Positions 1 through 64,000 of a DNA stretch of 64,000 bases are shown one piece after another. The stretch is from Brevundimonas fluminis. Lineage in GTDB: Bacteria > Pseudomonadota > Alphaproteobacteria > Caulobacterales > Caulobacteraceae. The notes below the pieces were generated by a model that had not been told where the DNA came from, did no database searches, and worked only from the letters and a program-made list of their open reading frames with translations. Within the stretch, counting starts at the first letter, position 1. Each line of letters starts with the position of its first letter. The translations under genes and the position numbers were made by a program. The stretch covers positions 310,001 to 374,000 of the forward strand of contig NZ_RQWJ01000004.1 of NCBI RefSeq assembly GCF_003934285.1, given 5' to 3'.

Positions 1-459
1 CGCGCAGGCGACGTGCATGGCCGTGGGGTAGGTGTCGTTGGACGACTGGCTCATGTTGACGTGGTCGTTGGGATGGACCGGCGTCTTCGACCCCATCTCC
101 CCGCCCAGGAGCTCGATCGCCCGGTTCGAGATCACCTCGTTGGCGTTCATGTTCGACTGCGTGCCCGAGCCCGTCTGCCAGACGACCAGCGGGAAGTGCT
201 CGTCGAGCTTGCCCTCGATGACTTCGTTCGCGGCCTGCACGATGGCCGCGCCCAGTTTCGGATCCAGCCTGCCCAGCGCCATGTTCGTCTCGGCCGCGGC
301 GCGCTTGACGATGCCCAGCGCACGGACGATCGGCAGCGGCTGCTTCTCCCAGCCGATCCTGAAGTTGCCGAGGCTGCGCTGGGCCTGCGCGCCCCAGTAG
401 CGGTCGGCCGCGACCTCGATGGGGCCGAAAGTGTCGGTTTCTGTGCGGACGTCGGTCAT
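1..459 (-). CDS. fumC: Fumarate hydratase class II, N-terminal part (cut by window edge)
   Basis: Class II fumarase interconverts fumarate and malate in the TCA cycle in the cytosol. Only the first 153 residues are visible, because the gene runs off the left edge on the minus strand. The visible part carries [13 protein letters not shown] (about residues 97-109) and SSNDTYPTA (about 139-147), both typical of the fumarase/aspartase superfamily and of fumC in particular. The ATG at 459 starts a normal FumC N-terminus ([18 protein letters not shown]). The catalytic signature loop lies outside the window. The gene is divergent from the cyclophilin gene at 544. Identification is firm; completeness cannot be judged. 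Confidence 0.95.
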
Positions 460-543
460 GGCGCGGCGGGCTCGTCAGGCGTGGCGGGAAGGTGCGGGCG
501 GGTGTAGCACGGACGGATGGACGGGCAAGGCGAGGGACGGGAC

Positions 544-1164
544 ATGAGAGCGGGGATCATGGTCGTGACGGCGGTCGCGGCGGCGCTGGGCGCGACGGCG
601 GCGGCGGGCCAGACCCCCGACGCGCCGCACGACGTGCTGCTGGACACCGAGGCGGGGGTGATGATCCTCGATCTCGACTATGTCCGCGCACCCATCACCG
701 CGTGCAACTTCGCCCGCTACGTCCAGTGGGGCGACTATGGCCATGGCGGCTTCTTCCGCTCGGTCGTGGCCGCGACCAACGACAACCCCAATCCGATCGA
801 CGTGATCCAGGCGGCCACGCCGCGCGGTTCGGACGACGCCCTGCGCCCGCCCATCCCGCTTGAGCGGACGTCGCTGACGGGGCTCAGCCATGTCGCCGGC
901 GCGGTGTCCATGGCGCGCGACGGGCCGGACACGGCGACCTCGAGCTTCTTCATCGTGACGCAGGACGCGCCCTCGCTGGATTTCGGCGGGGGTCGCAACC
1001 CCGACGGTCAGGGCTTCGCCGTCTTCGGACGCGTGGCGGTCGGGCTGGACGTGGCGCGGGCGATCCAGATGCGCCCGACGGATGGACAGGAGCAACTGAC
1101 GCCTCCGGTGCGGATCAACGCCGCCGTCATGCTGGCGCCGCCGCCCGAGGTCTGCGCTCCTTGA
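544..1164 (+). CDS. Secreted cyclophilin-type peptidyl-prolyl isomerase
   Basis: This 206-residue protein is a cyclophilin-fold prolyl isomerase, which would assist folding of exported proteins. An N-terminal hydrophobic signal (about residues 1-22, ending near AAAGQ) predicts export to the periplasm. Family blocks seen are LDTEAGVMILDLD at the start of the barrel, TSSFFIVTQD near the active site and FAVFGRVAVGLDV near the C-terminus. The ATG at 544 was chosen because it begins the signal peptide; an in-frame ATG at 517 would add nine polar residues. The stop overlaps the TTG start of the next gene by one to three bases, suggesting coupled translation. Confidence 0.85.
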   Translation: MRAGIMVVTAVAAALGATAAAGQTPDAPHDVLLDTEAGVMILDLDYVRAPITACNFARYVQWGDYGHGGFFRSVVAATNDNPNPIDVIQAATPRGSDDALRPPIPLERTSLTGLSHVAGAVSMARDGPDTATSSFFIVTQDAPSLDFGGGRNPDGQGFAVFGRVAVGLDVARAIQMRPTDGQEQLTPPVRINAAVMLAPPPEVCAP

Positions 1165-1532
1165 CCCCCGGCTGGATCGGGACGGGCAAGGTCCGGGCGC
1201 GCGAAGTCGGCGACGTGGTGGAGATCACCATCGACGGCCTGACGACCCAGGCGAAATACTACAAGCCGCTGGTCTACGAGTTCATGCGCAAGGAGTGGCG
1301 CGGGGCGCGGCCGTCGTGGGGCGACCACGTCGTCGAGATCCGGATGGAGCACGTGGGCGAGCCGCCGTGGATGGATCTGGACAACCTGGCCAAGGCCCTG
1401 CTTGACGCCATCAAGGGCTATCTGTTCCACGACGACGCCCAGGTGGCGCGCCTGCTCGTCGAACGGCACGAAGGCGAGCGCGAGCGGATCACGATCCGGG
1501 TCTTTCCGCGCGGATCTCAGGGGCCCGGATAG
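1161..1532 (+). CDS. RusA-like Holliday junction endonuclease family protein
   Basis: RusA-family proteins are small dimeric nucleases that cut Holliday junctions and are usually phage-borne. The central block WMDLDNLAKALLDAIKG followed by FHDDAQV gives the D-x-D-N-x-x-K-x-x-x-D pattern and the later DD pair that supply the metal-binding aspartates and conserved lysine of RusA. The length of 123 residues is normal. The likely start is TTG at 1161, overlapping the stop of the cyclophilin gene. No phage genes are nearby, so this appears to be a resident gene. Its 3' end overlaps the convergent GFA gene by 16 bases. The function in this host is inferred from the family only. Confidence 0.75.
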   Translation: MTPGWIGTGKVRAREVGDVVEITIDGLTTQAKYYKPLVYEFMRKEWRGARPSWGDHVVEIRMEHVGEPPWMDLDNLAKALLDAIKGYLFHDDAQVARLLVERHEGERERITIRVFPRGSQGPG

Positions 1533-1906
1533 CGCTCGAACTGGGGCAAGGCCTGCAGATCCGCCATCCAGCCGATCCTCTCGGCCGTCTGGATCTGCGC
1601 CTGCAAGGGCAGGGCTGACGGGTCGTCGAGCGTGGCCGTCTGGACGTCGATCTGGTCGGGGAAGATCAGCGCATTGGTGTAGAAAAGCCCCGTCCCGCAG
1701 GCGGGGCAGAAATGCCGGCGCCCGTGTTCCGACGAGGCGTATTCGCGCGTCTCGCCGTCGATGCGCACTTCCGCCGCCGGCGCCAGCGCCCAGGAAACCG
1801 CGGGCGCGCCGGCGCACTTGCGGCAGTCCTCACAGTGGCACAGGGCATGACGTGCCTCAGACGGCATCGAATAGCGGACCGCGCCGCAGTGACATCCGCC
1901 TTCCAG
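1517..1906 (-). CDS. GFA (glutathione-dependent formaldehyde-activating fold) zinc protein, probable CTG start
   Basis: The GFA/CENP-V fold is a small zinc-binding domain named after glutathione-dependent formaldehyde-activating enzyme; most bacterial members have no proven reaction. Zinc ligands visible are CHC near residue 5, CHCEDC about residues 24-29 and CPAC further on. The first in-frame ATG (1867) would remove the initial CHC motif. A CTG at 1906-1904 restores the family N-terminus (EGGCHCGAVRY) and sits eight bases after GGGAGG, a strong ribosome-binding site. With that start the protein has 129 residues. It lies downstream of the peptidase C13-like gene on the same strand with a 70-base gap. 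The family call is good; the start codon is inferred. Confidence 0.75.
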   Translation of the reverse strand: MEGGCHCGAVRYSMPSEARHALCHCEDCRKCAGAPAVSWALAPAAEVRIDGETREYASSEHGRRHFCPACGTGLFYTNALIFPDQIDVQTATLDDPSALPLQAQIQTAERIGWMADLQALPQFERYPGP

Positions 1907-1976
1907 CGCCTTCGCCTCCCGAATGTTCTCGCTATGTTCGTAAAGCGGGCGCGGTGCGTCAAGCCCCGCGTCACGG

Positions 1977-2738
1977 TCAGCCGCGGAAGGCGTAAGTGGT
2001 CGTCAGCAACGGCCGGATGTCGCCGCCGATGAAGACCTGGGGCTCGGACGCCGGACGGAGGCCTTCGGCCGTCTCACGGCGCGCCACGCAGGTTCGCGCC
2101 AGTTCGGACAGGTGGATGAAGTCGGTGGCGTTCGGCAGACTTTCGAGCACGCAGCCGTCGAAATAGGGATGGACGGCGTCCTGGCTGCAGCCGAACGAGG
2201 AGCGGTCGCGGCGGGCGGCCGTCATGATCATGCGGTTGGGGCCCTGCAGCTCGGGGATGAAGACGCCGGAGAAGCAGGCGGAGACGACGACGACCGTCGG
2301 GCGCTCTCCGCACCATTCGTCGACCAGCTGGCCCATGCGGGCGGGGCTCAGCTGGCCCTCAGTCCCCCAGGTGATGCCTCGCGTGTTCCCGTGCGACGTG
2401 AAATACAGGAAGCAGCCGACCGTCGCCCGGCGGGCCGTCTCGCCGATTCCGGCCAGGACCTGGGCGCCTGTCGAGGCGTCCGCGGCGTCCGGGCGGAGCG
2501 TGAAGTCGACGAAGTGACGCGCCTCGAATCCCTCGGCCTTGAACGCCGCCGTCAGGTCGCGGCGCGAGTTGTCGAACGCCACGATCGGATCGCCGCGGCT
2601 GGTGCGCCAGTCGGCGGCGACCACGGCGGCGGCCCAGCCGTCGAAGGGCGAGCGCGGCTGCTGCGGGAAAGACGGCGTGGTGGCGCAGGCGGACAGGGTC
2701 AGCGCGGCGACGGTGGCGGCGACGAGCGTGCGGATCAT
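1977..2738 (-). CDS. Peptidase C13 (legumain-like) family lipoprotein
   Basis: C13/caspase-like (clan CD) peptidases use a His-Cys dyad. The 253-residue protein shows the His motif in LYFTSHGNTRG (about residues 112-122) and the Cys motif VVVSACFSGVF (about 150-160), in the order and spacing expected for the clan. The N-terminus has a hydrophobic segment and lipobox (LSAC near residue 18), so it should be a membrane-anchored lipoprotein in the cell envelope. The text MIMTAARRDRSSFGC after the Cys motif is typical of bacterial C13 proteins. Substrate and role are unknown. It stands alone upstream of the GFA gene. Confidence 0.8.
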   Translation of the reverse strand: MIRTLVAATVAALTLSACATTPSFPQQPRSPFDGWAAAVVAADWRTSRGDPIVAFDNSRRDLTAAFKAEGFEARHFVDFTLRPDAADASTGAQVLAGIGETARRATVGCFLYFTSHGNTRGITWGTEGQLSPARMGQLVDEWCGERPTVVVVSACFSGVFIPELQGPNRMIMTAARRDRSSFGCSQDAVHPYFDGCVLESLPNATDFIHLSELARTCVARRETAEGLRPASEPQVFIGGDIRPLLTTTYAFRG

Positions 2739-2813
2739 GAAAGGGCCCCTTCAGCTTCCGGGACCATTGATCGCGACGCGGGGGCGGGGGTCAACCCGTC
2801 CGGACCTGACGGC

Positions 2814-3290
2814 CTACTTCTTCCGGAACTGGTCCAGCGAGACGACCTTGGGACCGTCGTCGCCCGACGGTGGCGGCGGCGCCGGGGTCGGCTCCGGCTC
2901 CGGCTCCGGCGCGGCGGCGCGCGCCTCGAACTGCAGGATGAACTGGACGGACGGATCGTAGAATCGGGTCACGGCGGCGTAGGGCACCGTCATGACCTTC
3001 GGCAGGCCGCCGAACTTCAGCATGACGGTGAAGCGGTCCGGCTCGACCGCCAGGTCCCAGTACTGGTGCTGGAGGACGACGGTCATCTCCTCCGGGTACT
3101 TGGCGAGGATGTCCGGCGGCAGGCTGACGCCCGGCGCCCGGGTGACGAAGGTGATGTAGAAGTGGTGCGCGCCGGGGATGCCCTCGGGCATCGCGGCGCG
3201 TTCCAGGGCCGCGCGCACGACGCCTCGAAGGGCGTCCTGGGCGAGAGCCTCGTAGTTCATCTCGTCGACCGGCGGGGTCTGGTCGGCCAT
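2814..3290 (-). CDS. sspB: SspB, ClpXP adaptor for ssrA-tagged proteins
   Basis: SspB tethers substrates bearing the ssrA tag to ClpX and speeds their degradation by ClpXP. The 158-residue protein has the alphaproteobacterial SspB core (HFYITFVTR, YWDLAVEPDRFTVMLKFGG, FYDPSVQFILQF), a Pro/Glu-rich flexible linker (about residues 120-140) and a C-terminal ClpX-docking tail ending KVVSLDQFRKK. The ATG at 3290 is preferred over 3314 because GAGGTG lies just upstream and the longer form adds only MPIPAEVS. The gene lies directly downstream of ssrA on the same strand, so the tag RNA and its adaptor are neighbours. Confidence 0.92.
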   Translation of the reverse strand: MADQTPPVDEMNYEALAQDALRGVVRAALERAAMPEGIPGAHHFYITFVTRAPGVSLPPDILAKYPEEMTVVLQHQYWDLAVEPDRFTVMLKFGGLPKVMTVPYAAVTRFYDPSVQFILQFEARAAAPEPEPEPTPAPPPPSGDDGPKVVSLDQFRKK

Positions 3291-3364
3291 GCTCACCTCG
3301 GCTGGGATGGGCACGACATAGCGGCCCGCGCACGACGAAGGAAGCGGCAGAGAAGGTCAATGGG

Positions 3365-3697
3365 GCGAGAAAGTCCCGGGCTTCTGTTGCCAGGCGCCCG
3401 GGGAGCCCCGCCCCGGGATCTGAACCCCGAGGACTTAAGTGTTCGAAATCACCCGAACCGCTTACGCGGCGAGAGCGACTTCTCCAGCGAAGTTATCGTT
3501 CGCAGTTAGTCAAAGGCCCGATACGGTGGGCCAGGACGGGCGAAAGCAACCTCTTTACACGTCCGTCGATGCTGGTCGGCCCCGCGCTCCCCGCTGATAA
3601 CGGAAGGGAGATTGGTGGAGCCGCCGGGAATCGCACCCGGGTCCGGTCCGCTTATTGCAGGCACGTTTATCGCCATAGTCCGGGCGAACCCGGACGG
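3365..3697 (-). ncRNA. ssrA: Two-piece (circularly permuted) tmRNA, ssrA
   Basis: tmRNA rescues stalled ribosomes and adds a degradation tag. Reading the minus strand, the acceptor piece comes first: a hairpin GTCCGGGTTCGCCCGGAC, then a T-arm GGGTGCGATTCCC and 3' end CGGCTCCACCA (CCA at 3615-3613). A short intervening segment follows, then the coding piece, beginning GGGGCCGACC at 3583, whose first seven bases pair with CGGCTCC of the acceptor piece. The tag frame lies at 3503-3462. GC-rich hairpins close the coding piece near 3370. This acceptor-before-coding order is the permuted arrangement known from Caulobacter and other alphaproteobacteria. The outer ends are approximate. Confidence 0.93.
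3462..3503 (-). other. ssrA tag reading frame (ANDNFAGEVALAA)
   Basis: The frame reads GCG AAC GAT AAC TTC GCT GGA GAA GTC GCT CTC GCC GCG TAA, giving ANDNFAGEVALAA after the charged alanine. The ANDNFA beginning and the ALAA end are as expected for a ClpXP-directed alphaproteobacterial tag. The middle (GEVAL) differs from the Caulobacter crescentus tag as remembered (AANDNFAEEFAVAA). Confidence 0.93.
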
Positions 3698-3701
3698 ACC
3701 C

Positions 3702-3730
3702 AATATAGGCGCGCGAAAGGTTCATTCCAA
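3702..3730 (-). promoter_or_regulatory. Probable sigma-70 promoter of ssrA
   Basis: On the minus strand TTGGAA (3730-3725) and TATATT (3707-3702) are separated by 17 bases. Transcription would begin about 3696, immediately before the first hairpin of the acceptor piece. The position and spacing support it; it is not proven. Confidence 0.6.
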
Positions 3731-3818
3731 GTTTCCTGCCGGCGTGGCGTTCGCGCACTGGCGGGGTCAAGGCTCGCGGGCTTGATTGAGCCGGTTTTCA
3801 GCACAGGATTTTCTTCTG

Positions 3819-4370
3819 ATGTCCCCCCTCTTCCGCGCCCTCCTGATTGCCGCGTCCCTGGCGTTCGCCACCGCCGCGCCCGCCCTGGCGCAGGATTTGT
3901 CGGCCGAGGACCGGGCGACGGTCTCCGCCCGCTTCGAGACCCTGCACGACAAGGTCGTGGGCGGGGACATGTCGGCGGCGATGGACATGCTGCCGCCGGG
4001 TGTGATCGACGCCATGGCGGCGCGCTACGGCGTGACCCCGGAGCAGGCGCGAGAGGCGGCCCGGGAGGTGGCGGCCCAGGTCATGAGCGGCGTCGAGGTC
4101 ACGGAATATCGCGTCGACGTCGACGGCGCCGAGGTGAAGCGGACCCCGGACGGGACCCGCACCTACCTGATCGTGCCGCTGCACATGACGATGCGGATGC
4201 CGGGCCTGACGGCGAAGGCCTACTCGCCGACCCTCGCGTTCGAGGTCGACGGCGTCTGGTACATGATGAACGTCGAGGAAGCCGAGCAGGCTGCCGTCCT
4301 GCGCGAGGTCTATCCCGAGTTCCGGGACGTCGGGTTCCCGAAGGGCACGATGGAGATCGTCGAGGACTAG
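3819..4370 (+). CDS. Secreted protein of unknown function
   Basis: I do not recognise this 183-residue protein. It begins with a clear signal peptide (about residues 1-25, ending ALAQ) so is exported. The mature part is an acidic alpha/beta protein: a helical first half (LSAEDRATVSARFETLHDKV) and a second half with strands and the run GTRTYLIVPLHMTMRMPG, ending in VDGVWYMMNVEEAEQA. This layout resembles periplasmic NTF2-like or lipoprotein-like domains, but that is a weak impression. The ATG at 3819 was chosen because it starts the signal peptide. The stop overlaps the convergent miaA stop by four bases. Confidence 0.75.
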   Translation: MSPLFRALLIAASLAFATAAPALAQDLSAEDRATVSARFETLHDKVVGGDMSAAMDMLPPGVIDAMAARYGVTPEQAREAAREVAAQVMSGVEVTEYRVDVDGAEVKRTPDGTRTYLIVPLHMTMRMPGLTAKAYSPTLAFEVDGVWYMMNVEEAEQAAVLREVYPEFRDVGFPKGTMEIVED

Positions 4371-5239
4371 GGCGCCGTCCGCGGCCAGTCGGGCGTCTGG
4401 TTGCGGAACCAGGTCAGCTGGCGCTTGGCGTAGTTGCGCGTGGCCTGACGGACGGCGTCCATGGCCTCGTCCAGCGTGACCTTGCCCTCTAGGTGGGCCG
4501 CGAAATCCCGCACGCCGACCGCCTTCATCGCGGGCAGGTCGGGGTCGAGGCGCCGTCGCGTCAGCGCCCGCACCTCGTCCAGCGCGCCCTGTTCGACCAT
4601 CAGGCCCACGCGGCGGTCGCAGTTGGCGTAGAGGGCGGCGCGCTCGGGCTCGATCACCAGCCGGTCGTAGGTTCCGGGTGTCAGCAGCGGCCGCGTCTCC
4701 GCCTGCCAGTCCGAGAGCGCCCGGCCGGTCGTTTCGAGCACCGCCCAGGCGCGCGTCAGGCGCTGGCGGTCACCGGGAGCGATGGCGGCCGCCGCGCGCG
4801 GATCGCGTTCGGACAGGCGCGCTCGCAGGGCGTCCTCGCCCAGAAAGTCGTAGGTCTCCTGCGCCGCATCGCGCGCGGACGCCGGCACGTCGGGAATGTC
4901 GGCGATCCCCTTCGTCAAGGCCGTGAAGTACAGACCCGTGCCGCCGACGATCAGGGCGGGCCGCTCCTGCGCCCTGAGCTCGGCCAGCAGGGGAGCGACG
5001 GCGCGGGCCCAGCGGCCGACCGACCAGGCGTCCGCCGCGTCGGCCACGCCGTAAAGCCGGTGCTCCGCCTGGCCCTCATCCTCCGCCGAGGGCCGCGCCG
5101 AGAGGATTCGCAGGTCGGCGTAGAGCTGCTGGCTGTCCGCGTTGACGATCGCCGCGCCCGTCTCCCGGGCACGCTGCAGCGCGAGGGCCGACTTGCCCGA
5201 GGCCGTGGGGCCGGCGATCAGGGTGACGAGGGCGCTCAT
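4367..5239 (-). CDS. miaA: tRNA dimethylallyltransferase
   Basis: MiaA transfers the dimethylallyl group from DMAPP to A37 of tRNAs reading UNN codons. The 290-residue protein opens with the P-loop GPTASGKS (about residues 10-17), followed by the tRNA-recognition block NADSQQLYADLRILSARPS, then the GGTGLYFTAL motif (about 100-109) and the C-terminal tRNA-contact region RNYAKRQLTWFRNQ. Length and motif order match the family. It is convergent with the preceding secreted-protein gene and divergent from mrp, with a 52-base gap to the mrp start. Confidence 0.96.
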   Translation of the reverse strand: MSALVTLIAGPTASGKSALALQRARETGAAIVNADSQQLYADLRILSARPSAEDEGQAEHRLYGVADAADAWSVGRWARAVAPLLAELRAQERPALIVGGTGLYFTALTKGIADIPDVPASARDAAQETYDFLGEDALRARLSERDPRAAAAIAPGDRQRLTRAWAVLETTGRALSDWQAETRPLLTPGTYDRLVIEPERAALYANCDRRVGLMVEQGALDEVRALTRRRLDPDLPAMKAVGVRDFAAHLEGKVTLDEAMDAVRQATRNYAKRQLTWFRNQTPDWPRTAP

Positions 5240-5291
5240 CCGGCCCGCTTAGCCCCTCCCGCCCGGGCGGGGAAAGTCGTAGATGCGGCCC

Positions 5292-6359
5292 ATGCCCAGC
5301 AAAGACGACGTCCTGACCGCCCTCGACCGGATCATCGACCCGAAGACCGGTCGGGGACTGGTCGCGTCAGGGCGGGTGCAGGGGCTGGTCGTCGCCGACG
5401 ACAGGGCGGGGTTCGCCCTCGACGTCCCCGCAGCGGACGCGGCCCTGTATGCGCCCGTGCGCGACGCGGCCGAGGCGGCGCTGAGGGCGCTGCCGGGAAT
5501 GGCGCGGACGTCCGTCGTGCTGACGTCCGAGACGCCGCCGGTCGCACCGCGCCGCACCGCGTCCCTGTCGCCGCAGGCCATGGACCAGACGCGCCCGCGC
5601 GCCCCCGTGCCGACCGAAAGACCCGCCCACGTCCGCAAGGTGCTGGCCGTCGCCGGCGGCAAGGGCGGGGTCGGCAAGTCGACCGTGGCGGTCAATCTGG
5701 CCGCCGCCCTGGCCGCGCGCGGTCTCTCCGTGGGGGTGCTGGACGCCGACGTCTACGGCCCCTCGCTGCCGACGCTTCTCGGGATCTCCGGCAAGCCGGC
5801 CTACGTCGACGGCGCCATCGAGCCTCACCGGGCGCATGGGTTGAAGGCCATGTCGGTCGGCCTGTTGACCCAGGCGTCTGACGCCATGGTCTGGCGCGGG
5901 CCGATGGCGTCCCAGGCCCTGACCCAGATGCTGACCCAGACGCGCTGGGGCACGCAGGCCGAACCGCTGGACCTGCTGGTCGTCGACCTGCCTCCCGGCA
6001 CGGGCGACGTCCAGCTGACGCTGATCCAGAAGACGCCGCTGGACGGGGCGGTGATCGTGGCGACGCCGCAGGAACTGGCGCTGGCCGACGCGCGTCGGGC
6101 CCACGCCCTGTTCGAGAAGGTCGGCGTGCCGACGCTGGGCCTGATCGAGAACATGACGGGCGAGGTGTTCGGGCGGGGCGGGGCCGAGGCCGAGGCGGCA
6201 CGGCTGGGCGTTCCCTTCCTCGGCGACCTGCCGCTGGACGGGGCCCTGCGCCGGGCCAGCGACGCGGGGACTCCGGCGGTCACGACCGAGCCGGAGGGGG
6301 AGACCGCGCGGCGTTTCGCCGGGTTCGCCAGGGCGCTGGCCGATCGGCTGGGCCTCTAG
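5292..6359 (+). CDS. mrp: Mrp/ApbC family iron-sulfur cluster carrier ATPase
   Basis: Mrp (ApbC) proteins carry and deliver Fe-S clusters in the cytosol. The 355-residue protein has an N-terminal MIP18/DUF59 domain (about residues 1-80, beginning with helix KDDVLTALDRIIDPKTGRGL), then a ParA/MinD-like ATPase domain with the deviant Walker A GGKGGVGKST (about 121-130), the DADVYGPSLPTLLG block and DLPPGTGDVQLTL. The CxxC cluster-binding pair found in many Mrp proteins is not obvious here: after LIENMTGEVFGRGG the usual cysteines are absent. The ATG at 5292 is preferred because the domain starts there. Convergent with folA, overlapping four bases. Confidence 0.9.
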   Translation: MPSKDDVLTALDRIIDPKTGRGLVASGRVQGLVVADDRAGFALDVPAADAALYAPVRDAAEAALRALPGMARTSVVLTSETPPVAPRRTASLSPQAMDQTRPRAPVPTERPAHVRKVLAVAGGKGGVGKSTVAVNLAAALAARGLSVGVLDADVYGPSLPTLLGISGKPAYVDGAIEPHRAHGLKAMSVGLLTQASDAMVWRGPMASQALTQMLTQTRWGTQAEPLDLLVVDLPPGTGDVQLTLIQKTPLDGAVIVATPQELALADARRAHALFEKVGVPTLGLIENMTGEVFGRGGAEAEAARLGVPFLGDLPLDGALRRASDAGTPAVTTEPEGETARRFAGFARALADRLGL

Positions 6360-6898
6360 CGGCGTTCCAGCGTGCGGAAGGTGAAGGCGTGGTCGTCCTT
6401 CTCGCCCGGCTCGTGCCGCTCGGAGAAGACTTCGGTCCAGCCGGCTTCGTCAAACGGGGGGAAGAAGGTGTCGCCGTCGGGCGCCGCGTCCACCTCGGTG
6501 ATGTGCAGCACCCGCGCGCGCGGCAGGGTCTCGGCGTACAGCCTCGCGCCGCCGATGACGCAGATCTCGTCCACGCCGTCCTCGGTCGCCTGTTCGCGCG
6601 CGATCTCCAGCGCCTCTTCCAGCGAACGGCTGACCAGGGCCTGGCCCATGGCGGTCCGCGCCTGCCCGTCCTCGCCCCAGCCCTCGTCGCGGGTCAGCAC
6701 GATGTTAAGCCGGCCGGGCAGGGGCTTCAGCGGAAGGCTCTCCCACGTCGCCCGACCCATCAGGCACGGCTTGCCGATCGTCAGCGCCTTGAACCGCTGC
6801 AGGTCGCTGCGCAGCCGCCACGGCAGCCCGCCGTCTCGCCCGATCACGCCGTTGCGGGCGCGCGCGACGACCAGGGACAGGCGGGGGATCACGTGCAT
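6356..6898 (-). CDS. folA: Dihydrofolate reductase
   Basis: DHFR reduces dihydrofolate to tetrahydrofolate with NADPH, regenerating the cofactor oxidised by thymidylate synthase. The 180-residue protein contains the classic blocks: ARARNGVIGRDGGLPWRLRSDL (substrate pocket, including the acidic residue after LPW), GRATWESLP, LNIVLTRD, and ICVIGGARLYAETLPRA. It is the last gene of a minus-strand group thyA - 55-residue ORF - membrane protein - folA. Its ATG lies inside the last codons of the membrane protein (10-base overlap), so its translation is probably coupled to that inserted gene. Confidence 0.96.
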   Translation of the reverse strand: MHVIPRLSLVVARARNGVIGRDGGLPWRLRSDLQRFKALTIGKPCLMGRATWESLPLKPLPGRLNIVLTRDEGWGEDGQARTAMGQALVSRSLEEALEIAREQATEDGVDEICVIGGARLYAETLPRARVLHITEVDAAPDGDTFFPPFDEAGWTEVFSERHEPGEKDDHAFTFRTLERR

Positions 6899-7341
6899 CG
6901 AGGAAATTTGAACCCACGCCGGCTCAGCATTCGCTTAAGTTCGCAATACGTCTGCTCAGATGTCTTAGCGCCTTGGAATGTTTCCCGAACAAAAGGTTCC
7001 TTCCAGATGCGCTCGAAACACTCGCTGATCTGCTGCTCCAAATTATTGACAGATCGCCCTCTTATTATGCGAAAATCGTTCGCAAACATAGCGCAGCGCT
7101 CGTAGTGGTTTAGTATATCTATCAATTTGCTTCGATACGGGTTTATTCTCTTTATGCGTGATAGTTCTTCAAATTTGGCGTCGATCTCTTCAGATAACTT
7201 GGCGCAATGTTGAAATTCGGCAACCCGAGAGTTCCTCAAAAGAGCGTATGCGGCTACACAAAACGAAAGCAGCGCTGCGATCGGCGCCAAGAGCGTAACC
7301 CAAAGGGGTGGCCCGCCATTTTCGACGACGGTGATGATCAA
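6889..7341 (-). CDS. Single-pass membrane protein of unknown function in the thyA-folA islet
   Basis: No firm family match. With a TTG start at 7341, two bases after the stop of the upstream 55-residue ORF, the protein has 150 residues. It has a short N-terminal segment, one strong membrane helix (about residues 13-33, LWVTLLAPIAALLSFCVAAYALL) and then a helical, charged, probably cytosolic domain containing LIDILNHYERCAMFAND and FERIWKEPFVRETF. That layout recalls DUF4760-type proteins, but the match is weak. Base composition is clearly AT-richer than the neighbours and codon use includes AGA, TTA and ATA. The tail overlaps the folA start by ten bases. Longer readings upstream would overlap the 55-residue ORF. 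Confidence 0.65.
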   Translation of the reverse strand: MIITVVENGGPPLWVTLLAPIAALLSFCVAAYALLRNSRVAEFQHCAKLSEEIDAKFEELSRIKRINPYRSKLIDILNHYERCAMFANDFRIIRGRSVNNLEQQISECFERIWKEPFVRETFQGAKTSEQTYCELKRMLSRRGFKFPRCT

Positions 7342-7342
7342 G

Positions 7343-7510
7343 CTACTTCTTCGTCGGCGGCTTAACATTGTGATTTGTTGTCGACACGCTGCGAGTAGCT
7401 CCCTTCGGAGAACCACTGTTTGTGCGAACCGAGCCCGTGACGGTGCGCGAGCCAGCCGACCCAGATCTCGAAGAGCCAGAACTCGGCGGCTTGGAGGGGG
7501 GCTTAGCCAT
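7343..7510 (-). CDS. Small Ser/Thr/Pro/Lys-rich protein, 55 residues
   Basis: A short frame too small for usual gene callers. It starts ATG at 7510, thirteen bases past the thyA stop, and stops TAG at 7343, two bases before the next gene. The product begins [20 protein letters not shown], contains the TVTGSVRTNSGSPKG stretch and ends NVKPPTKK. It is basic, low-complexity and likely disordered. Tight spacing to both neighbours and shared lower GC suggest it is co-transcribed with the membrane protein as a two-gene unit. No function can be assigned. Confidence 0.6.
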   Translation of the reverse strand: MAKPPSKPPSSGSSRSGSAGSRTVTGSVRTNSGSPKGATRSVSTTNHNVKPPTKK

Positions 7511-7522
7511 ATTTCATCAACC

Positions 7523-8380
7523 CTAGACTGAAACTTGCGCCTTAATGTGCGGCCAAGCTTCATAACCTTCAAGCGTCACGTCCTCGCGGGTGAAGGCGAA
7601 CAGGTCGTCCCGGGGTGTCAACGTCAGGCGGGGCAGGGGGCGCGGCGTGCGCGACAGCTGCTCGCGCGCCTGCTCGACATGGTTCAGATACAGGTGGGCG
7701 TCGCCGAACGTGTGGACGAACTCGCCGGGCTCCAGCCCCACGACCTGCGCCATCATGTGGGTCAGCAGGGCGTAGCTGGCGATGTTGAACGGCACGCCCA
7801 GGAAGACGTCGGCCGAGCGCTGGTACAGCTGGCAGCTCAGCTTGCCGTCCGCCACGAAGAACTGGAACAGACAATGGCAGGGCGGCAGGGCCATGTCGTC
7901 GACGTCGGCCGGGTTCCACGCCGTCACGATGTGACGCCGGCTGTTGGGATTGCGCGTCAGGCTTTCGACCACCTTCTCGATCTGGTCGATCACGCGCCCG
8001 TCGGGCGCCGACCACGAGCGCCACTGCTTGCCGTAGACGGGGCCCAGCTCGCCCTCGGCGTCGGCCCACTCGTCCCAGATGCGCACGTCGTTCTGCTTCA
8101 GCCAGGCGATGTTGGTCTCGCCGCGCAGGAACCACAGCAGCTCCACGATGATGCTGCGCAGGTGCAGCTTCTTGGTGGTCAGCAGCGGAAAGCCCTTCGA
8201 CAGGTCGAACCGCATCTGACGGCCGAAGACGCCCAGCGTGCCGGTGCCCGTCCGGTCCCCGCGCTCGGCCCCGTTCTCCAGGATGTCGCGCAGCAGGTTG
8301 AGGTACTGCCACTCGGGATGGTCTGCCGGCGCGGCCTGCGTCTCGGCTTCCAGAAGGGCGCGGTGGGCGAGGGCGTTCAT
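7523..8380 (-). CDS. thyA: Thymidylate synthase
   Basis: ThyA methylates dUMP to dTMP using methylene-tetrahydrofolate, producing dihydrofolate that FolA recycles. The 285-residue protein has the N-terminal block [31 protein letters not shown], the catalytic region [13 protein letters not shown] with the active-site Cys in PCHC, the dUMP-binding [19 protein letters not shown] and the [10 protein letters not shown] motif. The ATG at 8380 is chosen because it precedes the conserved domain; upstream in-frame sequence is not conserved-looking. It is the first gene of the group ending in folA. Confidence 0.97.
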
Positions 8381-8450
8381 CCTCCCAGACTGACCCCCAA
8401 ACCCGATTCGCGGCGAGCCGAATCGACCGGCGGCCGGTCCAGGTTGTGGA

Positions 8451-9002
8451 TCAGCCTGTGAACCCATCCGCCTCCAGAAACGCCGCCTCTTCCGCCGTCG
8501 TCTCGCGGCCGAGCGCGGCGTTGCGGTGGGGAAAGCGGCCGAAGCGGGCGACGACGCCGTGGTGATGCTCGGCCCAGCGGTCGTCGGGCTTCCGGTCCAT
8601 GCGGGTCTGGAACAGCTCCACCTGACGGTCCTGATCGGCCATGTCCTCGGAGTGCTGCAGCGGCAGATAGAAGAAGCGCCGGACGTCGCCTTCGATCTCC
8701 AGATCGTGGCCGGCGTCCAAGGCCCGTCGCGCGAACATGCGGGCCAGCGGATCGGTGGCGAAGGCGTGGCCGGTGTCGCGGAACGCGTTCCTCGGGAACT
8801 GGTCCAGCAGGATCAGCAGGGCCAGCGACCCCTCGGCGGTCTCGGCCCACCCGTCCAGCTCGCGCCGGGCGGCGGCGACGTGGGCGTCGTGGAAGCGGCG
8901 GCGGAACAGGGCGTCGAAGGCGTCGTCCTTGGCGAACCATTTCTGCGGCCCGGCCTCTTTCCAGAAGGCGACGACGTCGGAAGGCGATATGTCTTGGGTC
9001 AT
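8451..9002 (-). CDS. DUF924 family protein
   Basis: DUF924 proteins are small all-helical proteins of the TPR-like superfamily without a proven reaction. The 183-residue product shows the family signature: [22 protein letters not shown] at the start, [15 protein letters not shown], the strongly conserved [18 protein letters not shown] (about residues 66-83) and AFATDPLAR, then YLPLQHSED. The ATG at 9002 begins the domain and overlaps the start codon of the divergent reductoisomerase (shared CATG at 9000-9003), leaving no separate promoter space. It lies upstream of thyA with a 70-base gap. Confidence 0.85.
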
Positions 9003-10017
9003 GTCCGAGAACCTAAGCACGCCCCTACCCGTCTTCCATGACCGCGACTGCGATCTCTCGATCATCCGGGGCAAGCGCGTCGCCGTGGTCGGCTACGGCA
9101 GTCAGGGGCGGACCCATGCGCTGAACCTGCGCGACTCCGGCGTGGCGGACGTCGTCGTGGGGCTTAAGGCCGGGTCTGCGACGCGGGCGAAGGCCGAGGC
9201 GGACGGATTCACGGTCATGACGGCCGGAGCGGCGACGGCCGGCGCCGACGTCGTCGCCGTGATGGTGTCGGACGAGGCGCATCGCGACCTGTGGCGGAAC
9301 GAGTTGGCCCCGGCCATGAAGCCGGGCGCCGCGCTGGTGTTCGCGCACGGTCTGTCGGTGCGGTTCGGCCTGGTCGAGCCTCGGCCGGATCTGGACGTCG
9401 TCCTCGCCTCGCCCAAGGGCATCGGGCCGCGCATCCGGGATCTCTACGAGGCGGGCGAGGGGGTCTTCTGCCTGTTCGGCGTCCATCAGGACGCAACGGG
9501 CGGCGCGCACGCCCTGGGCCTGTCCTATGCGGCGGCGCTGGGCTGCGGCCGCAAGGGCATTCTGCAGACGACCTTCCGTGACGAGTGCGAGAGCGACCTG
9601 TTCGGCGAGCAGGTGGTGCTGTGCGGCGGTGTGGCCGAGCTGATCGACGCGGCGTTCAACAAGCTGGTCGACGCCGGCTATCCGCCCGAGGTGGCGTGGT
9701 TCGAGTGCTTCTATGAGGTCAAGCTGGTCACCGACCTGATGTTCGACCTCGGCGTCGCCGGGGCGTTCGGGAAGATCAGCAACACGGCCGAGTACGGAGC
9801 CTACCTGACCGGACCCCGCGTCGTCGGCGAGCCGTCTCGGGCGGCGATGGATGATGTTTTGCAGGAGGTTCAGTCGGGCGACTTCGTGCGTCGTCTGATG
9901 CGGGATCATGACGCCGGCTCGCCCGATCTGCTGGCGCGCCGCGCCGCGCTGGGCCGGCGGCGGATCGAGACCGTGGGGGCGCACCTGAAGGCCGTGGCGG
10001 ACCGCGCGAAGGACTAG
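9001..10017 (+). CDS. Divergent ketol-acid reductoisomerase (IlvC-like)
   Basis: KARI isomerises and reduces acetohydroxy acids in valine/isoleucine synthesis using Mg and NADPH. The 338-residue length fits class I. Catalytic residues are kept: NAD(P) loop GYGSQG (31-36), FAHG His116, Lys139 in SPKG, metal ligands Asp199 and Glu203 in ESDLFGEQ, Glu235 and Glu239 in FECFYE, and SNTAEYG. Several nearly invariant spots differ: GSQGRTHA instead of GSQGHAHA, SPKGIGPRIR instead of APKGPGHxVR, and GVFCLFGVHQDATG. No ilvB or ilvH lies nearby. It may be a second KARI or an enzyme with altered substrate; the window cannot show which. Confidence 0.8.
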   Translation: MSENLSTPLPVFHDRDCDLSIIRGKRVAVVGYGSQGRTHALNLRDSGVADVVVGLKAGSATRAKAEADGFTVMTAGAATAGADVVAVMVSDEAHRDLWRNELAPAMKPGAALVFAHGLSVRFGLVEPRPDLDVVLASPKGIGPRIRDLYEAGEGVFCLFGVHQDATGGAHALGLSYAAALGCGRKGILQTTFRDECESDLFGEQVVLCGGVAELIDAAFNKLVDAGYPPEVAWFECFYEVKLVTDLMFDLGVAGAFGKISNTAEYGAYLTGPRVVGEPSRAAMDDVLQEVQSGDFVRRLMRDHDAGSPDLLARRAALGRRRIETVGAHLKAVADRAKD

Positions 10018-10580
10018 GTCGCCCCGACCCGCAGCTCGCCTTCGTAGTCCCCCTTGCCGATCGGCACGCCGCGCGTCCGCAGGATCGCGTAGGCGGTCAC
10101 CACGTGGAAGTAGAAGTTCGGCAGGGCGTAGCTGAGCAGATAGGTCTCAGGCGTCAGAAGAAAGGTTCGCGGAGCCCAGGCCGAGCGGTGAGCGTTCCCG
10201 GGGTCGGTCGGACGGTGGATGTCGATTTCGAAGCTCCGGCCCGCCCAGCCGTTCACCTCCGCGGGGGCGAGGGCCTCCAGCTCCGTGATCGCCGTGTCGA
10301 CGAGGGCCTGAAGATCGGCGAACGGCATCGGGCCGCGCAGGGGCGGCGGGTCGAAGACGCCGGTCCGCGCGGCCTCCATCCCCCAGACGGCGTGGTGCCT
10401 GAGGGCCTCGATCTGGAAGTGCAGGGGCGCCATGTCGTCGATCAGCCGCGCCACGACGAAGTCGTCGGCGTCCGCCTCCGTTTCCGCACAACGGCGCGCG
10501 GCCCGCGCCAGCACGTTGCGAAGGGCCCGGAGCGTCTGCAGGAAGGTCGGAACGCTGAGGTCGTAGAGCGACGTCGCCAT
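10014..10580 (-). CDS. DUF1993 family protein
   Basis: DUF1993 proteins belong to the DinB-like four-helix bundle group and have no established activity. The 188-residue protein begins MATSLYDLSVPTFLQTLRAL, the usual family opening, continues with ARLIDDMAPLHFQIEALRHHAVWG and has the C-terminal PNFYFHVVTAYAILRTRGVPIGKGDY stretch that marks the family. The ATG at 10580 is chosen because upstream in-frame codons lack conserved character. Its stop overlaps the convergent reductoisomerase stop by four bases. It sits immediately downstream of the fbp iron-transport genes on the same strand (37-base gap) and may be read through from them. Confidence 0.82.
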   Translation of the reverse strand: MATSLYDLSVPTFLQTLRALRNVLARAARRCAETEADADDFVVARLIDDMAPLHFQIEALRHHAVWGMEAARTGVFDPPPLRGPMPFADLQALVDTAITELEALAPAEVNGWAGRSFEIDIHRPTDPGNAHRSAWAPRTFLLTPETYLLSYALPNFYFHVVTAYAILRTRGVPIGKGDYEGELRVGAT

Positions 10581-10617
10581 CGCCCCATCTGGGGTCGCCG
10601 GCGACGGGCGGTCAACG

Positions 10618-11643
10618 TCAATCCGGAACCACGGTCGCCTTCGACAGGTCGGCACGTATCCTCACGACGTCGCCGGGGCGCGCGCTCGCCCCGGGGACGT
10701 GCAGATGGACGCGGTCGTCGCCGAGGCGGGCGCCGACCTCGCTGAAATGCCCACCGAACCGGGTCGTCTCGATCGTGGTCTCCAGCCCTTCGCCGCCAGG
10801 TCTCAGATACTGCGGCCGGATCAGCAGGGCGGCGGGTCCGTCGGGCAGGCCGGGCGCCGGCACCTGTCCCAGCGGCGTCCGCGCCACGCCGCCCGCGACG
10901 TGGGCGGGCAGACGGTTGACCTCGCCCAGCAGACGCGCCGCCGCCGTCGAGGCCGGGCGGGCCCAGCACTCCTGCGGATCGCCCGACTGGATCACCCGGC
11001 CGCCGTCCATCAGCACCAGATCGTCGGCCATCATCAGGGCCTCGCCCGCGTCGTGGGTGACCAGCAGAACGGCGGCCCCGGCGGCTTTCAGCGTTTCCAG
11101 CAGGCCCTCGCGGACCTCCGACTTGAGATGGGCGTCGAGGCCCGAGAAGGGCTCGTCCAGCAGCACGGTGTGGGGCTCCCGGACCAGCGTGCGGGCGAGG
11201 GCCACCCGCTGCTGTTCGCCGCCCGACAGGGAATGAGGCCAGGACTTCGCCCGATCGTTCAGCCTGACGTCGGTCAGCGCCTTCAGCACCCGCGCCTTGC
11301 GTTCCGCGGCAGGAAGACCTCGAAGGCCGAAGCCGACGTTGTCCCCCACGGACAGGTGCGGGAACAGGGCATAGTCCTGAAACACGAGTCCCACGTCGCG
11401 GGCTTCTGGCGGCACGGTGCGGCCGGGGGCCGAAAGCACCTGGTCGCCGGCACGGATTTCACCGGCGTCGACCGGCTCCAGTCCGGCGATAAGGCGCAGC
11501 AGGGTGCTCTTGCCCGAGCCCGAAGGTCCCAGCAGGCATGTTATGCGTCCCGCGCGCAGGTCGAGCCCGGCGTCCTGCACCGCCGCCGTGGCGCCGTAGC
11601 GGCGCGCCACGCCGCGCACGGTGATGGTGGAGGTCTCGGTCAT
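10618..11643 (-). CDS. fbpC: Ferric iron ABC transporter ATP-binding protein
   Basis: ATPase subunit of an FbpABC-type ferric iron importer. The 341-residue protein has Walker A GPSGSGKST (about residues 39-47), Q-loop VFQDYALFPHLSV, signature LSGGEQQRVALARTLV, Walker B VLLDEPFSGLD and the switch His in VTHDAGEA, followed by a TOBE-like C-terminal domain (ALLIRPQYLRPGGEG onward). The ATG at 11643 overlaps the permease stop by four bases (ATGA), indicating translational coupling. The order substrate-binding protein, permease, ATPase on the minus strand is the standard fbp operon. Confidence 0.9.
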   Translation of the reverse strand: MTETSTITVRGVARRYGATAAVQDAGLDLRAGRITCLLGPSGSGKSTLLRLIAGLEPVDAGEIRAGDQVLSAPGRTVPPEARDVGLVFQDYALFPHLSVGDNVGFGLRGLPAAERKARVLKALTDVRLNDRAKSWPHSLSGGEQQRVALARTLVREPHTVLLDEPFSGLDAHLKSEVREGLLETLKAAGAAVLLVTHDAGEALMMADDLVLMDGGRVIQSGDPQECWARPASTAAARLLGEVNRLPAHVAGGVARTPLGQVPAPGLPDGPAALLIRPQYLRPGGEGLETTIETTRFGGHFSEVGARLGDDRVHLHVPGASARPGDVVRIRADLSKATVVPD

Positions 11644-13253
11644 TCGCTTCCCGGTCGGGCGTGTGCGGCCTTGCGGCTCAGCCATATGACGGGCGGCAGG
11701 GCCAGCGCCACAAGGATCAGCGACGGCCAGCCCGCATTCGCCAGCCGCTCGTCCCGCGCATAGTTGTCGGCGATGACGGCCAGGGTGTCGAAGTTGAACG
11801 GGCGCAGGATCAGCGTCGCCGGCAGTTCCTTCAGCACGTCGACCAGCACCACGATGGCGGCGGTGAACAGGGCCGGGGCCGCGATGGGGAGTTGAACGCG
11901 CCAGGCGGCCGCGCCTTCGCTCGCGCCGAGCCCTCGCGCGGCGTGGATCATCGACGGGGTGACGCGCGACAGGCCGGCGTCGACCGGCTCCAGGGCCGCG
12001 GCCATCAGGCGCGCGGCATAGGCGTAGAGCAGCAGGGCCAGTCCGGCCACCACATTGGCCGAGCCGCCGGGCACGACGCTCCAGATCCAGGCGGCGGGCA
12101 GCAACAGACCGATGGCCATCACCGCGCCGGGCGTGGCGTAGCCGATGCTGGCGACCCGCGCGGTCAGGGGAAGGCTGCGCGCCGCGAGGGCCAGGGCGGT
12201 GGCCAGCGCCACGGTCACGACGGCGCCGCCGACGCCGAGGGTCACGGTGTTGCGCGCCGCCGAGATCAGGCGCGGCCAGTCCGGCTGAACGTCGATCGAA
12301 GACCAGGCCAGCCAGCCAGCCGGCAGGAGCAGGCCCAGCGTCAGCAGAAGCAGGCAATAGGCGAAGGCGAGCCATGCCTTCGAGCCCGTCAGAGCGGTGA
12401 CCGGCAGGGGCCGCCATTTCGCGCCGGGCGAGCCGTAGGCGCGGCGGCGTCGACCGGCGCGCTCGATCCACAGCAGCAACGCCGCGGCGCCGAGGAGGGG
12501 CAGGGCGAACTGGGCGGCCGAGGCCAGCGAGCCGTAGACGAACCACGCCCGCACCACGCCCGTCGTCAGGGTCTGGACGCTGAGGAACTGGACGGCGCCG
12601 TAGTCGGCGAGGGTCTCCATCACCGCCAGCGCCACGCCGGCCGCCAACGCCGGACGCGCCATGGGCAGGGCGACCGACAGGAAGGCACGACGGGGCGAGG
12701 CGCCCAGGCTCCGCGCCGCCTCCAGCGCATGCACCGGCAGGTTCGTGAAGGCGGCCCGCATGGCGAGATAGACGTAGGGGAAGAAGGCGAAGCCCAGGAT
12801 GAAGCCCGCGCCCCACAGACTGCGCATCTGGAACGGCAGGGCGACACCGGCGGCGGCCCTCAGCCAGGAGTTGAGCTCGCCCGCCACGTCGAACAGGTCG
12901 GCATAGGCATAGGCGACGGCGAAGGCCGGCATGGCGAAGGGCAGCGCCAACGCCCACTCGAAGGCCCCCCGGCCCGGAAAGCGATGCATGACCACGAGCC
13001 AGGCCGCGATCGAGCCCAGAACCCCGGTGACCGCCGCGACGATCCCGGCGAGGGCGACCGAGGTCAGGGCGTAACGCGTCAGGTCCGTCGCCGCGATGTC
13101 GGCGGTCGCGCCGGACAGGGCCGCGGCGACGACGCCGATCAGGGGCAGGACGGCGACCAGCGCCGCCAGCACGCCGATCAGGCGCAACGGCGACGGCCCT
13201 CGCCGCGAAGCGAGGGCCGTGCCGGGTTCCGAAACGGTGGGGCTCAGCGCCAC
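11640..13253 (-). CDS. fbpB: Ferric iron ABC transporter permease (fused double-domain)
   Basis: FbpB-type permeases are two fused membrane domains, about 12 helices. This 537-residue protein has two halves, each with an ATPase-contact EAA loop: ALEAARSLGASPRRAFLSVA in the first half and HAARGLGASEGAAAWRVQLP in the second. Many hydrophobic helices alternate through the chain. The GTG at 13253 is chosen because it overlaps the end of the binding-protein gene by ten bases and leads directly into a short cytosolic tail (SPTVSEPGTALASRRG) before the first helix. The product would move Fe(III) across the inner membrane. Confidence 0.88.
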   Translation of the reverse strand: MALSPTVSEPGTALASRRGPSPLRLIGVLAALVAVLPLIGVVAAALSGATADIAATDLTRYALTSVALAGIVAAVTGVLGSIAAWLVVMHRFPGRGAFEWALALPFAMPAFAVAYAYADLFDVAGELNSWLRAAAGVALPFQMRSLWGAGFILGFAFFPYVYLAMRAAFTNLPVHALEAARSLGASPRRAFLSVALPMARPALAAGVALAVMETLADYGAVQFLSVQTLTTGVVRAWFVYGSLASAAQFALPLLGAAALLLWIERAGRRRRAYGSPGAKWRPLPVTALTGSKAWLAFAYCLLLLTLGLLLPAGWLAWSSIDVQPDWPRLISAARNTVTLGVGGAVVTVALATALALAARSLPLTARVASIGYATPGAVMAIGLLLPAAWIWSVVPGGSANVVAGLALLLYAYAARLMAAALEPVDAGLSRVTPSMIHAARGLGASEGAAAWRVQLPIAAPALFTAAIVVLVDVLKELPATLILRPFNFDTLAVIADNYARDERLANAGWPSLILVALALPPVIWLSRKAAHARPGSE

Positions 13254-14302
13254 CCGGCCGCGGACATGATCGACTGGGCCTCGGCCTGACGGCGGCCATA
13301 GACCGAGACGTTCATCGGATTGGCGGTGAAGCTCTCGAACTCGCGCACGCCCGCCGGGGCCTGGACGCCGACGGCCGCGGGGAATTCGTTGTTCTGCTCG
13401 GAGTTCAGGACCTGGGCTTCGGGCGAGGCCAGAAACTCCAGGAAGGCGATGGCCTCGGCGCGGTGCGGCGCGTTCCTGGCCACGCCGCCGCCCGACACGT
13501 TCACGTGGGCGCCCTGACCGTTCAGCGACGGGAAGCCCAGCTTGACCTTGTCCGTCAGGGCCACGTCGGCGGGATCGGTCGAGCGGTCCATGCGGATGAA
13601 GTAGTAGCTGTTGGTGATGGCGACCTCGCAAACGCCGGCGCCGACGGCGCGGATCTGGTCGCGGTCGCCGCCCTCGGGCGGGCGCGCCATGTTGGCGACG
13701 ACGCCCTCGACCCAGGCCTTCGTCTTCTCCGGTCCCCACGCTTCCAGCAGGGCGCCGACCAAAGACAGGTTGTAGACGCTGTCCGAAGACCGGACGCACA
13801 GCTTGCCGCGGAAGCGCGGCGAGGCCAGCTCCTCGTAGGTGTCGACCTCTTCCGGACGCACCTTGGTGGAGTCGTAGGCGACGACGCGGGCGCGTCGGCT
13901 GGTGCCGAAGAAATGGCCTTCAGGCTCGCGCAGGGCGGCGGGGATGGCCGAGGTCAGGACCTCCGACGTGATCGGCTGCAGCAAACCCGCGTCTTGGGCG
14001 CGCCACAGGGCACCCGCGTCGGCGGTGATGAAGACGTCGGCGGGGCTCGCCGCTCCCTCCGCCTGCATGCGCGCGATCAGCTGGTCCGGATTGCCCTCGA
14101 TGCGGTTGACGCGGATGCCCGTCGCCTTCTCGAAGGCGGCGTAGACCTGCAGATCCCCGTCGTAGTGCCGCGCCGTATAGAGGTTCAGGACGCGCTCGCC
14201 CGAGGCGCCGTCCTTCTTCGCCGCGTCCGACTGGTCGCCGCAGGCGGCCAGCGGCAGGGCGAGGGCGGCCATGCAGGCCATCAGGGTCCGACGCAGCGTC
14301 AT
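13244..14302 (-). CDS. fbpA: Ferric iron-binding ABC transporter substrate-binding lipoprotein
   Basis: FbpA-type (transferrin-like) periplasmic iron binder feeding the FbpB permease. The 352-residue protein starts with a lipoprotein signal (lipobox LPLAAC, about residues 14-19), then RVLNLYTARHYDGDLQVYAAFEKATGIRVN, the usual opening of Fe(III) binding proteins. ITNSYYFIRM supplies the paired tyrosines that ligate iron, and the NEFPAAV motif is seen near the C-terminus. The ATG at 14302 is preferred to 14308 because GGAG is six bases upstream. First gene of the operon; a repeat-rich region just upstream (14337-14366) may bind an iron regulator. Confidence 0.9.
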   Translation of the reverse strand: MTLRRTLMACMAALALPLAACGDQSDAAKKDGASGERVLNLYTARHYDGDLQVYAAFEKATGIRVNRIEGNPDQLIARMQAEGAASPADVFITADAGALWRAQDAGLLQPITSEVLTSAIPAALREPEGHFFGTSRRARVVAYDSTKVRPEEVDTYEELASPRFRGKLCVRSSDSVYNLSLVGALLEAWGPEKTKAWVEGVVANMARPPEGGDRDQIRAVGAGVCEVAITNSYYFIRMDRSTDPADVALTDKVKLGFPSLNGQGAHVNVSGGGVARNAPHRAEAIAFLEFLASPEAQVLNSEQNNEFPAAVGVQAPAGVREFESFTANPMNVSVYGRRQAEAQSIMSAAGWR

Positions 14303-14336
14303 GGGCATCTCCTTTGCTGACGATCGACTAGGGCTT

Positions 14337-14366
14337 TTGCGAATTGATCGCAAGAGATGATCGCAA
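14337..14366 (-). promoter_or_regulatory. Candidate operator upstream of fbpABC: 17-base inverted repeat plus extra half-site
   Basis: The sequence TTGCGAATTGATCGCAA (plus strand, 14337-14353) is a perfect inverted repeat TTGCGA-N5-TCGCAA. The nine-mer TGATCGCAA occurs at 14345-14353 and again at 14358-14366, 13 bases apart. It lies 35-64 bases before the fbpA ATG, where an iron-responsive repressor would act. It matches the 7-1-7 Fur consensus only partly, so the regulator is not identified. Confidence 0.5.
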
Positions 14367-14467
14367 AGGTGCGGCCGCGCGAACGGCGGGGCGACCGAAG
14401 ATGATTCTCGGGAAATCCGCCCCCAAGACAGCGCGGCGCCGCGCGCCGGGCGATGGGGCGGGAAAGA

Positions 14468-14544
14468 TGGTCGGAGTGGCAGGATTCGAACCTGCGACCC
14501 CTGCGTCCCGAACGCAGTGCTCTACCAGACTGAGCCACACTCCG
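14468..14544 (-). tRNA. tRNA-Pro (anticodon CGG)
   Basis: On the minus strand the acceptor CGGAGTG pairs with CACTCCG. The D-arm GCTC/GAGC, anticodon stem CTGCG/CGCAG with loop TTCGGGA (anticodon CGG, reads CCG) and T-arm GCAGG-TTCGAAT-CCTGC are all complete. Discriminator A and CCA are encoded (14471-14468). Length is 77 bases. Confidence 0.97.
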
Positions 14545-14719
14545 ACTTGGAGGCGGGCTTATAGCGACGCCCCCCAAGGCCCGCAAGCGACCTTTCGGCC
14601 CGTTTTGGAGTTTGTTCGCGGCGGTCCGAAAAAGATGCGCCCGGCGCCCTGTTGCATCCGAAAAAGGCTTGGCGTATCTCACCGCCTCCCCGCCGCGAGG
14701 CGGGTTGCGCCGGACCTGC

Positions 14720-14793
14720 TGGGGAATGGTGTAATGGTAACACTCCGGTTTTTGGTACCGTCATTCTAGGTTCGAGTCCTAGTTCCCCAGCCA
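14720..14793 (+). tRNA. tRNA-Gln (anticodon TTG)
   Basis: The acceptor TGGGGAA pairs with TTCCCCA. The D-arm is GTGT/ACAC, the anticodon loop TTTTGGT gives anticodon TTG (reads CAA), and the T-arm is CTAGG-TTCGAGT-CCTAG. Discriminator G and CCA are encoded. The anticodon stem CCGGT/ACCGT has a C-T mismatch at its outer pair. Length is 74 bases. Confidence 0.96.
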
Positions 14794-14877
14794 TCCGCCT
14801 TTCCCCTCCGTCAGAAGTCGTGGGTTGAGCGCGCCGGGCGCGCGTGGCCTGCTGCGCGCAACGGAGGAGGCCCTGCC

Positions 14878-15375
14878 ATGTCGTTCCGGAGACTCTGCGT
14901 AGGCGCGCTCTCGGCGGCCCTGGCGCTCTCCGCGCCCGTCGCATCCGCCCGCGCCCAGGACGGAGGCATGTGGCAGGTCAACGTCGCGGGGGTGCCGCTG
15001 TCCTGTGTGGACCACTACGGCACGCCGGTCCGCATCTACGTGACCAACGGCCTGAACAACGTGGGGATAGCCGCACGCACGCAGCAGGGCCAGCCCATCG
15101 TCGTCCTGAACCCCGACGTCTTCGCCCGGTTCAGCCCCACGGTGCAGGTCTGGTGGTTCGCCCATGAGTGCGGGCACCACGCGCTGGGGCCGTACAATTC
15201 CGAAACCAACGCCGACTGCTGGGGCGTGAAGGTGATGCGGCAACAGGGCCTGCTGCATTCCTACTGGCAACTGGACCAGTTCGCACGGGAACTGGCCAGC
15301 CTGCCGGGTTCGCCCGTCGGCCATCTGCCCGGACCGGCCCGGGCCCGGAACATCGCCAACTGCGCCCTGACCTGA
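14878..15375 (+). CDS. Small secreted protein with HExxH zinc-peptidase-like motif
   Basis: A 165-residue exported protein with signal peptide (about residues 1-26, ending ARAQ). The striking feature is WWFAHECGHHALG (about residues 92-104), an HExxH metalloprotease core with a further His, followed by NSETNADCWGVKVMR. The Glu/Asp in ETNAD could give the third zinc ligand, as in gluzincin-like proteins. It is much shorter than known peptidase families and I do not recognise a named one. It stands between tRNA-Gln and the S9 peptidase. Protease activity is an inference from the motif only. Confidence 0.75.
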   Translation: MSFRRLCVGALSAALALSAPVASARAQDGGMWQVNVAGVPLSCVDHYGTPVRIYVTNGLNNVGIAARTQQGQPIVVLNPDVFARFSPTVQVWWFAHECGHHALGPYNSETNADCWGVKVMRQQGLLHSYWQLDQFARELASLPGSPVGHLPGPARARNIANCALT

Positions 15376-15461
15376 GCGGCGACGCGGCTTTCCCTTTCTT
15401 CATTTGACGGCGTCGCTTGCCGGGCGGAAACCAGAGGCCACATCCTCGGGGGACTTCCGTC

Positions 15462-17678
15462 ATGAACCGCCGCGACCTGATCGCTTCCACCGCCGCCGCC
15501 GCCGGCCTCGCCGTCGCGGGGCCCGTCCTGTCACGCCCGTCCGGAGCGCAGATGCCCACTCCTCCCGTCGCCAAGAAGATCCCCGTCACCATCGAGCAGC
15601 TGGGGCGGACCCGGGTGGACGAGTACCAGTGGATGAAGGACGACAACTGGCAGGCGGTGCTGCGCGATCCGACCCTCATCAAGGCGGACGTGAAGGAGAA
15701 TCTGGTCGCCGAGAACGCCTATCGCGAAGCCATGATGGCCTCGACCGTGCCCCTGCAGACCCAGATGTTCGAGGAGATGAAGGGGCGGATCAAGCAGGAC
15801 GATTCGTCCGTGCCGAACGCCGACGGCCCGTGGGAGTACTTCACCGAATTCCGCACCGGCGAGCAGCATCCCCGCTACATGCGCGTCGAGCGCCAGGGCA
15901 CGTGGACGCAGGACGGGCAGATCGTGACGAGGAATTTCGTCCAGGCACCCACGCCGCAGCTGCTGCTGGACGCCAACGTGCTGGCCGAGGGCAAGGCCTA
16001 TTCGGACGTGGGGCAGGCGTCGCACAGCCCGGACCACGCCCTGTTCGCCTATTCCGAGGACGCGCAGGGATCCGAGGTCTACCGCATCTACGTCAAGGAT
16101 CTGGCGACCGGTGAGCTGGTCGGAGCGCCCATCGAATCGGCGACCGGCGGCTTCACCTTCTCCCCCGACAGCCGGTGGATCTTCTGGACCAACCGCAATG
16201 ACAACGGCCGCCCGGACAAGATCTTCCGTCGCCCGGCACGCGGCGGGGAGACGACGTTGGTCTATGAGGAAGAGGACGAGGGCATGTTCATCGGCGTCGG
16301 GCGCACGTCCGACGACCGCTTCCTGATCGTCGGCATCCAGAACCAGGAGACCTCCGAAAGCCGCTTCATCCCCGGCGACGACCCGACGGCCGCGCCGCGG
16401 GTGATCGAGCCGCGCGTCGAGGCACGCAAGTACGACGCCGACCACTGGGGCGACCGCTGGATCATCCACACCAACGCCGACGGCGCGCAGGACTTCAAGG
16501 TCTGCGAGGCGCCGACCGACGCGCCGGGCAAGGCCAACTGGAAGGACCTGATCCCGCATGCGCCGGGCCGCTACGTCGAGGGCGTCGCGCTGGTGAAGGA
16601 CTTCATCGCCCGTCAGGAGCGAGCCGACGCCAACACGCGCATCGTCATCCGCGATCGCGCCGGGGCCGAGCACGAGATCGCCGTGGACGAACCCGCCTAT
16701 GCCCTGAACCTGGGCGGCGCGTCGGAGTTCGAGACCACGGTCATGCGCTACGGCTACAACTCGCCCTCCACGCCGACCTCGACCTACGACTACGATCTGA
16801 AGACCCGCGAGCGGACCCTGCGCAAGGTGCAGGAAATCCCGTCGGGCCACGATCCGGCGAACTACGTCGTCGAGCGGGTCAACGCCCCGGCGCCCGACGG
16901 CGAGCTGGTGCCGGTCACCATCCTGCGCCGCAAGGACACGCGGGTGAACGGCACGGCGCCGCTGCTGCTGTACGGCTACGGCAGCTACGGCATCCCCATG
17001 GCGGCCAGCTTCTCCACCAACCGGCTGAGCCTGGTCGACCGCGGCTGGATCTACGCCATCGCCCACATCCGCGGCGGATCGGACAAGGGCTGGGGCTGGT
17101 TCCTGGCGGCGCGCCGGATGACCAAGAAGAACACCTTCACCGACTTCATCGCGGCCGCCGAGCATCTGATCTCGACCGGCCACGGCAAGGCGGGAAACAT
17201 CGTGGCGCACGGCGGCTCTGCCGGCGGCATGCTCATGGGGGCGGTCAACAACATGCGGCCCGATCTGTGGGCCGGCGTTATCGGCGACGTGCCCTTCGTC
17301 GACGTGATCAACACCATGTCCGACACGTCGCTTCCGCTGACTCCGCCGGAATGGCCCGAATGGGGCAATCCGATCGAGGACCCCGAGGCCTACGACTACA
17401 TGTTCAGCTACAGCCCGTACGACCAGGTGAAGGCCCAGGCATATCCGGCCGTGCTGGCCACCGGCGGCCTGTCCGACCCGCGCGTGACCTACTGGGAGCC
17501 CCAGAAGTGGGTGGCCCGTCTGCGCCCGGCCACGACGTCCGGCAAGCCCGTGCTGCTGAAGATCAACATGGAAGCCGGCCACGCGGGTTCTTCGGGCCGG
17601 TTCGACTATCTGAAGGAAGTCGCCCTGGTCTACGCCTTCGCCATCTGGTCGGTGGAGAAGGGGTGGGAGGCGGCGTGA
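15462..17678 (+). CDS. ptrB: Oligopeptidase B-like S9 family serine peptidase with export signal
   Basis: S9A peptidases (oligopeptidase B, prolyl oligopeptidase) cut short peptides; oligopeptidase B prefers basic residues. The 738-residue protein has an N-terminal beta-propeller region (about 60-440) and an alpha/beta hydrolase domain with GYGSYGIPM, the nucleophile elbow HGGSAGGMLMG, the PLTPPEWPEWGNP block typical of oligopeptidase B, Asp in GLSDPRV and catalytic His in MEAGHAGSSGR. The N-terminus (MNRRDLIASTAAAAGLAVAG) looks like a Tat signal, unusual since many homologues are cytosolic. The stop shares bases with the next GTG start (GTGA). Confidence 0.88.
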   Translation: MNRRDLIASTAAAAGLAVAGPVLSRPSGAQMPTPPVAKKIPVTIEQLGRTRVDEYQWMKDDNWQAVLRDPTLIKADVKENLVAENAYREAMMASTVPLQTQMFEEMKGRIKQDDSSVPNADGPWEYFTEFRTGEQHPRYMRVERQGTWTQDGQIVTRNFVQAPTPQLLLDANVLAEGKAYSDVGQASHSPDHALFAYSEDAQGSEVYRIYVKDLATGELVGAPIESATGGFTFSPDSRWIFWTNRNDNGRPDKIFRRPARGGETTLVYEEEDEGMFIGVGRTSDDRFLIVGIQNQETSESRFIPGDDPTAAPRVIEPRVEARKYDADHWGDRWIIHTNADGAQDFKVCEAPTDAPGKANWKDLIPHAPGRYVEGVALVKDFIARQERADANTRIVIRDRAGAEHEIAVDEPAYALNLGGASEFETTVMRYGYNSPSTPTSTYDYDLKTRERTLRKVQEIPSGHDPANYVVERVNAPAPDGELVPVTILRRKDTRVNGTAPLLLYGYGSYGIPMAASFSTNRLSLVDRGWIYAIAHIRGGSDKGWGWFLAARRMTKKNTFTDFIAAAEHLISTGHGKAGNIVAHGGSAGGMLMGAVNNMRPDLWAGVIGDVPFVDVINTMSDTSLPLTPPEWPEWGNPIEDPEAYDYMFSYSPYDQVKAQAYPAVLATGGLSDPRVTYWEPQKWVARLRPATTSGKPVLLKINMEAGHAGSSGRFDYLKEVALVYAFAIWSVEKGWEAA

Positions 17679-18232
17679 GCCCCACGGTCAGGCCCGCCGC
17701 GCCCGCCGATATGGGCGCGGTGGCCCGGCTGTACGGGCGCGAAGTCGCCGGCGGCACGGCCAGCTTCGAACTGGAGCCGCCGACGCCGGCCGAGATGACG
17801 GCGCGCTTTCTGGCCGTGCGCGACAAGGACCTGCCGTGGCTGGTGGCCGAGATCGACGGCGCCTTCGCCGGCTACGCCTATCTGTCGCCGTTCCGCCCGC
17901 GCGCGGCCTATCGCTACGGCGTGGAGGTCTCTGTCTATGTCGAGGAGGCGGCGCGGGGCCGGGGCGTGGCCCGCGCCCTGATGACCGCCCTGATCGACGC
18001 GGCGCGCGACAGGGGGCTGCGCCACGTCATCGCCGCCATCAGCCAGTCGGCCACCAGCGACGCCTCCATCGCCCTGCACCGGTCGCTGGGGTTCGACACC
18101 GCCGGCGTCTACCGCCAGGTCGGCTGGAAGCACGACCGCTGGCTGGACGTCACGCTGATGCAGCTGGACCTGTCGCCGGACGGCGCGCCGCCGACGGCGG
18201 AGGGGCTGAGGCTGGGGGGCGGGCTGGCCTAA
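17675..18232 (+). CDS. GNAT acetyltransferase, phosphinothricin acetyltransferase-like
   Basis: The 185-residue protein resembles the Pat/Bar group of GNAT N-acetyltransferases, which acetylate phosphinothricin, methionine sulfone or similar amino compounds. It opens [20 protein letters not shown], has the substrate-side motif [15 protein letters not shown], the acetyl-CoA loop [14 protein letters not shown] (about residues 90-103, Q/RxxGxG/A type) and the C-terminal [22 protein letters not shown] typical of this group. The GTG at 17675 overlaps the stop of the S9 peptidase gene by four bases. The natural substrate is unknown. Confidence 0.85.
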
Positions 18233-19233
18233 CCCACCTTCACCCGCGTCGCCGCCTCCGGCAGATCTTCCCCGAAGGCGCGCTGGTAGAACTCCGCGAT
18301 GGTCGGGCGTTCCAGTTCGTCGCACTTGTTCAGGAAGGTCAGGCGGAAGCTGAGGCCAAGGTCGCCGCCGAAAATCTCGGCGTTCTGGGCCCAGGTGATG
18401 ACCGTGCGCGGCGACATGACGGTGGAGATGTCGCCGTTCATGAAGGCGTTGCGGGTCATGTCGGCGACGCGGACCATGGCGGCGATTCGGCGACGGCCCT
18501 CGGCGTCCTGCCAGGCCGGGACCTTGGCGGCCACGATCTCGGCCTCCACGTCGTGGTCGAGGTAGTTCAGCGTGGTGACGATGGACCAGCGGTCCAGCTG
18601 GGCCTGATTGATCTGCTGGGCCCCGTGATACAGGCCCGTGGTGTCGCCGAGGCCCACGGTGTTGGACGTGGCGAACAGACGGAACCAGGGATTCGGCCGG
18701 ATCACCCGGTTCTGGTCCAGCAGGGTCAGTCGGCCCGACGCCTCCAGCACGCGCTGGATGACGAACATCACGTCCGGACGGCCGGCGTCGTACTCGTCGA
18801 ACACCAGGGCGACGGGGCGCTGCAGCGACCAGGGCAGCAGGCCCTCGCGGAACTCGGTGACCTGTTTGCCGTCCTTCAGGACGATGGCGTCCTTGCCGAT
18901 CAGGTCGATCCGGCTGACGTGGCTGTCCAGGTTGATGCGGATGGTCGGCCAGTTCAGCCGCGCCGCCACCTGCTCGATGTGGGTCGACTTGCCGGTGCCG
19001 TGATAGCCCTGGACCATGACGCGGCGGTCGAAGGCGAAGCCGGCGCAGATGCTGAGCGTGGTCTGCGGGTCGAAGCGATAGGCGTCGTCGATGTCCGGGA
19101 CGTGGCTGTCCTTCACGTCGAAGCACGGCACGGTCATGTCGCTGTCGACGCCGAACGCCTCCCTGACCGTCACCTTGCGGTGCGGTTCCAGCGTCAGCAG
19201 GGGATCGGGCGTGGCGTCGAGGGGAGAAGTCAT
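18229..19233 (-). CDS. cobS: Cobaltochelatase subunit CobS (AAA+ ATPase)
   Basis: CobS with CobT forms the AAA+ motor of aerobic cobaltochelatase, which inserts cobalt into hydrogenobyrinic diamide with CobN. The 334-residue protein has Walker [10 protein letters not shown] (about residues 76-84), Walker [20 protein letters not shown], sensor-1 [13 protein letters not shown] and [13 protein letters not shown]. Length and motifs match CobS. CobT, normally close by on the same strand, is not here: the next gene downstream is a convergent GNAT. Related AAA+ proteins with other partners exist, so the cobalamin role is likely but not certain. Confidence 0.85.
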
Positions 19234-19242
19234 GTCGCGCGC

Positions 19243-20352
19243 TTAGCGCACCCTCACCGGGTGGTCGAGGCCCATGCCGACGCGCAGGGCGCGGTCGATC
19301 ACGAAGGGCAGGCGGGCGGCGACCGGCAGCAGCAGGCGCCGCGCCAGGTCGGCCGCAGGCGAGGACGCGCGGATCATGGAGGTGACCGACCGCACTCCGT
19401 TCACGACCTTGGCGTCGACCGCATGGCGCAGACGCCCGTAGTCGTCGAGGCGCGCCGGTTCGCCCTTCAGAAAGTCGGCGGCGCAGGCGGCGAAGACGAA
19501 GGCGTCCTCGATGCCGAGGTTCATCCCCCGCGCGCCCATCGGCGAGTGGATGTGCGCCGCGTCGCCCCCCAGACAGATGCGGCCGACGTTCAGGCGCTCC
19601 GCGACACGGTGCGAAACGCGGAATTCCGAACTCCACCGGACCTCACCGACCCGCCAGTCCGCGGACAGCGCCGACAGGGGATCGGCGCCGAAGGTGATCA
19701 GCCGGAACGTGCGGCCGGAGAAGGGCAGGCAGATCAGCGGACCGTCGGGGCGCAGGTCGACCCAGCCCTCGTCGGTCGGCGGGCCCTCCAGATCGACGTC
19801 CATCAGCCGCCACGGTTCGGGCCAGGCGTCGCCGGGGAAGTCGAGTCCCAGCGCCTTGCGCACCGTGGAGTGGGCCCCGTCGGCGGCGAACAGGACGGGC
19901 GTTCGCGCCGTGCCGCCGTCGGTCAGCGTCGCCGCGACCCCGACCGCATCCTGTTCGATCGTGGCGACGCCCAGGCCGCGTTCGACGGCCACGCCCAGCG
20001 TCGCCAGAGCCTCGGCCAGCAGCGCCTCGGTGCGGGCCTGCGGCAGGATGGTCATCGGGCGGTCGGCGCCGAGGCGGGCCCAGTCGGGCGCGAGGGTCGC
20101 CAGCGGACGGCCGCGGCGGTTCACCCTCAGTCGTCTGATGGACTGCCCTTCCGCGACGATCCGCGCCGTGACGCCGGTCTCCTCGAGCAGCGACAGGGTG
20201 CGCGGATTGACCCCCAGCGCCTTCGAGGTGCGGGTCGGGGCGGGCGCCCCGTCGACGATGCGGACGCGGATTCCCGCGCGGACCAGAAACAGCGCCGCTG
20301 CCAGACCCGTGGGCCCGGCCCCGGCGATCAGGACCTGCGGGGCGTCGCTCAG
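19243..20352 (-). CDS. FAD-dependent aromatic-type monooxygenase, probable CTG start
   Basis: Group A flavoprotein monooxygenases hydroxylate aromatic or related compounds with NAD(P)H. The N-terminal FAD loop reads QVLIAGAGPTGLAAALFLVRAG, followed by the GVNPRTLSLLEETG block, the DG motif (LFAADGAHSTVRKALG) and the second FAD contact ICLGGDAAHIHSPMGARGMNLGIEDA. The first ATG/GTG start in frame (20124) would delete the FAD loop. A CTG at 20352-20350 overlaps the ohr stop as CTGA, giving a complete 369-residue enzyme coupled to ohr. The C-terminal thioredoxin-like domain found in some relatives is absent. Substrate is unknown. Confidence 0.78.
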   Translation of the reverse strand: MSDAPQVLIAGAGPTGLAAALFLVRAGIRVRIVDGAPAPTRTSKALGVNPRTLSLLEETGVTARIVAEGQSIRRLRVNRRGRPLATLAPDWARLGADRPMTILPQARTEALLAEALATLGVAVERGLGVATIEQDAVGVAATLTDGGTARTPVLFAADGAHSTVRKALGLDFPGDAWPEPWRLMDVDLEGPPTDEGWVDLRPDGPLICLPFSGRTFRLITFGADPLSALSADWRVGEVRWSSEFRVSHRVAERLNVGRICLGGDAAHIHSPMGARGMNLGIEDAFVFAACAADFLKGEPARLDDYGRLRHAVDAKVVNGVRSVTSMIRASSPAADLARRLLLPVAARLPFVIDRALRVGMGLDHPVRVR

Positions 20353-20777
20353 GCCGCCCCCAGCCGCACGTCGACGTTGCCGCGCGTGGCGTTCGAGTAG
20401 GGGCAGACCTGGTGCGCCCGGGTGATGAGGTCGTGGATGGCCACAGGGTCGAGGCCGTGGTCGACGACCGTCAGATCGATGTCGAGGTTGAAGCCCTCGC
20501 CGTTCGGATTGGGGCCGAAGCCGACGGTGGCGTTGACTTTCGTCTCCGGCGCCACCGGCTTTCCGGCCTTGCCCGCGACCAGCCGCAGGGCCCCGAGGTA
20601 GCAGGCGGCGTAGCCCGTGGCGAAGAGCTGTTCCGGATTGGTGCCGTCGCCGCCCTTGCCGCCCATTTCGGGCGGCACCGACAGACGCACGTCGATCTTG
20701 CCGTCGTCGGTCGTGGAGCGGCCCTCGTCGCGGCCGCCGCCGCTGGCCGTGGCGTGAGCGCGGTAAAGAACTTCCAT
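20349..20777 (-). CDS. ohr: Organic hydroperoxide resistance protein
   Basis: Ohr is a thiol peroxidase that reduces organic hydroperoxides using two cysteines re-reduced by lipoylated proteins. The 142-residue protein has both: Cys in GYAACYLGALRL (about residue 59) and Cys in VCPYSNATRGN (about residue 124), with the FATGYAACYL and GFNLDIDLTV blocks typical of Ohr rather than OsmC. No ohrR regulator lies next to it. The adjacent coupled monooxygenase suggests a joint response to oxidants or aromatic compounds. Confidence 0.95.
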   Translation of the reverse strand: MEVLYRAHATASGGGRDEGRSTTDDGKIDVRLSVPPEMGGKGGDGTNPEQLFATGYAACYLGALRLVAGKAGKPVAPETKVNATVGFGPNPNGEGFNLDIDLTVVDHGLDPVAIHDLITRAHQVCPYSNATRGNVDVRLGAA

Positions 20778-20932
20778 GAAATCAGTCCTTCGAGAAAATG
20801 TGTTCGTTTCGTCCGGCAGCGTACGTTGGCCTGGGGCAAGTTCGTGTGCTAAGAGTCCGTCCTGCAGTCGGCGGGGTCAACCCTTGGGCGACCGCATTCA
20901 GCTCCGACGGGCGCGGGCTCCGGGAGGGCCTC

Positions 20933-21124
20933 ATGGCCACGCAGTGGTTCTGTTACGTGCACATCGGCGAAGAGATGCCGCTGATGATGCCCCTGGACGC
21001 CGAGGATCGCGCAGGCGCGATGGCGCTGGCGCAGGGCCTGCTCGTAGAGCGCCCCCAGGCGACCCACGTCGAGGTCTGGGACGGCGACCTGACGGAACGG
21101 ATCGAGCGCGCCGCCGCGCTCTAG
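20933..21124 (+). CDS. Small hypothetical protein, 63 residues
   Basis: Starts ATG at 20933 after GGGAGGG, a strong ribosome-binding site. The product begins MATQWFCYVHIGEEMPLMMP, continues AGAMALAQGLLVERP and ends WDGDLTERIERAAAL. It is soluble and acidic, without a signal peptide or membrane helix. I know no named family. Its convergent neighbour topA ends four bases downstream. The good ribosome-binding site and protein-like composition support it as real. Confidence 0.65.
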   Translation: MATQWFCYVHIGEEMPLMMPLDAEDRAGAMALAQGLLVERPQATHVEVWDGDLTERIERAAAL

Positions 21125-21128
21125 GCCG

Positions 21129-23741
21129 TCAATCCGCGGCCTTGGCTTTCACCGCCGGCTTTTTCGCGGCCTTTTTCGCCGGAGCCTTCCTGGCGGCCGC
21201 CTTCTTCGGCGCCGCCTTGGCCTTGCCCTTGGGCGCGGCCGCCGCACGCGCGGCCAGCAGGGGCAGGGCCGCCTCCAGCGTCATCTCCTCCGGCGCCGTG
21301 CCCTTGGGCAGGGTGGCGTTGACCTTGCCCGACTTCACATAGGGACCGAAGCGGCCGGCCATGACGTGGACGGGGTCGCCCGTTTCCGGGTGGACGCCCA
21401 GGTCCTTCAGCGGCGTGGTGGCCGCCCCGCGCCCGCGCGCGCCGCCCGCCCGCTTTTCGGCCAACAGCGTCACCGCGCGGTTCAGACCGATGTCGAAAAC
21501 CTCTTCGATGTCAGAGACGTTCGCATAGGTCCCCGCGTGCAGGATGAAGGGTCCGTAGCGGCCGAGCCCCGCGGAGATCGGCTTCCCGTCCTCCGGGTGC
21601 ATCCCCACCTCCCGCGGCAGCGACAGCAGGCGCAGCGCCCGCTCCAGATCCAGGCCGGCCGGCGACCAGCCCTTGGGCAGGGACGAACGTTTCGGCTTGT
21701 CGCCGTCGCCCGCGGTTTCGACGTAGGGGCCGAAGCGGCCGATCTTGAGATGCACGGGCTGGCCGGTGACCGGATCGACGCCCAGTTCGCGGTCGCCGCC
21801 GTCGGCGGAGCCCTCGACCGCGTCGGGAGACGCCACGGGACGGGTGAACTTGCACTCGGGATAGCGCGAGCAGCCGATGAAGGCGCCGAAGCGGCTGGTC
21901 TTCAGGCTGAGCTGGCCCTGATGGCACAGGGGGCATTCGCGCGGGTCGGACCCGTCTTCCTTCTGCGGGAAGATGTGCGGCCCCAGCGACTCGTTCAAGG
22001 CGTCCAGAATCGCCGTGGTGCGCAGCTCGCCCGCCGCCTGGGTGGCGGCGTGGAAGTCCGTCCAGAACTCGCGCAGCAGCGCCTTCCAGTCCAGATCGCC
22101 GGCCGAGACCTCGTCCAGACGCGTCTCCAGCGCGGCGGTGAAGTCGTACTCCACCCACCTGGCGAAGAACTGCTCCAGGAAGGCCGTGACCAGGCGGCCC
22201 TTGTCCTCCGGATAGAAGCGATTCTTGTCCATGCGCACGTATTCGCGGTCGCGCAGGGTGGTCAGGATCGAGGCGTAGGTGGAGGGGCGGCCGATGCCCA
22301 GCTCTTCAAGTTTCTTGACCAGAGTGGCTTCGGAATAGCGCGGCGGCGGTTCGGTGAAGTGCTGGTCGGCGCGCACGTCCCGCACGGCCGCGATCGCGCC
22401 TTCCTTCAGCGCGGGAAGGCGGGCGCCGTCGTCGTCCTCGTCGTCGTCGCCGTCCTTCGGCTTCTCGTCCCGGCCCTCTTCATAGACCGCCATGAAGCCG
22501 TCGAACGCCACGACCTGGCCGGTGGCGCGCAGGCCCGTCTGGCCGTCTGCGCTCTCGACCTCCACCACCGTGCGGTCCAGGCGGGCGGCCTCCATCTGGC
22601 TGGCGACCATGCGCTTCCAGATCAGCTCGTAAAGCCGCTGAAGGTCACCCTCGAGTCGAAGGCTGTCGGGGTGGCGCGCGATGTTGGTCGGGCGGATGGC
22701 CTCGTGGGCCTCCTGGGCGTTCTTGGCCTTGGTCTTGTAATGCCGGGCCTCGGCCGGGACGTAGGCGGGGCCGAAGCGGTCCTTGATCACTTCGCGCGCC
22801 TGGGCGATGCCCTCCGGGCTGACCTGGACGCCGTCGGTCCGCATGTAGGTGATCAGGCCGCCCGTGCCGTCGACGCCCTCATAGAGCTTCTGCGCCGCCT
22901 GCATGGCGCGCTGGGCGGTGAAGCCGAGCTTGCGCGCCGCCTCCTGCTGCAGGGTCGAGGTGGTGAAGGGCGGCGCTGGGTTGCGCCTGACCGGCTTCTT
23001 CTCGATCGACCGGATCGTGAAGGCGCCGGACTGGATGGCGGCGCGGGCGGCGGAGGCCGCGGCCTCGTCCTTCACGTCCAGACGCTGGACGCGCTTGCCG
23101 GCGTGCTTGACCAGTCGGGCGACGAACGGCGGGCTGTCGGCGGTGACGTCCGCCTCGATCGACCAGTATTCCTGCGGCTTGAACCGCTCGATCTCCATCT
23201 CGCGGTCGACGACGATGCGCAGGGCGACGGACTGCACGCGGCCGGCCGAGCGCGCGCCCGGCAACTTGCGCCAAAGGACCGGCGACAGGGTGAATCCGAC
23301 CAGATAATCCAGCGCGCGGCGGGCCAGGTAGGCCTCGACCAGCTGCATGTCGAGCTCGCGCGGCGCGGCCATGGCGGCCTGCACGGCGGATCTCGTGATG
23401 GCGTTGAAGGTGACGCGCTGGACGGTCTTGTCCTTCAGCGCCTTCTTCTTCGTCAGGACGTCCAGCACGTGCCAGCTGATCGCCTCGCCCTCGCGGTCGG
23501 GGTCGGTGGCCAGCACGACGCGGTCGGCGCGCTTGGCGGCCTCGGCGATTTCGGCCAGGCGCCTGGACGCCTTGGCGTCCACCTCCCAGCTCATGGCGAA
23601 GTCTTCGTCGGGCTTCACCGAGCCGTCCTTCGAAGGCAGGTCGCGGACATGGCCGTAGGAGGCCAGGACGGTGTAGTCCGAGCCCAGGTAGCCGTTGATG
23701 GTCTTGGCCTTTGCGGGGCTCTCGACGATGACGAGATTCAT
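21129..23741 (-). CDS. topA: DNA topoisomerase I
   Basis: Type IA topoisomerase relaxes negative supercoils. The 870-residue protein starts with the TOPRIM domain (MNLVIVESPAKAKTINGYLG, about 1-120, with ATDPDREGEAISWH), has the active-site tyrosine in LITYMRTDGVQVS, and the LEELGIGRPSTYASILTTL block. C-terminal parts include one four-cysteine zinc finger (CPLC ... CSRYPEC) and several GxFGPYVxxG-type repeats (RFGPYV, RYGPFI, RFGPYV). A Lys/Ala-rich tail of about 40 residues ends the chain. The ATG at 23741 begins the TOPRIM domain. It follows dprA on the same strand, the usual dprA-topA pairing. Confidence 0.97.
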   Translation of the reverse strand: MNLVIVESPAKAKTINGYLGSDYTVLASYGHVRDLPSKDGSVKPDEDFAMSWEVDAKASRRLAEIAEAAKRADRVVLATDPDREGEAISWHVLDVLTKKKALKDKTVQRVTFNAITRSAVQAAMAAPRELDMQLVEAYLARRALDYLVGFTLSPVLWRKLPGARSAGRVQSVALRIVVDREMEIERFKPQEYWSIEADVTADSPPFVARLVKHAGKRVQRLDVKDEAAASAARAAIQSGAFTIRSIEKKPVRRNPAPPFTTSTLQQEAARKLGFTAQRAMQAAQKLYEGVDGTGGLITYMRTDGVQVSPEGIAQAREVIKDRFGPAYVPAEARHYKTKAKNAQEAHEAIRPTNIARHPDSLRLEGDLQRLYELIWKRMVASQMEAARLDRTVVEVESADGQTGLRATGQVVAFDGFMAVYEEGRDEKPKDGDDDEDDDGARLPALKEGAIAAVRDVRADQHFTEPPPRYSEATLVKKLEELGIGRPSTYASILTTLRDREYVRMDKNRFYPEDKGRLVTAFLEQFFARWVEYDFTAALETRLDEVSAGDLDWKALLREFWTDFHAATQAAGELRTTAILDALNESLGPHIFPQKEDGSDPRECPLCHQGQLSLKTSRFGAFIGCSRYPECKFTRPVASPDAVEGSADGGDRELGVDPVTGQPVHLKIGRFGPYVETAGDGDKPKRSSLPKGWSPAGLDLERALRLLSLPREVGMHPEDGKPISAGLGRYGPFILHAGTYANVSDIEEVFDIGLNRAVTLLAEKRAGGARGRGAATTPLKDLGVHPETGDPVHVMAGRFGPYVKSGKVNATLPKGTAPEEMTLEAALPLLAARAAAAPKGKAKAAPKKAAARKAPAKKAAKKPAVKAKAAD

Positions 23742-23821
23742 GCGGTCCGGGTCTCGGGAGGGGGCGGGAACGTGGTTCGCCTCGCGCGGCATGTCAAATC
23801 GGCGCTTTCGCCGCGCCTCGC

Positions 23822-24892
23822 TCAGGCGCTGACCAGTCCGCCGGGAAGAAGCGTCGCACGGCCGACGAGGCTGAGTTCCAGCAGAGCCGCGGCCACCGCC
23901 CCGGCCGGCGCCCCCACGGCCCGGGCCAGTTCGTCGCGCGGCGCCGGCGTCGGCGAGAGCAGGGCGGCGACCCGTTCGATCAGGGCGTCATCCGGCTCCT
24001 GGTAGTCCGGGACGTCGGCCGGCGGCTCGAACAGGGTCCGCAGGGTGGAAAAGGCCCGCTCCACGTCGTCCAGCCCCTCGCACAGGGCGGCCCCGTTGCG
24101 GATCAGGTCGTTCGTTCCGCGGGAGCGGGGATCCAACGGGGAGCCCGGCACGGCGAAGACCTCGCGCCCCTGTTCGGCCGCGAGGCGGGCCGTGATCAGC
24201 GAACCGGAGCGCAGTTCGGCCTCGACCACCACGACGCCGCGGCACAGGCCGGAGATGATGCGGTTGCGGCGGGGAAAGTCCTGGGCCTGGGCCCGGGCGC
24301 CGGGCGGGCGTTCGGACACGACGCAGCCCCGCTCGCCCAGCCGTCGATGCAGGTCGGCGTGCTCGGGCGGATACACGTCGTCGACGCCGCCGCCCAGGAC
24401 GGCCGCAGTGCCGGTCGCCAGCGCCCCTTCATGCGCCGCGCCGTCGATGCCGCGCGCCAGGCCGGACACCACGGTCCAGCCCGCCTCGCCCAGCTGCGCC
24501 GCCAGTCCGCGGGCGATTCGGATGCCGCCCGCCGAGGCGACGCGAGCCCCGACGATCGCGATGCAAGGCCGCGCCAGCAGGGACGGATCGCCCAGGGTCC
24601 AGAGCACGGGAGGCGGCGGGTCGACGGCGGCCAGCGCCGTCGGAAAACCCTCTTCTCCGAGAACGATCAGTCGCGCTCCCGCCGCCTCGCCGGCGTCGAT
24701 CTCCGCCCGGACTCGCGCCGGATCGCACAGGGGCGAGGCCGTGCCGGCCCGGGCGGTCAGGCGCGGCCACGCCTCGACGGCGGCCTCCGCCGAGCGGAAC
24801 CGGCGAATCAGTTCGCGAAAGGCGACGGGACCGACGCGGTCCGTGCGGGCGAGGCGCAGGCGGGCGAAGCGTTCGCCGGCCGACAGGCTCAC
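23822..24892 (-). CDS. dprA: DNA processing protein DprA
   Basis: DprA loads RecA on single-stranded DNA taken up during natural transformation. The 356-residue protein has an N-terminal helical region with [21 protein letters not shown], the Rossmann core starting [13 protein letters not shown], then [17 protein letters not shown], the [16 protein letters not shown] block and [22 protein letters not shown]. The C-terminus carries a small winged-helix-like domain. The GTG at 24892 overlaps the plsY stop by four bases (GTGA). The plsY-dprA-topA order is common in alphaproteobacteria. Confidence 0.93.
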
Positions 24893-25536
24893 GCGGCCTT
24901 GGCCCCGATGCGCGGCTCCCGGCCCCTCAGCAGCCGCCCGATGTTGGCCGAGTGGCGGATCCAGATCAGCGTCGCGGTGAAGGCCGCCAGCATCGTGATC
25001 GGGGCCGGAGCGGGCAGATTCAGCGCGGGCAGCGGGGCCAGGGACAGCAGGGGCGCAGCGGCCGAGGCGACAAGGGCGGACAGGGACGAGATGCGGAAGA
25101 GCAAGGCGACGAGGATCCAGATCACGCCGGCGATCAGGCCCAAAGGCCACCAGGCGGCGATCAGCAGACCGAAGAAGGTGGCGACGCCCTTGCCCCCCTT
25201 GAAGCCCAGCCAGACCGGGAAGAGGTGCCCCAGGAAGGCGGCGCCCCCGGCGATCGCCCCGGCGACCTGGCCCGCGTCGCCCGAAATCAGGGCGCGGGCG
25301 ACCAGCAGGGCCACGGCGCCCTTGCCGGCGTCGAGGATCAGGGTGGCGAAGGCCAGGTCCTTGCGGCCGGTGCGCAGGACGTTCGTCGCGCCGATGTTGC
25401 CCGAGCCGATCTTGCGCACGTCCCCGGCGCCCGCGGCGCGGGTGAGCAGGACGCCGAAAGGAATCGAGCCCAGCAGATAGCCCCCGACGGCCAGAAGGCC
25501 GAGAGTGGTCAGGGCCGGAACGGCCAGGTCCTGCAA
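24889..25536 (-). CDS. plsY: Glycerol-3-phosphate acyltransferase PlsY
   Basis: PlsY acylates glycerol-3-phosphate using acyl-phosphate, the first step of phospholipid synthesis, in the inner membrane. The 215-residue protein has about five membrane helices and all three family motifs: [27 protein letters not shown] (about residues 42-57) and [21 protein letters not shown] (about 102-122). The C-terminal tail is slightly longer than minimal. First gene of the plsY-dprA-topA group. Confidence 0.95.
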
Positions 25537-25621
25537 CTGATTCGCTCCCGTCGGAAATCCGCGGCCACGATGGCGGCGACGGGCGGCCCAGGCAAGGCCC
25601 GCGCCGCCCGTCGGGCCGGCG

Positions 25622-26017
25622 TCAGGCGCGCTTACGCATGGCCGCGTCGAGGCTCCAGGGTCCCGGACCCGCGGCGCAGATGTACAGGAAGACGAAGCAG
25701 TACAGCGCCGCCAGCTCGCCGCCGTTCAGGATGGGGAAGAAGCCGTTGACCCCATGAACCATCCAGTAGGCGACGGCGCAGAAGCCGGCCGCGAGGAACG
25801 CCGCCGGACGGGTGAACAGGCCGAGGACCAGAAGCACGCCGAGGATCAGCTCCAGCGGTCCGGACAGCCCGGCCAGGCTCAGACCGGGGGGCGGGACGCC
25901 CTCGACGACGGGAAAGCCCAGCACCTTGGCCGTTCCGTGCTGCAGGAACAGCGCGCCCGACATGATGCGCAGGACGCTGAGCAGCTGCGGCTGCCAGGCG
26001 GAGAACCGGTCGAACAT
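25622..26017 (-). CDS. DoxX family membrane protein
   Basis: DoxX-type proteins are four-helix membrane proteins linked to redox homeostasis in several bacteria, with varied roles. The 131-residue protein begins with the typical [25 protein letters not shown], then [33 protein letters not shown] and ends in [14 protein letters not shown], the usual family close. Four hydrophobic helices can be read. It stands between plsY and the acyl-ACP synthetase-like ligase with gaps of 85 and 52 bases. Partner and substrate are unknown. Confidence 0.88.
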
Positions 26018-26069
26018 TCAAACCTCCCTCTCGATGAGAGTCGGAGACTGGAACGGTCAAGGTTTCAAT

Positions 26070-27623
26070 TCAAGCGGCGGCCCGGTCGGTTTCGACCATC
26101 TGCTGGATCAGGACGTAATCGGTCTTGCCGGTTCCCAGCACCGGCACCTCTCCCACCCGGACGATCTTCTTGGGAACCGCCAGTTCGGGAGCCCCGTGAT
26201 CGCGGGCCCACTCGGCCAGACGGGCCACGTCGGCGTCCTGGCGGTCCGTGACCAGGACCAGCTTCTCGCCCTTGCGGGCGTCGGCCACGGCGACGACGGC
26301 GTGCCGGTTTTCCGGCCAGACCGCGCCGGCCAGGCCCTCGACGGCGGTCAGGCTGACCATCTCGCCGCCGATCTTGGCGAAGCGCTTGGCCCGGCCGAGG
26401 ATGCAGACGTAGCCGTCCTTGTCGATGTCGACGATGTCGCCCGTGTCGTGCCAGCCGCCGGGCAGGGGGTCGACCTTCTCCGGATCATCCGGCGAGAGGT
26501 AGCCTTTCATGACGTTGGGGCCGCGCAGGAACAGGCGCCCGCCTTCGTCGATGCCGTCCACCGGGTCCAGCCGCCACTCCATGCCCGGCAGCATCTGACC
26601 GACGGTGCCCGGCCGGTTGCGGTCGGGGTGATTGACCGCCACGACCGGCGCGGCCTCGGTGGCCCCGTAGCCCTCCAGCAGCTTCAGTCCGCGGAACTTG
26701 GTGTTGTAGAGGTGATAGGTCTCGTCCTTCACCTTCTCCGCGCCGGCGACCACGAACTCGAGGGTCGCGAAGTCGTCCGGCGCCGCGACGCGCGCCCACT
26801 GGTTCAGGAAGGTGTCGGTGGCGAACAGGATGGACGCCTTCACCTCGGGCAGCAGTTCGACGATCTGCTTGGCGTGCAGCGGCGACGGGTACTGGAAGGC
26901 CTTCATGCCCGTCAGCATCGGCAGCAGAACCCCGCCGGTCAGGCCGAAGCAGTGGAAGGTCGGCAGGGGATTGAAGACCACCCAGTCGGGGTTCAGGTCG
27001 ATGTGCTGCGCCACCTGCCGGCAGTTCGACACCAGATTCCACTGGCTGAGGAAGACGCCCTTCGGCGCGCCGAAACTGCCGGAGGTGAACAGGATCACGC
27101 CCGGCGAGGACGGCTCCGTCTTCACGCGGAACCGCTTCGGCATCAGTCCCGCCATGAGACCGTACAGCTTGTCGGGCAGGCCGATCGTCTTGCGCACGTC
27201 GTCCAGCCAGACGATCTCGGCCACCGTGGCGATCTCGGCCAAAAGCTCGTCAAGCTTCGCCTGATCGACGAAACGCCTTGCGGACAGGACCCGCTTCACG
27301 CCGGCGGCCTGGATGGCGGCCTTTATGTTCCGCTCGCCCGAGGTGAAGTTGATCATCACCGGCACCCGGCCATGGGCGTGCAGGCCATAGTAGGTCACCA
27401 CCACGCCGGCCGACGACGGCAGCAGCACCCCGACCCGCTCGCCCGGCTCGGTCATGGCCGCGATCTTCCGACCCAGCACGAAGGCGGCCCGGATCAGACC
27501 GGTGTAGGTCAGCGGCTTGCGGTCCTGGTCCTCCAGAATCTCCTTGTCGCCAAAGGTGTCGCGCGCGGCGATCAGGGCGTCGAAGACGGTCTCCTGACCC
27601 TTGGCGTTCAGCGGCATGCGCAA
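26070..27623 (-). CDS. AMP-dependent acyl-CoA/acyl-ACP synthetase (Aas C-terminal-like)
   Basis: ANL-superfamily enzymes activate acyl groups as adenylates. This 517-residue protein resembles the synthetase half of Aas (2-acyl-GPE acyltransferase/acyl-ACP synthetase) without the acyltransferase half. Core motifs: P-loop VILFTSGSFGAPKGVFLSQ (about residues 174-192; the usual SGTTG/SGSEG is changed to SGSFG), EGYGATEAAPVVAVN, GWHDTGDIVDIDKDGY and the catalytic lysine in GTGKTDY. The nearby plsY fits a role in recycling fatty acids into phospholipid. Acyl-CoA versus acyl-ACP specificity cannot be read from the sequence. Confidence 0.82.
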   Translation of the reverse strand: MRMPLNAKGQETVFDALIAARDTFGDKEILEDQDRKPLTYTGLIRAAFVLGRKIAAMTEPGERVGVLLPSSAGVVVTYYGLHAHGRVPVMINFTSGERNIKAAIQAAGVKRVLSARRFVDQAKLDELLAEIATVAEIVWLDDVRKTIGLPDKLYGLMAGLMPKRFRVKTEPSSPGVILFTSGSFGAPKGVFLSQWNLVSNCRQVAQHIDLNPDWVVFNPLPTFHCFGLTGGVLLPMLTGMKAFQYPSPLHAKQIVELLPEVKASILFATDTFLNQWARVAAPDDFATLEFVVAGAEKVKDETYHLYNTKFRGLKLLEGYGATEAAPVVAVNHPDRNRPGTVGQMLPGMEWRLDPVDGIDEGGRLFLRGPNVMKGYLSPDDPEKVDPLPGGWHDTGDIVDIDKDGYVCILGRAKRFAKIGGEMVSLTAVEGLAGAVWPENRHAVVAVADARKGEKLVLVTDRQDADVARLAEWARDHGAPELAVPKKIVRVGEVPVLGTGKTDYVLIQQMVETDRAAA

Positions 27624-27770
27624 GTCGAAATCCTCCCCGCCGGCCGGTCGCCGGTCTGGTTTACGCGGCGCAAACTAGGGGCGGGCGCGGACCTTGAAAA
27701 GATGCGTAACGGGGCGTGAGGTTCCGGCCGGGCTTGCCTTGATCCGCCGCAGGGACGACATAGCCGGGAA

Positions 27771-28733
27771 ATGGTCACCCTGATCGACAGCCTGACGAAG
27801 TCGCCGGCCGAACTGCGTCACCCGGAAAAGGCCAACCGGCCCGACACCGCGGTGCTGCGCAAACCGGACTGGCTGCGCGTCAGGGCGCCGGGGTCGGGCC
27901 AGTACAACGCCACGCGCGCGATCGTGAAGGAGAAGGGCCTTCACACCGTCTGCGAGGAGGCGGCCTGCCCCAACATCGGCGAGTGCTGGAGCCAGAAGCA
28001 CGCCACGCTGATGATCATGGGCGACACCTGCACGCGGGCCTGCGCCTTCTGCAACGTGAAGACCGGCCTGCCGCAGCCGCTGGACCCGGAAGAGCCCGCC
28101 AAGGTCGGGCTGGCCGTTCAGCAGATGGGCCTGAACCACGTGGTCGTCACCAGCGTGGACCGCGACGACGTGCATGACGGCGGCGCCGCCCATTTCGCCG
28201 AGGTCGTCCGGCAGATCCGCCTGCAGGCGCCGGGCACGACGATCGAGATCCTGACGCCCGACTTCCTGCGCAAGGAGGGGGCGGCCGAGGTGATGATCGA
28301 CGCCCGTCCCGACGTCTTCAACCACAATCTGGAAACCGTGCCGCGGCTGTATCTGAAGATCCGGCCCGGCGCCCGCTACTTCCACTCGCTGCGCCTGCTG
28401 CAGATGGTCAAGGAGCGCGACCCTCACCAGTTTACCAAGTCCGGCATCATGGTCGGTCTCGGCGAAACCCGGGAGGAGGTCATGCAGGTCATGGACGACA
28501 TGCGCTCAGCCGGCGTCGATTTCATCACCATCGGCCAGTACCTTCAGCCGACCCGCAAGCACGCCGCCATCGAGCGGTTCGTCACGCCGGAGGAGTTCAA
28601 GGCCTACGAGGCGATCGCCCGGGCCAAGGGCTTCCTGATGGTGTCCTCGTCGCCGCTGACCCGCAGCTCGCACCACGCCGGGGAGGACTTCGCGCGGCTG
28701 AAGGCGGCGCGGCTGTCGAAGACCGGGCGCTGA
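27771..28733 (+). CDS. lipA: Lipoyl synthase
   Basis: LipA is a radical-SAM enzyme that inserts two sulfurs into protein-bound octanoyl groups, making lipoate for PDH and related complexes. The 320-residue protein has the auxiliary cluster motif [13 protein letters not shown] (about residues 60-72), the radical SAM motif CTRACAFC (about 87-94) and the C-terminal [10 protein letters not shown], where a serine ligates the auxiliary cluster (family form RSSYHA). It starts the group lipA - coq10-like - DAO oxidase - GNAT. Its products are needed by PdhB, PdhC and Ohr recycling encoded in the same window. Confidence 0.97.
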
Positions 28734-28740
28734 TCGCCGC

Positions 28741-29196
28741 TTGGCCGTCCATCGGGTCAGCCGCATCCTCCCCTACGCCCCGGACCAGCTGGCGGCGCTG
28801 GTGGCCGACGTCCGCGCCTATCCGGACTTCGTGCCCTGGGTCACGGCGATGCGGACGTGGAACTCGCGCGAGGAGGCGCCGGGCGTCGACCTGATTGACG
28901 CCGAGGCCCAGGTCGGCTTCAGCTTCCTGAAGGAGCGGTTCGCCACCTGGGTGCGGCACGACCGGAACCGTCACGTCGTCGAGGTGGGGCTGCTGAGCGG
29001 CCCCTTCAGACACCTGAGGAACCGCTGGGAATTCGTCCCGGTCCAGCAGGGCACGCGCATCGACTTCATGATCGACTTCGCCTTCAGGAGCCGCATCCTC
29101 GACGCCATGCTGCACGCCAACTTCGACCGCGCCGTCGGCCGTCTGATCGGCTGTTTCGAGGCCGAGGCGTCGCGACGTTACGGGCGGCCGGCATGA
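28741..29196 (+). CDS. Coq10/RatA family START-domain protein
   Basis: Coq10-like START-domain proteins bind ubiquinone and help its function in respiration; E. coli RatA belongs here. The 151-residue product begins HRVSRILPYAPDQLAALVADVRAYPDFVPWV, the family hallmark, and has RNRWEFVPVQQGTRIDFMIDFAF in the middle. The TTG at 28741, seven bases after the lipA stop, is the best start. The lipA-coq10 pairing is common in alphaproteobacteria. The stop overlaps the next gene by four bases. Confidence 0.88.
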   Translation: MAVHRVSRILPYAPDQLAALVADVRAYPDFVPWVTAMRTWNSREEAPGVDLIDAEAQVGFSFLKERFATWVRHDRNRHVVEVGLLSGPFRHLRNRWEFVPVQQGTRIDFMIDFAFRSRILDAMLHANFDRAVGRLIGCFEAEASRRYGRPA

Positions 29197-30302
29197 GCTT
29201 CGACTTCGACGCCGTCGTCGTCGGGGCCGGCGCCGTCGGCCTGGCCTGCGGGCGCGCGCTGTCGAAGCGGGGCCTGACCGTGCTGGTGCTCGAGCGGAAC
29301 GGGCACATCGGCGAGGGCGTCTCCAGCCGCAACAGCGAGGTCATCCACGGCGGCCTCTATTACCCGACCGGATCGCTGAAGGCCCGGCTGTGCGTGACGG
29401 GGCGACGGGCCCTGTACGCCTTCCTGGAAAGTCACAAGGTCGATCACTGGAAGTGCGGCAAGCTGGTCGTCGCCACCGAAGAGAGCGAGGCGGAACGGCT
29501 CGAGGCGATCTTCCGGCAGGCCACGACCAACGACGTCGAGAAGATCGAGCGGCTGAACGGCGCGCAGGCGCTCGCGCTCGAGCCCGAGCTGAAGGTGCAC
29601 GCCGCCATCCTGTCGCCCGAGAGCGGCGTTTTCGACAGCCACGGCTACATGCTGGCGCTGCAGGGCGAGATCGAGGACGCGGGCGGGACGGTCGTGGTCT
29701 CGACGCCGTTCGAGCGCGCCGAAGCCCTTCCGGGCGGCGGATTTTCGGTCACGGCGGGCGGGGAGGGCGGCGCGACCCTGACCTGCCGGCTGCTGGTCAC
29801 GGCGCCCGGGCTGCAAGCGCAGGACGTCGCCGCGCGCATCGAAGGCTTCCCGGCGGACCGCATTCCCGAAGGCCATTTCGGCAAGGGCGTCTACTTTCGG
29901 CTGACCGGACCGGCGCCCTTCAACCGTCTGGTCTATCCGCCGCCGATCCCGGGCGCTCTGGGCACGCACTATCGCAAGGATCTGGGCGGGCAGGGGGTGT
30001 TCGGGCCCGACCTCGCCTTCGTGGAGACCGAGGACTACTCGGTCGATCCGGCCAGGCGCGACGAATTCGTGCGCTACATCGGGCGCTTCTGGCCCGGCGT
30101 GGACGCCGACCGGCTGACGCCCGACTACGCCGGCATCCGGCCCAAGCTGCATGGGCCCGGGGAGCCTCAGCCCGACTTTCAGCTGCGCGGGACCGAAGAC
30201 CACGGGATCGAGGGGCTGGTCGCCCTGTTCGGGATAGAAAGTCCGGGCCTGACCAGCTCCCTCGCCATCGGCGAGGCCGTCGCGGACCTGCTGGATGCCT
30301 GA
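29193..30302 (+). CDS. FAD-dependent oxidoreductase of the L-2-hydroxyglutarate oxidase (LhgO/DAO) type
   Basis: DAO-superfamily flavoprotein. The 369-residue protein has the N-terminal FAD loop DAVVVGAGAVGLACGRALSKRG (about residues 6-27), the LERNGHIGEGVSSRNSEVIHGGLYYPTGSLKARLC block strongly typical of L-2-hydroxyglutarate oxidase/dehydrogenase homologues, the DSHGYMLALQGE segment, and the closing ALFGIESPGLTSSLAIGEAVADLL. The most likely reaction is oxidation of a 2-hydroxy acid to the 2-oxo acid feeding the quinone pool, in line with the Coq10-like gene before it. The exact substrate is unproved. Confidence 0.83.
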   Translation: MSFDFDAVVVGAGAVGLACGRALSKRGLTVLVLERNGHIGEGVSSRNSEVIHGGLYYPTGSLKARLCVTGRRALYAFLESHKVDHWKCGKLVVATEESEAERLEAIFRQATTNDVEKIERLNGAQALALEPELKVHAAILSPESGVFDSHGYMLALQGEIEDAGGTVVVSTPFERAEALPGGGFSVTAGGEGGATLTCRLLVTAPGLQAQDVAARIEGFPADRIPEGHFGKGVYFRLTGPAPFNRLVYPPPIPGALGTHYRKDLGGQGVFGPDLAFVETEDYSVDPARRDEFVRYIGRFWPGVDADRLTPDYAGIRPKLHGPGEPQPDFQLRGTEDHGIEGLVALFGIESPGLTSSLAIGEAVADLLDA

Positions 30303-30825
30303 GACGACGCTGAGGCTGGCGACGCCCGAGGACGCCGCGCGACTGCAGCCGCTGGTGCACCGCGCCTATCGCGGCGACGCGGCGCGAAAGGGGTGGACCC
30401 ACGAGGCCGATCTGCTGGACGGCGATCGCATCGACGTGGAGAGCGTCGTGGCCATCGTCGCCGATCCGGCGCAGGTCGTGGTGATGGCCGAGCGCGACGG
30501 CGCGCCGGTCGGCTGCGTGCAGGTGACGGACAAGGGGGGCGGCCTGGCCTATCTGGGCATGCTGTCCGTCGAGCCGGAGCTGCAGGGCTCGGGATTGGGC
30601 CGCCGGCTGGTGCGCGAAGCCGAGCGCGTCGCCGTCGAGCGGTTCGGCGCCGACCGGATGGAGATGACCGTCATAGTCCAGCGGACCGAGCTCATCGCCT
30701 GGTACGGGCGGCTGGACTACGCCCCGACCGGCGAGACGCGGCCGTTCCCCGCGACCGATCCCCGGTTCGGCCTGCCCAGGCGCGACGATCTGGCCTTCAC
30801 GGTGCTGGAGCGGCGGCTGACTTGA
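30295..30825 (+). CDS. GNAT family N-acetyltransferase
   Basis: The 176-residue protein has the GNAT fold: TLRLATPEDAARLQPLVHRAY at the start, core strand VVMAERDGAPVGCVQVT, acetyl-CoA loop VEPELQGSGLGRRLVREAE (about residues 97-115, the Q-G-S-G-L-G pattern) and a C-terminal WYGRLDYAPTGETRPFP. The substrate is unknown. The ATG at 30295 overlaps the previous stop by eight bases, so it is probably co-translated with the DAO oxidase. Confidence 0.85.
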   Translation: MPETTLRLATPEDAARLQPLVHRAYRGDAARKGWTHEADLLDGDRIDVESVVAIVADPAQVVVMAERDGAPVGCVQVTDKGGGLAYLGMLSVEPELQGSGLGRRLVREAERVAVERFGADRMEMTVIVQRTELIAWYGRLDYAPTGETRPFPATDPRFGLPRRDDLAFTVLERRLT

Positions 30826-30856
30826 CCGCGGTGGGACGCGGGAGCATCGGCGCAGC

Positions 30857-31372
30857 ATGGAAATCCGGACGTCCCGTCTGACCCTGCGCACCGCCCGTCC
30901 GGACGATCTGGCGGCGATGCACGCCGTCCTGTCCAGCGTCGAGGCGACCCGCTGGTGGTCCACGCCGCCACACGCCGATCATGACCAGACGCGGGTCTGG
31001 CTGGAGTCGATGATCGCGAAGGGTCCCGGCAATCCGGACTTCGTGGTGGAGTTCGAAGGACGCGTCGTCGGCAAGGCCGGTTTCTTCGCGCCGCCGGAGA
31101 TCGGCTACATCCTGCATCCCGAGGTCTGGGGCAGGGGCATGGCGTCGGAAGCGTGCGCGGCGGCCCTCGACCACCTGTTCGCCACGACGGATCATGCCGA
31201 CGCCACCGCGGACGTCGATCCCGACAACGCCGCGTCGATTCGCGTGCTGGAGAAGCTGGGCTTCGTTCGGACGGGGTTCGCGGCGCGGACCTGGAACGTC
31301 GGCGGGGCGTGGAAGGACAGCTTTTTCTACGGCCTTTCGCGGGAGACCTGGCGCGCGCGCGGCGAGGCTTGA
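30857..31372 (+). CDS. GNAT family N-acetyltransferase (RimJ/RimL-like)
   Basis: The 171-residue product starts MEIRTSRLTLRTARPDDLAAM, the hallmark of the RimJ/RimL/ribosomal-protein-acetyltransferase-like branch. It has the Gly loop in IGYILHPEVWGRGMASEACAAAL (about residues 77-99) and the closing NAASIRVLEKLGFVRTG. That branch acetylates protein N-termini or small amines; the substrate here is unknown. It follows the previous GNAT by 31 bases but shares no obvious special similarity with it. Confidence 0.85.
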   Translation: MEIRTSRLTLRTARPDDLAAMHAVLSSVEATRWWSTPPHADHDQTRVWLESMIAKGPGNPDFVVEFEGRVVGKAGFFAPPEIGYILHPEVWGRGMASEACAAALDHLFATTDHADATADVDPDNAASIRVLEKLGFVRTGFAARTWNVGGAWKDSFFYGLSRETWRARGEA

Positions 31373-31397
31373 AATCGCCATGACGTTCCGGCATAAG
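31369..31397 (+). promoter_or_regulatory. Candidate sigma-70 promoter for rpmF
   Basis: TTGAAA (31369-31374) and CATAAG (31392-31397) are 17 bases apart, within the 120-base gap before rpmF. The -35 begins inside the last codons of the acetyltransferase gene. Base match and spacing are good; it is not tested. Confidence 0.45.
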
Positions 31398-31492
31398 CCC
31401 GCCTCCCGCAGCGGCCCGGTTCGGCCGCCGCAGTCGTATTTCCGCGTCCTCCGGCCTTTCCGGCGGCGCCCAGCCTGAAGATCGAGACGGAC

Positions 31493-31675
31493 ATGGCCGT
31501 TCCCAAGCGCAAAGTATCGCCGTCGCGTCGCAACATGCGTCGCGCCCACGACGCCCTCGGCACCAACGCCTACGTCGAGGACAAGGACACCGGCGAGCTG
31601 AAGCGCCCGCACCACATCGACCTGAAGACCGGCACCTATCGCGGTCGTCAGGTGCTGACGCCCAAGGACGAATAG
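31493..31675 (+). CDS. rpmF: 50S ribosomal protein L32
   Basis: L32 is a small protein of the large ribosomal subunit. The 60-residue product begins [20 protein letters not shown] and has [17 protein letters not shown], exactly the alphaproteobacterial L32 form without the zinc-binding cysteines of other versions. It forms its own transcription unit between a candidate promoter and a strong terminator at 31707. The plsX-fabH genes often linked to rpmF elsewhere are not here. Confidence 0.97.
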
Positions 31676-31706
31676 TCCCGACAAGTCCGGCGAATGCCGA
31701 GCTTTG

Positions 31707-31738
31707 ACGGCGCGCGGGTAGCCCCGCGCGCCGTTTTC
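31707..31738 (+). terminator. Rho-independent terminator after rpmF
   Basis: ACGGCGCGCGGG (31707-31718) pairs with CCCGCGCGCCGT (31723-31734) around a four-base loop, followed by TTTTC. A 12-bp GC stem 32 bases past the stop. Confidence 0.85.
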
Positions 31739-31776
31739 GTGCGTTGTGTCGGCTTCCTCAACATCCGGAGCCGTTC

Positions 31777-32403
31777 ATGCGCCTGATCCTGATCACCGCC
31801 GTCGCCGCTTCCGCCCTGGCCCTCGCCGCCTGCGGCGCGCCGCCCGCCGAGGAAGCCACGGCCCCCGCCGAGCCGACAGTGCCCACTGCGCCCCGGACCA
31901 CGCCGGCCGCGCCGGCGGACGGCAACGCCCTGACGGCCACCGGCCTGGGTCCGCTGCGCATCGGCATGACCCGCGCCGAGGTGGTCGCCGCCTGGGGCGA
32001 GGACGCGAACCCGGACGCCGTCGGCGGCGCCGACCCCGCCCAGTGCGACGAGTTCCGCCCCGCTCGCGCGCCGGAAGGCACTCTGGTGATGATCGAGAAC
32101 GACCGCCTGACGCGCATCTCGCTGATCCGCGGCTCCACCCTGAAATCCGACCGCGGCTTCGGCCTGGGCGACGAGGCGTCGGCGGTGAAGACGGCCTATG
32201 GCCCCGCCGCCGTCGCGAGTCCGCACAAGTACAGCTCGGCCCCGGCGGAATACGTCACGGTGTGGAGCCCGCCGACCTCGGGCACGGCCTATGTTCAGGA
32301 CCCGGACGCGCGCGGTTTGGTCTACGAGATCGGCATGGACGGCCGTGTCTCCGCGATGCGGGGCGGCGGTCCGTCGATCCAGTACGTCGAAGGCTGTTCC
32401 TGA
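31777..32403 (+). CDS. Lipoprotein of unknown function
   Basis: A 208-residue predicted lipoprotein (lipobox LALAAC, about residues 14-19) with an Ala/Pro/Thr-rich linker (about 24-48). The globular part starts LTATGLGPLRIGMTRAEVVAAWG, a motif seen in small periplasmic domains that begin with LGPLRLGMT-type text. A cysteine in DPAQCDEF and another at the C-terminus (VEGCS) could form a disulfide. I cannot name a function. The ATG at 31777 begins the signal peptide. It lies between rpmF and eno without operon evidence. Confidence 0.75.
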   Translation: MRLILITAVAASALALAACGAPPAEEATAPAEPTVPTAPRTTPAAPADGNALTATGLGPLRIGMTRAEVVAAWGEDANPDAVGGADPAQCDEFRPARAPEGTLVMIENDRLTRISLIRGSTLKSDRGFGLGDEASAVKTAYGPAAVASPHKYSSAPAEYVTVWSPPTSGTAYVQDPDARGLVYEIGMDGRVSAMRGGGPSIQYVEGCS

Positions 32404-33750
<1,347 letters not shown>

Positions 33751-33834
33751 TTTCTCCGGCCAAGCTACGGTTCGTTAGGCATTTTCGGTCATCCCTGAAT
33801 AGGGAATCCCCCGCGCTCAGAAGGAGCGTCCGAC

Positions 33835-34167
33835 TTGCTGGACCGCATGAAGCCGTATCGCGTGACCGCCGCTTTGTTCCTGGCGGTCGTCTACCTGTCC
33901 ATCCAGGCGCTGACGGGCCAGCTGGGCCTGCTGTCGGCGCACGCGCGCGCCGAGGCCCTGGAAGCCAAGGAGGCTGAGGCGCTGCGGCTGGAACGCGAGC
34001 GGGCGGACCTCGAGGTGCGTGTGCGCCATCTGAGCGACGACAATCTGTCGCGCGACCTGCTCGAAGAGCGGGCGCGGGCACTTCTGGGCTATTCCGATCC
34101 CCGCGACGTGGTGGTCGAGGTGCAGGCGCCGGCCACGCCCGGGGACGGGCGCCGGTCCGCCGCCTGA
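33835..34167 (+). CDS. ftsB: FtsB/DivIC-family septum formation initiator
   Basis: FtsB bridges FtsL and FtsQ in the divisome, as a bitopic inner-membrane protein. The 110-residue product has a short cytosolic N-terminus, one membrane helix (about residues 10-28, TAALFLAVVYLSIQALTG) and a coiled coil (ARAEALEAKEAEALRLERERADLEVRV, about 39-65) followed by a conserved short domain with DLLEERARALLGYSDP. TTG at 33835 has AAGGAG about ten bases upstream; an ATG at 33847 is also possible. The position between eno and pdhA is the usual one for this gene. Confidence 0.88.
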   Translation: MLDRMKPYRVTAALFLAVVYLSIQALTGQLGLLSAHARAEALEAKEAEALRLERERADLEVRVRHLSDDNLSRDLLEERARALLGYSDPRDVVVEVQAPATPGDGRRSAA

Positions 34168-34280
34168 ACTGTTGTTACAGCGCGTGATCCCGGCTTTGCC
34201 TTTCCGGAACCAAGGCTGCTAAAGCCCCTTTCCGTAAAGTCAGAAGGCCCCGGCTTTGGGGTCCAGCCGGGAGATGGCGG

Positions 34281-35300
34281 ATGGCGAAAGCCCCCTCCGA
34301 AAAGACTGCCCCGAAGAAGCTTCCGAACGCGCCGCAGGCGTCGAAGGAGGACCTTCTCCGCTTCTATCGCGAGATGCTGCTGATCCGCCGCTTCGAGGAG
34401 CGCGCGGGCCAGCTGTACGGCATGGGTCTGATCGGCGGCTTCTGCCACCTGTACATCGGTCAGGAGGCCGTGGCGGTCGGCGTTCAGGAGAGCGTCAGGC
34501 AGGGCCACGACAAGATCATCACCGGCTATCGCGACCACGGCCACATGCTGGCCGCCGGCATGGACCCGAAGGAGGTCATGGCCGAGCTGACCGGCCGCAT
34601 CGGCGGCTCGTCCAAGGGCAAGGGCGGGTCGATGCACATGTTCGACGTGCCGACCGGCTTCTACGGCGGCCACGGCATCGTCGGCGCCCAGGTCGCCCTG
34701 GGCACCGGCCTGGCCTTCGCCGGCAAGTATCGCGGCGACGATTCGGTCAGCTTCATCTACTTCGGCGACGGCGCGGCCAACCAGGGCCAGGTCTACGAGA
34801 GCTTCAACATGGCCCAGCTGTGGAAGCTGCCGGCCATCTTCATCATCGAGAACAACCAGTACGCCATGGGCACCTCGATCGAGCGCGCCTCGGCGACGAC
34901 CGATCTCCACATGCGCGGGGCCAGCTTCGGAATTCCGGGCGAACAGGTCGACGGCATGGACGTGCTGGCCGTGCGCGACGCCACGGCGCGGGCGGTGAAG
35001 CGGGCCCGCGAAGGCGGCGGCCCCTTCATCCTGGAAGTGAAGACCTACCGCTATCGCGGCCACTCCATGTCGGATCCGGCCAAGTACCGGACCAAGGAGG
35101 AGGTCGACGAGGTCAAGACGACCCGCGACCCGATCGAGCACGTGAAGAAGCTGCTCGACCAGGCCAAGGCGACCGAGGACGAGATCAAGGCCATCGACGC
35201 CGAGATCAAGGCGATCGTCGCCGAGGCCGTGCAGTTCGCCCAGGAAAGCCCGGAGCCGGACCCGTCCGAGCTCTACACCGACGTCTACGTGGAGGCCTGA
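34281..35300 (+). CDS. pdhA: Pyruvate dehydrogenase E1 component, alpha subunit
   Basis: E1-alpha binds thiamine diphosphate and decarboxylates pyruvate together with E1-beta. The 339-residue protein has the ThDP motif from GDGAANQGQVYESFN to IIENNQYAMGT, the HLYIGQEAVAVGV and GYRDHGHMLAAGMD blocks, and YRYRGHSMSDPAKYR, the region phosphorylated in mitochondrial homologues. It begins a five-gene operon pdhA-pdhB-DUF5076-pdhC-lpdA on the plus strand, with gaps of at most about ten bases. Confidence 0.97.
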   Translation: MAKAPSEKTAPKKLPNAPQASKEDLLRFYREMLLIRRFEERAGQLYGMGLIGGFCHLYIGQEAVAVGVQESVRQGHDKIITGYRDHGHMLAAGMDPKEVMAELTGRIGGSSKGKGGSMHMFDVPTGFYGGHGIVGAQVALGTGLAFAGKYRGDDSVSFIYFGDGAANQGQVYESFNMAQLWKLPAIFIIENNQYAMGTSIERASATTDLHMRGASFGIPGEQVDGMDVLAVRDATARAVKRAREGGGPFILEVKTYRYRGHSMSDPAKYRTKEEVDEVKTTRDPIEHVKKLLDQAKATEDEIKAIDAEIKAIVAEAVQFAQESPEPDPSELYTDVYVEA

Positions 35301-35303
35301 CCG

Positions 35304-36680
35304 TTGACCGACATCCTGATGCCGGCGCTGTCCCCCACGATGGAAGAGGGCACGCTGACCAAGTGGCACATCAAGGCGGGCGACACGGTGTCGGCCGGCC
35401 AGGTGATCGCCGAGATCGAGACCGACAAGGCGACCATGGAGGTCGAGGCCGTCGACGAGGGCGAGGTGCTGGAGATCCTCGTCCCGGAGGGCAGCGAGAA
35501 CGTGAAGGTCAACACGCCGATCGCGCGCCTCTCGGGCGACGACGCGGGCGCGTCGGCGCCGAAGGCCGAATCTGCCGCCAAGGCGGCCGTCGAGGGCAAG
35601 ACCGGCGATCCTGAGAAGGCCCCGCCGACGGGGGGAGCGGCCGAGGAGCCGGTGAAGCCGAAGGTCGAGCTCAGGGACCCGGAGATCCCGGCCGACGCCA
35701 AGCTGGTCAAGACCACCATCCGCGACGCCCTGCGCGACGCCATGGCGGAGGAGATGCGCCGCGACGAGAGCGTGTTCCTGATGGGCGAGGAAGTCGCCCA
35801 GTACCAAGGCGCCTACAAGGTCAGCCGCGAACTGCTGCAGGAGTTCGGCGAGCGCCGGGTGATCGACACGCCGATCACCGAATACGGCTTCGCCGGCGTC
35901 GGCGTCGGCGCGGCGATGTCGGGCCTGAAGCCCATCGTCGAGTTCATGACCTTCAACTTCGCCATGCAGGCGATCGACCACATCATCAACTCGGCGGCCA
36001 AGACCCTGTACATGTCGGGGGGGCAGATCCGGGCGCCCATCGTGTTCCGTGGGCCCAACGGCGCCGCCAGCCGCGTCGGCGCCCAGCACAGCCAGGACTA
36101 TTCCGCCTGGTACGCCCAGGTGCCGGGGCTGAAGGTCATCGCGCCTTACGACGCCGCCGACGCCAAGGGCCTGCTGAAGGCGGCGATCCGCGATCCGAAC
36201 CCCGTTGTCTTCCTCGAGCACGAGATGATGTACGGGCTCGAGTTCGACGTGCCCGACGTCGAGGACTGGATCGTCCCGATCGGCAAGGCCAAGGTTCGCC
36301 GCGAAGGGACTGACGTCACCATCACCGCCCACAGCCGAATGGTCGGCTTCGCCCTGCAGGCCGCCGAGAAACTGGCCGAGGAAGGCATCAGCTGCGAGGT
36401 CGTGGACATCCGCACCCTGCGCCCGCTGGACACCGACACCATCGTCGAGAGTGTGAAAAAGACCAGCCGTCTGGTCTCCGCCGAGGAAGGCTGGGGGCCG
36501 ATGGGCGTCGGCGCCGAGGTCGTGGCGCGAGTGATCGAGCACGCCTTCGACTACCTCGACGCGCCGCCGTTGCGGGTGCATCAGGAAGACGTGCCGCTGC
36601 CCTACGCCGCCAACCTGGAGGCGCTCTCCCTGCCGGGCGTCGACAAGGTCGTCGCCGCCGTGAAGGCGGTCATGGCATGA
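35304..36680 (+). CDS. pdhB: Pyruvate dehydrogenase E1 component, beta subunit, with N-terminal lipoyl domain
   Basis: E1-beta of the PDH complex. The 458-residue protein has an N-terminal biotinyl-lipoyl domain (about 1-80, lipoyl-lysine in [11 protein letters not shown]), a Pro/Ala/Lys-rich linker (about 85-130), and a transketolase-type core ([20 protein letters not shown] onward) with [21 protein letters not shown] lipoyl domain on E1-beta is known in alphaproteobacteria. The TTG at 35304, three bases past pdhA, fits. The lipoyl-domain DNA is nearly identical to that of pdhC for a long stretch. Stop and next start overlap by four bases. Confidence 0.96.
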
Positions 36681-36994
36681 GCGAGCCGGTCGAACATCGC
36701 CTGAACGTTCCCGACAGCGTCGCGGCCGATCCCGAGGCGATCGAGATCCTGCGCATGTGGTGGTCGAGGCGCGAGCCGGTCATGGCCATCAAGCCGGCCT
36801 TCTCGGACCCGACCCAGTTCGGCCGCATGCTGGCCTACGCCGCCCGTCACATGGCCCACGGCTACGGCGTGCGGCACGGCATGGACGAGAAGCAGGCCTA
36901 TAACCAGATCCTGAAGGGCTTGTCGGAGGTCATCGCGGCCGACGACGTGCGCACGGTGGCCGAGCCCGAAGCGGCGAAGGGGAGCGTGCAATGA
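36677..36994 (+). CDS. DUF5076 protein inside the PDH operon
   Basis: A 105-residue soluble protein of no known role, overlapping pdhB and pdhC by four bases on each side, so firmly part of the PDH operon. It contains [20 protein letters not shown] (about residues 22-41), [17 protein letters not shown] and [15 protein letters not shown]. No catalytic motif is visible; mostly helical. The overlaps suggest fixed stoichiometry with E1 and E2, perhaps as an assembly or regulatory subunit of the PDH complex. That role is inference from position. Confidence 0.85.
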
Positions 36995-38274
36995 CCGACA
37001 TCCTGATGCCCGCCCTGTCGCCCACCATGGAAGAGGGCGTGCTGGCCAAGTGGCACGTCAAGGTCGGGGACGTGGTCTCCGCCGGCCAGGTGATCGCCGA
37101 AATCGAGACCGACAAGGCGACCATGGAGGTCGAGGCCGTCGACGAGGGCGAGGTGCTGGAAATCCTGGTCGCGGAAGGAACCGAGGGCGTGAAGGTCAAC
37201 ACGCCCATCGCCCGTCTCGCCGGCGACGACGCCGCGCCCGCGCCGAAGAAGGCCGAGGCGCCGAAAGACGAGACCAAGGCCGGGTCTGCCAACGCCGCCG
37301 CCCCCGCGAGCGAACCCGCCACGGAGGCGCCGAAAGCCGCTCCGGCTCCGGCTCCGGCGACGGCGGCCGGCGAGCGCATCTTCGCCTCGCCGCTGGCCCG
37401 CCGGATCGCGGCGCAGAACGGCGTCGACCTGTCGACCGTCAAGGGGACCGGCCCGCACGGCCGGATCGTCCGCCGCGACGTCGAGGGCGTGAAGGGCGGA
37501 GCGGGAACCGCGGCGGCCGCGGGCGCGCCGCCGAAGGGCGAGCCGCGCCAGGTTTTGTCGCTGGAGCAGCAGGGCATTCCGGCCGGCAGCTACGACCTGA
37601 TCCCGCTGGACGGCATGCGCAAGGCCATCGCGCGCCGCCTGACCGACAGCTTCCGCGACGTCCCGCATTTCCCCCTGACCATCGACTGCGAGATCGACGG
37701 CCTCCTGGCCGCGCGCGCCCGGGTCAATGCGATGCTGGAGAAGGACGGCGTCAAGGTTTCGGTCAACGACTTCGTGCTCAAGGCCTCGGCCATGGCGCTG
37801 AAGGCCGTGCCGGAGGCGAACGCCAGCTACACGCCGGAGGGCATCGCCATGCACCACCACGCCGACGTGGCGATGGCGGTGGCGATCGACGGCGGCCTGA
37901 TCACCCCGATCGTCCGCGCCTGCGAAACCAAGTCGCTGCGGCAGATCGCGACGGAAGCCAAGGATCTGGCCAAACGCGCCCGCGACCGCAAGCTGAAGCC
38001 CGACGAGTTCCAGGGCGGCACCTTCTCGGTTTCCAACCTCGGCATGTTCGGCATCAAGGCCTTCGCCTCGATCATCAACGAGCCGCAGGGCGCGATCATG
38101 AGCGTGGGGGCGGGAGAACAGCGCCCGGTCGTCAAGGACGGCCAGCTGGCCGTGGCCACGGTCATGACCGTGACCCTCACCTGCGATCACCGCGTCGTGG
38201 ACGGCGCGGTGGGCGCGCGCTTCCTGCAGGTCTTCAAGGCGATGATCGAAGACCCCGTGACCATGCTGGCCTGA
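36991..38274 (+). CDS. pdhC: Dihydrolipoamide acetyltransferase (PDH E2)
   Basis: E2 transfers the acetyl group from lipoyl-lysine to CoA and forms the PDH core. The 427-residue protein has one lipoyl domain (about 1-80, [11 protein letters not shown]), a Pro/Ala linker, the peripheral subunit-binding domain ([35 protein letters not shown], about 130-165) and the catalytic domain, ending with the active-site block [17 protein letters not shown] (His in DHRVVDG). It overlaps the DUF5076 gene by four bases. It is followed by lpdA after ten bases. Confidence 0.97.
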
Positions 38275-38284
38275 GGACGAGACC

Positions 38285-39688
38285 GTGGCTGAATTCGATC
38301 TGATCGTCATCGGCTCGGGCCCCGGCGGCTATGTGGCCGCCATCCGAGCCAGCCAGCTGGGCCTGAAGACCGCGATCGTGGAGCGCGAGAACCTGGGCGG
38401 CATCTGCCTGAACTGGGGCTGCATCCCGACCAAGGCCCTGCTGAAGTCGGGCGAAAAGTACGAAAGCCTGTCGCACCTCAAGGACTATGGCCTGTCGGCC
38501 GAGAAGATCGGATTCGACTTCGACGCCATCATCCAGCGCTCGCGCAACGTCGCCAAACAGCTGAACGGCGGCGTCGGCTTCCTGATGAAGAAGAACAAGG
38601 TCGAGGTCATCGAGGGCACGGCGAAGCTGGAAAAGGGCAAGGACGCGCCCAAGGTCGTGATCGCGCTCAAGGCCGGCGGATCGCGCACGGTCGAGGCGAA
38701 GTCGGTGATGCTGGCCGTCGGCGCCCGCGCCAGGGCGATCCCCCAGATCGGGCTGGAGGCCGACGGCGACCGCATCTGGGCCTATCGCGAGGCCATGGCG
38801 CCGAAGTTCATGCCGAAATCCATCGTCGTGATCGGGTCCGGCGCGATCGGGATCGAGTTCGGCAGCTTCTATCGCGCGCTCGGTGCCGAGGTGACCGTGG
38901 TGGAGGCCCTCGACCGCATCATGCCGGTCGAGGACGAGGAGGTGTCCAGGGCGGCGCAGAAGGCGTTCGAGAAGCGCGGCATGAAGTTCCGCACCGGCTG
39001 CAAGGTCACCAGGGTGGCGAAGGACAAGTCCGGCGTGAAGGTGTCGATCGAGGCCGGCGGCAAGGCCGAGACGCTGGAGGCCGAGGTCTGCATCTCGGCC
39101 GTCGGCATCACCGCCAACACCGACGGCATCGGGCTGGAGGCGCTGGGCGTGAACATGGACCGCGGCCACGTCACCATCGACGGCCACTGCGCCACGAACG
39201 TAAAGGGGCTCTACGCCATCGGCGACTGCGCCGGCGCGCCGTGGCTGGCGCACAAGGCGTCGCACGAAGGCATCCACGCCGCCGAGCACATCGCCGGCTT
39301 CAAGACGCCGACCGTGCAGTCGCCCATCGCCGGCTGCACCTACGCCCAGCCCCAGGTCGCCTCCGTGGGCGTGACCGAACAGCAGGCGAAGGCCGAGAAG
39401 CGCGAGGTGAAGATCGGCCGCTTCCCCTTCAAGGTGAACGGCAAGGCCATCGCGTCGGGTGATACCGAGGGCTTCGTGAAGACCATCTTCGACGCGAAGA
39501 CGGGCGCCCTGATCGGCGCGCACCTGATCGGCGCCGAGGTGACCGAGATGATCCAGGGCTACGTCACCGCCATGACCATGGAGGCGACGGAGGAAGACGT
39601 CCACGGCATTGTCTATCCGCACCCGACCATGTCCGAGGCCATGCACGAAGCGGCGCTCGACGCGTACGGCCGCGTGATCCACGTCTGA
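38285..39688 (+). CDS. lpdA: Dihydrolipoamide dehydrogenase (PDH E3)
   Basis: E3 reoxidises the dihydrolipoyl groups of E2 (and of E1-beta here) with NAD. The 467-residue protein has the FAD loop LIVIGSGPGGYVAAIRASQLG, the redox-active disulfide in GGICLNWGCIPTKALL (two Cys four apart), the NAD loop IVVIGSGAIGIEFGSFYRALG, and the C-terminal catalytic His-Glu in HPTMSEAMHEA. Last gene of the PDH operon. No terminator hairpin is obvious in the 98 bases after it. Confidence 0.97.
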   Translation: MAEFDLIVIGSGPGGYVAAIRASQLGLKTAIVERENLGGICLNWGCIPTKALLKSGEKYESLSHLKDYGLSAEKIGFDFDAIIQRSRNVAKQLNGGVGFLMKKNKVEVIEGTAKLEKGKDAPKVVIALKAGGSRTVEAKSVMLAVGARARAIPQIGLEADGDRIWAYREAMAPKFMPKSIVVIGSGAIGIEFGSFYRALGAEVTVVEALDRIMPVEDEEVSRAAQKAFEKRGMKFRTGCKVTRVAKDKSGVKVSIEAGGKAETLEAEVCISAVGITANTDGIGLEALGVNMDRGHVTIDGHCATNVKGLYAIGDCAGAPWLAHKASHEGIHAAEHIAGFKTPTVQSPIAGCTYAQPQVASVGVTEQQAKAEKREVKIGRFPFKVNGKAIASGDTEGFVKTIFDAKTGALIGAHLIGAEVTEMIQGYVTAMTMEATEEDVHGIVYPHPTMSEAMHEAALDAYGRVIHV

Positions 39689-39786
39689 CCCCCCGCTACA
39701 TTACGGATTAGACACCCCTTCGCGCTTGCCCGGACGGCTTCGCTCGCCCTAGTGTCCCGGCCTAAGTCGCGTGGGGAGTTCGTGAT

Positions 39787-40509
39787 TTGCCGCATCCGCT
39801 GGGCATCGCCTTGGGAATCCTGTCGCTGACGGCACAGGATCCGACGACGCCCGCGCGTCAGGATCCGCCCGCGTCGCCGCCGATCTTCCAGCCGGGTGCG
39901 CCGGGTCAGCCGACGCGCACGGTGACGGCCGAGCAGGCCGCCGAGCTGGCGCGCACGACCTACACAGAGGCGGACGTGCGCTTCATGCAGCACATGATCG
40001 TCCACCACGCCCAGGCGGTGGACATGGTCAAGCTGCTGGAGGTGCGCGGACACTCCCCGCGGGTCAAGGCGCTGGGCCGGCGCATCGCCATCGGACAGGC
40101 GTCCGAGATGGACCTGATGCGCGGTTGGCTGCAGGCCCGCGGCCAGCCCGTCGAGGCGCACGACCTCCACGCCGGGCACGGCGCCCCGGCCGCAGGCGGC
40201 CACGACGCCCATGCCGGACACGCCGATCATGCGGGACATGCGGCCGCGCCTTCCGAAACGCCGATCATGCCGGGCATGCTGTCGCCGGCCCAGATGGCGC
40301 GTCTCGCCGCCGCGGAAGGCGTCGAGTTCGACCGCCTGTTTCTGGAAGGCATGATCCAGCACCACCAGGGCGCGCTGGACATGGTCGAGGAGTTGCTGGC
40401 GCTGCCGGACTCCGCCGAGGACACCCTCTTGTCCGACTTCGTGACCTCGGTCGTCGCCGACCAATCCTCCGAAATCCTGCGCATGCGCAGTCTTCTCGCT
40501 GAACTCTGA
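39787..40509 (+). CDS. DUF305 family protein with His-rich linker
   Basis: DUF305 is a ferritin-like four-helix fold found in exported proteins, often next to metal-resistance genes. The 240-residue protein splits the domain into two halves: FMQHMIVHHAQAVDMVKLLEVRG (about residues 66-88) and FLEGMIQHHQGALDMVEELL, separated by a linker rich in His-Ala-Gly (about 123-155, for example GHDAHAGHADHAGHAA). The His-rich linker could bind copper or other metals. The start is probably TTG at 39787; the N-terminus is only weakly signal-like. A DUF305-LVIVD gene pair follows, with a 16-base gap. Confidence 0.82.
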   Translation: MPHPLGIALGILSLTAQDPTTPARQDPPASPPIFQPGAPGQPTRTVTAEQAAELARTTYTEADVRFMQHMIVHHAQAVDMVKLLEVRGHSPRVKALGRRIAIGQASEMDLMRGWLQARGQPVEAHDLHAGHGAPAAGGHDAHAGHADHAGHAAAPSETPIMPGMLSPAQMARLAAAEGVEFDRLFLEGMIQHHQGALDMVEELLALPDSAEDTLLSDFVTSVVADQSSEILRMRSLLAEL

Positions 40510-40525
40510 ACCTGAAGGAGCGGCC

Positions 40526-42358
40526 ATGTTCGTTCGCAAGACCCTGCTTTCCTCAGCCGCCGCCCTTGCGGTCCTGTCCGGCGCCGTCGCCGCCCAGGCC
40601 CAGCAGGCCTCGGTCCCCGTCGTCGCCGTCGACGAACGGACGCGCCTGTCGGACGGCATCATGGACGCCGGTCAGGCGGCGAAAGGCCTGGCGCTGGAGC
40701 ATGCCGTCGCGCCTCCGCCCGGCTTCTTCGATCCGGCCATGATCTTCGCCCCGCCGACGACGCAGGAAGAGGGCCAGGCCCTCAACGCGCGCATCCAGGC
40801 CAGCCCGGACACCTTCAGCCCGCTCGCCCTGTCGAACACCGACATGGCGCTTTCAGGAAATCGCCTTTTCGTCGGCAACTTCAACGGCTTCAATGCCTAT
40901 GACGTGTCGTCGGGCAAGCCGGAGCTGATCCTCTCGGTCGTCTGCCCGGGCGGGCAGGGCGACCTGTCGGTCCACGGCGACCTGCTGTTCATGTCGGTGG
41001 AAGAGAACCGCGGTCGCGTCGACTGCGGAGCCAGCGGGGCAGGGGGCGCGGTCAACGCCGAGCGTTTCCGCGGCGTGCGCATCTTCGACATCTCGGACCT
41101 GCAGAACCCGCGCCAGGTGGCGGCGGTCCAGACCTGCCGGGGGTCGCACACCCACACCCTGGTCCCGAGCTCTGATCCGAACGTCCTCTACGTCTACAAC
41201 TCGGGCACCTCGGGCGTGCGCCGGGCCGAGGAGCTGTCGATCTGCTCGTCGGGCGAACCGGGCCGCAACGCCGACACGGCGCTGTACTCGATCGACGTCA
41301 TCAAGGTGCCGCTGGACCGTCCGCAGGACGCCGCCATCGTCAATCGTCCGCGCATCTTCGCCGACGAGAACGGCCGCATCGACGGCCTCTGGACCGGTGG
41401 CCGCATCGGCGTGACCAGCCAGGAGACGGCCCAGACCAACCAGTGTCACGACATCACCGTCTTCCCGGGCATCAACCGGGCGGCCGGCGCGTGCGCGGGC
41501 AACGGCATCTTCCTGGACATCTCCGATCCGGAGAACCCGAAGCGCATTTCGGACCTGTTCGACCCGGACATGGCCTACTGGCACTCGGCGACGTTCGACA
41601 ACACCGGCGACAAGATCGTCTTCACCGACGAGTGGAGCGGGGGCATCGGCGCCCGCTGCCAGCTTGAGGATCCCGCCACCTGGGGCGCCAACCTGATCGC
41701 CACCGTCGGCGGCGACGGCAAGCTGCGCGGCCGCGCGTTCCACAAGCTGCCGTCGGCGCAGAACGCCAGCGAGAACTGCGTCGCCCACAACGGCAACCTG
41801 ATTCCGGTCCCGGGACGCGACCTGATGGTGCAGGCCTGGTACCAGGGCGGCATCTCCGTGATGGACTTCTCCGATCCGATGAAGCCGGTCGAAATCGCGT
41901 ACTTCGACCGCGGCCCGCTGGACGCCGATCGGCTGATGGTGGGCGGTTCGTGGTCGGCCTACTGGTTCAACGGCCGCATCTATTCCAGCGAGATCGCGCG
42001 CGGCGTCGACGTTCTGAAGCTGGTGCCGTCCGACATGCTGTCGCCGGCAGAAATCGCCGCGGCCGAGGCGGTCCGGATGGACGTGATCAACCCGCAAACC
42101 CAGACGCGGGTCGAATGGGCCGACACGCCTGACGTGGCCATGTCCTACGTCGACCAGCTCACCCGCTCGGGCGCCGATGCGGCCCTGATGCGTGAAGCCA
42201 GGGCCGTGGTCGACGGCTGGCGGGCCGGCTCGGCCGACGCCGCCACCGCGGACGCCGTCGCGGCGCGTCTGACCGAGGCGGCGGGCGCACGCGGCGTCAG
42301 CGCGGTCGACGCCCGTCGCATGCGGGCGCTCGCCGGCGTGTTCGAGCGCATCGGCTAA
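40526..42358 (+). CDS. Secreted LVIVD-repeat beta-propeller protein
   Basis: The 610-residue protein has a signal peptide (about residues 1-26, ending AQA) and LVIVD-type propeller repeats, seen as FRGVRIFDISDLQNPRQVAAV, GIFLDISDPENPKRISDLF and ISVMDFSDPMKPVEIAYFD. Four or more cysteines are spread through the chain (for example SVVCPGG, VDCGAS, SICSSG, ENCVAHNG), consistent with disulfides outside the cytoplasm. The function is unknown; such propellers are thought to be surface or binding proteins. It follows the DUF305 gene with a good AAGGAG ribosome-binding site. Confidence 0.85.
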   Translation: MFVRKTLLSSAAALAVLSGAVAAQAQQASVPVVAVDERTRLSDGIMDAGQAAKGLALEHAVAPPPGFFDPAMIFAPPTTQEEGQALNARIQASPDTFSPLALSNTDMALSGNRLFVGNFNGFNAYDVSSGKPELILSVVCPGGQGDLSVHGDLLFMSVEENRGRVDCGASGAGGAVNAERFRGVRIFDISDLQNPRQVAAVQTCRGSHTHTLVPSSDPNVLYVYNSGTSGVRRAEELSICSSGEPGRNADTALYSIDVIKVPLDRPQDAAIVNRPRIFADENGRIDGLWTGGRIGVTSQETAQTNQCHDITVFPGINRAAGACAGNGIFLDISDPENPKRISDLFDPDMAYWHSATFDNTGDKIVFTDEWSGGIGARCQLEDPATWGANLIATVGGDGKLRGRAFHKLPSAQNASENCVAHNGNLIPVPGRDLMVQAWYQGGISVMDFSDPMKPVEIAYFDRGPLDADRLMVGGSWSAYWFNGRIYSSEIARGVDVLKLVPSDMLSPAEIAAAEAVRMDVINPQTQTRVEWADTPDVAMSYVDQLTRSGADAALMREARAVVDGWRAGSADAATADAVAARLTEAAGARGVSAVDARRMRALAGVFERIG

Positions 42359-42383
42359 TCGGGTCGTCCTGACGACCAGCAGG

Positions 42384-42413
42384 CGGCGGGGAGGGCGCAG
42401 GTCCTTCCCGCCG
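42384..42413. terminator. Possible bidirectional hairpin between LVIVD gene and DUF3606 gene
   Basis: CGGCGGGGAGG (42384-42394) can pair with CCTTCCCGCCG (42403-42413), with one wobble pair, between two convergent genes. No T-run follows, so factor-independent termination is doubtful. Confidence 0.35.
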
Positions 42414-42426
42414 TCGTCGTTCGGGC

Positions 42427-42609
42427 TCAGCGCTTCTTGCCCAGCTCCGCGGCGATGTCCCTGGTCAGGCGCCCGACCTTGCGGTGCGCCGCGGTGATCT
42501 GGTCGCGGGTCACGCCCCAGCGTTTCATCCAGTACTCGACGGCCTGACGTTCCGAGAGGTCGAGCCGCTCCTTGTCGATGAAGCCGCGTTTGTCCTTGAG
42601 ACCGGCCAT
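42427..42609 (-). CDS. DUF3606 small protein
   Basis: A 60-residue cytosolic protein with the DUF3606 pattern: DKERLDLSERQAVEYWMKRWGVTRDQITAAHRKVG, followed by LTRDIAAELGKKR. DUF3606 proteins are very short and lack a known function. The ATG at 42609 (MAGLKDKRG) is preferred because upstream in-frame text is not family-like. It is monocistronic, convergent with the LVIVD gene, with 120 bases of non-coding sequence before the next gene at 42730. Confidence 0.75.
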   Translation of the reverse strand: MAGLKDKRGFIDKERLDLSERQAVEYWMKRWGVTRDQITAAHRKVGRLTRDIAAELGKKR

Positions 42610-42729
42610 GAGTGCTCCTGTTCGCTGCGTCAGGAGGGTAGCCGCGCCGGCCCGGCGACGCGAGCGCACGACGGGACCAGCAGCCTCCCGTCATCGCCTA
42701 AGACATATTATGCGAAATCCGGTCAGGCT

Positions 42730-43533
42730 CTACGGAGCGACCACGGCGCTCCAGCCGTCATGGGCCACCTCGACGTTGGCCGGAACAAGCGCCGCCAGAA
42801 CCTTGTAATCCATGTCGATATGGAGGTTCGTCAACACCGCGCGCTCCACCTCGGCCGCGGCTATCCACTCCAGCGCCCGGTCAAGATGACCGTGCGTGGG
42901 ATGAGCCGTGAACCGCAAGGCGTCGACGATCCAGACCGCACTCCCGCGCACCGCGTCGAGCGCGGCCCCGTCAAGCTCGTCGACGTCGCTGGAATAGCTG
43001 ATCGGTCCGCAGCGCACGCCGAGGCTGCGGATCGGCCCGTGCCCCTGATCGAAGGTCCGGACCGGCACCGGGCCGCCGGCGCCGTCGATCGTCCACGGCG
43101 CGCCGTGCGTCGGCAGGTCGCGGCACTCAAGGATCGCCGGATACCCCTGCACGCTTTCGAAGATGTAGCCGAACCGCGACGTCAGGGCCGCGCGGGTCGC
43201 GTCGTCCATCCAGGCCGGAATCCGCCGTCGCTTCCGCATAGCGAAGACCCGCAGGTCGTCGATGCCGTGCGTCTGGTCGGCGTGGTCGTGGGTGTAGATC
43301 ACCCCGTCGACGTGGGTGATCCCGGCCGCCAGCGCCTGCTCCCTGAGGTCCGGGGAGGTGTCGATCAGCACGTTGGTGACGCCCTCGGCGCCCCGCCGCC
43401 GCACCAGGGCCGAGCAGCGCGTCCGCCGGTTCCTTGGTTCGGAGGGATCGCAGGCGCCCCAGTCGCCGTCGCCGCGCGGCACCCCGCCCGAAGAGCCGCA
43501 GCCCAGAATCACCACCTCCAGCGCGTCGCTCAT
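42730..43533 (-). CDS. MBL-fold metallo-hydrolase (PhnP-like)
   Basis: The 267-residue protein is a metallo-beta-lactamase-fold phosphodiesterase-like hydrolase. It begins EVVILGCGSSGGVPRGDGDWGACDP, the PhnP/tRNase Z-like opening, has the zinc motif YTHDHADQTHG (HxHxDH, about residues 81-91), VLIDTSPDLR, and a late LRFTAHPTHGHLDRALE with the second His cluster, then NLHIDMDY. The ATG at 43533 overlaps the TatD stop by four bases. The last gene of a tmk-holB-tatD-MBL operon, as usual in alphaproteobacteria. The substrate is unknown. Confidence 0.87.
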   Translation of the reverse strand: MSDALEVVILGCGSSGGVPRGDGDWGACDPSEPRNRRTRCSALVRRRGAEGVTNVLIDTSPDLREQALAAGITHVDGVIYTHDHADQTHGIDDLRVFAMRKRRRIPAWMDDATRAALTSRFGYIFESVQGYPAILECRDLPTHGAPWTIDGAGGPVPVRTFDQGHGPIRSLGVRCGPISYSSDVDELDGAALDAVRGSAVWIVDALRFTAHPTHGHLDRALEWIAAAEVERAVLTNLHIDMDYKVLAALVPANVEVAHDGWSAVVAP

Positions 43534-44318
43534 GCGCCCGCCGGCCTCGGAATCCGGTCGAAAAGCGCGAAGAAGGCGTCGGTCGTGCGCGCCTCCGCCT
43601 CTTCCCGCGACCAGCCGCGAAGCTCCGCCAGCTTGTCGAGAACATGGATCACATAGGCCGGCTCGTTGCGCCGTCCCCGGTGCGGCACGGGCGCGAGGTA
43701 CGGGCAGTCGGTTTCGACGATGATCCGGTCGGCCGGCATGTCCCGGATCACCGCGCGCACGTCCTCCGCCGCCTTGAAGGTGGCGATCCCTGAAACCGAG
43801 AACCAGGCCCCCATTTCGGCTGCGTCTTTCGCGAGTTCCGGCCCGGACGTGTAACAATGCATCAGGAGCTTGAAGGGCCCGTCCGCCATCTCTTCCCGCA
43901 GCACCCGGCCCATCGCGTCGTCGGCCTCGCGCGTATGCACCACGAGCGGCAGACCGGTGGCGCGAGCCGCCCGCGCATGCTGGCGGAAGACCGCTTCCTG
44001 GATGTTCCGTGGGCTGAGGTCGTAGTGGAAGTCGAGGCCGCACTCCCCTATTCCGACGACCTTTTTCAGCTTCGACAGCTCGACGAGTCGCGGGGCGGCC
44101 AGATCGGCGTAGTGCCGTGCCTCGTGCGGATGGACGCCGACCGTGCACCAGACGTCGTCGTGCGCCATGGCCAGAGCGTGCGTCGCCTCGAACGTCGACA
44201 GCCTGTCGGAGATCTCGACCATCAGGCCGACCCCCGCCGCGCGCGCGCGGGCGATGACCTCGTCACGGTCCTCGTCGAACTGCGGCGCATGCAGATTGAC
44301 GTGGCTGTCGATCAGCAT
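43530..44318 (-). CDS. tatD: TatD-family metal-dependent hydrolase
   Basis: TatD proteins are TIM-barrel metal-dependent DNases or hydrolases. The 262-residue protein has most family motifs: GIGECGLDFHYDLSPRNIQEAVF, LVVHTREADD, LMHCYTSGPELAK and IIVETDCPYLAPVPHRGRRNEP. The first metal motif, normally DSHxHLD, reads DSHVNLH, so the second His is Asn. The ATG at 44318 starts at that motif and overlaps holB by seven bases. It sits in the holB-tatD-MBL cluster. Catalytic competence is uncertain because of the changed His. Confidence 0.88.
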   Translation of the reverse strand: MLIDSHVNLHAPQFDEDRDEVIARARAAGVGLMVEISDRLSTFEATHALAMAHDDVWCTVGVHPHEARHYADLAAPRLVELSKLKKVVGIGECGLDFHYDLSPRNIQEAVFRQHARAARATGLPLVVHTREADDAMGRVLREEMADGPFKLLMHCYTSGPELAKDAAEMGAWFSVSGIATFKAAEDVRAVIRDMPADRIIVETDCPYLAPVPHRGRRNEPAYVIHVLDKLAELRGWSREEAEARTTDAFFALFDRIPRPAGA

Positions 44319-45295
44319 GCCCGGGCCTTGGTCCGCTCGAGATCGTTCAACGCGGACGCCAGCACCTCGCCGCGATCCAGGTTCAGGCCGGCCGCCCGGT
44401 CGGGCCACTCGGCCAGCCGGGTCCACAGATCCGCCCAGTCGGCGGCCCCCTCCCCGCCCGCCAGGGCGCGGTCGCGCACGGCGGCGGCCAGGTGATGCAT
44501 CATGTCGTCGAAGCGGGCCGCGCCCTCCTGCCCGCGCAGGGAGCCCTGCAGGGCCAGGCGCTCGGACCGGTCCAGCGGGCCGGGCGCCCCGACCCAGCGA
44601 CGCGCCAGCCGGTCGGCCGCCCGGGCGTCGTCGCCCACGGCCGCGAGCGCCGCGCCGGGCGATCCTCCCGACGCCGCCGCGACGGCCTGCGCCTCCGAGG
44701 CGTCCAGCCCGACGCGGTGCCGCAACATGTCGGCGACGGCGGCGTCCGTCCACGGCTTGAACACCAGACGACGACATCGCGAGCGGATCGTGGAGATCAG
44801 CCGGCCGGGCGCATGGCACACCAGCAGCAGCACGCCGTTGGGCGGGGGCTCCTCAAGGGTCTTCAGGATGGCGTTGGCGGCGTTGGCGTTCAGATCGTCG
44901 GCCGCGTCGATGACGGCGACGCGCCGTCCGGCCTGCGCCGGGCTCTTGGAGAAGAACTCGGGCAGGTCGCGCGCCTGGTCGACCGAGATGTTGCGCTTCG
45001 TCCGGCCACCCTCGACGGCGCGTTCCAGAACCAGCAGGTCCGGATGCGACTGGGCCGAGACCAGACGGCTGACCGGGTCCTCCGGCCGCGCCCCCAGAGG
45101 TCCCCGGGACGGGTCCGGCGCGGCGCCCAGCAGCCGTCGGGCCGCACGGTGGGCGAAGGTCGCCTTGCCGCGCCCTTCCGGTCCGCACAGCAGCCAGGCG
45201 TGGTGCAGCCGTCCTCGGTCAAGAGCGTCCAGGAAGGCGGTCTCGGCCTCGACGTCGGGCACGAGGTCGAACCGGTCGCGCGGGTGCTCGCTCAC
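44312..45295 (-). CDS. holB: DNA polymerase III delta-prime subunit
   Basis: Delta-prime is part of the clamp loader for the replicative polymerase. The 327-residue protein has an AAA+ start AWLLCGPEGRGKATFAHRAAR (P-loop with GKA in place of GKT/S, a common delta-prime feature, as it does not hydrolyse ATP), then ILKTLEEPPPNGVLLLVCHAPGRLISTIRSRCRRLVF, the sensor/SRC block. The GTG at 45295 overlaps tmk by four bases (GTGA). The C-terminal domain is helical. Partner subunits are outside the window. Confidence 0.93.
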   Translation of the reverse strand: MSEHPRDRFDLVPDVEAETAFLDALDRGRLHHAWLLCGPEGRGKATFAHRAARRLLGAAPDPSRGPLGARPEDPVSRLVSAQSHPDLLVLERAVEGGRTKRNISVDQARDLPEFFSKSPAQAGRRVAVIDAADDLNANAANAILKTLEEPPPNGVLLLVCHAPGRLISTIRSRCRRLVFKPWTDAAVADMLRHRVGLDASEAQAVAAASGGSPGAALAAVGDDARAADRLARRWVGAPGPLDRSERLALQGSLRGQEGAARFDDMMHHLAAAVRDRALAGGEGAADWADLWTRLAEWPDRAAGLNLDRGEVLASALNDLERTKARAC

Positions 45296-45918
45296 AGGCC
45301 CGCCGTCTCCACCGCCGCGCGCACGCGGGCGGCCACCGTTTCCACGTCGCCGTCGGCGTCGATCAGGCGGCATCGGTCCGGATGCGCGGCGGCGATCGTG
45401 CGAAAGGCCTCGGCCAGCCGGTCGTGGAACGCGCCGCCCTTGCCCTCGAAGCGGGTCTCCGCCGCCCCCCGGGCCAGCGCGCGCGACAGACCGCGCTCCG
45501 CCGGGAGGTCGAAGATCAGGGTCAGATCCGGCTGATCCGCGCCGACGACGGCCGAATCCAGCGACTCGACGAAGGCCGGGTCGACGCCGCCCGCCGCGCC
45601 CTGGTAGGCCCGCGTGGAATCGCTGAACCGATCGCAGACGACCCATTTGCCCGCCGCCAGGGCGGGGCGGATGACCGCGTTCAGGTGATCGTCGCGGGCC
45701 GCGAACATCAACAGGGTCTCGGTCATGGCGGACCAGTCGGCCGCGTCGCCCGAGACCACCAGCGCCCGGATGCGTTCGCCGCCGGGCGATCCGCCCGGCT
45801 CGCGCGTCAGGACGACCTCGTGGCCGCGTTCGCGCAGGACCTCGGCCAGCAGTCGGGCCTGGGTGGACTTGCCGGCCCCCTCCCCGCCTTCGAACGTGAT
45901 GAACCGACCGCGCGACAC
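45292..45918 (-). CDS. tmk: Thymidylate kinase
   Basis: Tmk phosphorylates dTMP to dTDP. The 208-residue protein has P-loop FEGGEGAGKSTQARLLAE (about residues 9-26), the DR(Y/F) motif CDRFSDSTRAYQGAAGG (substrate and ATP binding, about 99-115) and the RALARGAAETRFEGKGGAFHDR lid region with basic residues. The standard ATG is at 45918. It is part of the minus-strand rlpA - tmk - holB - tatD - MBL group, and links with thyA and folA elsewhere in the window in dTTP supply. Confidence 0.97.
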   Translation of the reverse strand: MSRGRFITFEGGEGAGKSTQARLLAEVLRERGHEVVLTREPGGSPGGERIRALVVSGDAADWSAMTETLLMFAARDDHLNAVIRPALAAGKWVVCDRFSDSTRAYQGAAGGVDPAFVESLDSAVVGADQPDLTLIFDLPAERGLSRALARGAAETRFEGKGGAFHDRLAEAFRTIAAAHPDRCRLIDADGDVETVAARVRAAVETAGL

Positions 45919-45964
45919 CGGTCCTGTATGGCGGGCGCGGGCGGCGCGGCCAAGGCCCGCGACG

Positions 45965-46546
45965 TCAGAAAGCCGGGCTTTCCCCAGCGGCTTCGACGAC
46001 CCGCGCCAGAACCTCGAACCCGGCTTCGGCCGCCGCGCGCTCGCGGCCCAATCGCGGCGCCCGTCCCAGGTAGCGCACCCGCACGCGGCCGACGCCGCGG
46101 TCCAGCAGTCCCAGCTCCCGCGCGGCGCCCCGCGACAGGTCGATGATCCGCCCGTCCACGAACGGCCCCCGGTCGTTGACGCGCAGGACCGCGCTCCGCC
46201 CGTTCTCGAGATTGGTCACCTCGACGAGCCCCGGCAGCGGCAGCGTCGTGTGCGCCGCGGTGAGGGCGTTCATGTCGAAGATCTCGCCCGTCGCCGTCGG
46301 GCGTCCGTCGAAGCGGTCGCCGTACCAGGAGGCCATGCCGACCTCCTCGTAGTCCGGGTCCTCCCGCGGGTGATACCAGCGCCCGCGGATCTGATAGGGC
46401 CGCATCGTCCCGCCGACGATCGGCGCGGGATCCCGCACCACGGGCGCGTTCGGCCCCCGGTTCGGGCCCATCCCCATCAGGGCGCACCCGGACGCCAGCG
46501 GCCCGATCGCCGCGAGCGTGAGAAGTCGAAGCGCCCTGCCCTGCAT
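45965..46546 (-). CDS. rlpA: RlpA-family septal ring lipoprotein (double-psi beta-barrel)
   Basis: RlpA proteins are outer-membrane lipoproteins, some of which are lytic transglycosylases for naked glycan at the septum. The 193-residue protein has a lipobox (ASGC, near residue 21), the double-psi barrel core EVGMASWYGDRFDGRPTATGEIFD, LPLPGLVEVTNLENGRSAVLRVNDRGPFVDGRIIDLSRGAARELGL and no C-terminal SPOR domain, so septal targeting through SPOR is missing. It lies 46 bases upstream of tmk. Confidence 0.9.
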   Translation of the reverse strand: MQGRALRLLTLAAIGPLASGCALMGMGPNRGPNAPVVRDPAPIVGGTMRPYQIRGRWYHPREDPDYEEVGMASWYGDRFDGRPTATGEIFDMNALTAAHTTLPLPGLVEVTNLENGRSAVLRVNDRGPFVDGRIIDLSRGAARELGLLDRGVGRVRVRYLGRAPRLGRERAAAEAGFEVLARVVEAAGESPAF

Positions 46547-46593
46547 GGTCCGGCAGGATGCGGCCCGACCGTTTGAACCTGGTTAACGGGAGA

Positions 46594-47151
46594 TCACCCC
46601 GCGTGCCGCCCTTCGCAGAACTCCTCGACCATCTTCGCGCAGAAGGCGGGCAGATCGTCGGGATTGCGGGAGGTGACCAGACCGTCGTCCACCACGACTT
46701 CCTCGTCGACCCACGTCGCCCCCGCATTTGATAGGTCGGACTTCAGCGACGGCCACGACGTCACCCGGCGGCCTTCCACGCCGCCGGCGTCGATCAGGGT
46801 CCAGGGACCATGACAGATCGCCGCGATCGGCTTGGACGCGTCCACGAAATCGCGGACGAAGGCGACCGCCTCGTCCTCCAGCCTCAGGGCGTCGGGGTTG
46901 ATGACGCCGCCCGGCAGGACCAGCCCGTCGTAGTCGTCCGAAGACGCCTCCGACAGGGTGCGGTCCACCGGCGTCCGGTCGCCCTTGTCGTGATGGTTAA
47001 ACCCCTGGATCGACCCGGATTTCGGCGAGACCACCTCCACCTCGGCGCCCGCCGCCTTCAGCGCCTCGACCGGCCGGGTCAGTTCGACCTGTTCGAACCC
47101 GTCGGTGGCCAGGACGGCGATCTTCTTTCCGGTCAATTTGCCTTGGGTCAT
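46594..47151 (-). CDS. DJ-1/PfpI family protein (type 1 glutamine amidotransferase-like)
   Basis: PfpI-like proteins include deglycase/chaperone and stress proteins related to glutamine amidotransferases. The 185-residue product has [34 protein letters not shown] at the start, [15 protein letters not shown] and the nucleophile elbow [14 protein letters not shown] (Cys about residue 107). The ATG at 47151 is chosen over an upstream frame that crosses tRNA-Ser. It is separate from the rlpA operon by 47 bases. Reaction is unknown for this member. Confidence 0.9.
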
Positions 47152-47209
47152 GCAGCGCTCCTCTGCTGACGCGAAGAGAAGCCGCGACGGCCGAGGGCGT
47201 TCCGGAAAA

Positions 47210-47299
47210 TGGCGGACAGGGTGGGATTCGAACCCACGGTGGGCTTCCACCCACGGCGGTTTTCAAGACCGCTGCCTTAAACCACTCGGCCACCTGTCC
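47210..47299 (-). tRNA. tRNA-Ser (anticodon TGA)
   Basis: The acceptor GGACAGG pairs with CCTGTCC. The anticodon stem GCGGT/ACCGC with loop CTTGAAA gives anticodon TGA (reads UCA). There is a long variable arm GTGGGTGGAAGCCCACC and T-arm GTGGG-TTCGAAT-CCCAC. Discriminator G and CCA are encoded. Length 90. Confidence 0.96.
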
Positions 47300-47339
47300 G
47301 GTCGCCGGCCAGGCGGGTGGCTGGAGGGCCGGAGGGATC

Positions 47340-47431
47340 TGGCGGAGACGGAGGGATTCGAACCCTCGGTACCGGTTACCCGGTACGACGATTTAGCAAA
47401 CCGTTGCCTTCAGCCACTCGGCCACGTCTCC
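47340..47431 (-). tRNA. tRNA-Ser (anticodon GCT)
   Basis: The acceptor GGAGACG pairs with CGTCTCC. The anticodon loop TTGCTAA gives anticodon GCT (reads AGC/AGU). The long variable arm (TACCGGGTAACCGGTA) and T-arm GAGGG-TTCGAAT-CCCTC are complete. Discriminator G and CCA are encoded. Length 92. It is 41 bases from the tRNA-Ser(TGA). Confidence 0.96.
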
Positions 47432-47501
47432 GGCAGACGGCGTCGATAGCGGAGGCGCGCGGGCGGCGCAACCGGCCCATTCCGGCAGGAGCATTAAGGG
47501 G

Positions 47502-49115
47502 ATGGTCAGTCCCGATGTGACAGGGTTCGGCGACCCTGGAACCGGACCGACGGCCCGAATGACCCCGACCGCCGCCCTGCTCTCTCCCGCCGAACCGGAC
47601 GACGCCGTCGCCGGGCCGTCGCTCGACGCCCGCGGCCTTCGCGAGATGGCGGAACGCGGCTTGGGCGAGGGGGCCGCCCGGCGAGGCCCCTTCCGCCCCG
47701 AAGTCTGGCTCAATGCACGCCAGCGGCACGCGGCGCGGCTGGCCGCCCACTACTTCCGCGCCATCGACGTCTCCGTGGTGTTGGCCGTGACCCTGCTGTG
47801 CGCCTGGGCCGGCTCGCCCACGGACCTGGCGCAGGCCACCGTGGCCGAGGCCGCGCCCTTCGGCGCCGGCGCCCTCGTGCTGCTGGCGCTGCTCAGATCG
47901 CTCGATCTGTACAGATTTCCTTCCGGCCGGCCCGCCGTGATGCATCTGGGGGCCCTGGCCGGGGTCGCCGCCGCGTCGACGCTGGTCGCGGTCGCCCTGG
48001 CCGTCGCGCTGGGCGGCGGCCCCCTCTCCGCCCTCGTCGTGTGGGGCGGCGTGTCGCTGGCGTCGCTCTACGGACTGCACCTCGTCTGGCTGGATCGGGT
48101 GGGCGCATGGCGTCGCTCGGGCGCCCTGACGCCCAACGTCGTCGTGGTCGGCGCGACGCGACATGCCGAGGCGCTGATCCGGGCCGCGCTGGAGCGGCGC
48201 GACGTCAACGTGCTGGGCGTGTTCGACGACCGTCTGGCCCGCAGCCCCGACGCCGTCGAGGGCGTCCCGGTGCTGGGCGATTCCGGGGCCCTCCTGAGTC
48301 ACCGCATCCTGCCCTTCGTCGACCGCATCATGGTGGCCATCGATCCGAAGGCGGAGGCGCGTGTCCGGCACCTCATGGGCCGTCTGGGAAGCCTGCCGAA
48401 CGAGGTGACCCTGCTGGTCGATCCCGTCCGCCCCGGCGACCGCGAGGACGCCCTGAATCGCCTCGCCGACAGCCGGCTGGCGCCGCTGAACGGCCGCAAG
48501 GACGACGACCGGCGCGCCTTCAACAAGCGGCTGCTGGACCTGACGGTCGGGGGACTCGCCTTCCTCGCGCTCCTGCCGGTGATGGCCCTGATCGCCGCGC
48601 TGGTGAAGCTGGACAGTCCCGGCCCCGCCCTGTTCCGCCAGCGCCGGCACGGCTTCAATCAGGAAGAGATCGTCGTCTGGAAATTCCGGACCATGAAGCA
48701 TGCCAGCGCCGACGCCACGGCCAGCCGGCAGGTGACCCACGACGACGACCGCATCACCCGGCTGGGCCGGATCCTGCGCTCCACCAGCCTCGACGAGCTG
48801 CCGCAGTTGCTGAACGTCCTGACCGGCGAGATGAGCCTGGTCGGCCCCCGTCCTCACGCCGTCGGCATGAAGACCGGCCAGGTCGAGTCCGCGCGGCTGG
48901 TGGCCGACTACGCCCATCGCCACCGCATCAAGCCGGGCATGACGGGCTGGGCCGCCATCAAGGGCTCCCGCGGCCCGCTTCACTCCGCCCAGGACGTGCG
49001 CCGCCGCGTCCAGCTGGACGTCGAATACGTCGAACGCCAGTCGGTCTGGCTGGATCTTTGGATCATGCTCGTCACGGTCCCGGTCCTGCTCGGCGACCGC
49101 GCCGCGGTGCGCTGA
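47502..49115 (+). CDS. hfsE: Initiating sugar-phosphate transferase of polysaccharide synthesis (HfsE-like)
   Basis: Polyprenyl-phosphate sugar-phosphate transferases attach the first sugar to undecaprenyl phosphate. The 537-residue protein has several N-terminal membrane helices (about 85-210), a nucleotide-binding-like middle ([18 protein letters not shown]) and the C-terminal transferase core: [26 protein letters not shown], then [45 protein letters not shown] and [15 protein letters not shown]. It starts a plus-strand group with a flippase and two glycosyltransferases. The symbol rests on cluster likeness to Caulobacter holdfast genes; a different polymer is possible. Confidence 0.8.
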
Positions 49116-49116
49116 C

Positions 49117-50568
49117 GTGTTCTGGCGGGGCGTCTGGGGCTATCTTCCGGCCAACGTCGTGCAGGGCGTGGTCGGCTTCCTGGCCATCGTCCTGTTCACG
49201 CGCCTAATGTCGCCGGAAGAGTTCGGCCGCTACGCGCTCGCCTTCTCCGTCTTCACCCTCGCCCACGTCGCCGTCTTCACCTGGCTGGAGGCGGCCATGG
49301 CGCGCTTCTGGGCCGCGTCGAAGCCGGGCGCCGACCTGCAGGGGCATTTCGCGGGTCTGTACCGGACCGCCCTGCTGCTGACCGCGGCCTTCGTGCCTCT
49401 GGCCCTGCTCGCCGTCTGGCTCTGGCCCGCCGATCCTCTCTTCCGCATCGCCGTCGCGGTCGGTCTGATGGGCTGTCCGGTCCGTTGCCTCGTCAAGCTG
49501 GCGCAGGAGCGGCTGCGGGCGGAGGGCGAGGTTTCGAAATCCGCCGGCATCGACATGACGGTGACCGCCGCGGGTCTGCTGATCGGCGTCGGGTTCGCGC
49601 TCGGCGGCGCCGGCGGCGCGGCGCCCCTGCTGGGACTCGGCCTCGGCCCGCTGCTGGTCCTGCCGTTCGTTTTCCCGGGCGAATGGCGACGGGGACGCGG
49701 CGCGAGGCTCGATCCCACAAGGATGCGCGCCTACGCGGCTTACGGCTATCCGATCGCCGCGTCGCTGGCCCTGACCGTGGTCCTCGCTTCCACGGACCGC
49801 TTCCTGCTGGCCGTCTTCCTCGACGAGGCCGCCGTCGGCGCCTATCACGCCGGCTATTCGATCGCGAACAGGACGCTGGACGTGCTGTTCCTCTGGCTCG
49901 GCACGGCGGGGCAACCGGCGCTGGTCATGGCGCTGGAGCGCGGCGGGCGCGACCGACTGACGACCGCCGCCCGGGAGCAGCTCTCGACCTTTCTGCTGAT
50001 AGGCCTGCCCGCAGCCGCGGGGGTCGCCCTGGTCGCCCGGCCGCTGGCGCAGGTGCTGATCGGCGAGGACCTGCGCGCCGACGCGGTCACGGTGACGCCG
50101 TGGATCGCCCTGTCGGCCCTGCTCTACGGCCTCACCGCCTACTACTTCGGGCAGGCCTTCACGCTCGGGCGCAAGACGACGGCGCTGCTGGGGGCCATGG
50201 CGATCCCCGCGCTGTTCAACGTCGTCCTCAACCTCATCCTCGTTCCCCGCTTCGGTCTCATCGGCGCGGCCTGGGCCACCACGGCGAGCTTCGGCATCGG
50301 CCTTGTCGCCACGCTGGCCCTGGGCCGTCGCGTCCTGCCCCTGCCCATGGCCTGGGAATCCCTGGCCCGCTGCGGCCTGGCGACGGCCGGCATGGCCGTC
50401 GTCGTGGCCGCGCTCCCGGCCATCGGGGGCTTCCCCGAACTGATCCTGAAGGCCGGCGCCGGCGGGGCCGTCTACGCCGCCCTGGCCCTGACGCTCAATG
50501 CGGCCGGCGTGCGCGACGTCGCCCTGTCCCTGATCGAACGGCGCAAGCGGGCGAGGGCGACGGCATGA
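49117..50568 (+). CDS. hfsF: Wzx-type polysaccharide flippase (HfsF-like)
   Basis: Wzx flippases move lipid-linked repeat units across the inner membrane. The 483-residue protein has about 12-14 hydrophobic helices, beginning with GYLPANVVQGVVGFLAIVLFTRLMSPEEFGRYALAFSVF, the typical opening of the MOP/polysaccharide transport family, and later AVGAYHAGYSIANRTLDVLFLWLGTAGQPALV. The GTG at 49117 lies one base past hfsE. The stop overlaps the next ATG by four bases. Confidence 0.8.
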   Translation: MFWRGVWGYLPANVVQGVVGFLAIVLFTRLMSPEEFGRYALAFSVFTLAHVAVFTWLEAAMARFWAASKPGADLQGHFAGLYRTALLLTAAFVPLALLAVWLWPADPLFRIAVAVGLMGCPVRCLVKLAQERLRAEGEVSKSAGIDMTVTAAGLLIGVGFALGGAGGAAPLLGLGLGPLLVLPFVFPGEWRRGRGARLDPTRMRAYAAYGYPIAASLALTVVLASTDRFLLAVFLDEAAVGAYHAGYSIANRTLDVLFLWLGTAGQPALVMALERGGRDRLTTAAREQLSTFLLIGLPAAAGVALVARPLAQVLIGEDLRADAVTVTPWIALSALLYGLTAYYFGQAFTLGRKTTALLGAMAIPALFNVVLNLILVPRFGLIGAAWATTASFGIGLVATLALGRRVLPLPMAWESLARCGLATAGMAVVVAALPAIGGFPELILKAGAGGAVYAALALTLNAAGVRDVALSLIERRKRARATA

Positions 50569-51494
50569 GCCCCCGCGCGCGCATCGACGACAACGCCGCC
50601 TGGGGCCGGGCTTCGCCCCGTCTGTCGGTCCTCATCCCCTTCCTGCGCGACGACCCTTCACGGCTGATCGAGGCCCTGTCCGCCGTCCCGACGCCGGGCG
50701 CGGAACTGGTCCTGCTCGACGACGGCACCGGCGACGCGGATCTGGGCGAGCGCCTCAAGACCCGGGCCGGCGCCCTTCCCTTGCCGGTCCGCCTGATCAC
50801 CCTGCCCGCCAACGAGGGACGGTCGCGCGGACGCAACCGGCTCGCGCAGGCGGCGCGGGGCCGGCATCTGCTGTTCCTCGATTCCGACATGCTGCCGGAC
50901 GCGCCGACGTTCCTGTCGGACTGGCTGGCCCTGATCGACGCGGAGGATCCGGCCGTCGCCTTCGGCGGCTTCTCCCTGAAGCAGGCGCCGACCGACCCGC
51001 GCTTCGCCGTGCACCGGGCGATGGCCGAACGCTCCGAGACGCTGGACGCCGCCGCGCGGTCGCTGGCGCCCGAGAAGTACGTCTACACCTCCAACCTGCT
51101 GGTCCGCCGCGACGTGTTCGACGCCGAGGCCTTCGACCCCGCCTTCACCGGATGGGGCTGGGAGGACGTGGAATGGGCCATGCGCGCGTCGCGCCGCTGG
51201 TCCGTGCGGCACGTGGACGTGCCGGCCACGCACATGGGTCTGGACGAGACCGCCGCCCTCGCCGGCAAGTACGAGCAGTCGGCAGCCAATTTCGCGCGGG
51301 TCGTCGATCGCCATTTCGACGTGGTCTCGACCTACCCCAGCTATCGCGCCGCCCGCCGGCTCAAGCGCGTGCCGGGACTCGGAATGATCCGGCCATGGTT
51401 CCGGCGGCTGGCGCTCAGCGAGGCCGCGCCCGTCTCCGTCCGCGCCTTCTCCCTGCGCCTCTACCGCGCCGCCCTCTACGCGGATCGGGTGTGA
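50565..51494 (+). CDS. GT-A family 2 glycosyltransferase with C-terminal galactosyltransferase-like domain
   Basis: The 309-residue enzyme starts RLSVLIPFLRDDPSRLIEAL, has LVLLDDGTGDADL, ANEGRSRGRNRLAQAARGRHLLFLDSDML (DxD-type nucleotide-sugar site), and the closing FDPAFTGWGWEDVEWAMRA typical of a beta-galactosyltransferase/chondroitin-like acceptor region. It should add a sugar to the lipid-linked repeat unit. Sugar donor and linkage are unknown. It overlaps hfsF by four bases and is followed one base later by another glycosyltransferase. Confidence 0.82.
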   Translation: MSPRARIDDNAAWGRASPRLSVLIPFLRDDPSRLIEALSAVPTPGAELVLLDDGTGDADLGERLKTRAGALPLPVRLITLPANEGRSRGRNRLAQAARGRHLLFLDSDMLPDAPTFLSDWLALIDAEDPAVAFGGFSLKQAPTDPRFAVHRAMAERSETLDAAARSLAPEKYVYTSNLLVRRDVFDAEAFDPAFTGWGWEDVEWAMRASRRWSVRHVDVPATHMGLDETAALAGKYEQSAANFARVVDRHFDVVSTYPSYRAARRLKRVPGLGMIRPWFRRLALSEAAPVSVRAFSLRLYRAALYADRV

Positions 51495-51495
51495 C

Positions 51496-52446
51496 GTGGC
51501 CCGCGTCGCCGTCGTCATCCCCACCCTGCGTCGCCCGGACAGCCTGGCCCGCGCGCTGCGCTCGACCTTCGCCCAGACCGGTCTTGAAGGGCACGAGGTC
51601 GAGGTCGTCGTGGTCGACAACGATCCTGCGGGCGCCGCCGCCGATCCCGTCAGGACCCTTCGCCCCGTCAGCCCGTTTCCGCTGACCTACGTCGCCGCGC
51701 CCCGCCCCGGCGTCGCGACGGCCCGGAACGCGGGCCTCGCGGCCACGACGGCCCCGCTGATCGCCTTCCTCGACGACGATCAGGAAGCCGCGGCCGGCTG
51801 GCTGGCGGCCCTGCTGTCGGCACAGGCGAGGACGGGCGCCGACGTGGTCTTCGGCCCCATCACCGGCGTGGCCGAGGGCGCACCGGAGTGGGCGCGGGCT
51901 CACCTCGACGCCTTCTTCGGTCGCGAAGGCCCCGACCACGACCGTCTGATCGACAAGCCCTGGGGCTGCGGCAACGCCCTGCTGGTCCGCGCCACCGCCC
52001 TGCCCGGCGACGCGCCCTTCGACGTCGCCGCCGACGAGCTGGGCGGAGAGGACGACGCCCTGTTCGCCCGGGTAAAGGCCGCCGGCGGCCGCTTCGGCTG
52101 GGCGGCAAGGGCGCGGGTGTCCGAGATCGCTCCGCCCCACCGCGCCACCATGGCCTACGCCCTGCGCCGCGCCTTCGCCTACGGTCAGGGTCCGAGCCAG
52201 GAGGCCCGCGCGCGCGGCGACTGGCCGGGTCTCCTCGGGTGGATGGCCGTCGGGGCCGTGCAGACCGCCGTCTGGGCCGCCGCGTCGGCCGGCCTGTGGC
52301 TGCTGCGCCGCCCGTCGCGCGCCCGGGCCATGGACCGAGCCGCCCGCGGCCTCGGCAAGGTGCTGTGGGCGCCGCTGTTCGAACCCAGATTCTATGGCGC
52401 CCGGGAGCTGGCCCGGCTGGAGCGCGTCAGCCGGTCAGACGGCTGA
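51496..52446 (+). CDS. Family 2 glycosyltransferase (HfsG-like)
   Basis: The 316-residue protein is a GT2 enzyme: VAVVIPTLRRPDSLARALRSTFAQ, VVVVDNDPAG, ATARNAGLAATTAPLIAFLDDDQEAAAGWLAAL (DDD nucleotide-sugar site) and GGEDDALFARVKAAGGRFGWAARA (catalytic ED motif). A C-terminal hydrophobic stretch (AVGAVQTAVWAAASAGLWLL) may anchor it to the membrane. The GTG at 51496 is one base past the previous stop. Its end overlaps the convergent P-loop gene by 20 bases. An HfsG role is possible but not shown. Confidence 0.8.
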   Translation: MARVAVVIPTLRRPDSLARALRSTFAQTGLEGHEVEVVVVDNDPAGAAADPVRTLRPVSPFPLTYVAAPRPGVATARNAGLAATTAPLIAFLDDDQEAAAGWLAALLSAQARTGADVVFGPITGVAEGAPEWARAHLDAFFGREGPDHDRLIDKPWGCGNALLVRATALPGDAPFDVAADELGGEDDALFARVKAAGGRFGWAARARVSEIAPPHRATMAYALRRAFAYGQGPSQEARARGDWPGLLGWMAVGAVQTAVWAAASAGLWLLRRPSRARAMDRAARGLGKVLWAPLFEPRFYGARELARLERVSRSDG

Positions 52447-53128
52447 GGAAGCCGGGCGGCTTCCAGGCGGTGCGGTTCAGCACCACGCCGGCGATGCGGC
52501 CGCCGACGGCCTCGATCTCCTGGCGCAGCGCCGAAGCCTCGTCGGCGCCTGTGGATTCCGCCGCCACGACCAGCACGACCGCGTCCGCGAGCGGCGCGAG
52601 GACCAGCGCCGTGTCCGAGCGCTCGGCCGCCGGGCAGTCGACGACCACGATCTCGGCGTGTGGGCGGAGCGCGTTCCAGTAGGCCGGATCCGGCGAGGCC
52701 TCGACGCGCTGGCCGACCCGGATCGCCTCGGCGGCGAAGCGCGACACCCAGAGCCGTCCCCCGAGGCAGGACCGCGCCGTCAGCAGACGCGCCGGCGGCA
52801 CGATCCGGCCGTCCCGGCTCTTCGCCGGGGGATGGACGTCGAAGAAGCACGAGCCGTCGGGCGAGGCGAACGCGGGACGGCTCAGGGTCCCGAACCGGTC
52901 GGGCGCCGCCGCCACGGCCTCCTGCTGGCCGGGCTGGTCCAGATCGGCGTCGATCAGCCAGACCGGCCGGCGCGCGCGGACCGCCGCCAGCCGCGCATAC
53001 TCGCGCGAGACGGTCGAGGCGCCCTCCCCCGACAGGGCCGAGACGATCAGCACCATGCGGCCGCCGCGCGCGGGCGCGGGGCCGAGGGCGGACCACAGGG
53101 CGGCCATCTCGGAGGTCAGGTCGATCAT
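52427..53128 (-). CDS. hfsB: CpsD/CapB-like P-loop protein with degenerate Walker A (HfsB-like)
   Basis: Cytosolic partner of the Wzz-like chain-length protein, related to bacterial tyrosine kinases. The 233-residue product has MVLIVSALSGEGASTVSREYA, where Walker A lysine of GEGKST is replaced by Ala. It has a Walker A-prime-like VWLIDADLDQPGQQ and Walker B-like IVVVDCPAA. No Tyr cluster is seen at the C-terminus (ends PPGFLSRLTG). Loss of the lysine and Tyr tail argues against kinase activity; a structural regulator is more likely. The ATG at 53128 or GTG at 53152 may be used. Directly downstream of the copolymerase gene. Confidence 0.78.
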   Translation of the reverse strand: MIDLTSEMAALWSALGPAPARGGRMVLIVSALSGEGASTVSREYARLAAVRARRPVWLIDADLDQPGQQEAVAAAPDRFGTLSRPAFASPDGSCFFDVHPPAKSRDGRIVPPARLLTARSCLGGRLWVSRFAAEAIRVGQRVEASPDPAYWNALRPHAEIVVVDCPAAERSDTALVLAPLADAVVLVVAAESTGADEASALRQEIEAVGGRIAGVVLNRTAWKPPGFLSRLTG

Positions 53129-53180
53129 CGAATCGCTGGAACGCTCGCGCACGACGCGAAGGCTAACACGCCCTGCCCGT

Positions 53181-54626
53181 TCACCGCGCGACCTTGACCG
53201 GCGCCGCGGCCAGAACCGGCAGATCCAGGGTGCGTCCGACCGACGCCGGGGTCGTGAAGCCGCGCCGGGAGAAGATGCGGATCAGACCGACCGACAGCGC
53301 CGTGAATGCCGCGAACAGGATCACGGCCGCCAGCAGCGGCAGCTTCAGGCTCCTGCCCCGCAGCGGCGGCGCGGCCCGCTCCATGACGCGCACGTCGTCG
53401 GCGCCGGCCTTGACCAGTCCCTGATCGGCCAGCGCCTGCGCCTCGCGCTGCTGGAACTCCCTCACCGTCGCGCTCTGGACGTCGCGGGCGCCCGCGAGCG
53501 TGGCGTTCTCGGACTCCACCGCCGTCAGCCGCGCCTGCCGCGCGCGCAGCTCGCCCAGCTGGGCGTCCAGCACGCCGAGCCGCGCCATCAGCGAATCCCG
53601 CTGCGCCAGCGTCGTGGCCCGCGTCGTCTCCAGCTCGACCCAGATGGGGTTGGGGCCGGTCCGCACTTCCTTGACGCCCACGCCCTGACCGCTGGCCACG
53701 TACTGCTCCAGCCCGGCGATGCGGGCCTCGATGTCCTGGATGGGCTGGCTGTCGGGCAGATAGCGGGCCAGCAGCTGCTCCCGCTCCGTCCGCAGCTGCA
53801 GGATCTGGTCCCGGGCCGCGACGTTCAGGTCCTGCTGCAGGGCGATCTCGGGCGGCGTCGACGCCAGCTGGGTCTCCAGGGTCGCCAGCTGGCGGGTCAG
53901 CTGGTTGACCTGGGCCTGGGTCGACAGCCTGTCGGCGGACACCGTCTGCCAGTTGGCGGCCAGCGCCGCCTTCGTGGCCGCGAAGTCTCCGATGTTCTCG
54001 GTGCGGAGGAACTGCTCATAGGCCGCGTCCGCCTCGGCCAGGGCGTCCTCGAACACCAGCCGCTGCGCGCTCAGCGCCGGGGCGCTGGCGTCGGCGAAGA
54101 CCTCCCGGCGATGGATGAGATACTGGTCGATCACGGCGTTCAGCACCGTGGCGGCCCGCTCCGGATCGTCCGCTTCGTAGGTGATCCCGATGATCGGGCT
54201 GCCGGTCACCGCCCCGGCGGACAGCCCGCCCTCCAGCGCCTTGATCGCGGCGATCCGCATCTCGGCGGGCGTGCCCGTCGCCTTGTCGCCCAGGATGGCC
54301 GGCGCGCCCAGGGCGTCGACCACCCGCTCCTTCACCGCCCGGCTGTTCAGCAGCGCCGCCTCGGACTGGGTGACGGTGTCGACGTCGGGCGTCTGGCCTC
54401 TCTCCGTCGCCCCAACGCGCGGCTGATAGACGTACTCCTGCCCCACGCCGGCGTAGACGCTTCCGCGCGCCGTGTACGTCTTGCCCAGGGTCAGGACGAC
54501 CGCGGTTCCGACCGCCACCACGGCCAGGAAGATCACCAGCATGATCCAGAATTCGCGGAACAGCAGGCCGATCACGTCCAGAAGGCCGTAGCGCGGTCGG
54601 GCGATGACTGTGGCCGTCGTGCGCAT
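53181..54626 (-). CDS. hfsA: Wzz/GumC-type polysaccharide copolymerase (HfsA-like)
   Basis: Inner-membrane polysaccharide copolymerases set chain length and link synthesis to export. The 481-residue protein has an N-terminal membrane helix (ILVIFLAVVAVGTAVVLTL, about residues 30-50), a large periplasmic coiled-coil part (about 200-400) and a second helix near the C-terminus (LPLLAAVILFAAFTALSVGLIRIF). It contains the PAAR-like proline-rich block before the second helix (MERAAPPLRGRSLK). It is divergent from the OPX gene hfsD and followed by the P-loop gene. Matches the Caulobacter hfsD-hfsA-hfsB set in content. Confidence 0.82.
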   Translation of the reverse strand: MRTTATVIARPRYGLLDVIGLLFREFWIMLVIFLAVVAVGTAVVLTLGKTYTARGSVYAGVGQEYVYQPRVGATERGQTPDVDTVTQSEAALLNSRAVKERVVDALGAPAILGDKATGTPAEMRIAAIKALEGGLSAGAVTGSPIIGITYEADDPERAATVLNAVIDQYLIHRREVFADASAPALSAQRLVFEDALAEADAAYEQFLRTENIGDFAATKAALAANWQTVSADRLSTQAQVNQLTRQLATLETQLASTPPEIALQQDLNVAARDQILQLRTEREQLLARYLPDSQPIQDIEARIAGLEQYVASGQGVGVKEVRTGPNPIWVELETTRATTLAQRDSLMARLGVLDAQLGELRARQARLTAVESENATLAGARDVQSATVREFQQREAQALADQGLVKAGADDVRVMERAAPPLRGRSLKLPLLAAVILFAAFTALSVGLIRIFSRRGFTTPASVGRTLDLPVLAAAPVKVAR

Positions 54627-54683
54627 GGGCCTGGACGCGAATCCGTGAGACTGAACCGGAGCCTCAGCCTTCGCCCCTCGGCG

Positions 54684-54698
54684 TTAACCATCGGTTAC
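54684..54698 (+). promoter_or_regulatory. Candidate CtrA-like site between hfsA and hfsD
   Basis: TTAACCATCGGTTAC is TTAA-N7-TTAC, one base off the CtrA consensus TTAA-N7-TTAA. It lies in the divergent hfsA-hfsD gap, 54 bases before the hfsD ATG. A weak motif; chance is possible. Confidence 0.3.
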
Positions 54699-54751
54699 CC
54701 ATGACGCCGCCACCCTGCCCTCACCGTGATCCGTCGCGTCGGGATTCGCCC

Positions 54752-55480
54752 ATGACCTTCAGCCGCCGGCATTTGATGCTTGGCCTCGTCGCCCTTCCCT
54801 TGGCGGCATGCGGAGGCGTGGCCGTTCCCCGGATGTCCACGCCCCTGTCGGGCCCGGAAACGAGCCGCGGCTTTCCTGACATCCCCTTCGCCGACTGGAC
54901 CGACGCCGAGCCGGAGTACGTCCTCTATCCCAACGACGAGATCGAAGTGGCGACCCCGACCGCCCCGGAACTGACCCGCACGCTGAAGGTCGGACCGGAC
55001 GGCCGCATTTCCCTGCCCCTCCTGGGTCAGGTCATGGCGGCGGACCGCACCCTGGCCGAGCTGGAGCAGGACGTCTCCTACGGTTACGCCTCCCAGCTGG
55101 TGCGCCCGGTGGTGGAGATCACGCTGAAACAGGCCGGGCCGATCCGGGTCTGGGTCGACGGGGAAGTCCGCACGCCCGGCGTCTACGAGATGACCGGCGA
55201 CATCGACGCCTACCAGGCGGTGATCCAGGCCGGCGGCTTCCTGCCGACGGCGCGGACGCAGGAAGTTGCGCTGATCCGGCGCGGGCCGGGCGGACGCCGC
55301 ATGCTGCGCGTCCTCGACCTCAGGCCCCGGCGGGGCATGGCGGTGGCGGTGCGGCGCGGCGACGTCATCTTCGTGCCGCGCTCCACGCTGGGCGAGCTGG
55401 CCAACTTCTTCACCCAGATCCGAAACGCCCTGCCCATCGGCTTCAACTACACGATCAACGGGCAGTATCAGCAGTTCTGA
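54752..55480 (+). CDS. hfsD: Outer-membrane polysaccharide export (OPX/Wza-like) lipoprotein (HfsD-like)
   Basis: OPX proteins export capsule or holdfast polymers. The 242-residue protein starts with MTFSRRHLMLGLVALPLAAC, which has a twin-arginine-like stretch (SRRHLML) and a lipobox at LAAC. Then come YVLYPNDEIEVATPTAPELTRTLKVGPDGRISLPLLGQVMAADRTLAELEQDV (PES domain) and a SLBB domain (IRVWVDGEVRTPGVYEMTG ... YQAVIQAGGFLPTA). It lies divergent from hfsA. The ATG at 54752 begins the signal peptide. Confidence 0.82.
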   Translation: MTFSRRHLMLGLVALPLAACGGVAVPRMSTPLSGPETSRGFPDIPFADWTDAEPEYVLYPNDEIEVATPTAPELTRTLKVGPDGRISLPLLGQVMAADRTLAELEQDVSYGYASQLVRPVVEITLKQAGPIRVWVDGEVRTPGVYEMTGDIDAYQAVIQAGGFLPTARTQEVALIRRGPGGRRMLRVLDLRPRRGMAVAVRRGDVIFVPRSTLGELANFFTQIRNALPIGFNYTINGQYQQF

Positions 55481-55492
55481 CGGCGACCGGGT

Positions 55493-55798
55493 TCAGGCCG
55501 CCAGCCGGCTCGTGCCGGCGTCGATCCAGCGACGCGCCGCGCGCTGGGCCTCGCCGATCTCCTCGCGATCCATTTCCTGCGACAGCTCGCGACGGTACTC
55601 ACGGGCTTCTTCCGAGCCTTTCATTGCCGCCAGGTTCAGGATCATGTGGGCCGAGACCCGGTCCATCGGGCACCCGCCCGTGCCGGTCGAATATCGCAGC
55701 CCCAGCTGGAACAGGGCGTCGCCGTCCATGTCCGGGGTGGGCAAGGGCAGAGCGCCCGCTTCCGCAACGTCCTGCGCCGCTTCTTGCGCGTTCATCAC
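55493..55798 (-). CDS. Small Sel1/TPR-like protein next to hfsD
   Basis: A 101-residue protein whose middle, DALFQLGLRYSTGTGGCPMDRVSAHMILNLAAMKGSEEAREYRREL (about residues 28-73), is one Sel1-like helix pair. There is no signal peptide. The end, AQRAARRWIDAG, is helical and basic. Function unknown. It is convergent with hfsD, 12 bases away. ATG at 55798 or 55795 is equally likely. Confidence 0.75.
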   Translation of the reverse strand: MMNAQEAAQDVAEAGALPLPTPDMDGDALFQLGLRYSTGTGGCPMDRVSAHMILNLAAMKGSEEAREYRRELSQEMDREEIGEAQRAARRWIDAGTSRLAA

Positions 55799-55958
55799 CA
55801 GTCCTCCAGGCCGTTCTGGCCCCGCTTGATGACGCGATCAAATACCCGCGGTTTGAAGTTAAAGTTAATGGCGAAAAGCCGGCCGGAAGTTTTTCGACAA
55901 GGAAGAATGAATACTCCGCGCCGCGTTCAACCTCGCGAAACCATTGGATAATCTCTGA

Positions 55959-56687
55959 TTAGGATTTTCGCGCCCGCTGCCCGAACAGGACGGCCCGCTG
56001 GGCGTCCGCCTCCCGCCCCGCCCTTGCGAGATCCCTGCCCAGATCCTTGCCCAGCCAGCGGCCGGTCCGCACCGCCGGGCGGTCGCCGACGACCTCGAAC
56101 CAGCGCTTCACGTTCGGGAACTCCCGGAGATTCTGCCCCTGTCGCTCCCACGGGACGATCCATGGCCAGATGGCCATGTCGGCGATGGAATAGTCGCCGG
56201 CGACGAACTCACGGTCCGCCAGACGGCGATCCAGCACCCCGTAGAGCCGATGGGTCTCATCCGTGTAGCGACGCACGCCATAGGCCAGATGGCGCTGGTC
56301 TTCGGTCAGCGCGGGCGCGTACTGCCGGAAATGGTGCGTCTGCCCCGCCATCGGCCCCAGACCGCCGACCTGCCAGAACAGCCACTGATCGACTTCCGCC
56401 CTGCCCCGCGCGTCGCGCGGATAGAAGCGCCCGGACTTGGCGCCGAGGTATTGCAGGATCGCCCCGCTCTCGAAGATCGACAGCGGCAGGCCGTCCGGTC
56501 CGTCGGGATCCACGATCGCGGGCATGCGGCCGTTGGGGCTGATCGCCTGGAACGCGGGTTCGAACTGCTCGCCCACGCCGATGTTGACCGGCTTCAGCTC
56601 GTACGGGATCCCCATCTCCTCCAGGGCAATGGAGATCTTCCAGCCGTTGGGGGTGGGCCAGTACCAGAGCTGGATCGGTCGGGACAT
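55959..56687 (-). CDS. Glutathione S-transferase, YfcG/YghU/Ure2-like
   Basis: The 242-residue protein has the N-terminal thioredoxin-like domain: IQLWYWPTPNGWKISIALEEMGIPYELKPVNIG, then SPNGRMPAIVDPDGPDGLPLSIFESGAILQYLGAKSG (cis-Pro and Glu/Ser binding glutathione) and a helical C-terminal domain with YSIADMAIWPWIVPWERQG. The WTPNG-type N-terminus matches disulfide-bond oxidoreductase-like GSTs such as YfcG. The ATG at 56687 is chosen because upstream in-frame text is proline/arginine-rich and unconserved. Unlinked to neighbours. Confidence 0.9.
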   Translation of the reverse strand: MSRPIQLWYWPTPNGWKISIALEEMGIPYELKPVNIGVGEQFEPAFQAISPNGRMPAIVDPDGPDGLPLSIFESGAILQYLGAKSGRFYPRDARGRAEVDQWLFWQVGGLGPMAGQTHHFRQYAPALTEDQRHLAYGVRRYTDETHRLYGVLDRRLADREFVAGDYSIADMAIWPWIVPWERQGQNLREFPNVKRWFEVVGDRPAVRTGRWLGKDLGRDLARAGREADAQRAVLFGQRARKS

Positions 56688-56851
56688 CTGCGGGCTCCTT
56701 GCGGGACGCTGCGGAAGTGGGCGGCGGAGCACGCCTCCGCAATGGCCCAACCTGACCGTCCCATTCAGGGACGGTTCATGCGGCGGGGCCGACCGTCCGT
56801 CATCACCCTGTTCCGGGCGGAGTTCTCGCCCGATTCCAACGAGGCCCGTTC

Positions 56852-57463
56852 ATGAACCGTCTGACCAAGGCCGCCGTCGTCGCCGTCGCTCTGTCGACGA
56901 CCGCGGTGCCGCTGGCCGCAGAAGCCCAGAGCCGCCGCGACCGCGATGAGCGTCGGGACGACCGCCGCGACTATCGCCAGGACCGCCGCGACGATCGCCG
57001 CGACTTCCGCGAGGAACGCCGGGACGACCGGCGCGACTGGCGCCGCGGCGAATACGACAACCGCCGGGAGTACCGGCAGGACCGCCGCGACGATCGCCGC
57101 GATTTCCGCGCCGAACGCCGGGACGATCGTCGCGACTTCCGCAACGACCGCCGCTGGGACCGCAACAATCGCGACTGGTGGCGCGGCCGGTCGGAATTCC
57201 GCGACTACCGCGGAGCCCGCAACGGCTACTGGTACGCGCCGGGCTACGGCTACTACCGGGTCGAGCCGCGCTACTACGGCTATCGCTGGAGCCGTGGCGC
57301 CTATCTGCCGTCCAGCTATCACCGCTACTACGTCAACGATCCGTACTTCTACGGTCTGCGTCCGGCGCCGCGTGGCCACCGCTGGGTGCACGCCGACAAC
57401 GACATCCTGTTGGTCGCCCTGGCCACGGGCCTGATCGCGGACGTGCTGTTCGACGTCTTCTGA
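56852..57463 (+). CDS. RcnB-family exported protein with long Arg/Asp repeat
   Basis: RcnB-type proteins are periplasmic; E. coli RcnB affects nickel/cobalt homeostasis. The 203-residue protein has a signal peptide (about 1-25, ending AEA), an Arg/Asp-rich segment (about 28-115) made of DDRRDFRxxRR-like units, and the RcnB end: [67 protein letters not shown]. The repeat is strongly charged and likely disordered. A metal or polyanion role is unproven. The paralogue at 57608 follows on the same strand. Confidence 0.85.
56935..57175 (+). repeat. Arg/Asp codon repeat in first RcnB-family gene
   Basis: Imperfect tandem units coding [18 protein letters not shown]-like text, with recurring CGCCGCGACGATCGCCGCGA blocks. 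It accounts for spurious long open frames on both strands. Confidence 0.8.
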
Positions 57464-57488
57464 CGCGACGGGCCGCCCGCCTGGGGCA

Positions 57489-57520
57489 GGGCCCCGCGAC
57501 CGGCGTCGCGGGGCCCTTCT
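57489..57520 (+). terminator. Rho-independent terminator after first RcnB-family gene
   Basis: GGGCCCCGCGAC (57489-57500) pairs perfectly with GTCGCGGGGCCC (57505-57516) around loop CGGC, followed by TTCT. The T-run is short but the stem is very strong. Confidence 0.75.
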
Positions 57521-57607
57521 CACGCGGACGGTTCAGTCGCCGTTCAGCTTGCGGGGCACAGCCTCGAACCCAAGCCGCCCGCAGAAGGGCGTGCAGGAAC
57601 CACGAGA

Positions 57608-58480
57608 ATGAAGAGAACCCTTCTGGTCTTCTCCGCCCTCACGGCCTTCGCCGTGCCGGCGGCGGCCCCGGCGATCGCCCTGGCCCAGGACCCCGACCGC
57701 CGCCGCGATCGCGGCGAGGTGCAGTCCGAGCGCCGCGAACAGCGTCGCGAGGCGCGTGAAGAGCGCGGCGGCGGGAACGCCGGCGGCGGCGGCGGCGAAC
57801 GCCGTCGTCCCGACGTCACGCCGCCCCCGCCCCCTCCCCCGACCCAGGACCGTCGCCAGGAGCGTCGCGAGGAGCGGCGTGACGACCGTCAGGACCGGCG
57901 CGAGGATCGTCGCGACGACCGGCAGGACCGTCGCGAGGACCGGCGCGAGCGTCGCGCCGACCGCCCGCCGCCCACCCCGGAGCAGCGCGACCGCCGCCAG
58001 GATCGGCGGGAAGATCGCCAGGATCGTCGCGAGGAACGCCGGGACGACCGTCAGGACCGTCGTCAGGATCGCCGCGAGGACCGGTTCGAACGGCGGGACG
58101 ACCGTCGCGACTATCGCGAGTTCCGCCGCAACTGGAACCGCGACAACTGGCAGCGCGACTGGAACCGTCGTCATGGCCGCAGCGACTGGTGGCGCAACGA
58201 CCGTCACTTCCGCGGCTGGTCGGGCGTGCGCGTCGGCTTCTATTTCTCGCCGGGCTACGGCTACTACAGCGTGCCGCGGTCGTATTGGGGCCGCACCTAT
58301 CGCGAGGGCGACTACCTGCCCTCGATCTTCTGGCGGTACGAGATCACCGATCCGGCCTACTGGGGCCTGCCCTGGCCGCAACCGGGCACGATGTGGGTCT
58401 GGGTGGACAACAACATCTACCTGGTCGACCGCTTCGACGGCTACGTGATCGAGGCGATCCACAGCGCCTGGCGCTGGTAG
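57608..58480 (+). CDS. RcnB-family exported protein with very long Arg/Asp/Gln repeat
   Basis: The 290-residue paralogue of the preceding gene. Signal peptide (about 1-27, ending ALAQ), then Arg/Asp/Glu-rich text (about 30-175) with two Pro-rich breaks (VTPPPPPPPTQD, about 70-82, and ADRPPPTPEQR), dominated by QDRREDRRDDR-type units, then the RcnB C-terminal domain GVRVGFYFSPGYGYYSVPRSYWGRTYREGDYLPSIFWRYEITDPAYWGLPWPQPGTMWVWVDNNIYLVDRFDG. A terminator follows at 58500. Function as for the family, metal homeostasis or envelope stress, is a guess. Confidence 0.85.
   Translation: MKRTLLVFSALTAFAVPAAAPAIALAQDPDRRRDRGEVQSERREQRREAREERGGGNAGGGGGERRRPDVTPPPPPPPTQDRRQERREERRDDRQDRREDRRDDRQDRREDRRERRADRPPPTPEQRDRRQDRREDRQDRREERRDDRQDRRQDRREDRFERRDDRRDYREFRRNWNRDNWQRDWNRRHGRSDWWRNDRHFRGWSGVRVGFYFSPGYGYYSVPRSYWGRTYREGDYLPSIFWRYEITDPAYWGLPWPQPGTMWVWVDNNIYLVDRFDGYVIEAIHSAWRW
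57838..58120 (+). repeat. Arg/Asp/Gln codon repeat in second RcnB-family gene
   Basis: Imperfect tandem units around CGTCAGGACCGGCGCGAGGA and variants, coding QDRREDRRDDR-type text. Longer than in the paralogue at 56852. Likely subject to slippage in length. Confidence 0.8.
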
Positions 58481-58499
58481 TCGCCGCAGCGACGGAGAA

Positions 58500-58526
58500 G
58501 GCCCCGGAGCGATCCGGGGCCTTTTT
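58500..58526 (+). terminator. Rho-independent terminator after second RcnB-family gene
   Basis: GGCCCCGGA (58500-58508) pairs with TCCGGGGCC (58513-58521) around loop GCGA, followed by TTTTT. It may also help end the convergent hemA transcript. Confidence 0.88.
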
Positions 58527-58546
58527 CGTGCCGCACCGGCGGAACA

Positions 58547-59773
58547 TCAGGCGACGGCGGGCAGCCGGGCGACGTTGCAGTGGGTCCACAGCCGGTCCAT
58601 GGCCGCGACCAGGGCGTCCATCATGCCGTCGTCGTGGTCCGGCGACGGCGTGAAGCGCAGGCGCTCCGTCCCCTTCGGCACGGTCGGATAGTTGATCGGC
58701 TGGACGTAGATGCCGTGCTCTTCCAGCAGCATGTCCGAGATCATCTTGGTGTGCACGGGGTCGCCCACGAACACCGGCACGATATGGCTTTCGGACGGCA
58801 TGACGGGAATCCCCGCCGCCTCGAACCGCGCCTTCAGCGCGGCCGCCCGCTCCTGATGCCTTTCGCGCAGTTCCGGATGCGCCTTGAGGTGACGCACCGA
58901 GGCCAGGGCGCCCGCCGTCAGCGCCGGCGGCAGAGACGTCGTGAAGATGAAGCCCGAGGCCCAGCTGCGGATCGCGTCGACGATCACCGCGTCGGCGGCG
59001 ATGTAGCCGCCCATCACGCCGATGGCCTTGCCCAGGGTGCACTCGATGACGTCGATCTGGTCCAGCACCCCGTCGCGCTCGGCGATGCCGGCGCCGCGCG
59101 CGCCGTACAGGCCGACGGCGTGCACCTCGTCGAGGTAGGTCATGGCGCCGTACTTCTTGGCCAGCGCGATCGTGCCCTTCAGGTCGGCGACGTCGCCGTC
59201 CATCGAATAGACGCTCTCGAAGGCGATCAGCTTGGGCGCCCCGGCCGGGGCGGCGGCCAGCAGCGTCTCCAGGTGCGCCAGGTCATTGTGCAGGAAGACG
59301 TGCCGCTCGCAGCCGCCGTGGCGGATTCCGGCGATCATCGACGCGTGGTTCAGGCTGTCCGAGAAGATGATCAGCCCGGGCAGGATGCGCTGCAGCGTCG
59401 CCAGCGTCGCCTCGTTGGCCACATAGCCGGAGGTGAACAGCAGCGCGGCCTCCTTGCCGTGCCAGTCGGCCAGCTCGGCCTCCAGATCCACGGCCGAGCG
59501 CGTGGTGCCCGAGATGTTGCGCGTGCCGCCGGCCCCCGCTCCCGCGGCGTCGACCTCGGCCTTCATGGCCTCCAGCACGACCGGATGCTGCCCCATGCCC
59601 AGATAGTCGTTCGAACACCAGACGACGACGTCCTGCTCGGTCCCGTCGGCGCGACGGCGCACCGCCCGGGGGAACCGGCCGCGCACGCGCTTCAGGTCGG
59701 CGAAGACGCGATAGCGCCCCTCCCCCTTCACCTGCTCGATCGCGGTCTCGAATGCGGCCTTGTAGTCGTACAA
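58547..59773 (-). CDS. hemA: 5-aminolevulinate synthase
   Basis: ALAS condenses glycine and succinyl-CoA to 5-aminolevulinate, the first step of haem synthesis in alphaproteobacteria. The 408-residue PLP enzyme has [28 protein letters not shown] at the start, [51 protein letters not shown] and the PLP-lysine in [18 protein letters not shown] at 59773 gives the family N-terminus (MYDYKAAF); an upstream in-frame ATG at 59905 would add 44 unconserved residues. A Fur-box-like palindrome lies 100 bases upstream. Confidence 0.95.
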
Positions 59774-59872
59774 TCCGGGTGCCTGCCTGGACTCTGCCTT
59801 CGCGGCGGGTTTTGCGCCCGGACCCCGGCAAAGTCCATGCGGGACGCCGGTTAAATCGTCGCAAGGTCTTAA

Positions 59873-59889
59873 TTGATAACGGTTCTCAA
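59873..59889 (-). promoter_or_regulatory. Fur-box-like palindrome upstream of hemA
   Basis: TTGAGAACCGTTATCAA (minus strand) contains TGAGAACCGTTATCA, 12 of 14 bases of the 7-1-7 Fur consensus TGATAATNATTATCA. It lies 100-116 bases before the hemA TTG start and 62 bases before the stop of mmsB. Regulation of hemA by iron through Fur is a reasonable inference. Confidence 0.55.
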
Positions 59890-59950
59890 GGACTGCGCGG
59901 CTCATCCGCCGACGTCTCGACGCCGGGTCCGCCCGCGTCTTTGAGATCGA

Positions 59951-60856
59951 TCAATCGGTGGGGAGATCGTCCAGCTTTCCGCGCAGCAGCTGAAGGATGG
60001 CCGAGAAGTCGCGGCCGCCGAATCCCAGTCGGTCGAACATCTGGTACAGCGCCTCCGTCTGGGCTCCCAGCGGCGTCGTGGCCCCGGCCGCCGCGGCGGC
60101 CTGCTGCGCCAGCTTCAGGTCCTTCAGCATCATCGCCGTGGCGAAGCCGCCGTCGTAGTTGCGGTTCGACGGGGCGGTCGGCACCGGACCGGGCCACGGA
60201 TAGTAGGTGGTGACCGACCAGCTCTGCCCCGACGCCTTGGAGACGATGTCGAACATCTTCACCGGATCCAGCCCCAGCTTCTCGGCCAGGGCGATGGCCT
60301 CGCAGGTCCCCAGCATGGTGATGCCCAGGATCATGTTGTTGCAGATCTTGGCCGCCTGCCCGGCGCCGTGGTCGCCGGCGCGGAAGGTGGCGCGGCTCAT
60401 CGGCTCCAGCGCGGCCTCGATGCGCGCGAACTCCGGCTCGTCGCAGCCGACCATGAAGGCCAGCGTGCCCGCGTCCGCCGCCATCGTCCCGCCAGACACC
60501 GGCGCGTCGGCGAAGACGTAGCCCGCCTCGGCCGCCAGCCCCGCCACCTTGCGGCAGGTCTCCACGTCGATGGTGGAGCAGTCCAGCAGCAGGGCGCCGG
60601 TCGGCGCCGCGCCGATGATCTGCTCGGAATAGACCTTCAGCACGTGCGGCCCCGCAGGCAGCATGGTGATGACCACGTCCGCGTCCTTCACCGCCTCGGC
60701 CACGGAAGACGCCGCCTGACAGCCCGCCGCGACGGCCCGCTCCACGGCCTCCTTCGACAGGTCGAACGCCATCACGACGTGACCGGCCTTCGCCTGATTG
60801 GCGGCCATGCCCCCGCCCATGTTGCCCAGGCCGATGAAGGCGACGGTCTGCGTCAT
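59951..60856 (-). CDS. mmsB: 3-hydroxyisobutyrate dehydrogenase
   Basis: Oxidises 3-hydroxyisobutyrate to methylmalonate semialdehyde in valine breakdown. The 301-residue enzyme has the NAD loop VAFIGLGNMGGGMAANQAKAGH (about residues 5-26), the substrate motif FADAPVSGGTMAADAGTL and the catalytic-lysine segment GAGQAAKICNNMILG (about 170-184). It partners in valine catabolism with the 3-hydroxyisobutyryl-CoA hydrolase gene at 62912, although three genes lie between. No methylmalonate semialdehyde dehydrogenase is in the window. Confidence 0.95.
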   Translation of the reverse strand: MTQTVAFIGLGNMGGGMAANQAKAGHVVMAFDLSKEAVERAVAAGCQAASSVAEAVKDADVVITMLPAGPHVLKVYSEQIIGAAPTGALLLDCSTIDVETCRKVAGLAAEAGYVFADAPVSGGTMAADAGTLAFMVGCDEPEFARIEAALEPMSRATFRAGDHGAGQAAKICNNMILGITMLGTCEAIALAEKLGLDPVKMFDIVSKASGQSWSVTTYYPWPGPVPTAPSNRNYDGGFATAMMLKDLKLAQQAAAAAGATTPLGAQTEALYQMFDRLGFGGRDFSAILQLLRGKLDDLPTD

Positions 60857-60925
60857 GGCGAACTCTCCCTGTCTGACTCGGCGGGAGGGTTAGCGGGTTC
60901 GACGCCCGGTCGCCAGCGCGACCGT

Positions 60926-61687
60926 TCAGCCCGGCTTGCGGAACCGCAGCATGAACTGGCTGGTCTTCCCGCGGATCGACCCATCGAAGACGTTGGCCGT
61001 CAACGGATCGTCGGCGCGCTCCAGAAGATCGCTCTCGGCCTCCAGAACGAAACCGGCGGCCTGAACCTCGCGCTTCACCTGCTCCACGTCGATGCGGTGC
61101 AGGGCGTTGGCGGCCGAGAGCCCCGAACCGGCCGTCGAATGGTGATCGACGATGACGTAGTGGCCGCCCGGCTTCAGCGCCGCGAACACGGCCGCGTTGA
61201 CGCGCCGGGCCGTGTCGTCCGCGAACGGGTCCAGATGCAGGTCGTGATAGTTCTGGGCCGTGAAGACCAGGTCCGCGCCCGACGGCCAGACCGGCGCCGC
61301 GATCGGCGAGGTGACGCCGTCGACGTTGGCCAGGGCGTCCGCCGCCGTCACCGCTTCGCCATAGCTGGCCTGGAACTGGACGAACTCCTGCGGCTGCCAT
61401 GCCGTGACGTGACCCTCCGGCCCCACCGCCGCTGCGAAGGCCCGGGTGAAGAAGCCGCCGCCGATGATCATGTCGATCACGTGATCGCCGGGCTCGACCC
61501 TCGCGAAGGCCAGGGTCCCGGCGGTCATCCGCGCGGCGTCGCGGCCTCGATCCTCCTCCGTGCGCGGCGGGCCGGCCAAGGCGGCCGAATAGGTCTCCGG
61601 CGACGGGCCGCCCATCAGGCCTGAGCATGCCGTCAGCGTCAACGCGACGGCGACCAGCCCGGCTCTTGCGTCCATCAGGGTCTTCAT
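60926..61687 (-). CDS. Secreted lipoprotein with class I methyltransferase-like domain (COG4798-like)
   Basis: A 253-residue protein that starts with a lipoprotein signal (lipobox LTAC, near residue 20) followed by a methyltransferase-like fold: motif I-like DHVIDMIIGGGFFTRAFAAAVG, then LVFTAQNYHDLHLDPF and FAALKPGGHYVIVDHHSTAGSG (motif post-II). SAM is not expected outside the cytoplasm, so a methyltransferase reaction there is puzzling. The C-terminus, SQFMLRFRKPG, closely matches that of the paralogue at 62075. ATG at 61687 has GGAGA eight bases upstream. No pathway is evident. Confidence 0.8.
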   Translation of the reverse strand: MKTLMDARAGLVAVALTLTACSGLMGGPSPETYSAALAGPPRTEEDRGRDAARMTAGTLAFARVEPGDHVIDMIIGGGFFTRAFAAAVGPEGHVTAWQPQEFVQFQASYGEAVTAADALANVDGVTSPIAAPVWPSGADLVFTAQNYHDLHLDPFADDTARRVNAAVFAALKPGGHYVIVDHHSTAGSGLSAANALHRIDVEQVKREVQAAGFVLEAESDLLERADDPLTANVFDGSIRGKTSQFMLRFRKPG

Positions 61688-61763
61688 GACCATTCTCCGA
61701 TCCTCGTTACGTCAGATCACACGGTCCGCGCCCGACGTTCAAGGGCATGGCATGGAGGCCGTC

Positions 61764-62072
61764 ATGGCAAAGCTGATCGCCACCTACGGAACGCCCACGG
61801 ATCCGGAGGTCTTCGCCGCGCACTACGAGGCGGTCCACGCCCCGCTCGCCCGCCGCATTCCGGGCCTCCAGGCCTTCGAGGTGAGCGAGGGGCCGATCAT
61901 GACCCCGGCGGGCCCGTCCGACGCCCACTTCATCGCCATCCTGACCTTCGCGGACATGGCCGCGCTTCAGGCGGCCATGGCCAGCCCGGAGGGTCAGGCC
62001 GCCGCCGCCGACGTCGCCAACTTCGCGACCGGCGGCGCGACGCTCACCCTGTTCGCCACGCGGCCCGGCTGA
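61764..62072 (+). CDS. EthD-family small protein
   Basis: EthD-domain proteins are ferredoxin-like alpha/beta dimers, first seen beside ethyl tert-butyl ether degradation genes. The 102-residue protein begins MAKLIATYGTPTDPEVFAAHYEAVHAPLARRIPGLQAFEVSEGP, the usual family opening with the conserved His, and ends TFADMAALQAAMASPEGQAAAADVANFA. ATG at 61764 has GGAGG five bases upstream; the first in-frame ATG at 61752 overlaps that site. It lies between the two secreted methyltransferase-like genes, on the opposite strand, two bases from the second one. Confidence 0.85.
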   Translation: MAKLIATYGTPTDPEVFAAHYEAVHAPLARRIPGLQAFEVSEGPIMTPAGPSDAHFIAILTFADMAALQAAMASPEGQAAAADVANFATGGATLTLFATRPG

Positions 62073-62074
62073 GC

Positions 62075-62854
62075 TCAGCCCGGTTTGCGGAAGCGATAGA
62101 CGAACTGGTCCGTGCGATAGCGGATGCGCTCGTCGAAGACGTTGATGGTCCGGTCGTCTTCCGCATTGCGGATGGCGTCGCTCTCGCCGTCGAAGACGAA
62201 GCCCGCGGCCTCGACCTCGCGCTTCAGGAACTCGCCCTCGATCCGGTGCAGCGACTGGACCTCGGTGTTTCCGGTGCCGTCACGACCCGCATGGTCGATG
62301 ACGACGTAGTATCCGCCCGGCTTCAGCGCGTCGTACACGGCCTTGTTCATCCGGTTCACGTCCACGCCGAAGGCCGGGATGTGGAAGTCATGGTACTCCT
62401 GCACCATGAAGACCGCGTCCAGCGGCTCCGGGAAGGTCATGGCGTCCAGCGCCCCCTCCATCGCCACCACGTTCGGATAGGCGGCGGCCAGACCCTGCGC
62501 CAGCGGCGTCTCGCGCGTCGCCGTCCGCGTCGGGACGAAGGCGTAGACCCGACCGTTCGGCCCGACGACATTGGCGAACAGGCGGGTGAAGTACCCCTCC
62601 TCCGGCCGGATGTCGGCGACCCGGTCGCCGGGCTTCATCCCGACCAGATCCATCATGGCGACGGGCTCCCGCGCCGCGTCCCGCGCCACCTCGTCCGCGG
62701 GGCGGCGCGGATCGGCCAGGGCAGCGGCATAGGTCGCGTCCGAGTCGAAGTGCGAGACGTGCACTCCGGACCCGCCGTCGTGACCGGTCACGTTGATCAC
62801 CATGCAGCCCGCAAGGGCCATGGCTCCGCCGAGGGCGAGGATGAGGGTGCGCAT
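62075..62854 (-). CDS. Secreted lipoprotein with degenerate methyltransferase-like domain (paralogue)
   Basis: A 259-residue paralogue of the gene at 60926. Lipobox LAGC near residue 17, then a His/Ser/Asp-rich linker and the methyltransferase-like part: GDRVADIRPEEGYFTRLFANVVGPNG (motif I glycines largely lost), AVFMVQEYHDFHIPAF, YDALKPGGYYVVIDHAGRDGTG and the same end (FVYRFRKPG). Motif loss and export make canonical SAM-dependent catalysis doubtful. The ATG at 62854 begins the signal. No operon partner other than the hydrolase 58 bases upstream. Confidence 0.8.
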   Translation of the reverse strand: MRTLILALGGAMALAGCMVINVTGHDGGSGVHVSHFDSDATYAAALADPRRPADEVARDAAREPVAMMDLVGMKPGDRVADIRPEEGYFTRLFANVVGPNGRVYAFVPTRTATRETPLAQGLAAAYPNVVAMEGALDAMTFPEPLDAVFMVQEYHDFHIPAFGVDVNRMNKAVYDALKPGGYYVVIDHAGRDGTGNTEVQSLHRIEGEFLKREVEAAGFVFDGESDAIRNAEDDRTINVFDERIRYRTDQFVYRFRKPG

Positions 62855-62911
62855 CGAGGTCTCCTGAACGGCCCGCGCCATCTGCGCGCGGAACGCAGTT
62901 CGGAGCAAGCC

Positions 62912-63964
62912 TCAGCCCAGCGGGGTCCACTCCTGATCGGCCGGCAGCGGCGCGAACAGCGCCTCCACTTCCGCGTCCGACACGTCCGCCAGCGTCTCCG
63001 GCTTCCACCTCGGCTGACCGTCCTTGTCGACGATCACCGACCGCACGCCCTCCTGGAAGTCATGCGTACGCACCACGCGGCCCCCCAGCCGGTACTCCAT
63101 GGCCATGTTCGCCGCGAAGTCGGCCATGCCGCGGCCGAGCCGCAGCTGGCGCAGGGTCACCTTCAGCGACTGGGGCGACTTGGTCTTCAGCGTCGCCAGC
63201 TGTGCGAGGGCCCACTCCGTCCCCTCGGCCTCCAGCGCGGCGAAGATCGCCTCCACCGTGTTGTGGGCGAACAGGCGGTCGATGGCCTCGACGTGCGGGC
63301 CCACCGTCGGCTCGCCGGGATCGTCCTCCAGCCCGTCGGCCACGTCGGCCGGATGCGCCGGATCCGTCTTCAGGATGGCATGGAAGGCCTCGATCGCGTC
63401 GGACGGCAGGTAATGGCTGTGGATGCCCAGGAACACCGTGTCCGCCGCCTTCAGCCGCGCCCCCGTCAGAGCCAGCCATGTCCCCGTCTCGCCCGGGAGG
63501 CGCGACAGGAACCAGCCGCCGCCGACGTCGGGGAACAGGCCGATCCCCGTCTCCGGCATGGCATAGGTCGTCCGTTCCGTGGCGATGCGCACCTCGGCCG
63601 GCTCGCTGATTCCCACGCCTCCGCCCATGACGATGCCGTCCACGATGGCCGTGATCGGCTTCGGGTACTCGAACATCAGGTGGTTCAGCCGGTACTCGGT
63701 CAGGAAGAAGGCCCGGGCCTCCGCCGCGTCCCCCGCCCCGCTCTCGGCGATCATGCGGATGTCGCCGCCGGCGCAGAAGCCGCGCTCGCCCGCATGGTCG
63801 ATCAGCACCGACTTGACCGCAGGATCCTCACGCCACGCCAGCAGCGCCGCCGTCATCGCCTCGCACATGGCCTTGTTCAGCGCATGCAGCGCCTTGGGCC
63901 GGTTCAGGGTGAGGCGTCCGACCCCGGACTGGACGCGGGTCAGGACTTCAGGCTCGTCGATCAT
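62912..63964 (-). CDS. 3-hydroxyisobutyryl-CoA hydrolase (enoyl-CoA hydratase/isomerase fold)
   Basis: HIBCH releases 3-hydroxyisobutyrate from its CoA ester in valine breakdown. The 350-residue length is typical of HIBCH rather than of enoyl-CoA hydratase (about 260). Motifs: RLTLNRPKALHALNKAMC, GERGFCAGGDIRMIAESG (oxyanion hole), YPKPITAIVDGIVMGGGVGISEPAEVRIATERTTYAMPETGIGLFPDVGGGWFLSRLPG. The end, FQEGVRSVIVDKDGQPRWKP, is also typical. The product feeds MmsB encoded nearby. It is the last complete gene before the right edge. Confidence 0.92.
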   Translation of the reverse strand: MIDEPEVLTRVQSGVGRLTLNRPKALHALNKAMCEAMTAALLAWREDPAVKSVLIDHAGERGFCAGGDIRMIAESGAGDAAEARAFFLTEYRLNHLMFEYPKPITAIVDGIVMGGGVGISEPAEVRIATERTTYAMPETGIGLFPDVGGGWFLSRLPGETGTWLALTGARLKAADTVFLGIHSHYLPSDAIEAFHAILKTDPAHPADVADGLEDDPGEPTVGPHVEAIDRLFAHNTVEAIFAALEAEGTEWALAQLATLKTKSPQSLKVTLRQLRLGRGMADFAANMAMEYRLGGRVVRTHDFQEGVRSVIVDKDGQPRWKPETLADVSDAEVEALFAPLPADQEWTPLG

Positions 63965-64000
63965 GCGCGCCGGAATAGGCGGCGTCGCCGGAACGGTAAA

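Follow-up and report, generated by a model that had tools for sequence, protein, structure and literature searches.

Organization of the islet between thyA and folA

A slot for small genes exists between thyA and folA in this genus; where junctions were examined at the level of single bases, the cargo is exchanged precisely at gene ends. The two-gene module that occupies the slot in the window (the whole 64,000-nucleotide stretch of Brevundimonas fluminis DNA analysed here) recurs elsewhere. We tentatively read this islet as a horizontally exchanged two-gene module, most likely a small membrane-acting immune device of the abortive-infection type, while putting the chance that this is right somewhat below even.

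The islet is built in the order thyA, a 55-codon open reading frame, a membrane protein gene and folA, all on the minus strand. The upstream flank, thyA (7523..8467), was located by the ORF call and the thyA survey, and its stop codon ends at 7523. Twelve bases further follows the small ORF (7343..7510), which begins with ATG, and after a single base the membrane protein gene (6889..7341), which begins with TTG and encodes 150 residues. The downstream flank, folA (6356..6898), is supported by the ORF call and the junction survey. Its overlap with the membrane gene amounts to 10 bases if folA starts at the ATG (6898) and to a four-base GTGA (6889..6892), in which the membrane-gene stop lies over the folA start, if the in-frame GTG (6892-6890) is used. 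No other part of the window is as AT-rich as the islet, whose G+C content of 51.3% compares with a mean of 70.0% (s.d. 3.2%) in 600-bp windows along the whole 64 kb; the islet contains the minimum, and the twelve lowest 600-bp windows all overlap it. The bias extends to the codon positions, where the G+C fractions at positions 1, 2 and 3 are 0.50/0.41/0.54 for the membrane gene versus 0.68/0.44/0.88 for thyA. The ORF coordinates, spacing, TTG start and AT-rich composition given in an earlier note on this DNA are thereby confirmed. No repeats of the kind expected for a target-site duplication were found at the islet borders. The direct repeats, two pairs of 12-13 bp, are located within folA and thyA more than 100 bases off the islet ends, and two pairs of inverted repeats of 14-15 bp lie near the islet.

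Exchange of cargo at the junction

The genome closest to the window by ThyA (G017, 97% identical) carries different cargo at the same position, and the next closest (G066) has an exact empty site in which the TGA of thyA overlaps the GTG of folA as GTGA. The window membrane gene ends on folA with a GTGA identical to that of the empty site. The G017 cargo is likewise AT-rich and overlaps both neighbours by four bases, thyA with GTGA at its start and folA with TTGA at its end. It resembles Hypoth_Ymh (PF09509) and PD-Lambda-3_B (PADLOC, E 1.3e-7), but its protein is unrelated to the window pair and it comes with no peptide.

Traces of the exchange appear in the flanks. In the last two 30-base windows of thyA, identity between the window and G017 drops to 0.73 and 0.63, whereas G017 and G066 share 0.90 and 1.00 there. 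Over the remaining 27 windows the mean identity to G017 is about 0.92, with all but two, at 0.53 (-450 to -420) and 0.70 (far 5' end), lying between 0.83 and 1.00. The last 50-60 bases of thyA (7523..7576, minus strand) are hence foreign and were presumably imported with the islet, and on the folA side identity is regained within about ten bases of the folA start. From this pattern we infer that recombination in flanks common to donor and recipient brought the islet in, and that in the donor the module probably already lay beside thyA. A separate 30-base patch of thyA about 420-450 bases before the stop has identities of 0.53 and 0.60 between the window and the two sisters, which share 0.90 with each other; it is possibly a second small recombined patch.

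The survey of the genus found thyA in 96 of the 101 genomes searched, in some of them on fragmented contigs, and one junction per genome was counted (n = 96: 30 plus 65 loci plus L002; the second copy from genome G050, L108, was left out). Directly 3' of thyA, 31 of the 96 loci, the window's own included, carry cargo of at least 100 bp, 60 continue at once with a short gene of about 100 codons (e.g. in L016), and five show neither. We take this short gene to be MazG-like on reading its sequence, for which Pfam gives a weak PRA-PH match only. It lies 3' of thyA in 85 of the 96 loci and is absent at the window locus; among the 31 cargo loci, 25 have the cargo in front of it and six are without it. 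A second slot, after the MazG-like gene, could be surveyed in part, since folA lies beyond the fetched stretch in 15 loci. Its contents include an HSDR_N_2 protein, genes that we presume from reading to be aquaporin-like, and a protein with a small partner that we likewise label TIR-like by reading and that has no Pfam or PADLOC match. Among 25 loci of the family from other genera (L158-L182), thyA and folA are directly adjacent in 13, with gaps from -13 to 29 bases, six show wider gaps, in three cases with a MazG-like gene, and six have no folA within the stretch. Because thyA adjoins folA in 13 of these 25 loci, the sequences suggest that the empty slot is the older state.

Conserved flanks thus enclose varying or absent cargo across the 96 loci, and in this respect the junction is like a hotspot. 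The acquisition postulated in the earlier note is supported: the pair is clear in two of 131 genomes of the genus, the nearest relatives have other cargo or none, and the 3' end of thyA is foreign. The comparison of thyA-folA loci proposed there showed both presence and absence, and the pair is missing from most relatives.

Exchange hotspots in bacterial chromosomes (PMC5635113) and core defence hotspots, e.g. in Pseudomonas aeruginosa (PMC10250203), are known and share with our slot the conserved core flanks and a variable cargo including defence-like genes. The thyA-folA slot differs in lying within a pair whose frames overlap when it is empty, as seen in G066, and in keeping start/stop overlaps in the cases inspected. 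Among the literature matches listed, judged by title and opening of the abstract, no paper treated the thyA-folA slot or a peptide-membrane module.

Cargo of the slot

The slot is occupied by one gene or two, in genome G080 by three, with a length under about 900 bp in front of the MazG-like gene, and 14 of the 31 cargoes have a defence-like appearance: nine TIR proteins, four HEPN-like ones and the PD-Lambda-3-like gene of G017. PF10137 was matched in all nine TIR proteins, and the five tested with PADLOC all matched a TIR effector. Of ten window genes used as a control, two also matched PADLOC models at E<=0.01 and one of these reached 6.7e-7; we therefore treat bare PADLOC matches as weak evidence and give weight to the strong TIR scores. 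In six of the nine TIR proteins the C-terminal part matches DUF4760 (PF15956) at E<=0.01, in four over the cut-off. These proteins resemble the CAP12/Pycsar kind of TIR effectors (PF10137) and have the slot in common with the window protein, which matches DUF4760 weakly, but they carry a TIR domain where the latter has a transmembrane helix, and a single ORF fills their slot. No direct profile similarity was detected between their DUF4760 part and the membrane proteins.

The label HEPN-like is presumptive, given by reading, and Pfam had no match in the one protein tested. Three of the four cargoes so named consist of a gene with a partner and the fourth (L021) is a remnant; PADLOC PDC-M28A was matched in all three tested, and L021 was placed with them by clustering. 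Eight further cargoes are alpha/beta hydrolases with no look of defence, one by Pfam and the others by clustering. Three pair a small protein that we presume to be DUF2188-like with one that we presume to be TIR-like; the TIR-like proteins tested have no Pfam or PADLOC match. One cargo is a P-loop-like protein with weak matches only, and another a membrane protein without a PADLOC or Pfam match. The remaining ones are one short ORF, the peptides and membrane protein of G080, and two islets of the window kind.

The membrane protein

The 150-residue protein has a single hydrophobic segment. The best 19-residue hydropathy window, at residues 17-35, reaches 2.31 and the next best 0.10, in agreement with the one-helix protein proposed in the earlier note. 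A transmembrane helix is predicted at residues 13-35 (7237..7305, minus strand) from hydropathy and a low-confidence structural model (AlphaFold, mean pLDDT 50.3). An impression of DUF4760 had also been recorded. The match to this family scores 15.6 bits (E 0.018), which gives the impression weak support, and since the score is under the curated cut-off of 25 bits the protein is not assigned to PF15956. The weak match recurs in three of the four members of the membrane protein family, and one of the four has a weak Hol_Tox match (E 0.041). In hhalign, the alignment of the four membrane proteins (A7) against six DUF4760 proteins reached Prob 74.5 (E 2.7e-5, 69 columns), and with fewer sequences Prob 33 (window/G050 pair) and 53 (G105/G045 pair). 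Taken together with the low-confidence helices of the model, this points to a transmembrane helix followed by a helical part that may be distantly related to DUF4760, at a level under the formal thresholds.

DUF4760 itself is a domain of unknown function with a comparable plan, an N-terminal transmembrane helix followed by helices with an LNxYE-like signature. Of seven relatives over the cut-off, four have a short ORF ending near their start, but none of these ORFs, whose start sites were chosen by hand, bears the peptide motif described below or exceeds 31% Ser+Thr+Pro. Our search for literature on DUF4760 found one paper, a genomic-island study of Serratia (PMC9964261). Neither protein of the window pair has an NCBIfam match or a Pfam match above cut-off, and neither matches PADLOC-DB 2.0.0 up to E 1; the membrane proteins of G105, G050 and G080 are without a PADLOC match up to 0.01.

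The small peptides

The 55-residue peptide consists to 49% of serine, threonine and proline, is rich in lysine, and has an excess of K+R over D and E of +10; by its composition it is probably disordered. Aligned with the 59-residue counterpart in G050, it shows two shared stretches, AKPP close to the N-terminus and SVSTT....KPPTK at the C-terminal end. When all nine frame combinations of the window and G050 ORFs were compared, the annotated frame gave a z of 4.2 and the others 1.1 at most, and the annotated-frame score of 56 stood against a maximum of 57 in 300 shuffles. The comparison thus lends good but not overwhelming support to a frame-specific conservation of the small ORF.

The C-terminal segment of the window peptide (SVSTTNHNVKPPTK, 7349..7390, minus strand) holds the motif S-x-(S)-TT-[SAN]-[HQ] and KPPTK, both seen in the alignment with G050, and its STTxH core also occurs in the peptides of G105 and G045. 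The motif is present in all six peptides of the four systems (window, G050, G105 and G045). The full motif occurred in 0 to 0.11% of 20,000 shuffles per peptide and the looser core TT[SAN][HQ] in 0.09-2.2%, figures that are optimistic because the pattern was derived from these very six peptides. A search of 101 genomes with the window peptide matched only itself; this search is insensitive, as the G050 peptide failed to pass it. The first peptide of the G105/G045 type, searched against 131 genomes, was clear only in G045 and G105 (4.7e-33 and 2.2e-30), all others having E 0.02 or worse.

Distribution and relatives of the module

The module is rare. A profile of the membrane protein found two clear cases among 131 genomes of the genus, the window's own and G050, with G105 third at E 0.02, and a single-sequence search of 200 relatives recovered G050 at 7.8e-22. 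In G050 the genes are arranged as in the window, thyA being followed by the 59-codon ORF and, after one base, by a membrane protein gene with a TTG start and then folA. The two membrane proteins are 35-37% identical, and dS between the two systems is saturated, which allows no estimate of dN/dS. Beyond the genus, a search of 299 genomes of the order returned the own genome only, and a class-level search of 385 genomes with A7 gave the own genome as a convincing match besides four weak ones (E 0.014-0.030). On contigs of a wider set of genomes the query P0001 had no match and the query A1 matched only the G050 contig CANJLQ010000013.1. Viral contigs yielded no match to the membrane protein, and plasmids and phages none or short weak ones (best E 0.02 and 0.09). 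Nine matches in congeners (E 1e-4 to 1e-3), confined to residues 2-85 or less and lying in ORFs of 605-676 residues, were rejected as likely due to transmembrane composition.

Two relatives lie away from thyA. Both carry two tiny ORFs in front of the membrane gene: these have 49 and 63 codons in G105, and 50 and 56 in G045, where the first was taken from an internal ATG. The membrane protein of G045 is 52-55% identical to that of G105. The window/G050 and G105/G045 membrane proteins align with Prob 86.6 (E 4.5e-6) in a single hhalign comparison. Neither thyA nor folA occurs within the stretches around the G105 (11.0 kb) and G045 (9.9 kb) modules, and the thyA of G045 is on a different contig. 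Between G105 and G045, dN/dS is about 0.29 for peptide 1, 0.40 for peptide 2 and 0.22 for the membrane protein, rough values with dS above 1, which suggest that purifying selection acts on the membrane protein and on both peptides. As neighbours of the G105 module we read a methyltransferase-like and an AbiEii-like gene; the G045 module (L121/L129) seems to adjoin what we presume to be a comM-like gene fragment, with a presumed IS1595-like transposase nearby. Weak matches to the G105 membrane protein occur at L122-L127.

In G080 (L049, 817-1566, minus strand) the slot after thyA contains two tiny ORFs and then a one-helix membrane protein. Each tiny ORF encodes eleven consecutive prolines, the first stops two bases before the second, and the second overlaps the membrane gene. 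The shared motif is absent from the G080 peptides. Since no relationship of its membrane protein to the others was detected, G080 was rejected as a homologous member and is treated as no more than an analogue; as a side reading, its gene plan may have arisen convergently or be a very distant form of that in the window.

Proposed function and alternative explanations

The most likely reading of the pair is a small immune module of a new kind. By analogy with the TIR cargoes of the same slot, the membrane helix may stand in for the TIR enzyme, and we infer for the disordered peptide a role as regulator or bait. Such a module would enter through homologous recombination between conserved flanking sequences, and its translation would be coupled to thyA and folA. 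The STTxH motif of the peptide would bind the cytosolic helical part and keep the membrane protein inactive; alternatively, the peptide could serve as bait. A phage that modifies, cleaves or titrates the peptide would then allow the one-helix protein to assemble and damage the inner membrane. A more specific version, speculative and in our judgement somewhat unlikely, posits an immune family not described before, whose one-helix effector would be kept off by one or two disordered S-x-(S)-TT-x-[HQ] peptides that double as bait, and whose genes would occupy a scarless slot within a gene pair for essential biosynthesis.

Other functions have to be weighed against the immune reading. The tiny ORFs could be regulatory leaders, whose translation, or stalling at proline runs, sets re-initiation at the TTG or GTG of the membrane gene. 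The layout would fit, with stop and start one base apart and a TTG in both the window and G050, and with the eleven-proline runs, two-base spacing and overlap in G080. A leader would scarcely need its peptide sequence conserved, however, as indicated by the dN/dS of about 0.29 and 0.40, the frame-specific signal in the window and G050 and the motif in all six peptides, and two ORFs bearing one motif would be needless; we regard this explanation as unlikely. A similarly low probability is assigned to a neutral or selfish passenger without an immune role, whereby any short gene that fits the overlapping junction is kept awhile and then lost. The mixed cargo speaks for it, with hydrolases in the first slot and aquaporin-like genes in the second and with differences between close genomes, as does the exact empty site of G066, yet purifying selection seems to act on the G105/G045 proteins and the module was caught twice in one slot at 35-37% identity.

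Two small genes in one unit, the peptide first, and a one-helix protein with a weak Hol_Tox match in one of four members (E 0.041) would also suit a toxin-antitoxin stability pair, in which a membrane toxin and a peptide antitoxin keep the locus in the genome. We consider this distinctly improbable, as there is no match to a known family over cut-off and post-segregational killing has little to stabilise, because the locus adjoins core genes in an assembly of 2.64 Mb. Least credible, and very improbable, is a module for nucleotide stress that shares its regulation with thyA and folA. It would account for the location within the dTMP unit and draws on the MazG-like gene, so labelled by reading, 3' of thyA in 85 of 96 loci. 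The G105 and G045 relatives, though, have no thyA or folA within 9.9-11 kb, the thyA of G045 being on another contig, and nothing visible connects the other cargo with nucleotides. The earlier note had offered thymidylate stress and phage infection side by side. The first link is unsupported, because alpha/beta hydrolases and other cargo look unrelated to nucleotides and two relatives of the module lie away from thyA and folA; the second gains indirect support from the TIR, PDC-M28A-like and PD-Lambda-3-like cargo of the slot.

The thyA-folA junction offers in this genus a concrete, testable site of small, partly immune-type gene exchange, at which no integrase-sized cargo was seen and which lies inside a core metabolic pair with overlapping frames when empty. 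The module couples a membrane protein to tiny motif-bearing peptides that are easily overlooked in annotation, and the repeated position together with the shared motif provides a way to find them. If the peptides do bait phage enzymes, a new sensing principle would be at hand.

The loci that combine a PF10137 TIR domain with a C-terminal DUF4760 match are L037, L050, L066, L084, L090 and L098, and the TIR cargoes of L084 and L090 are nearly identical. This pairing could be a hint that DUF4760 serves as a sensor or scaffold in immunity.
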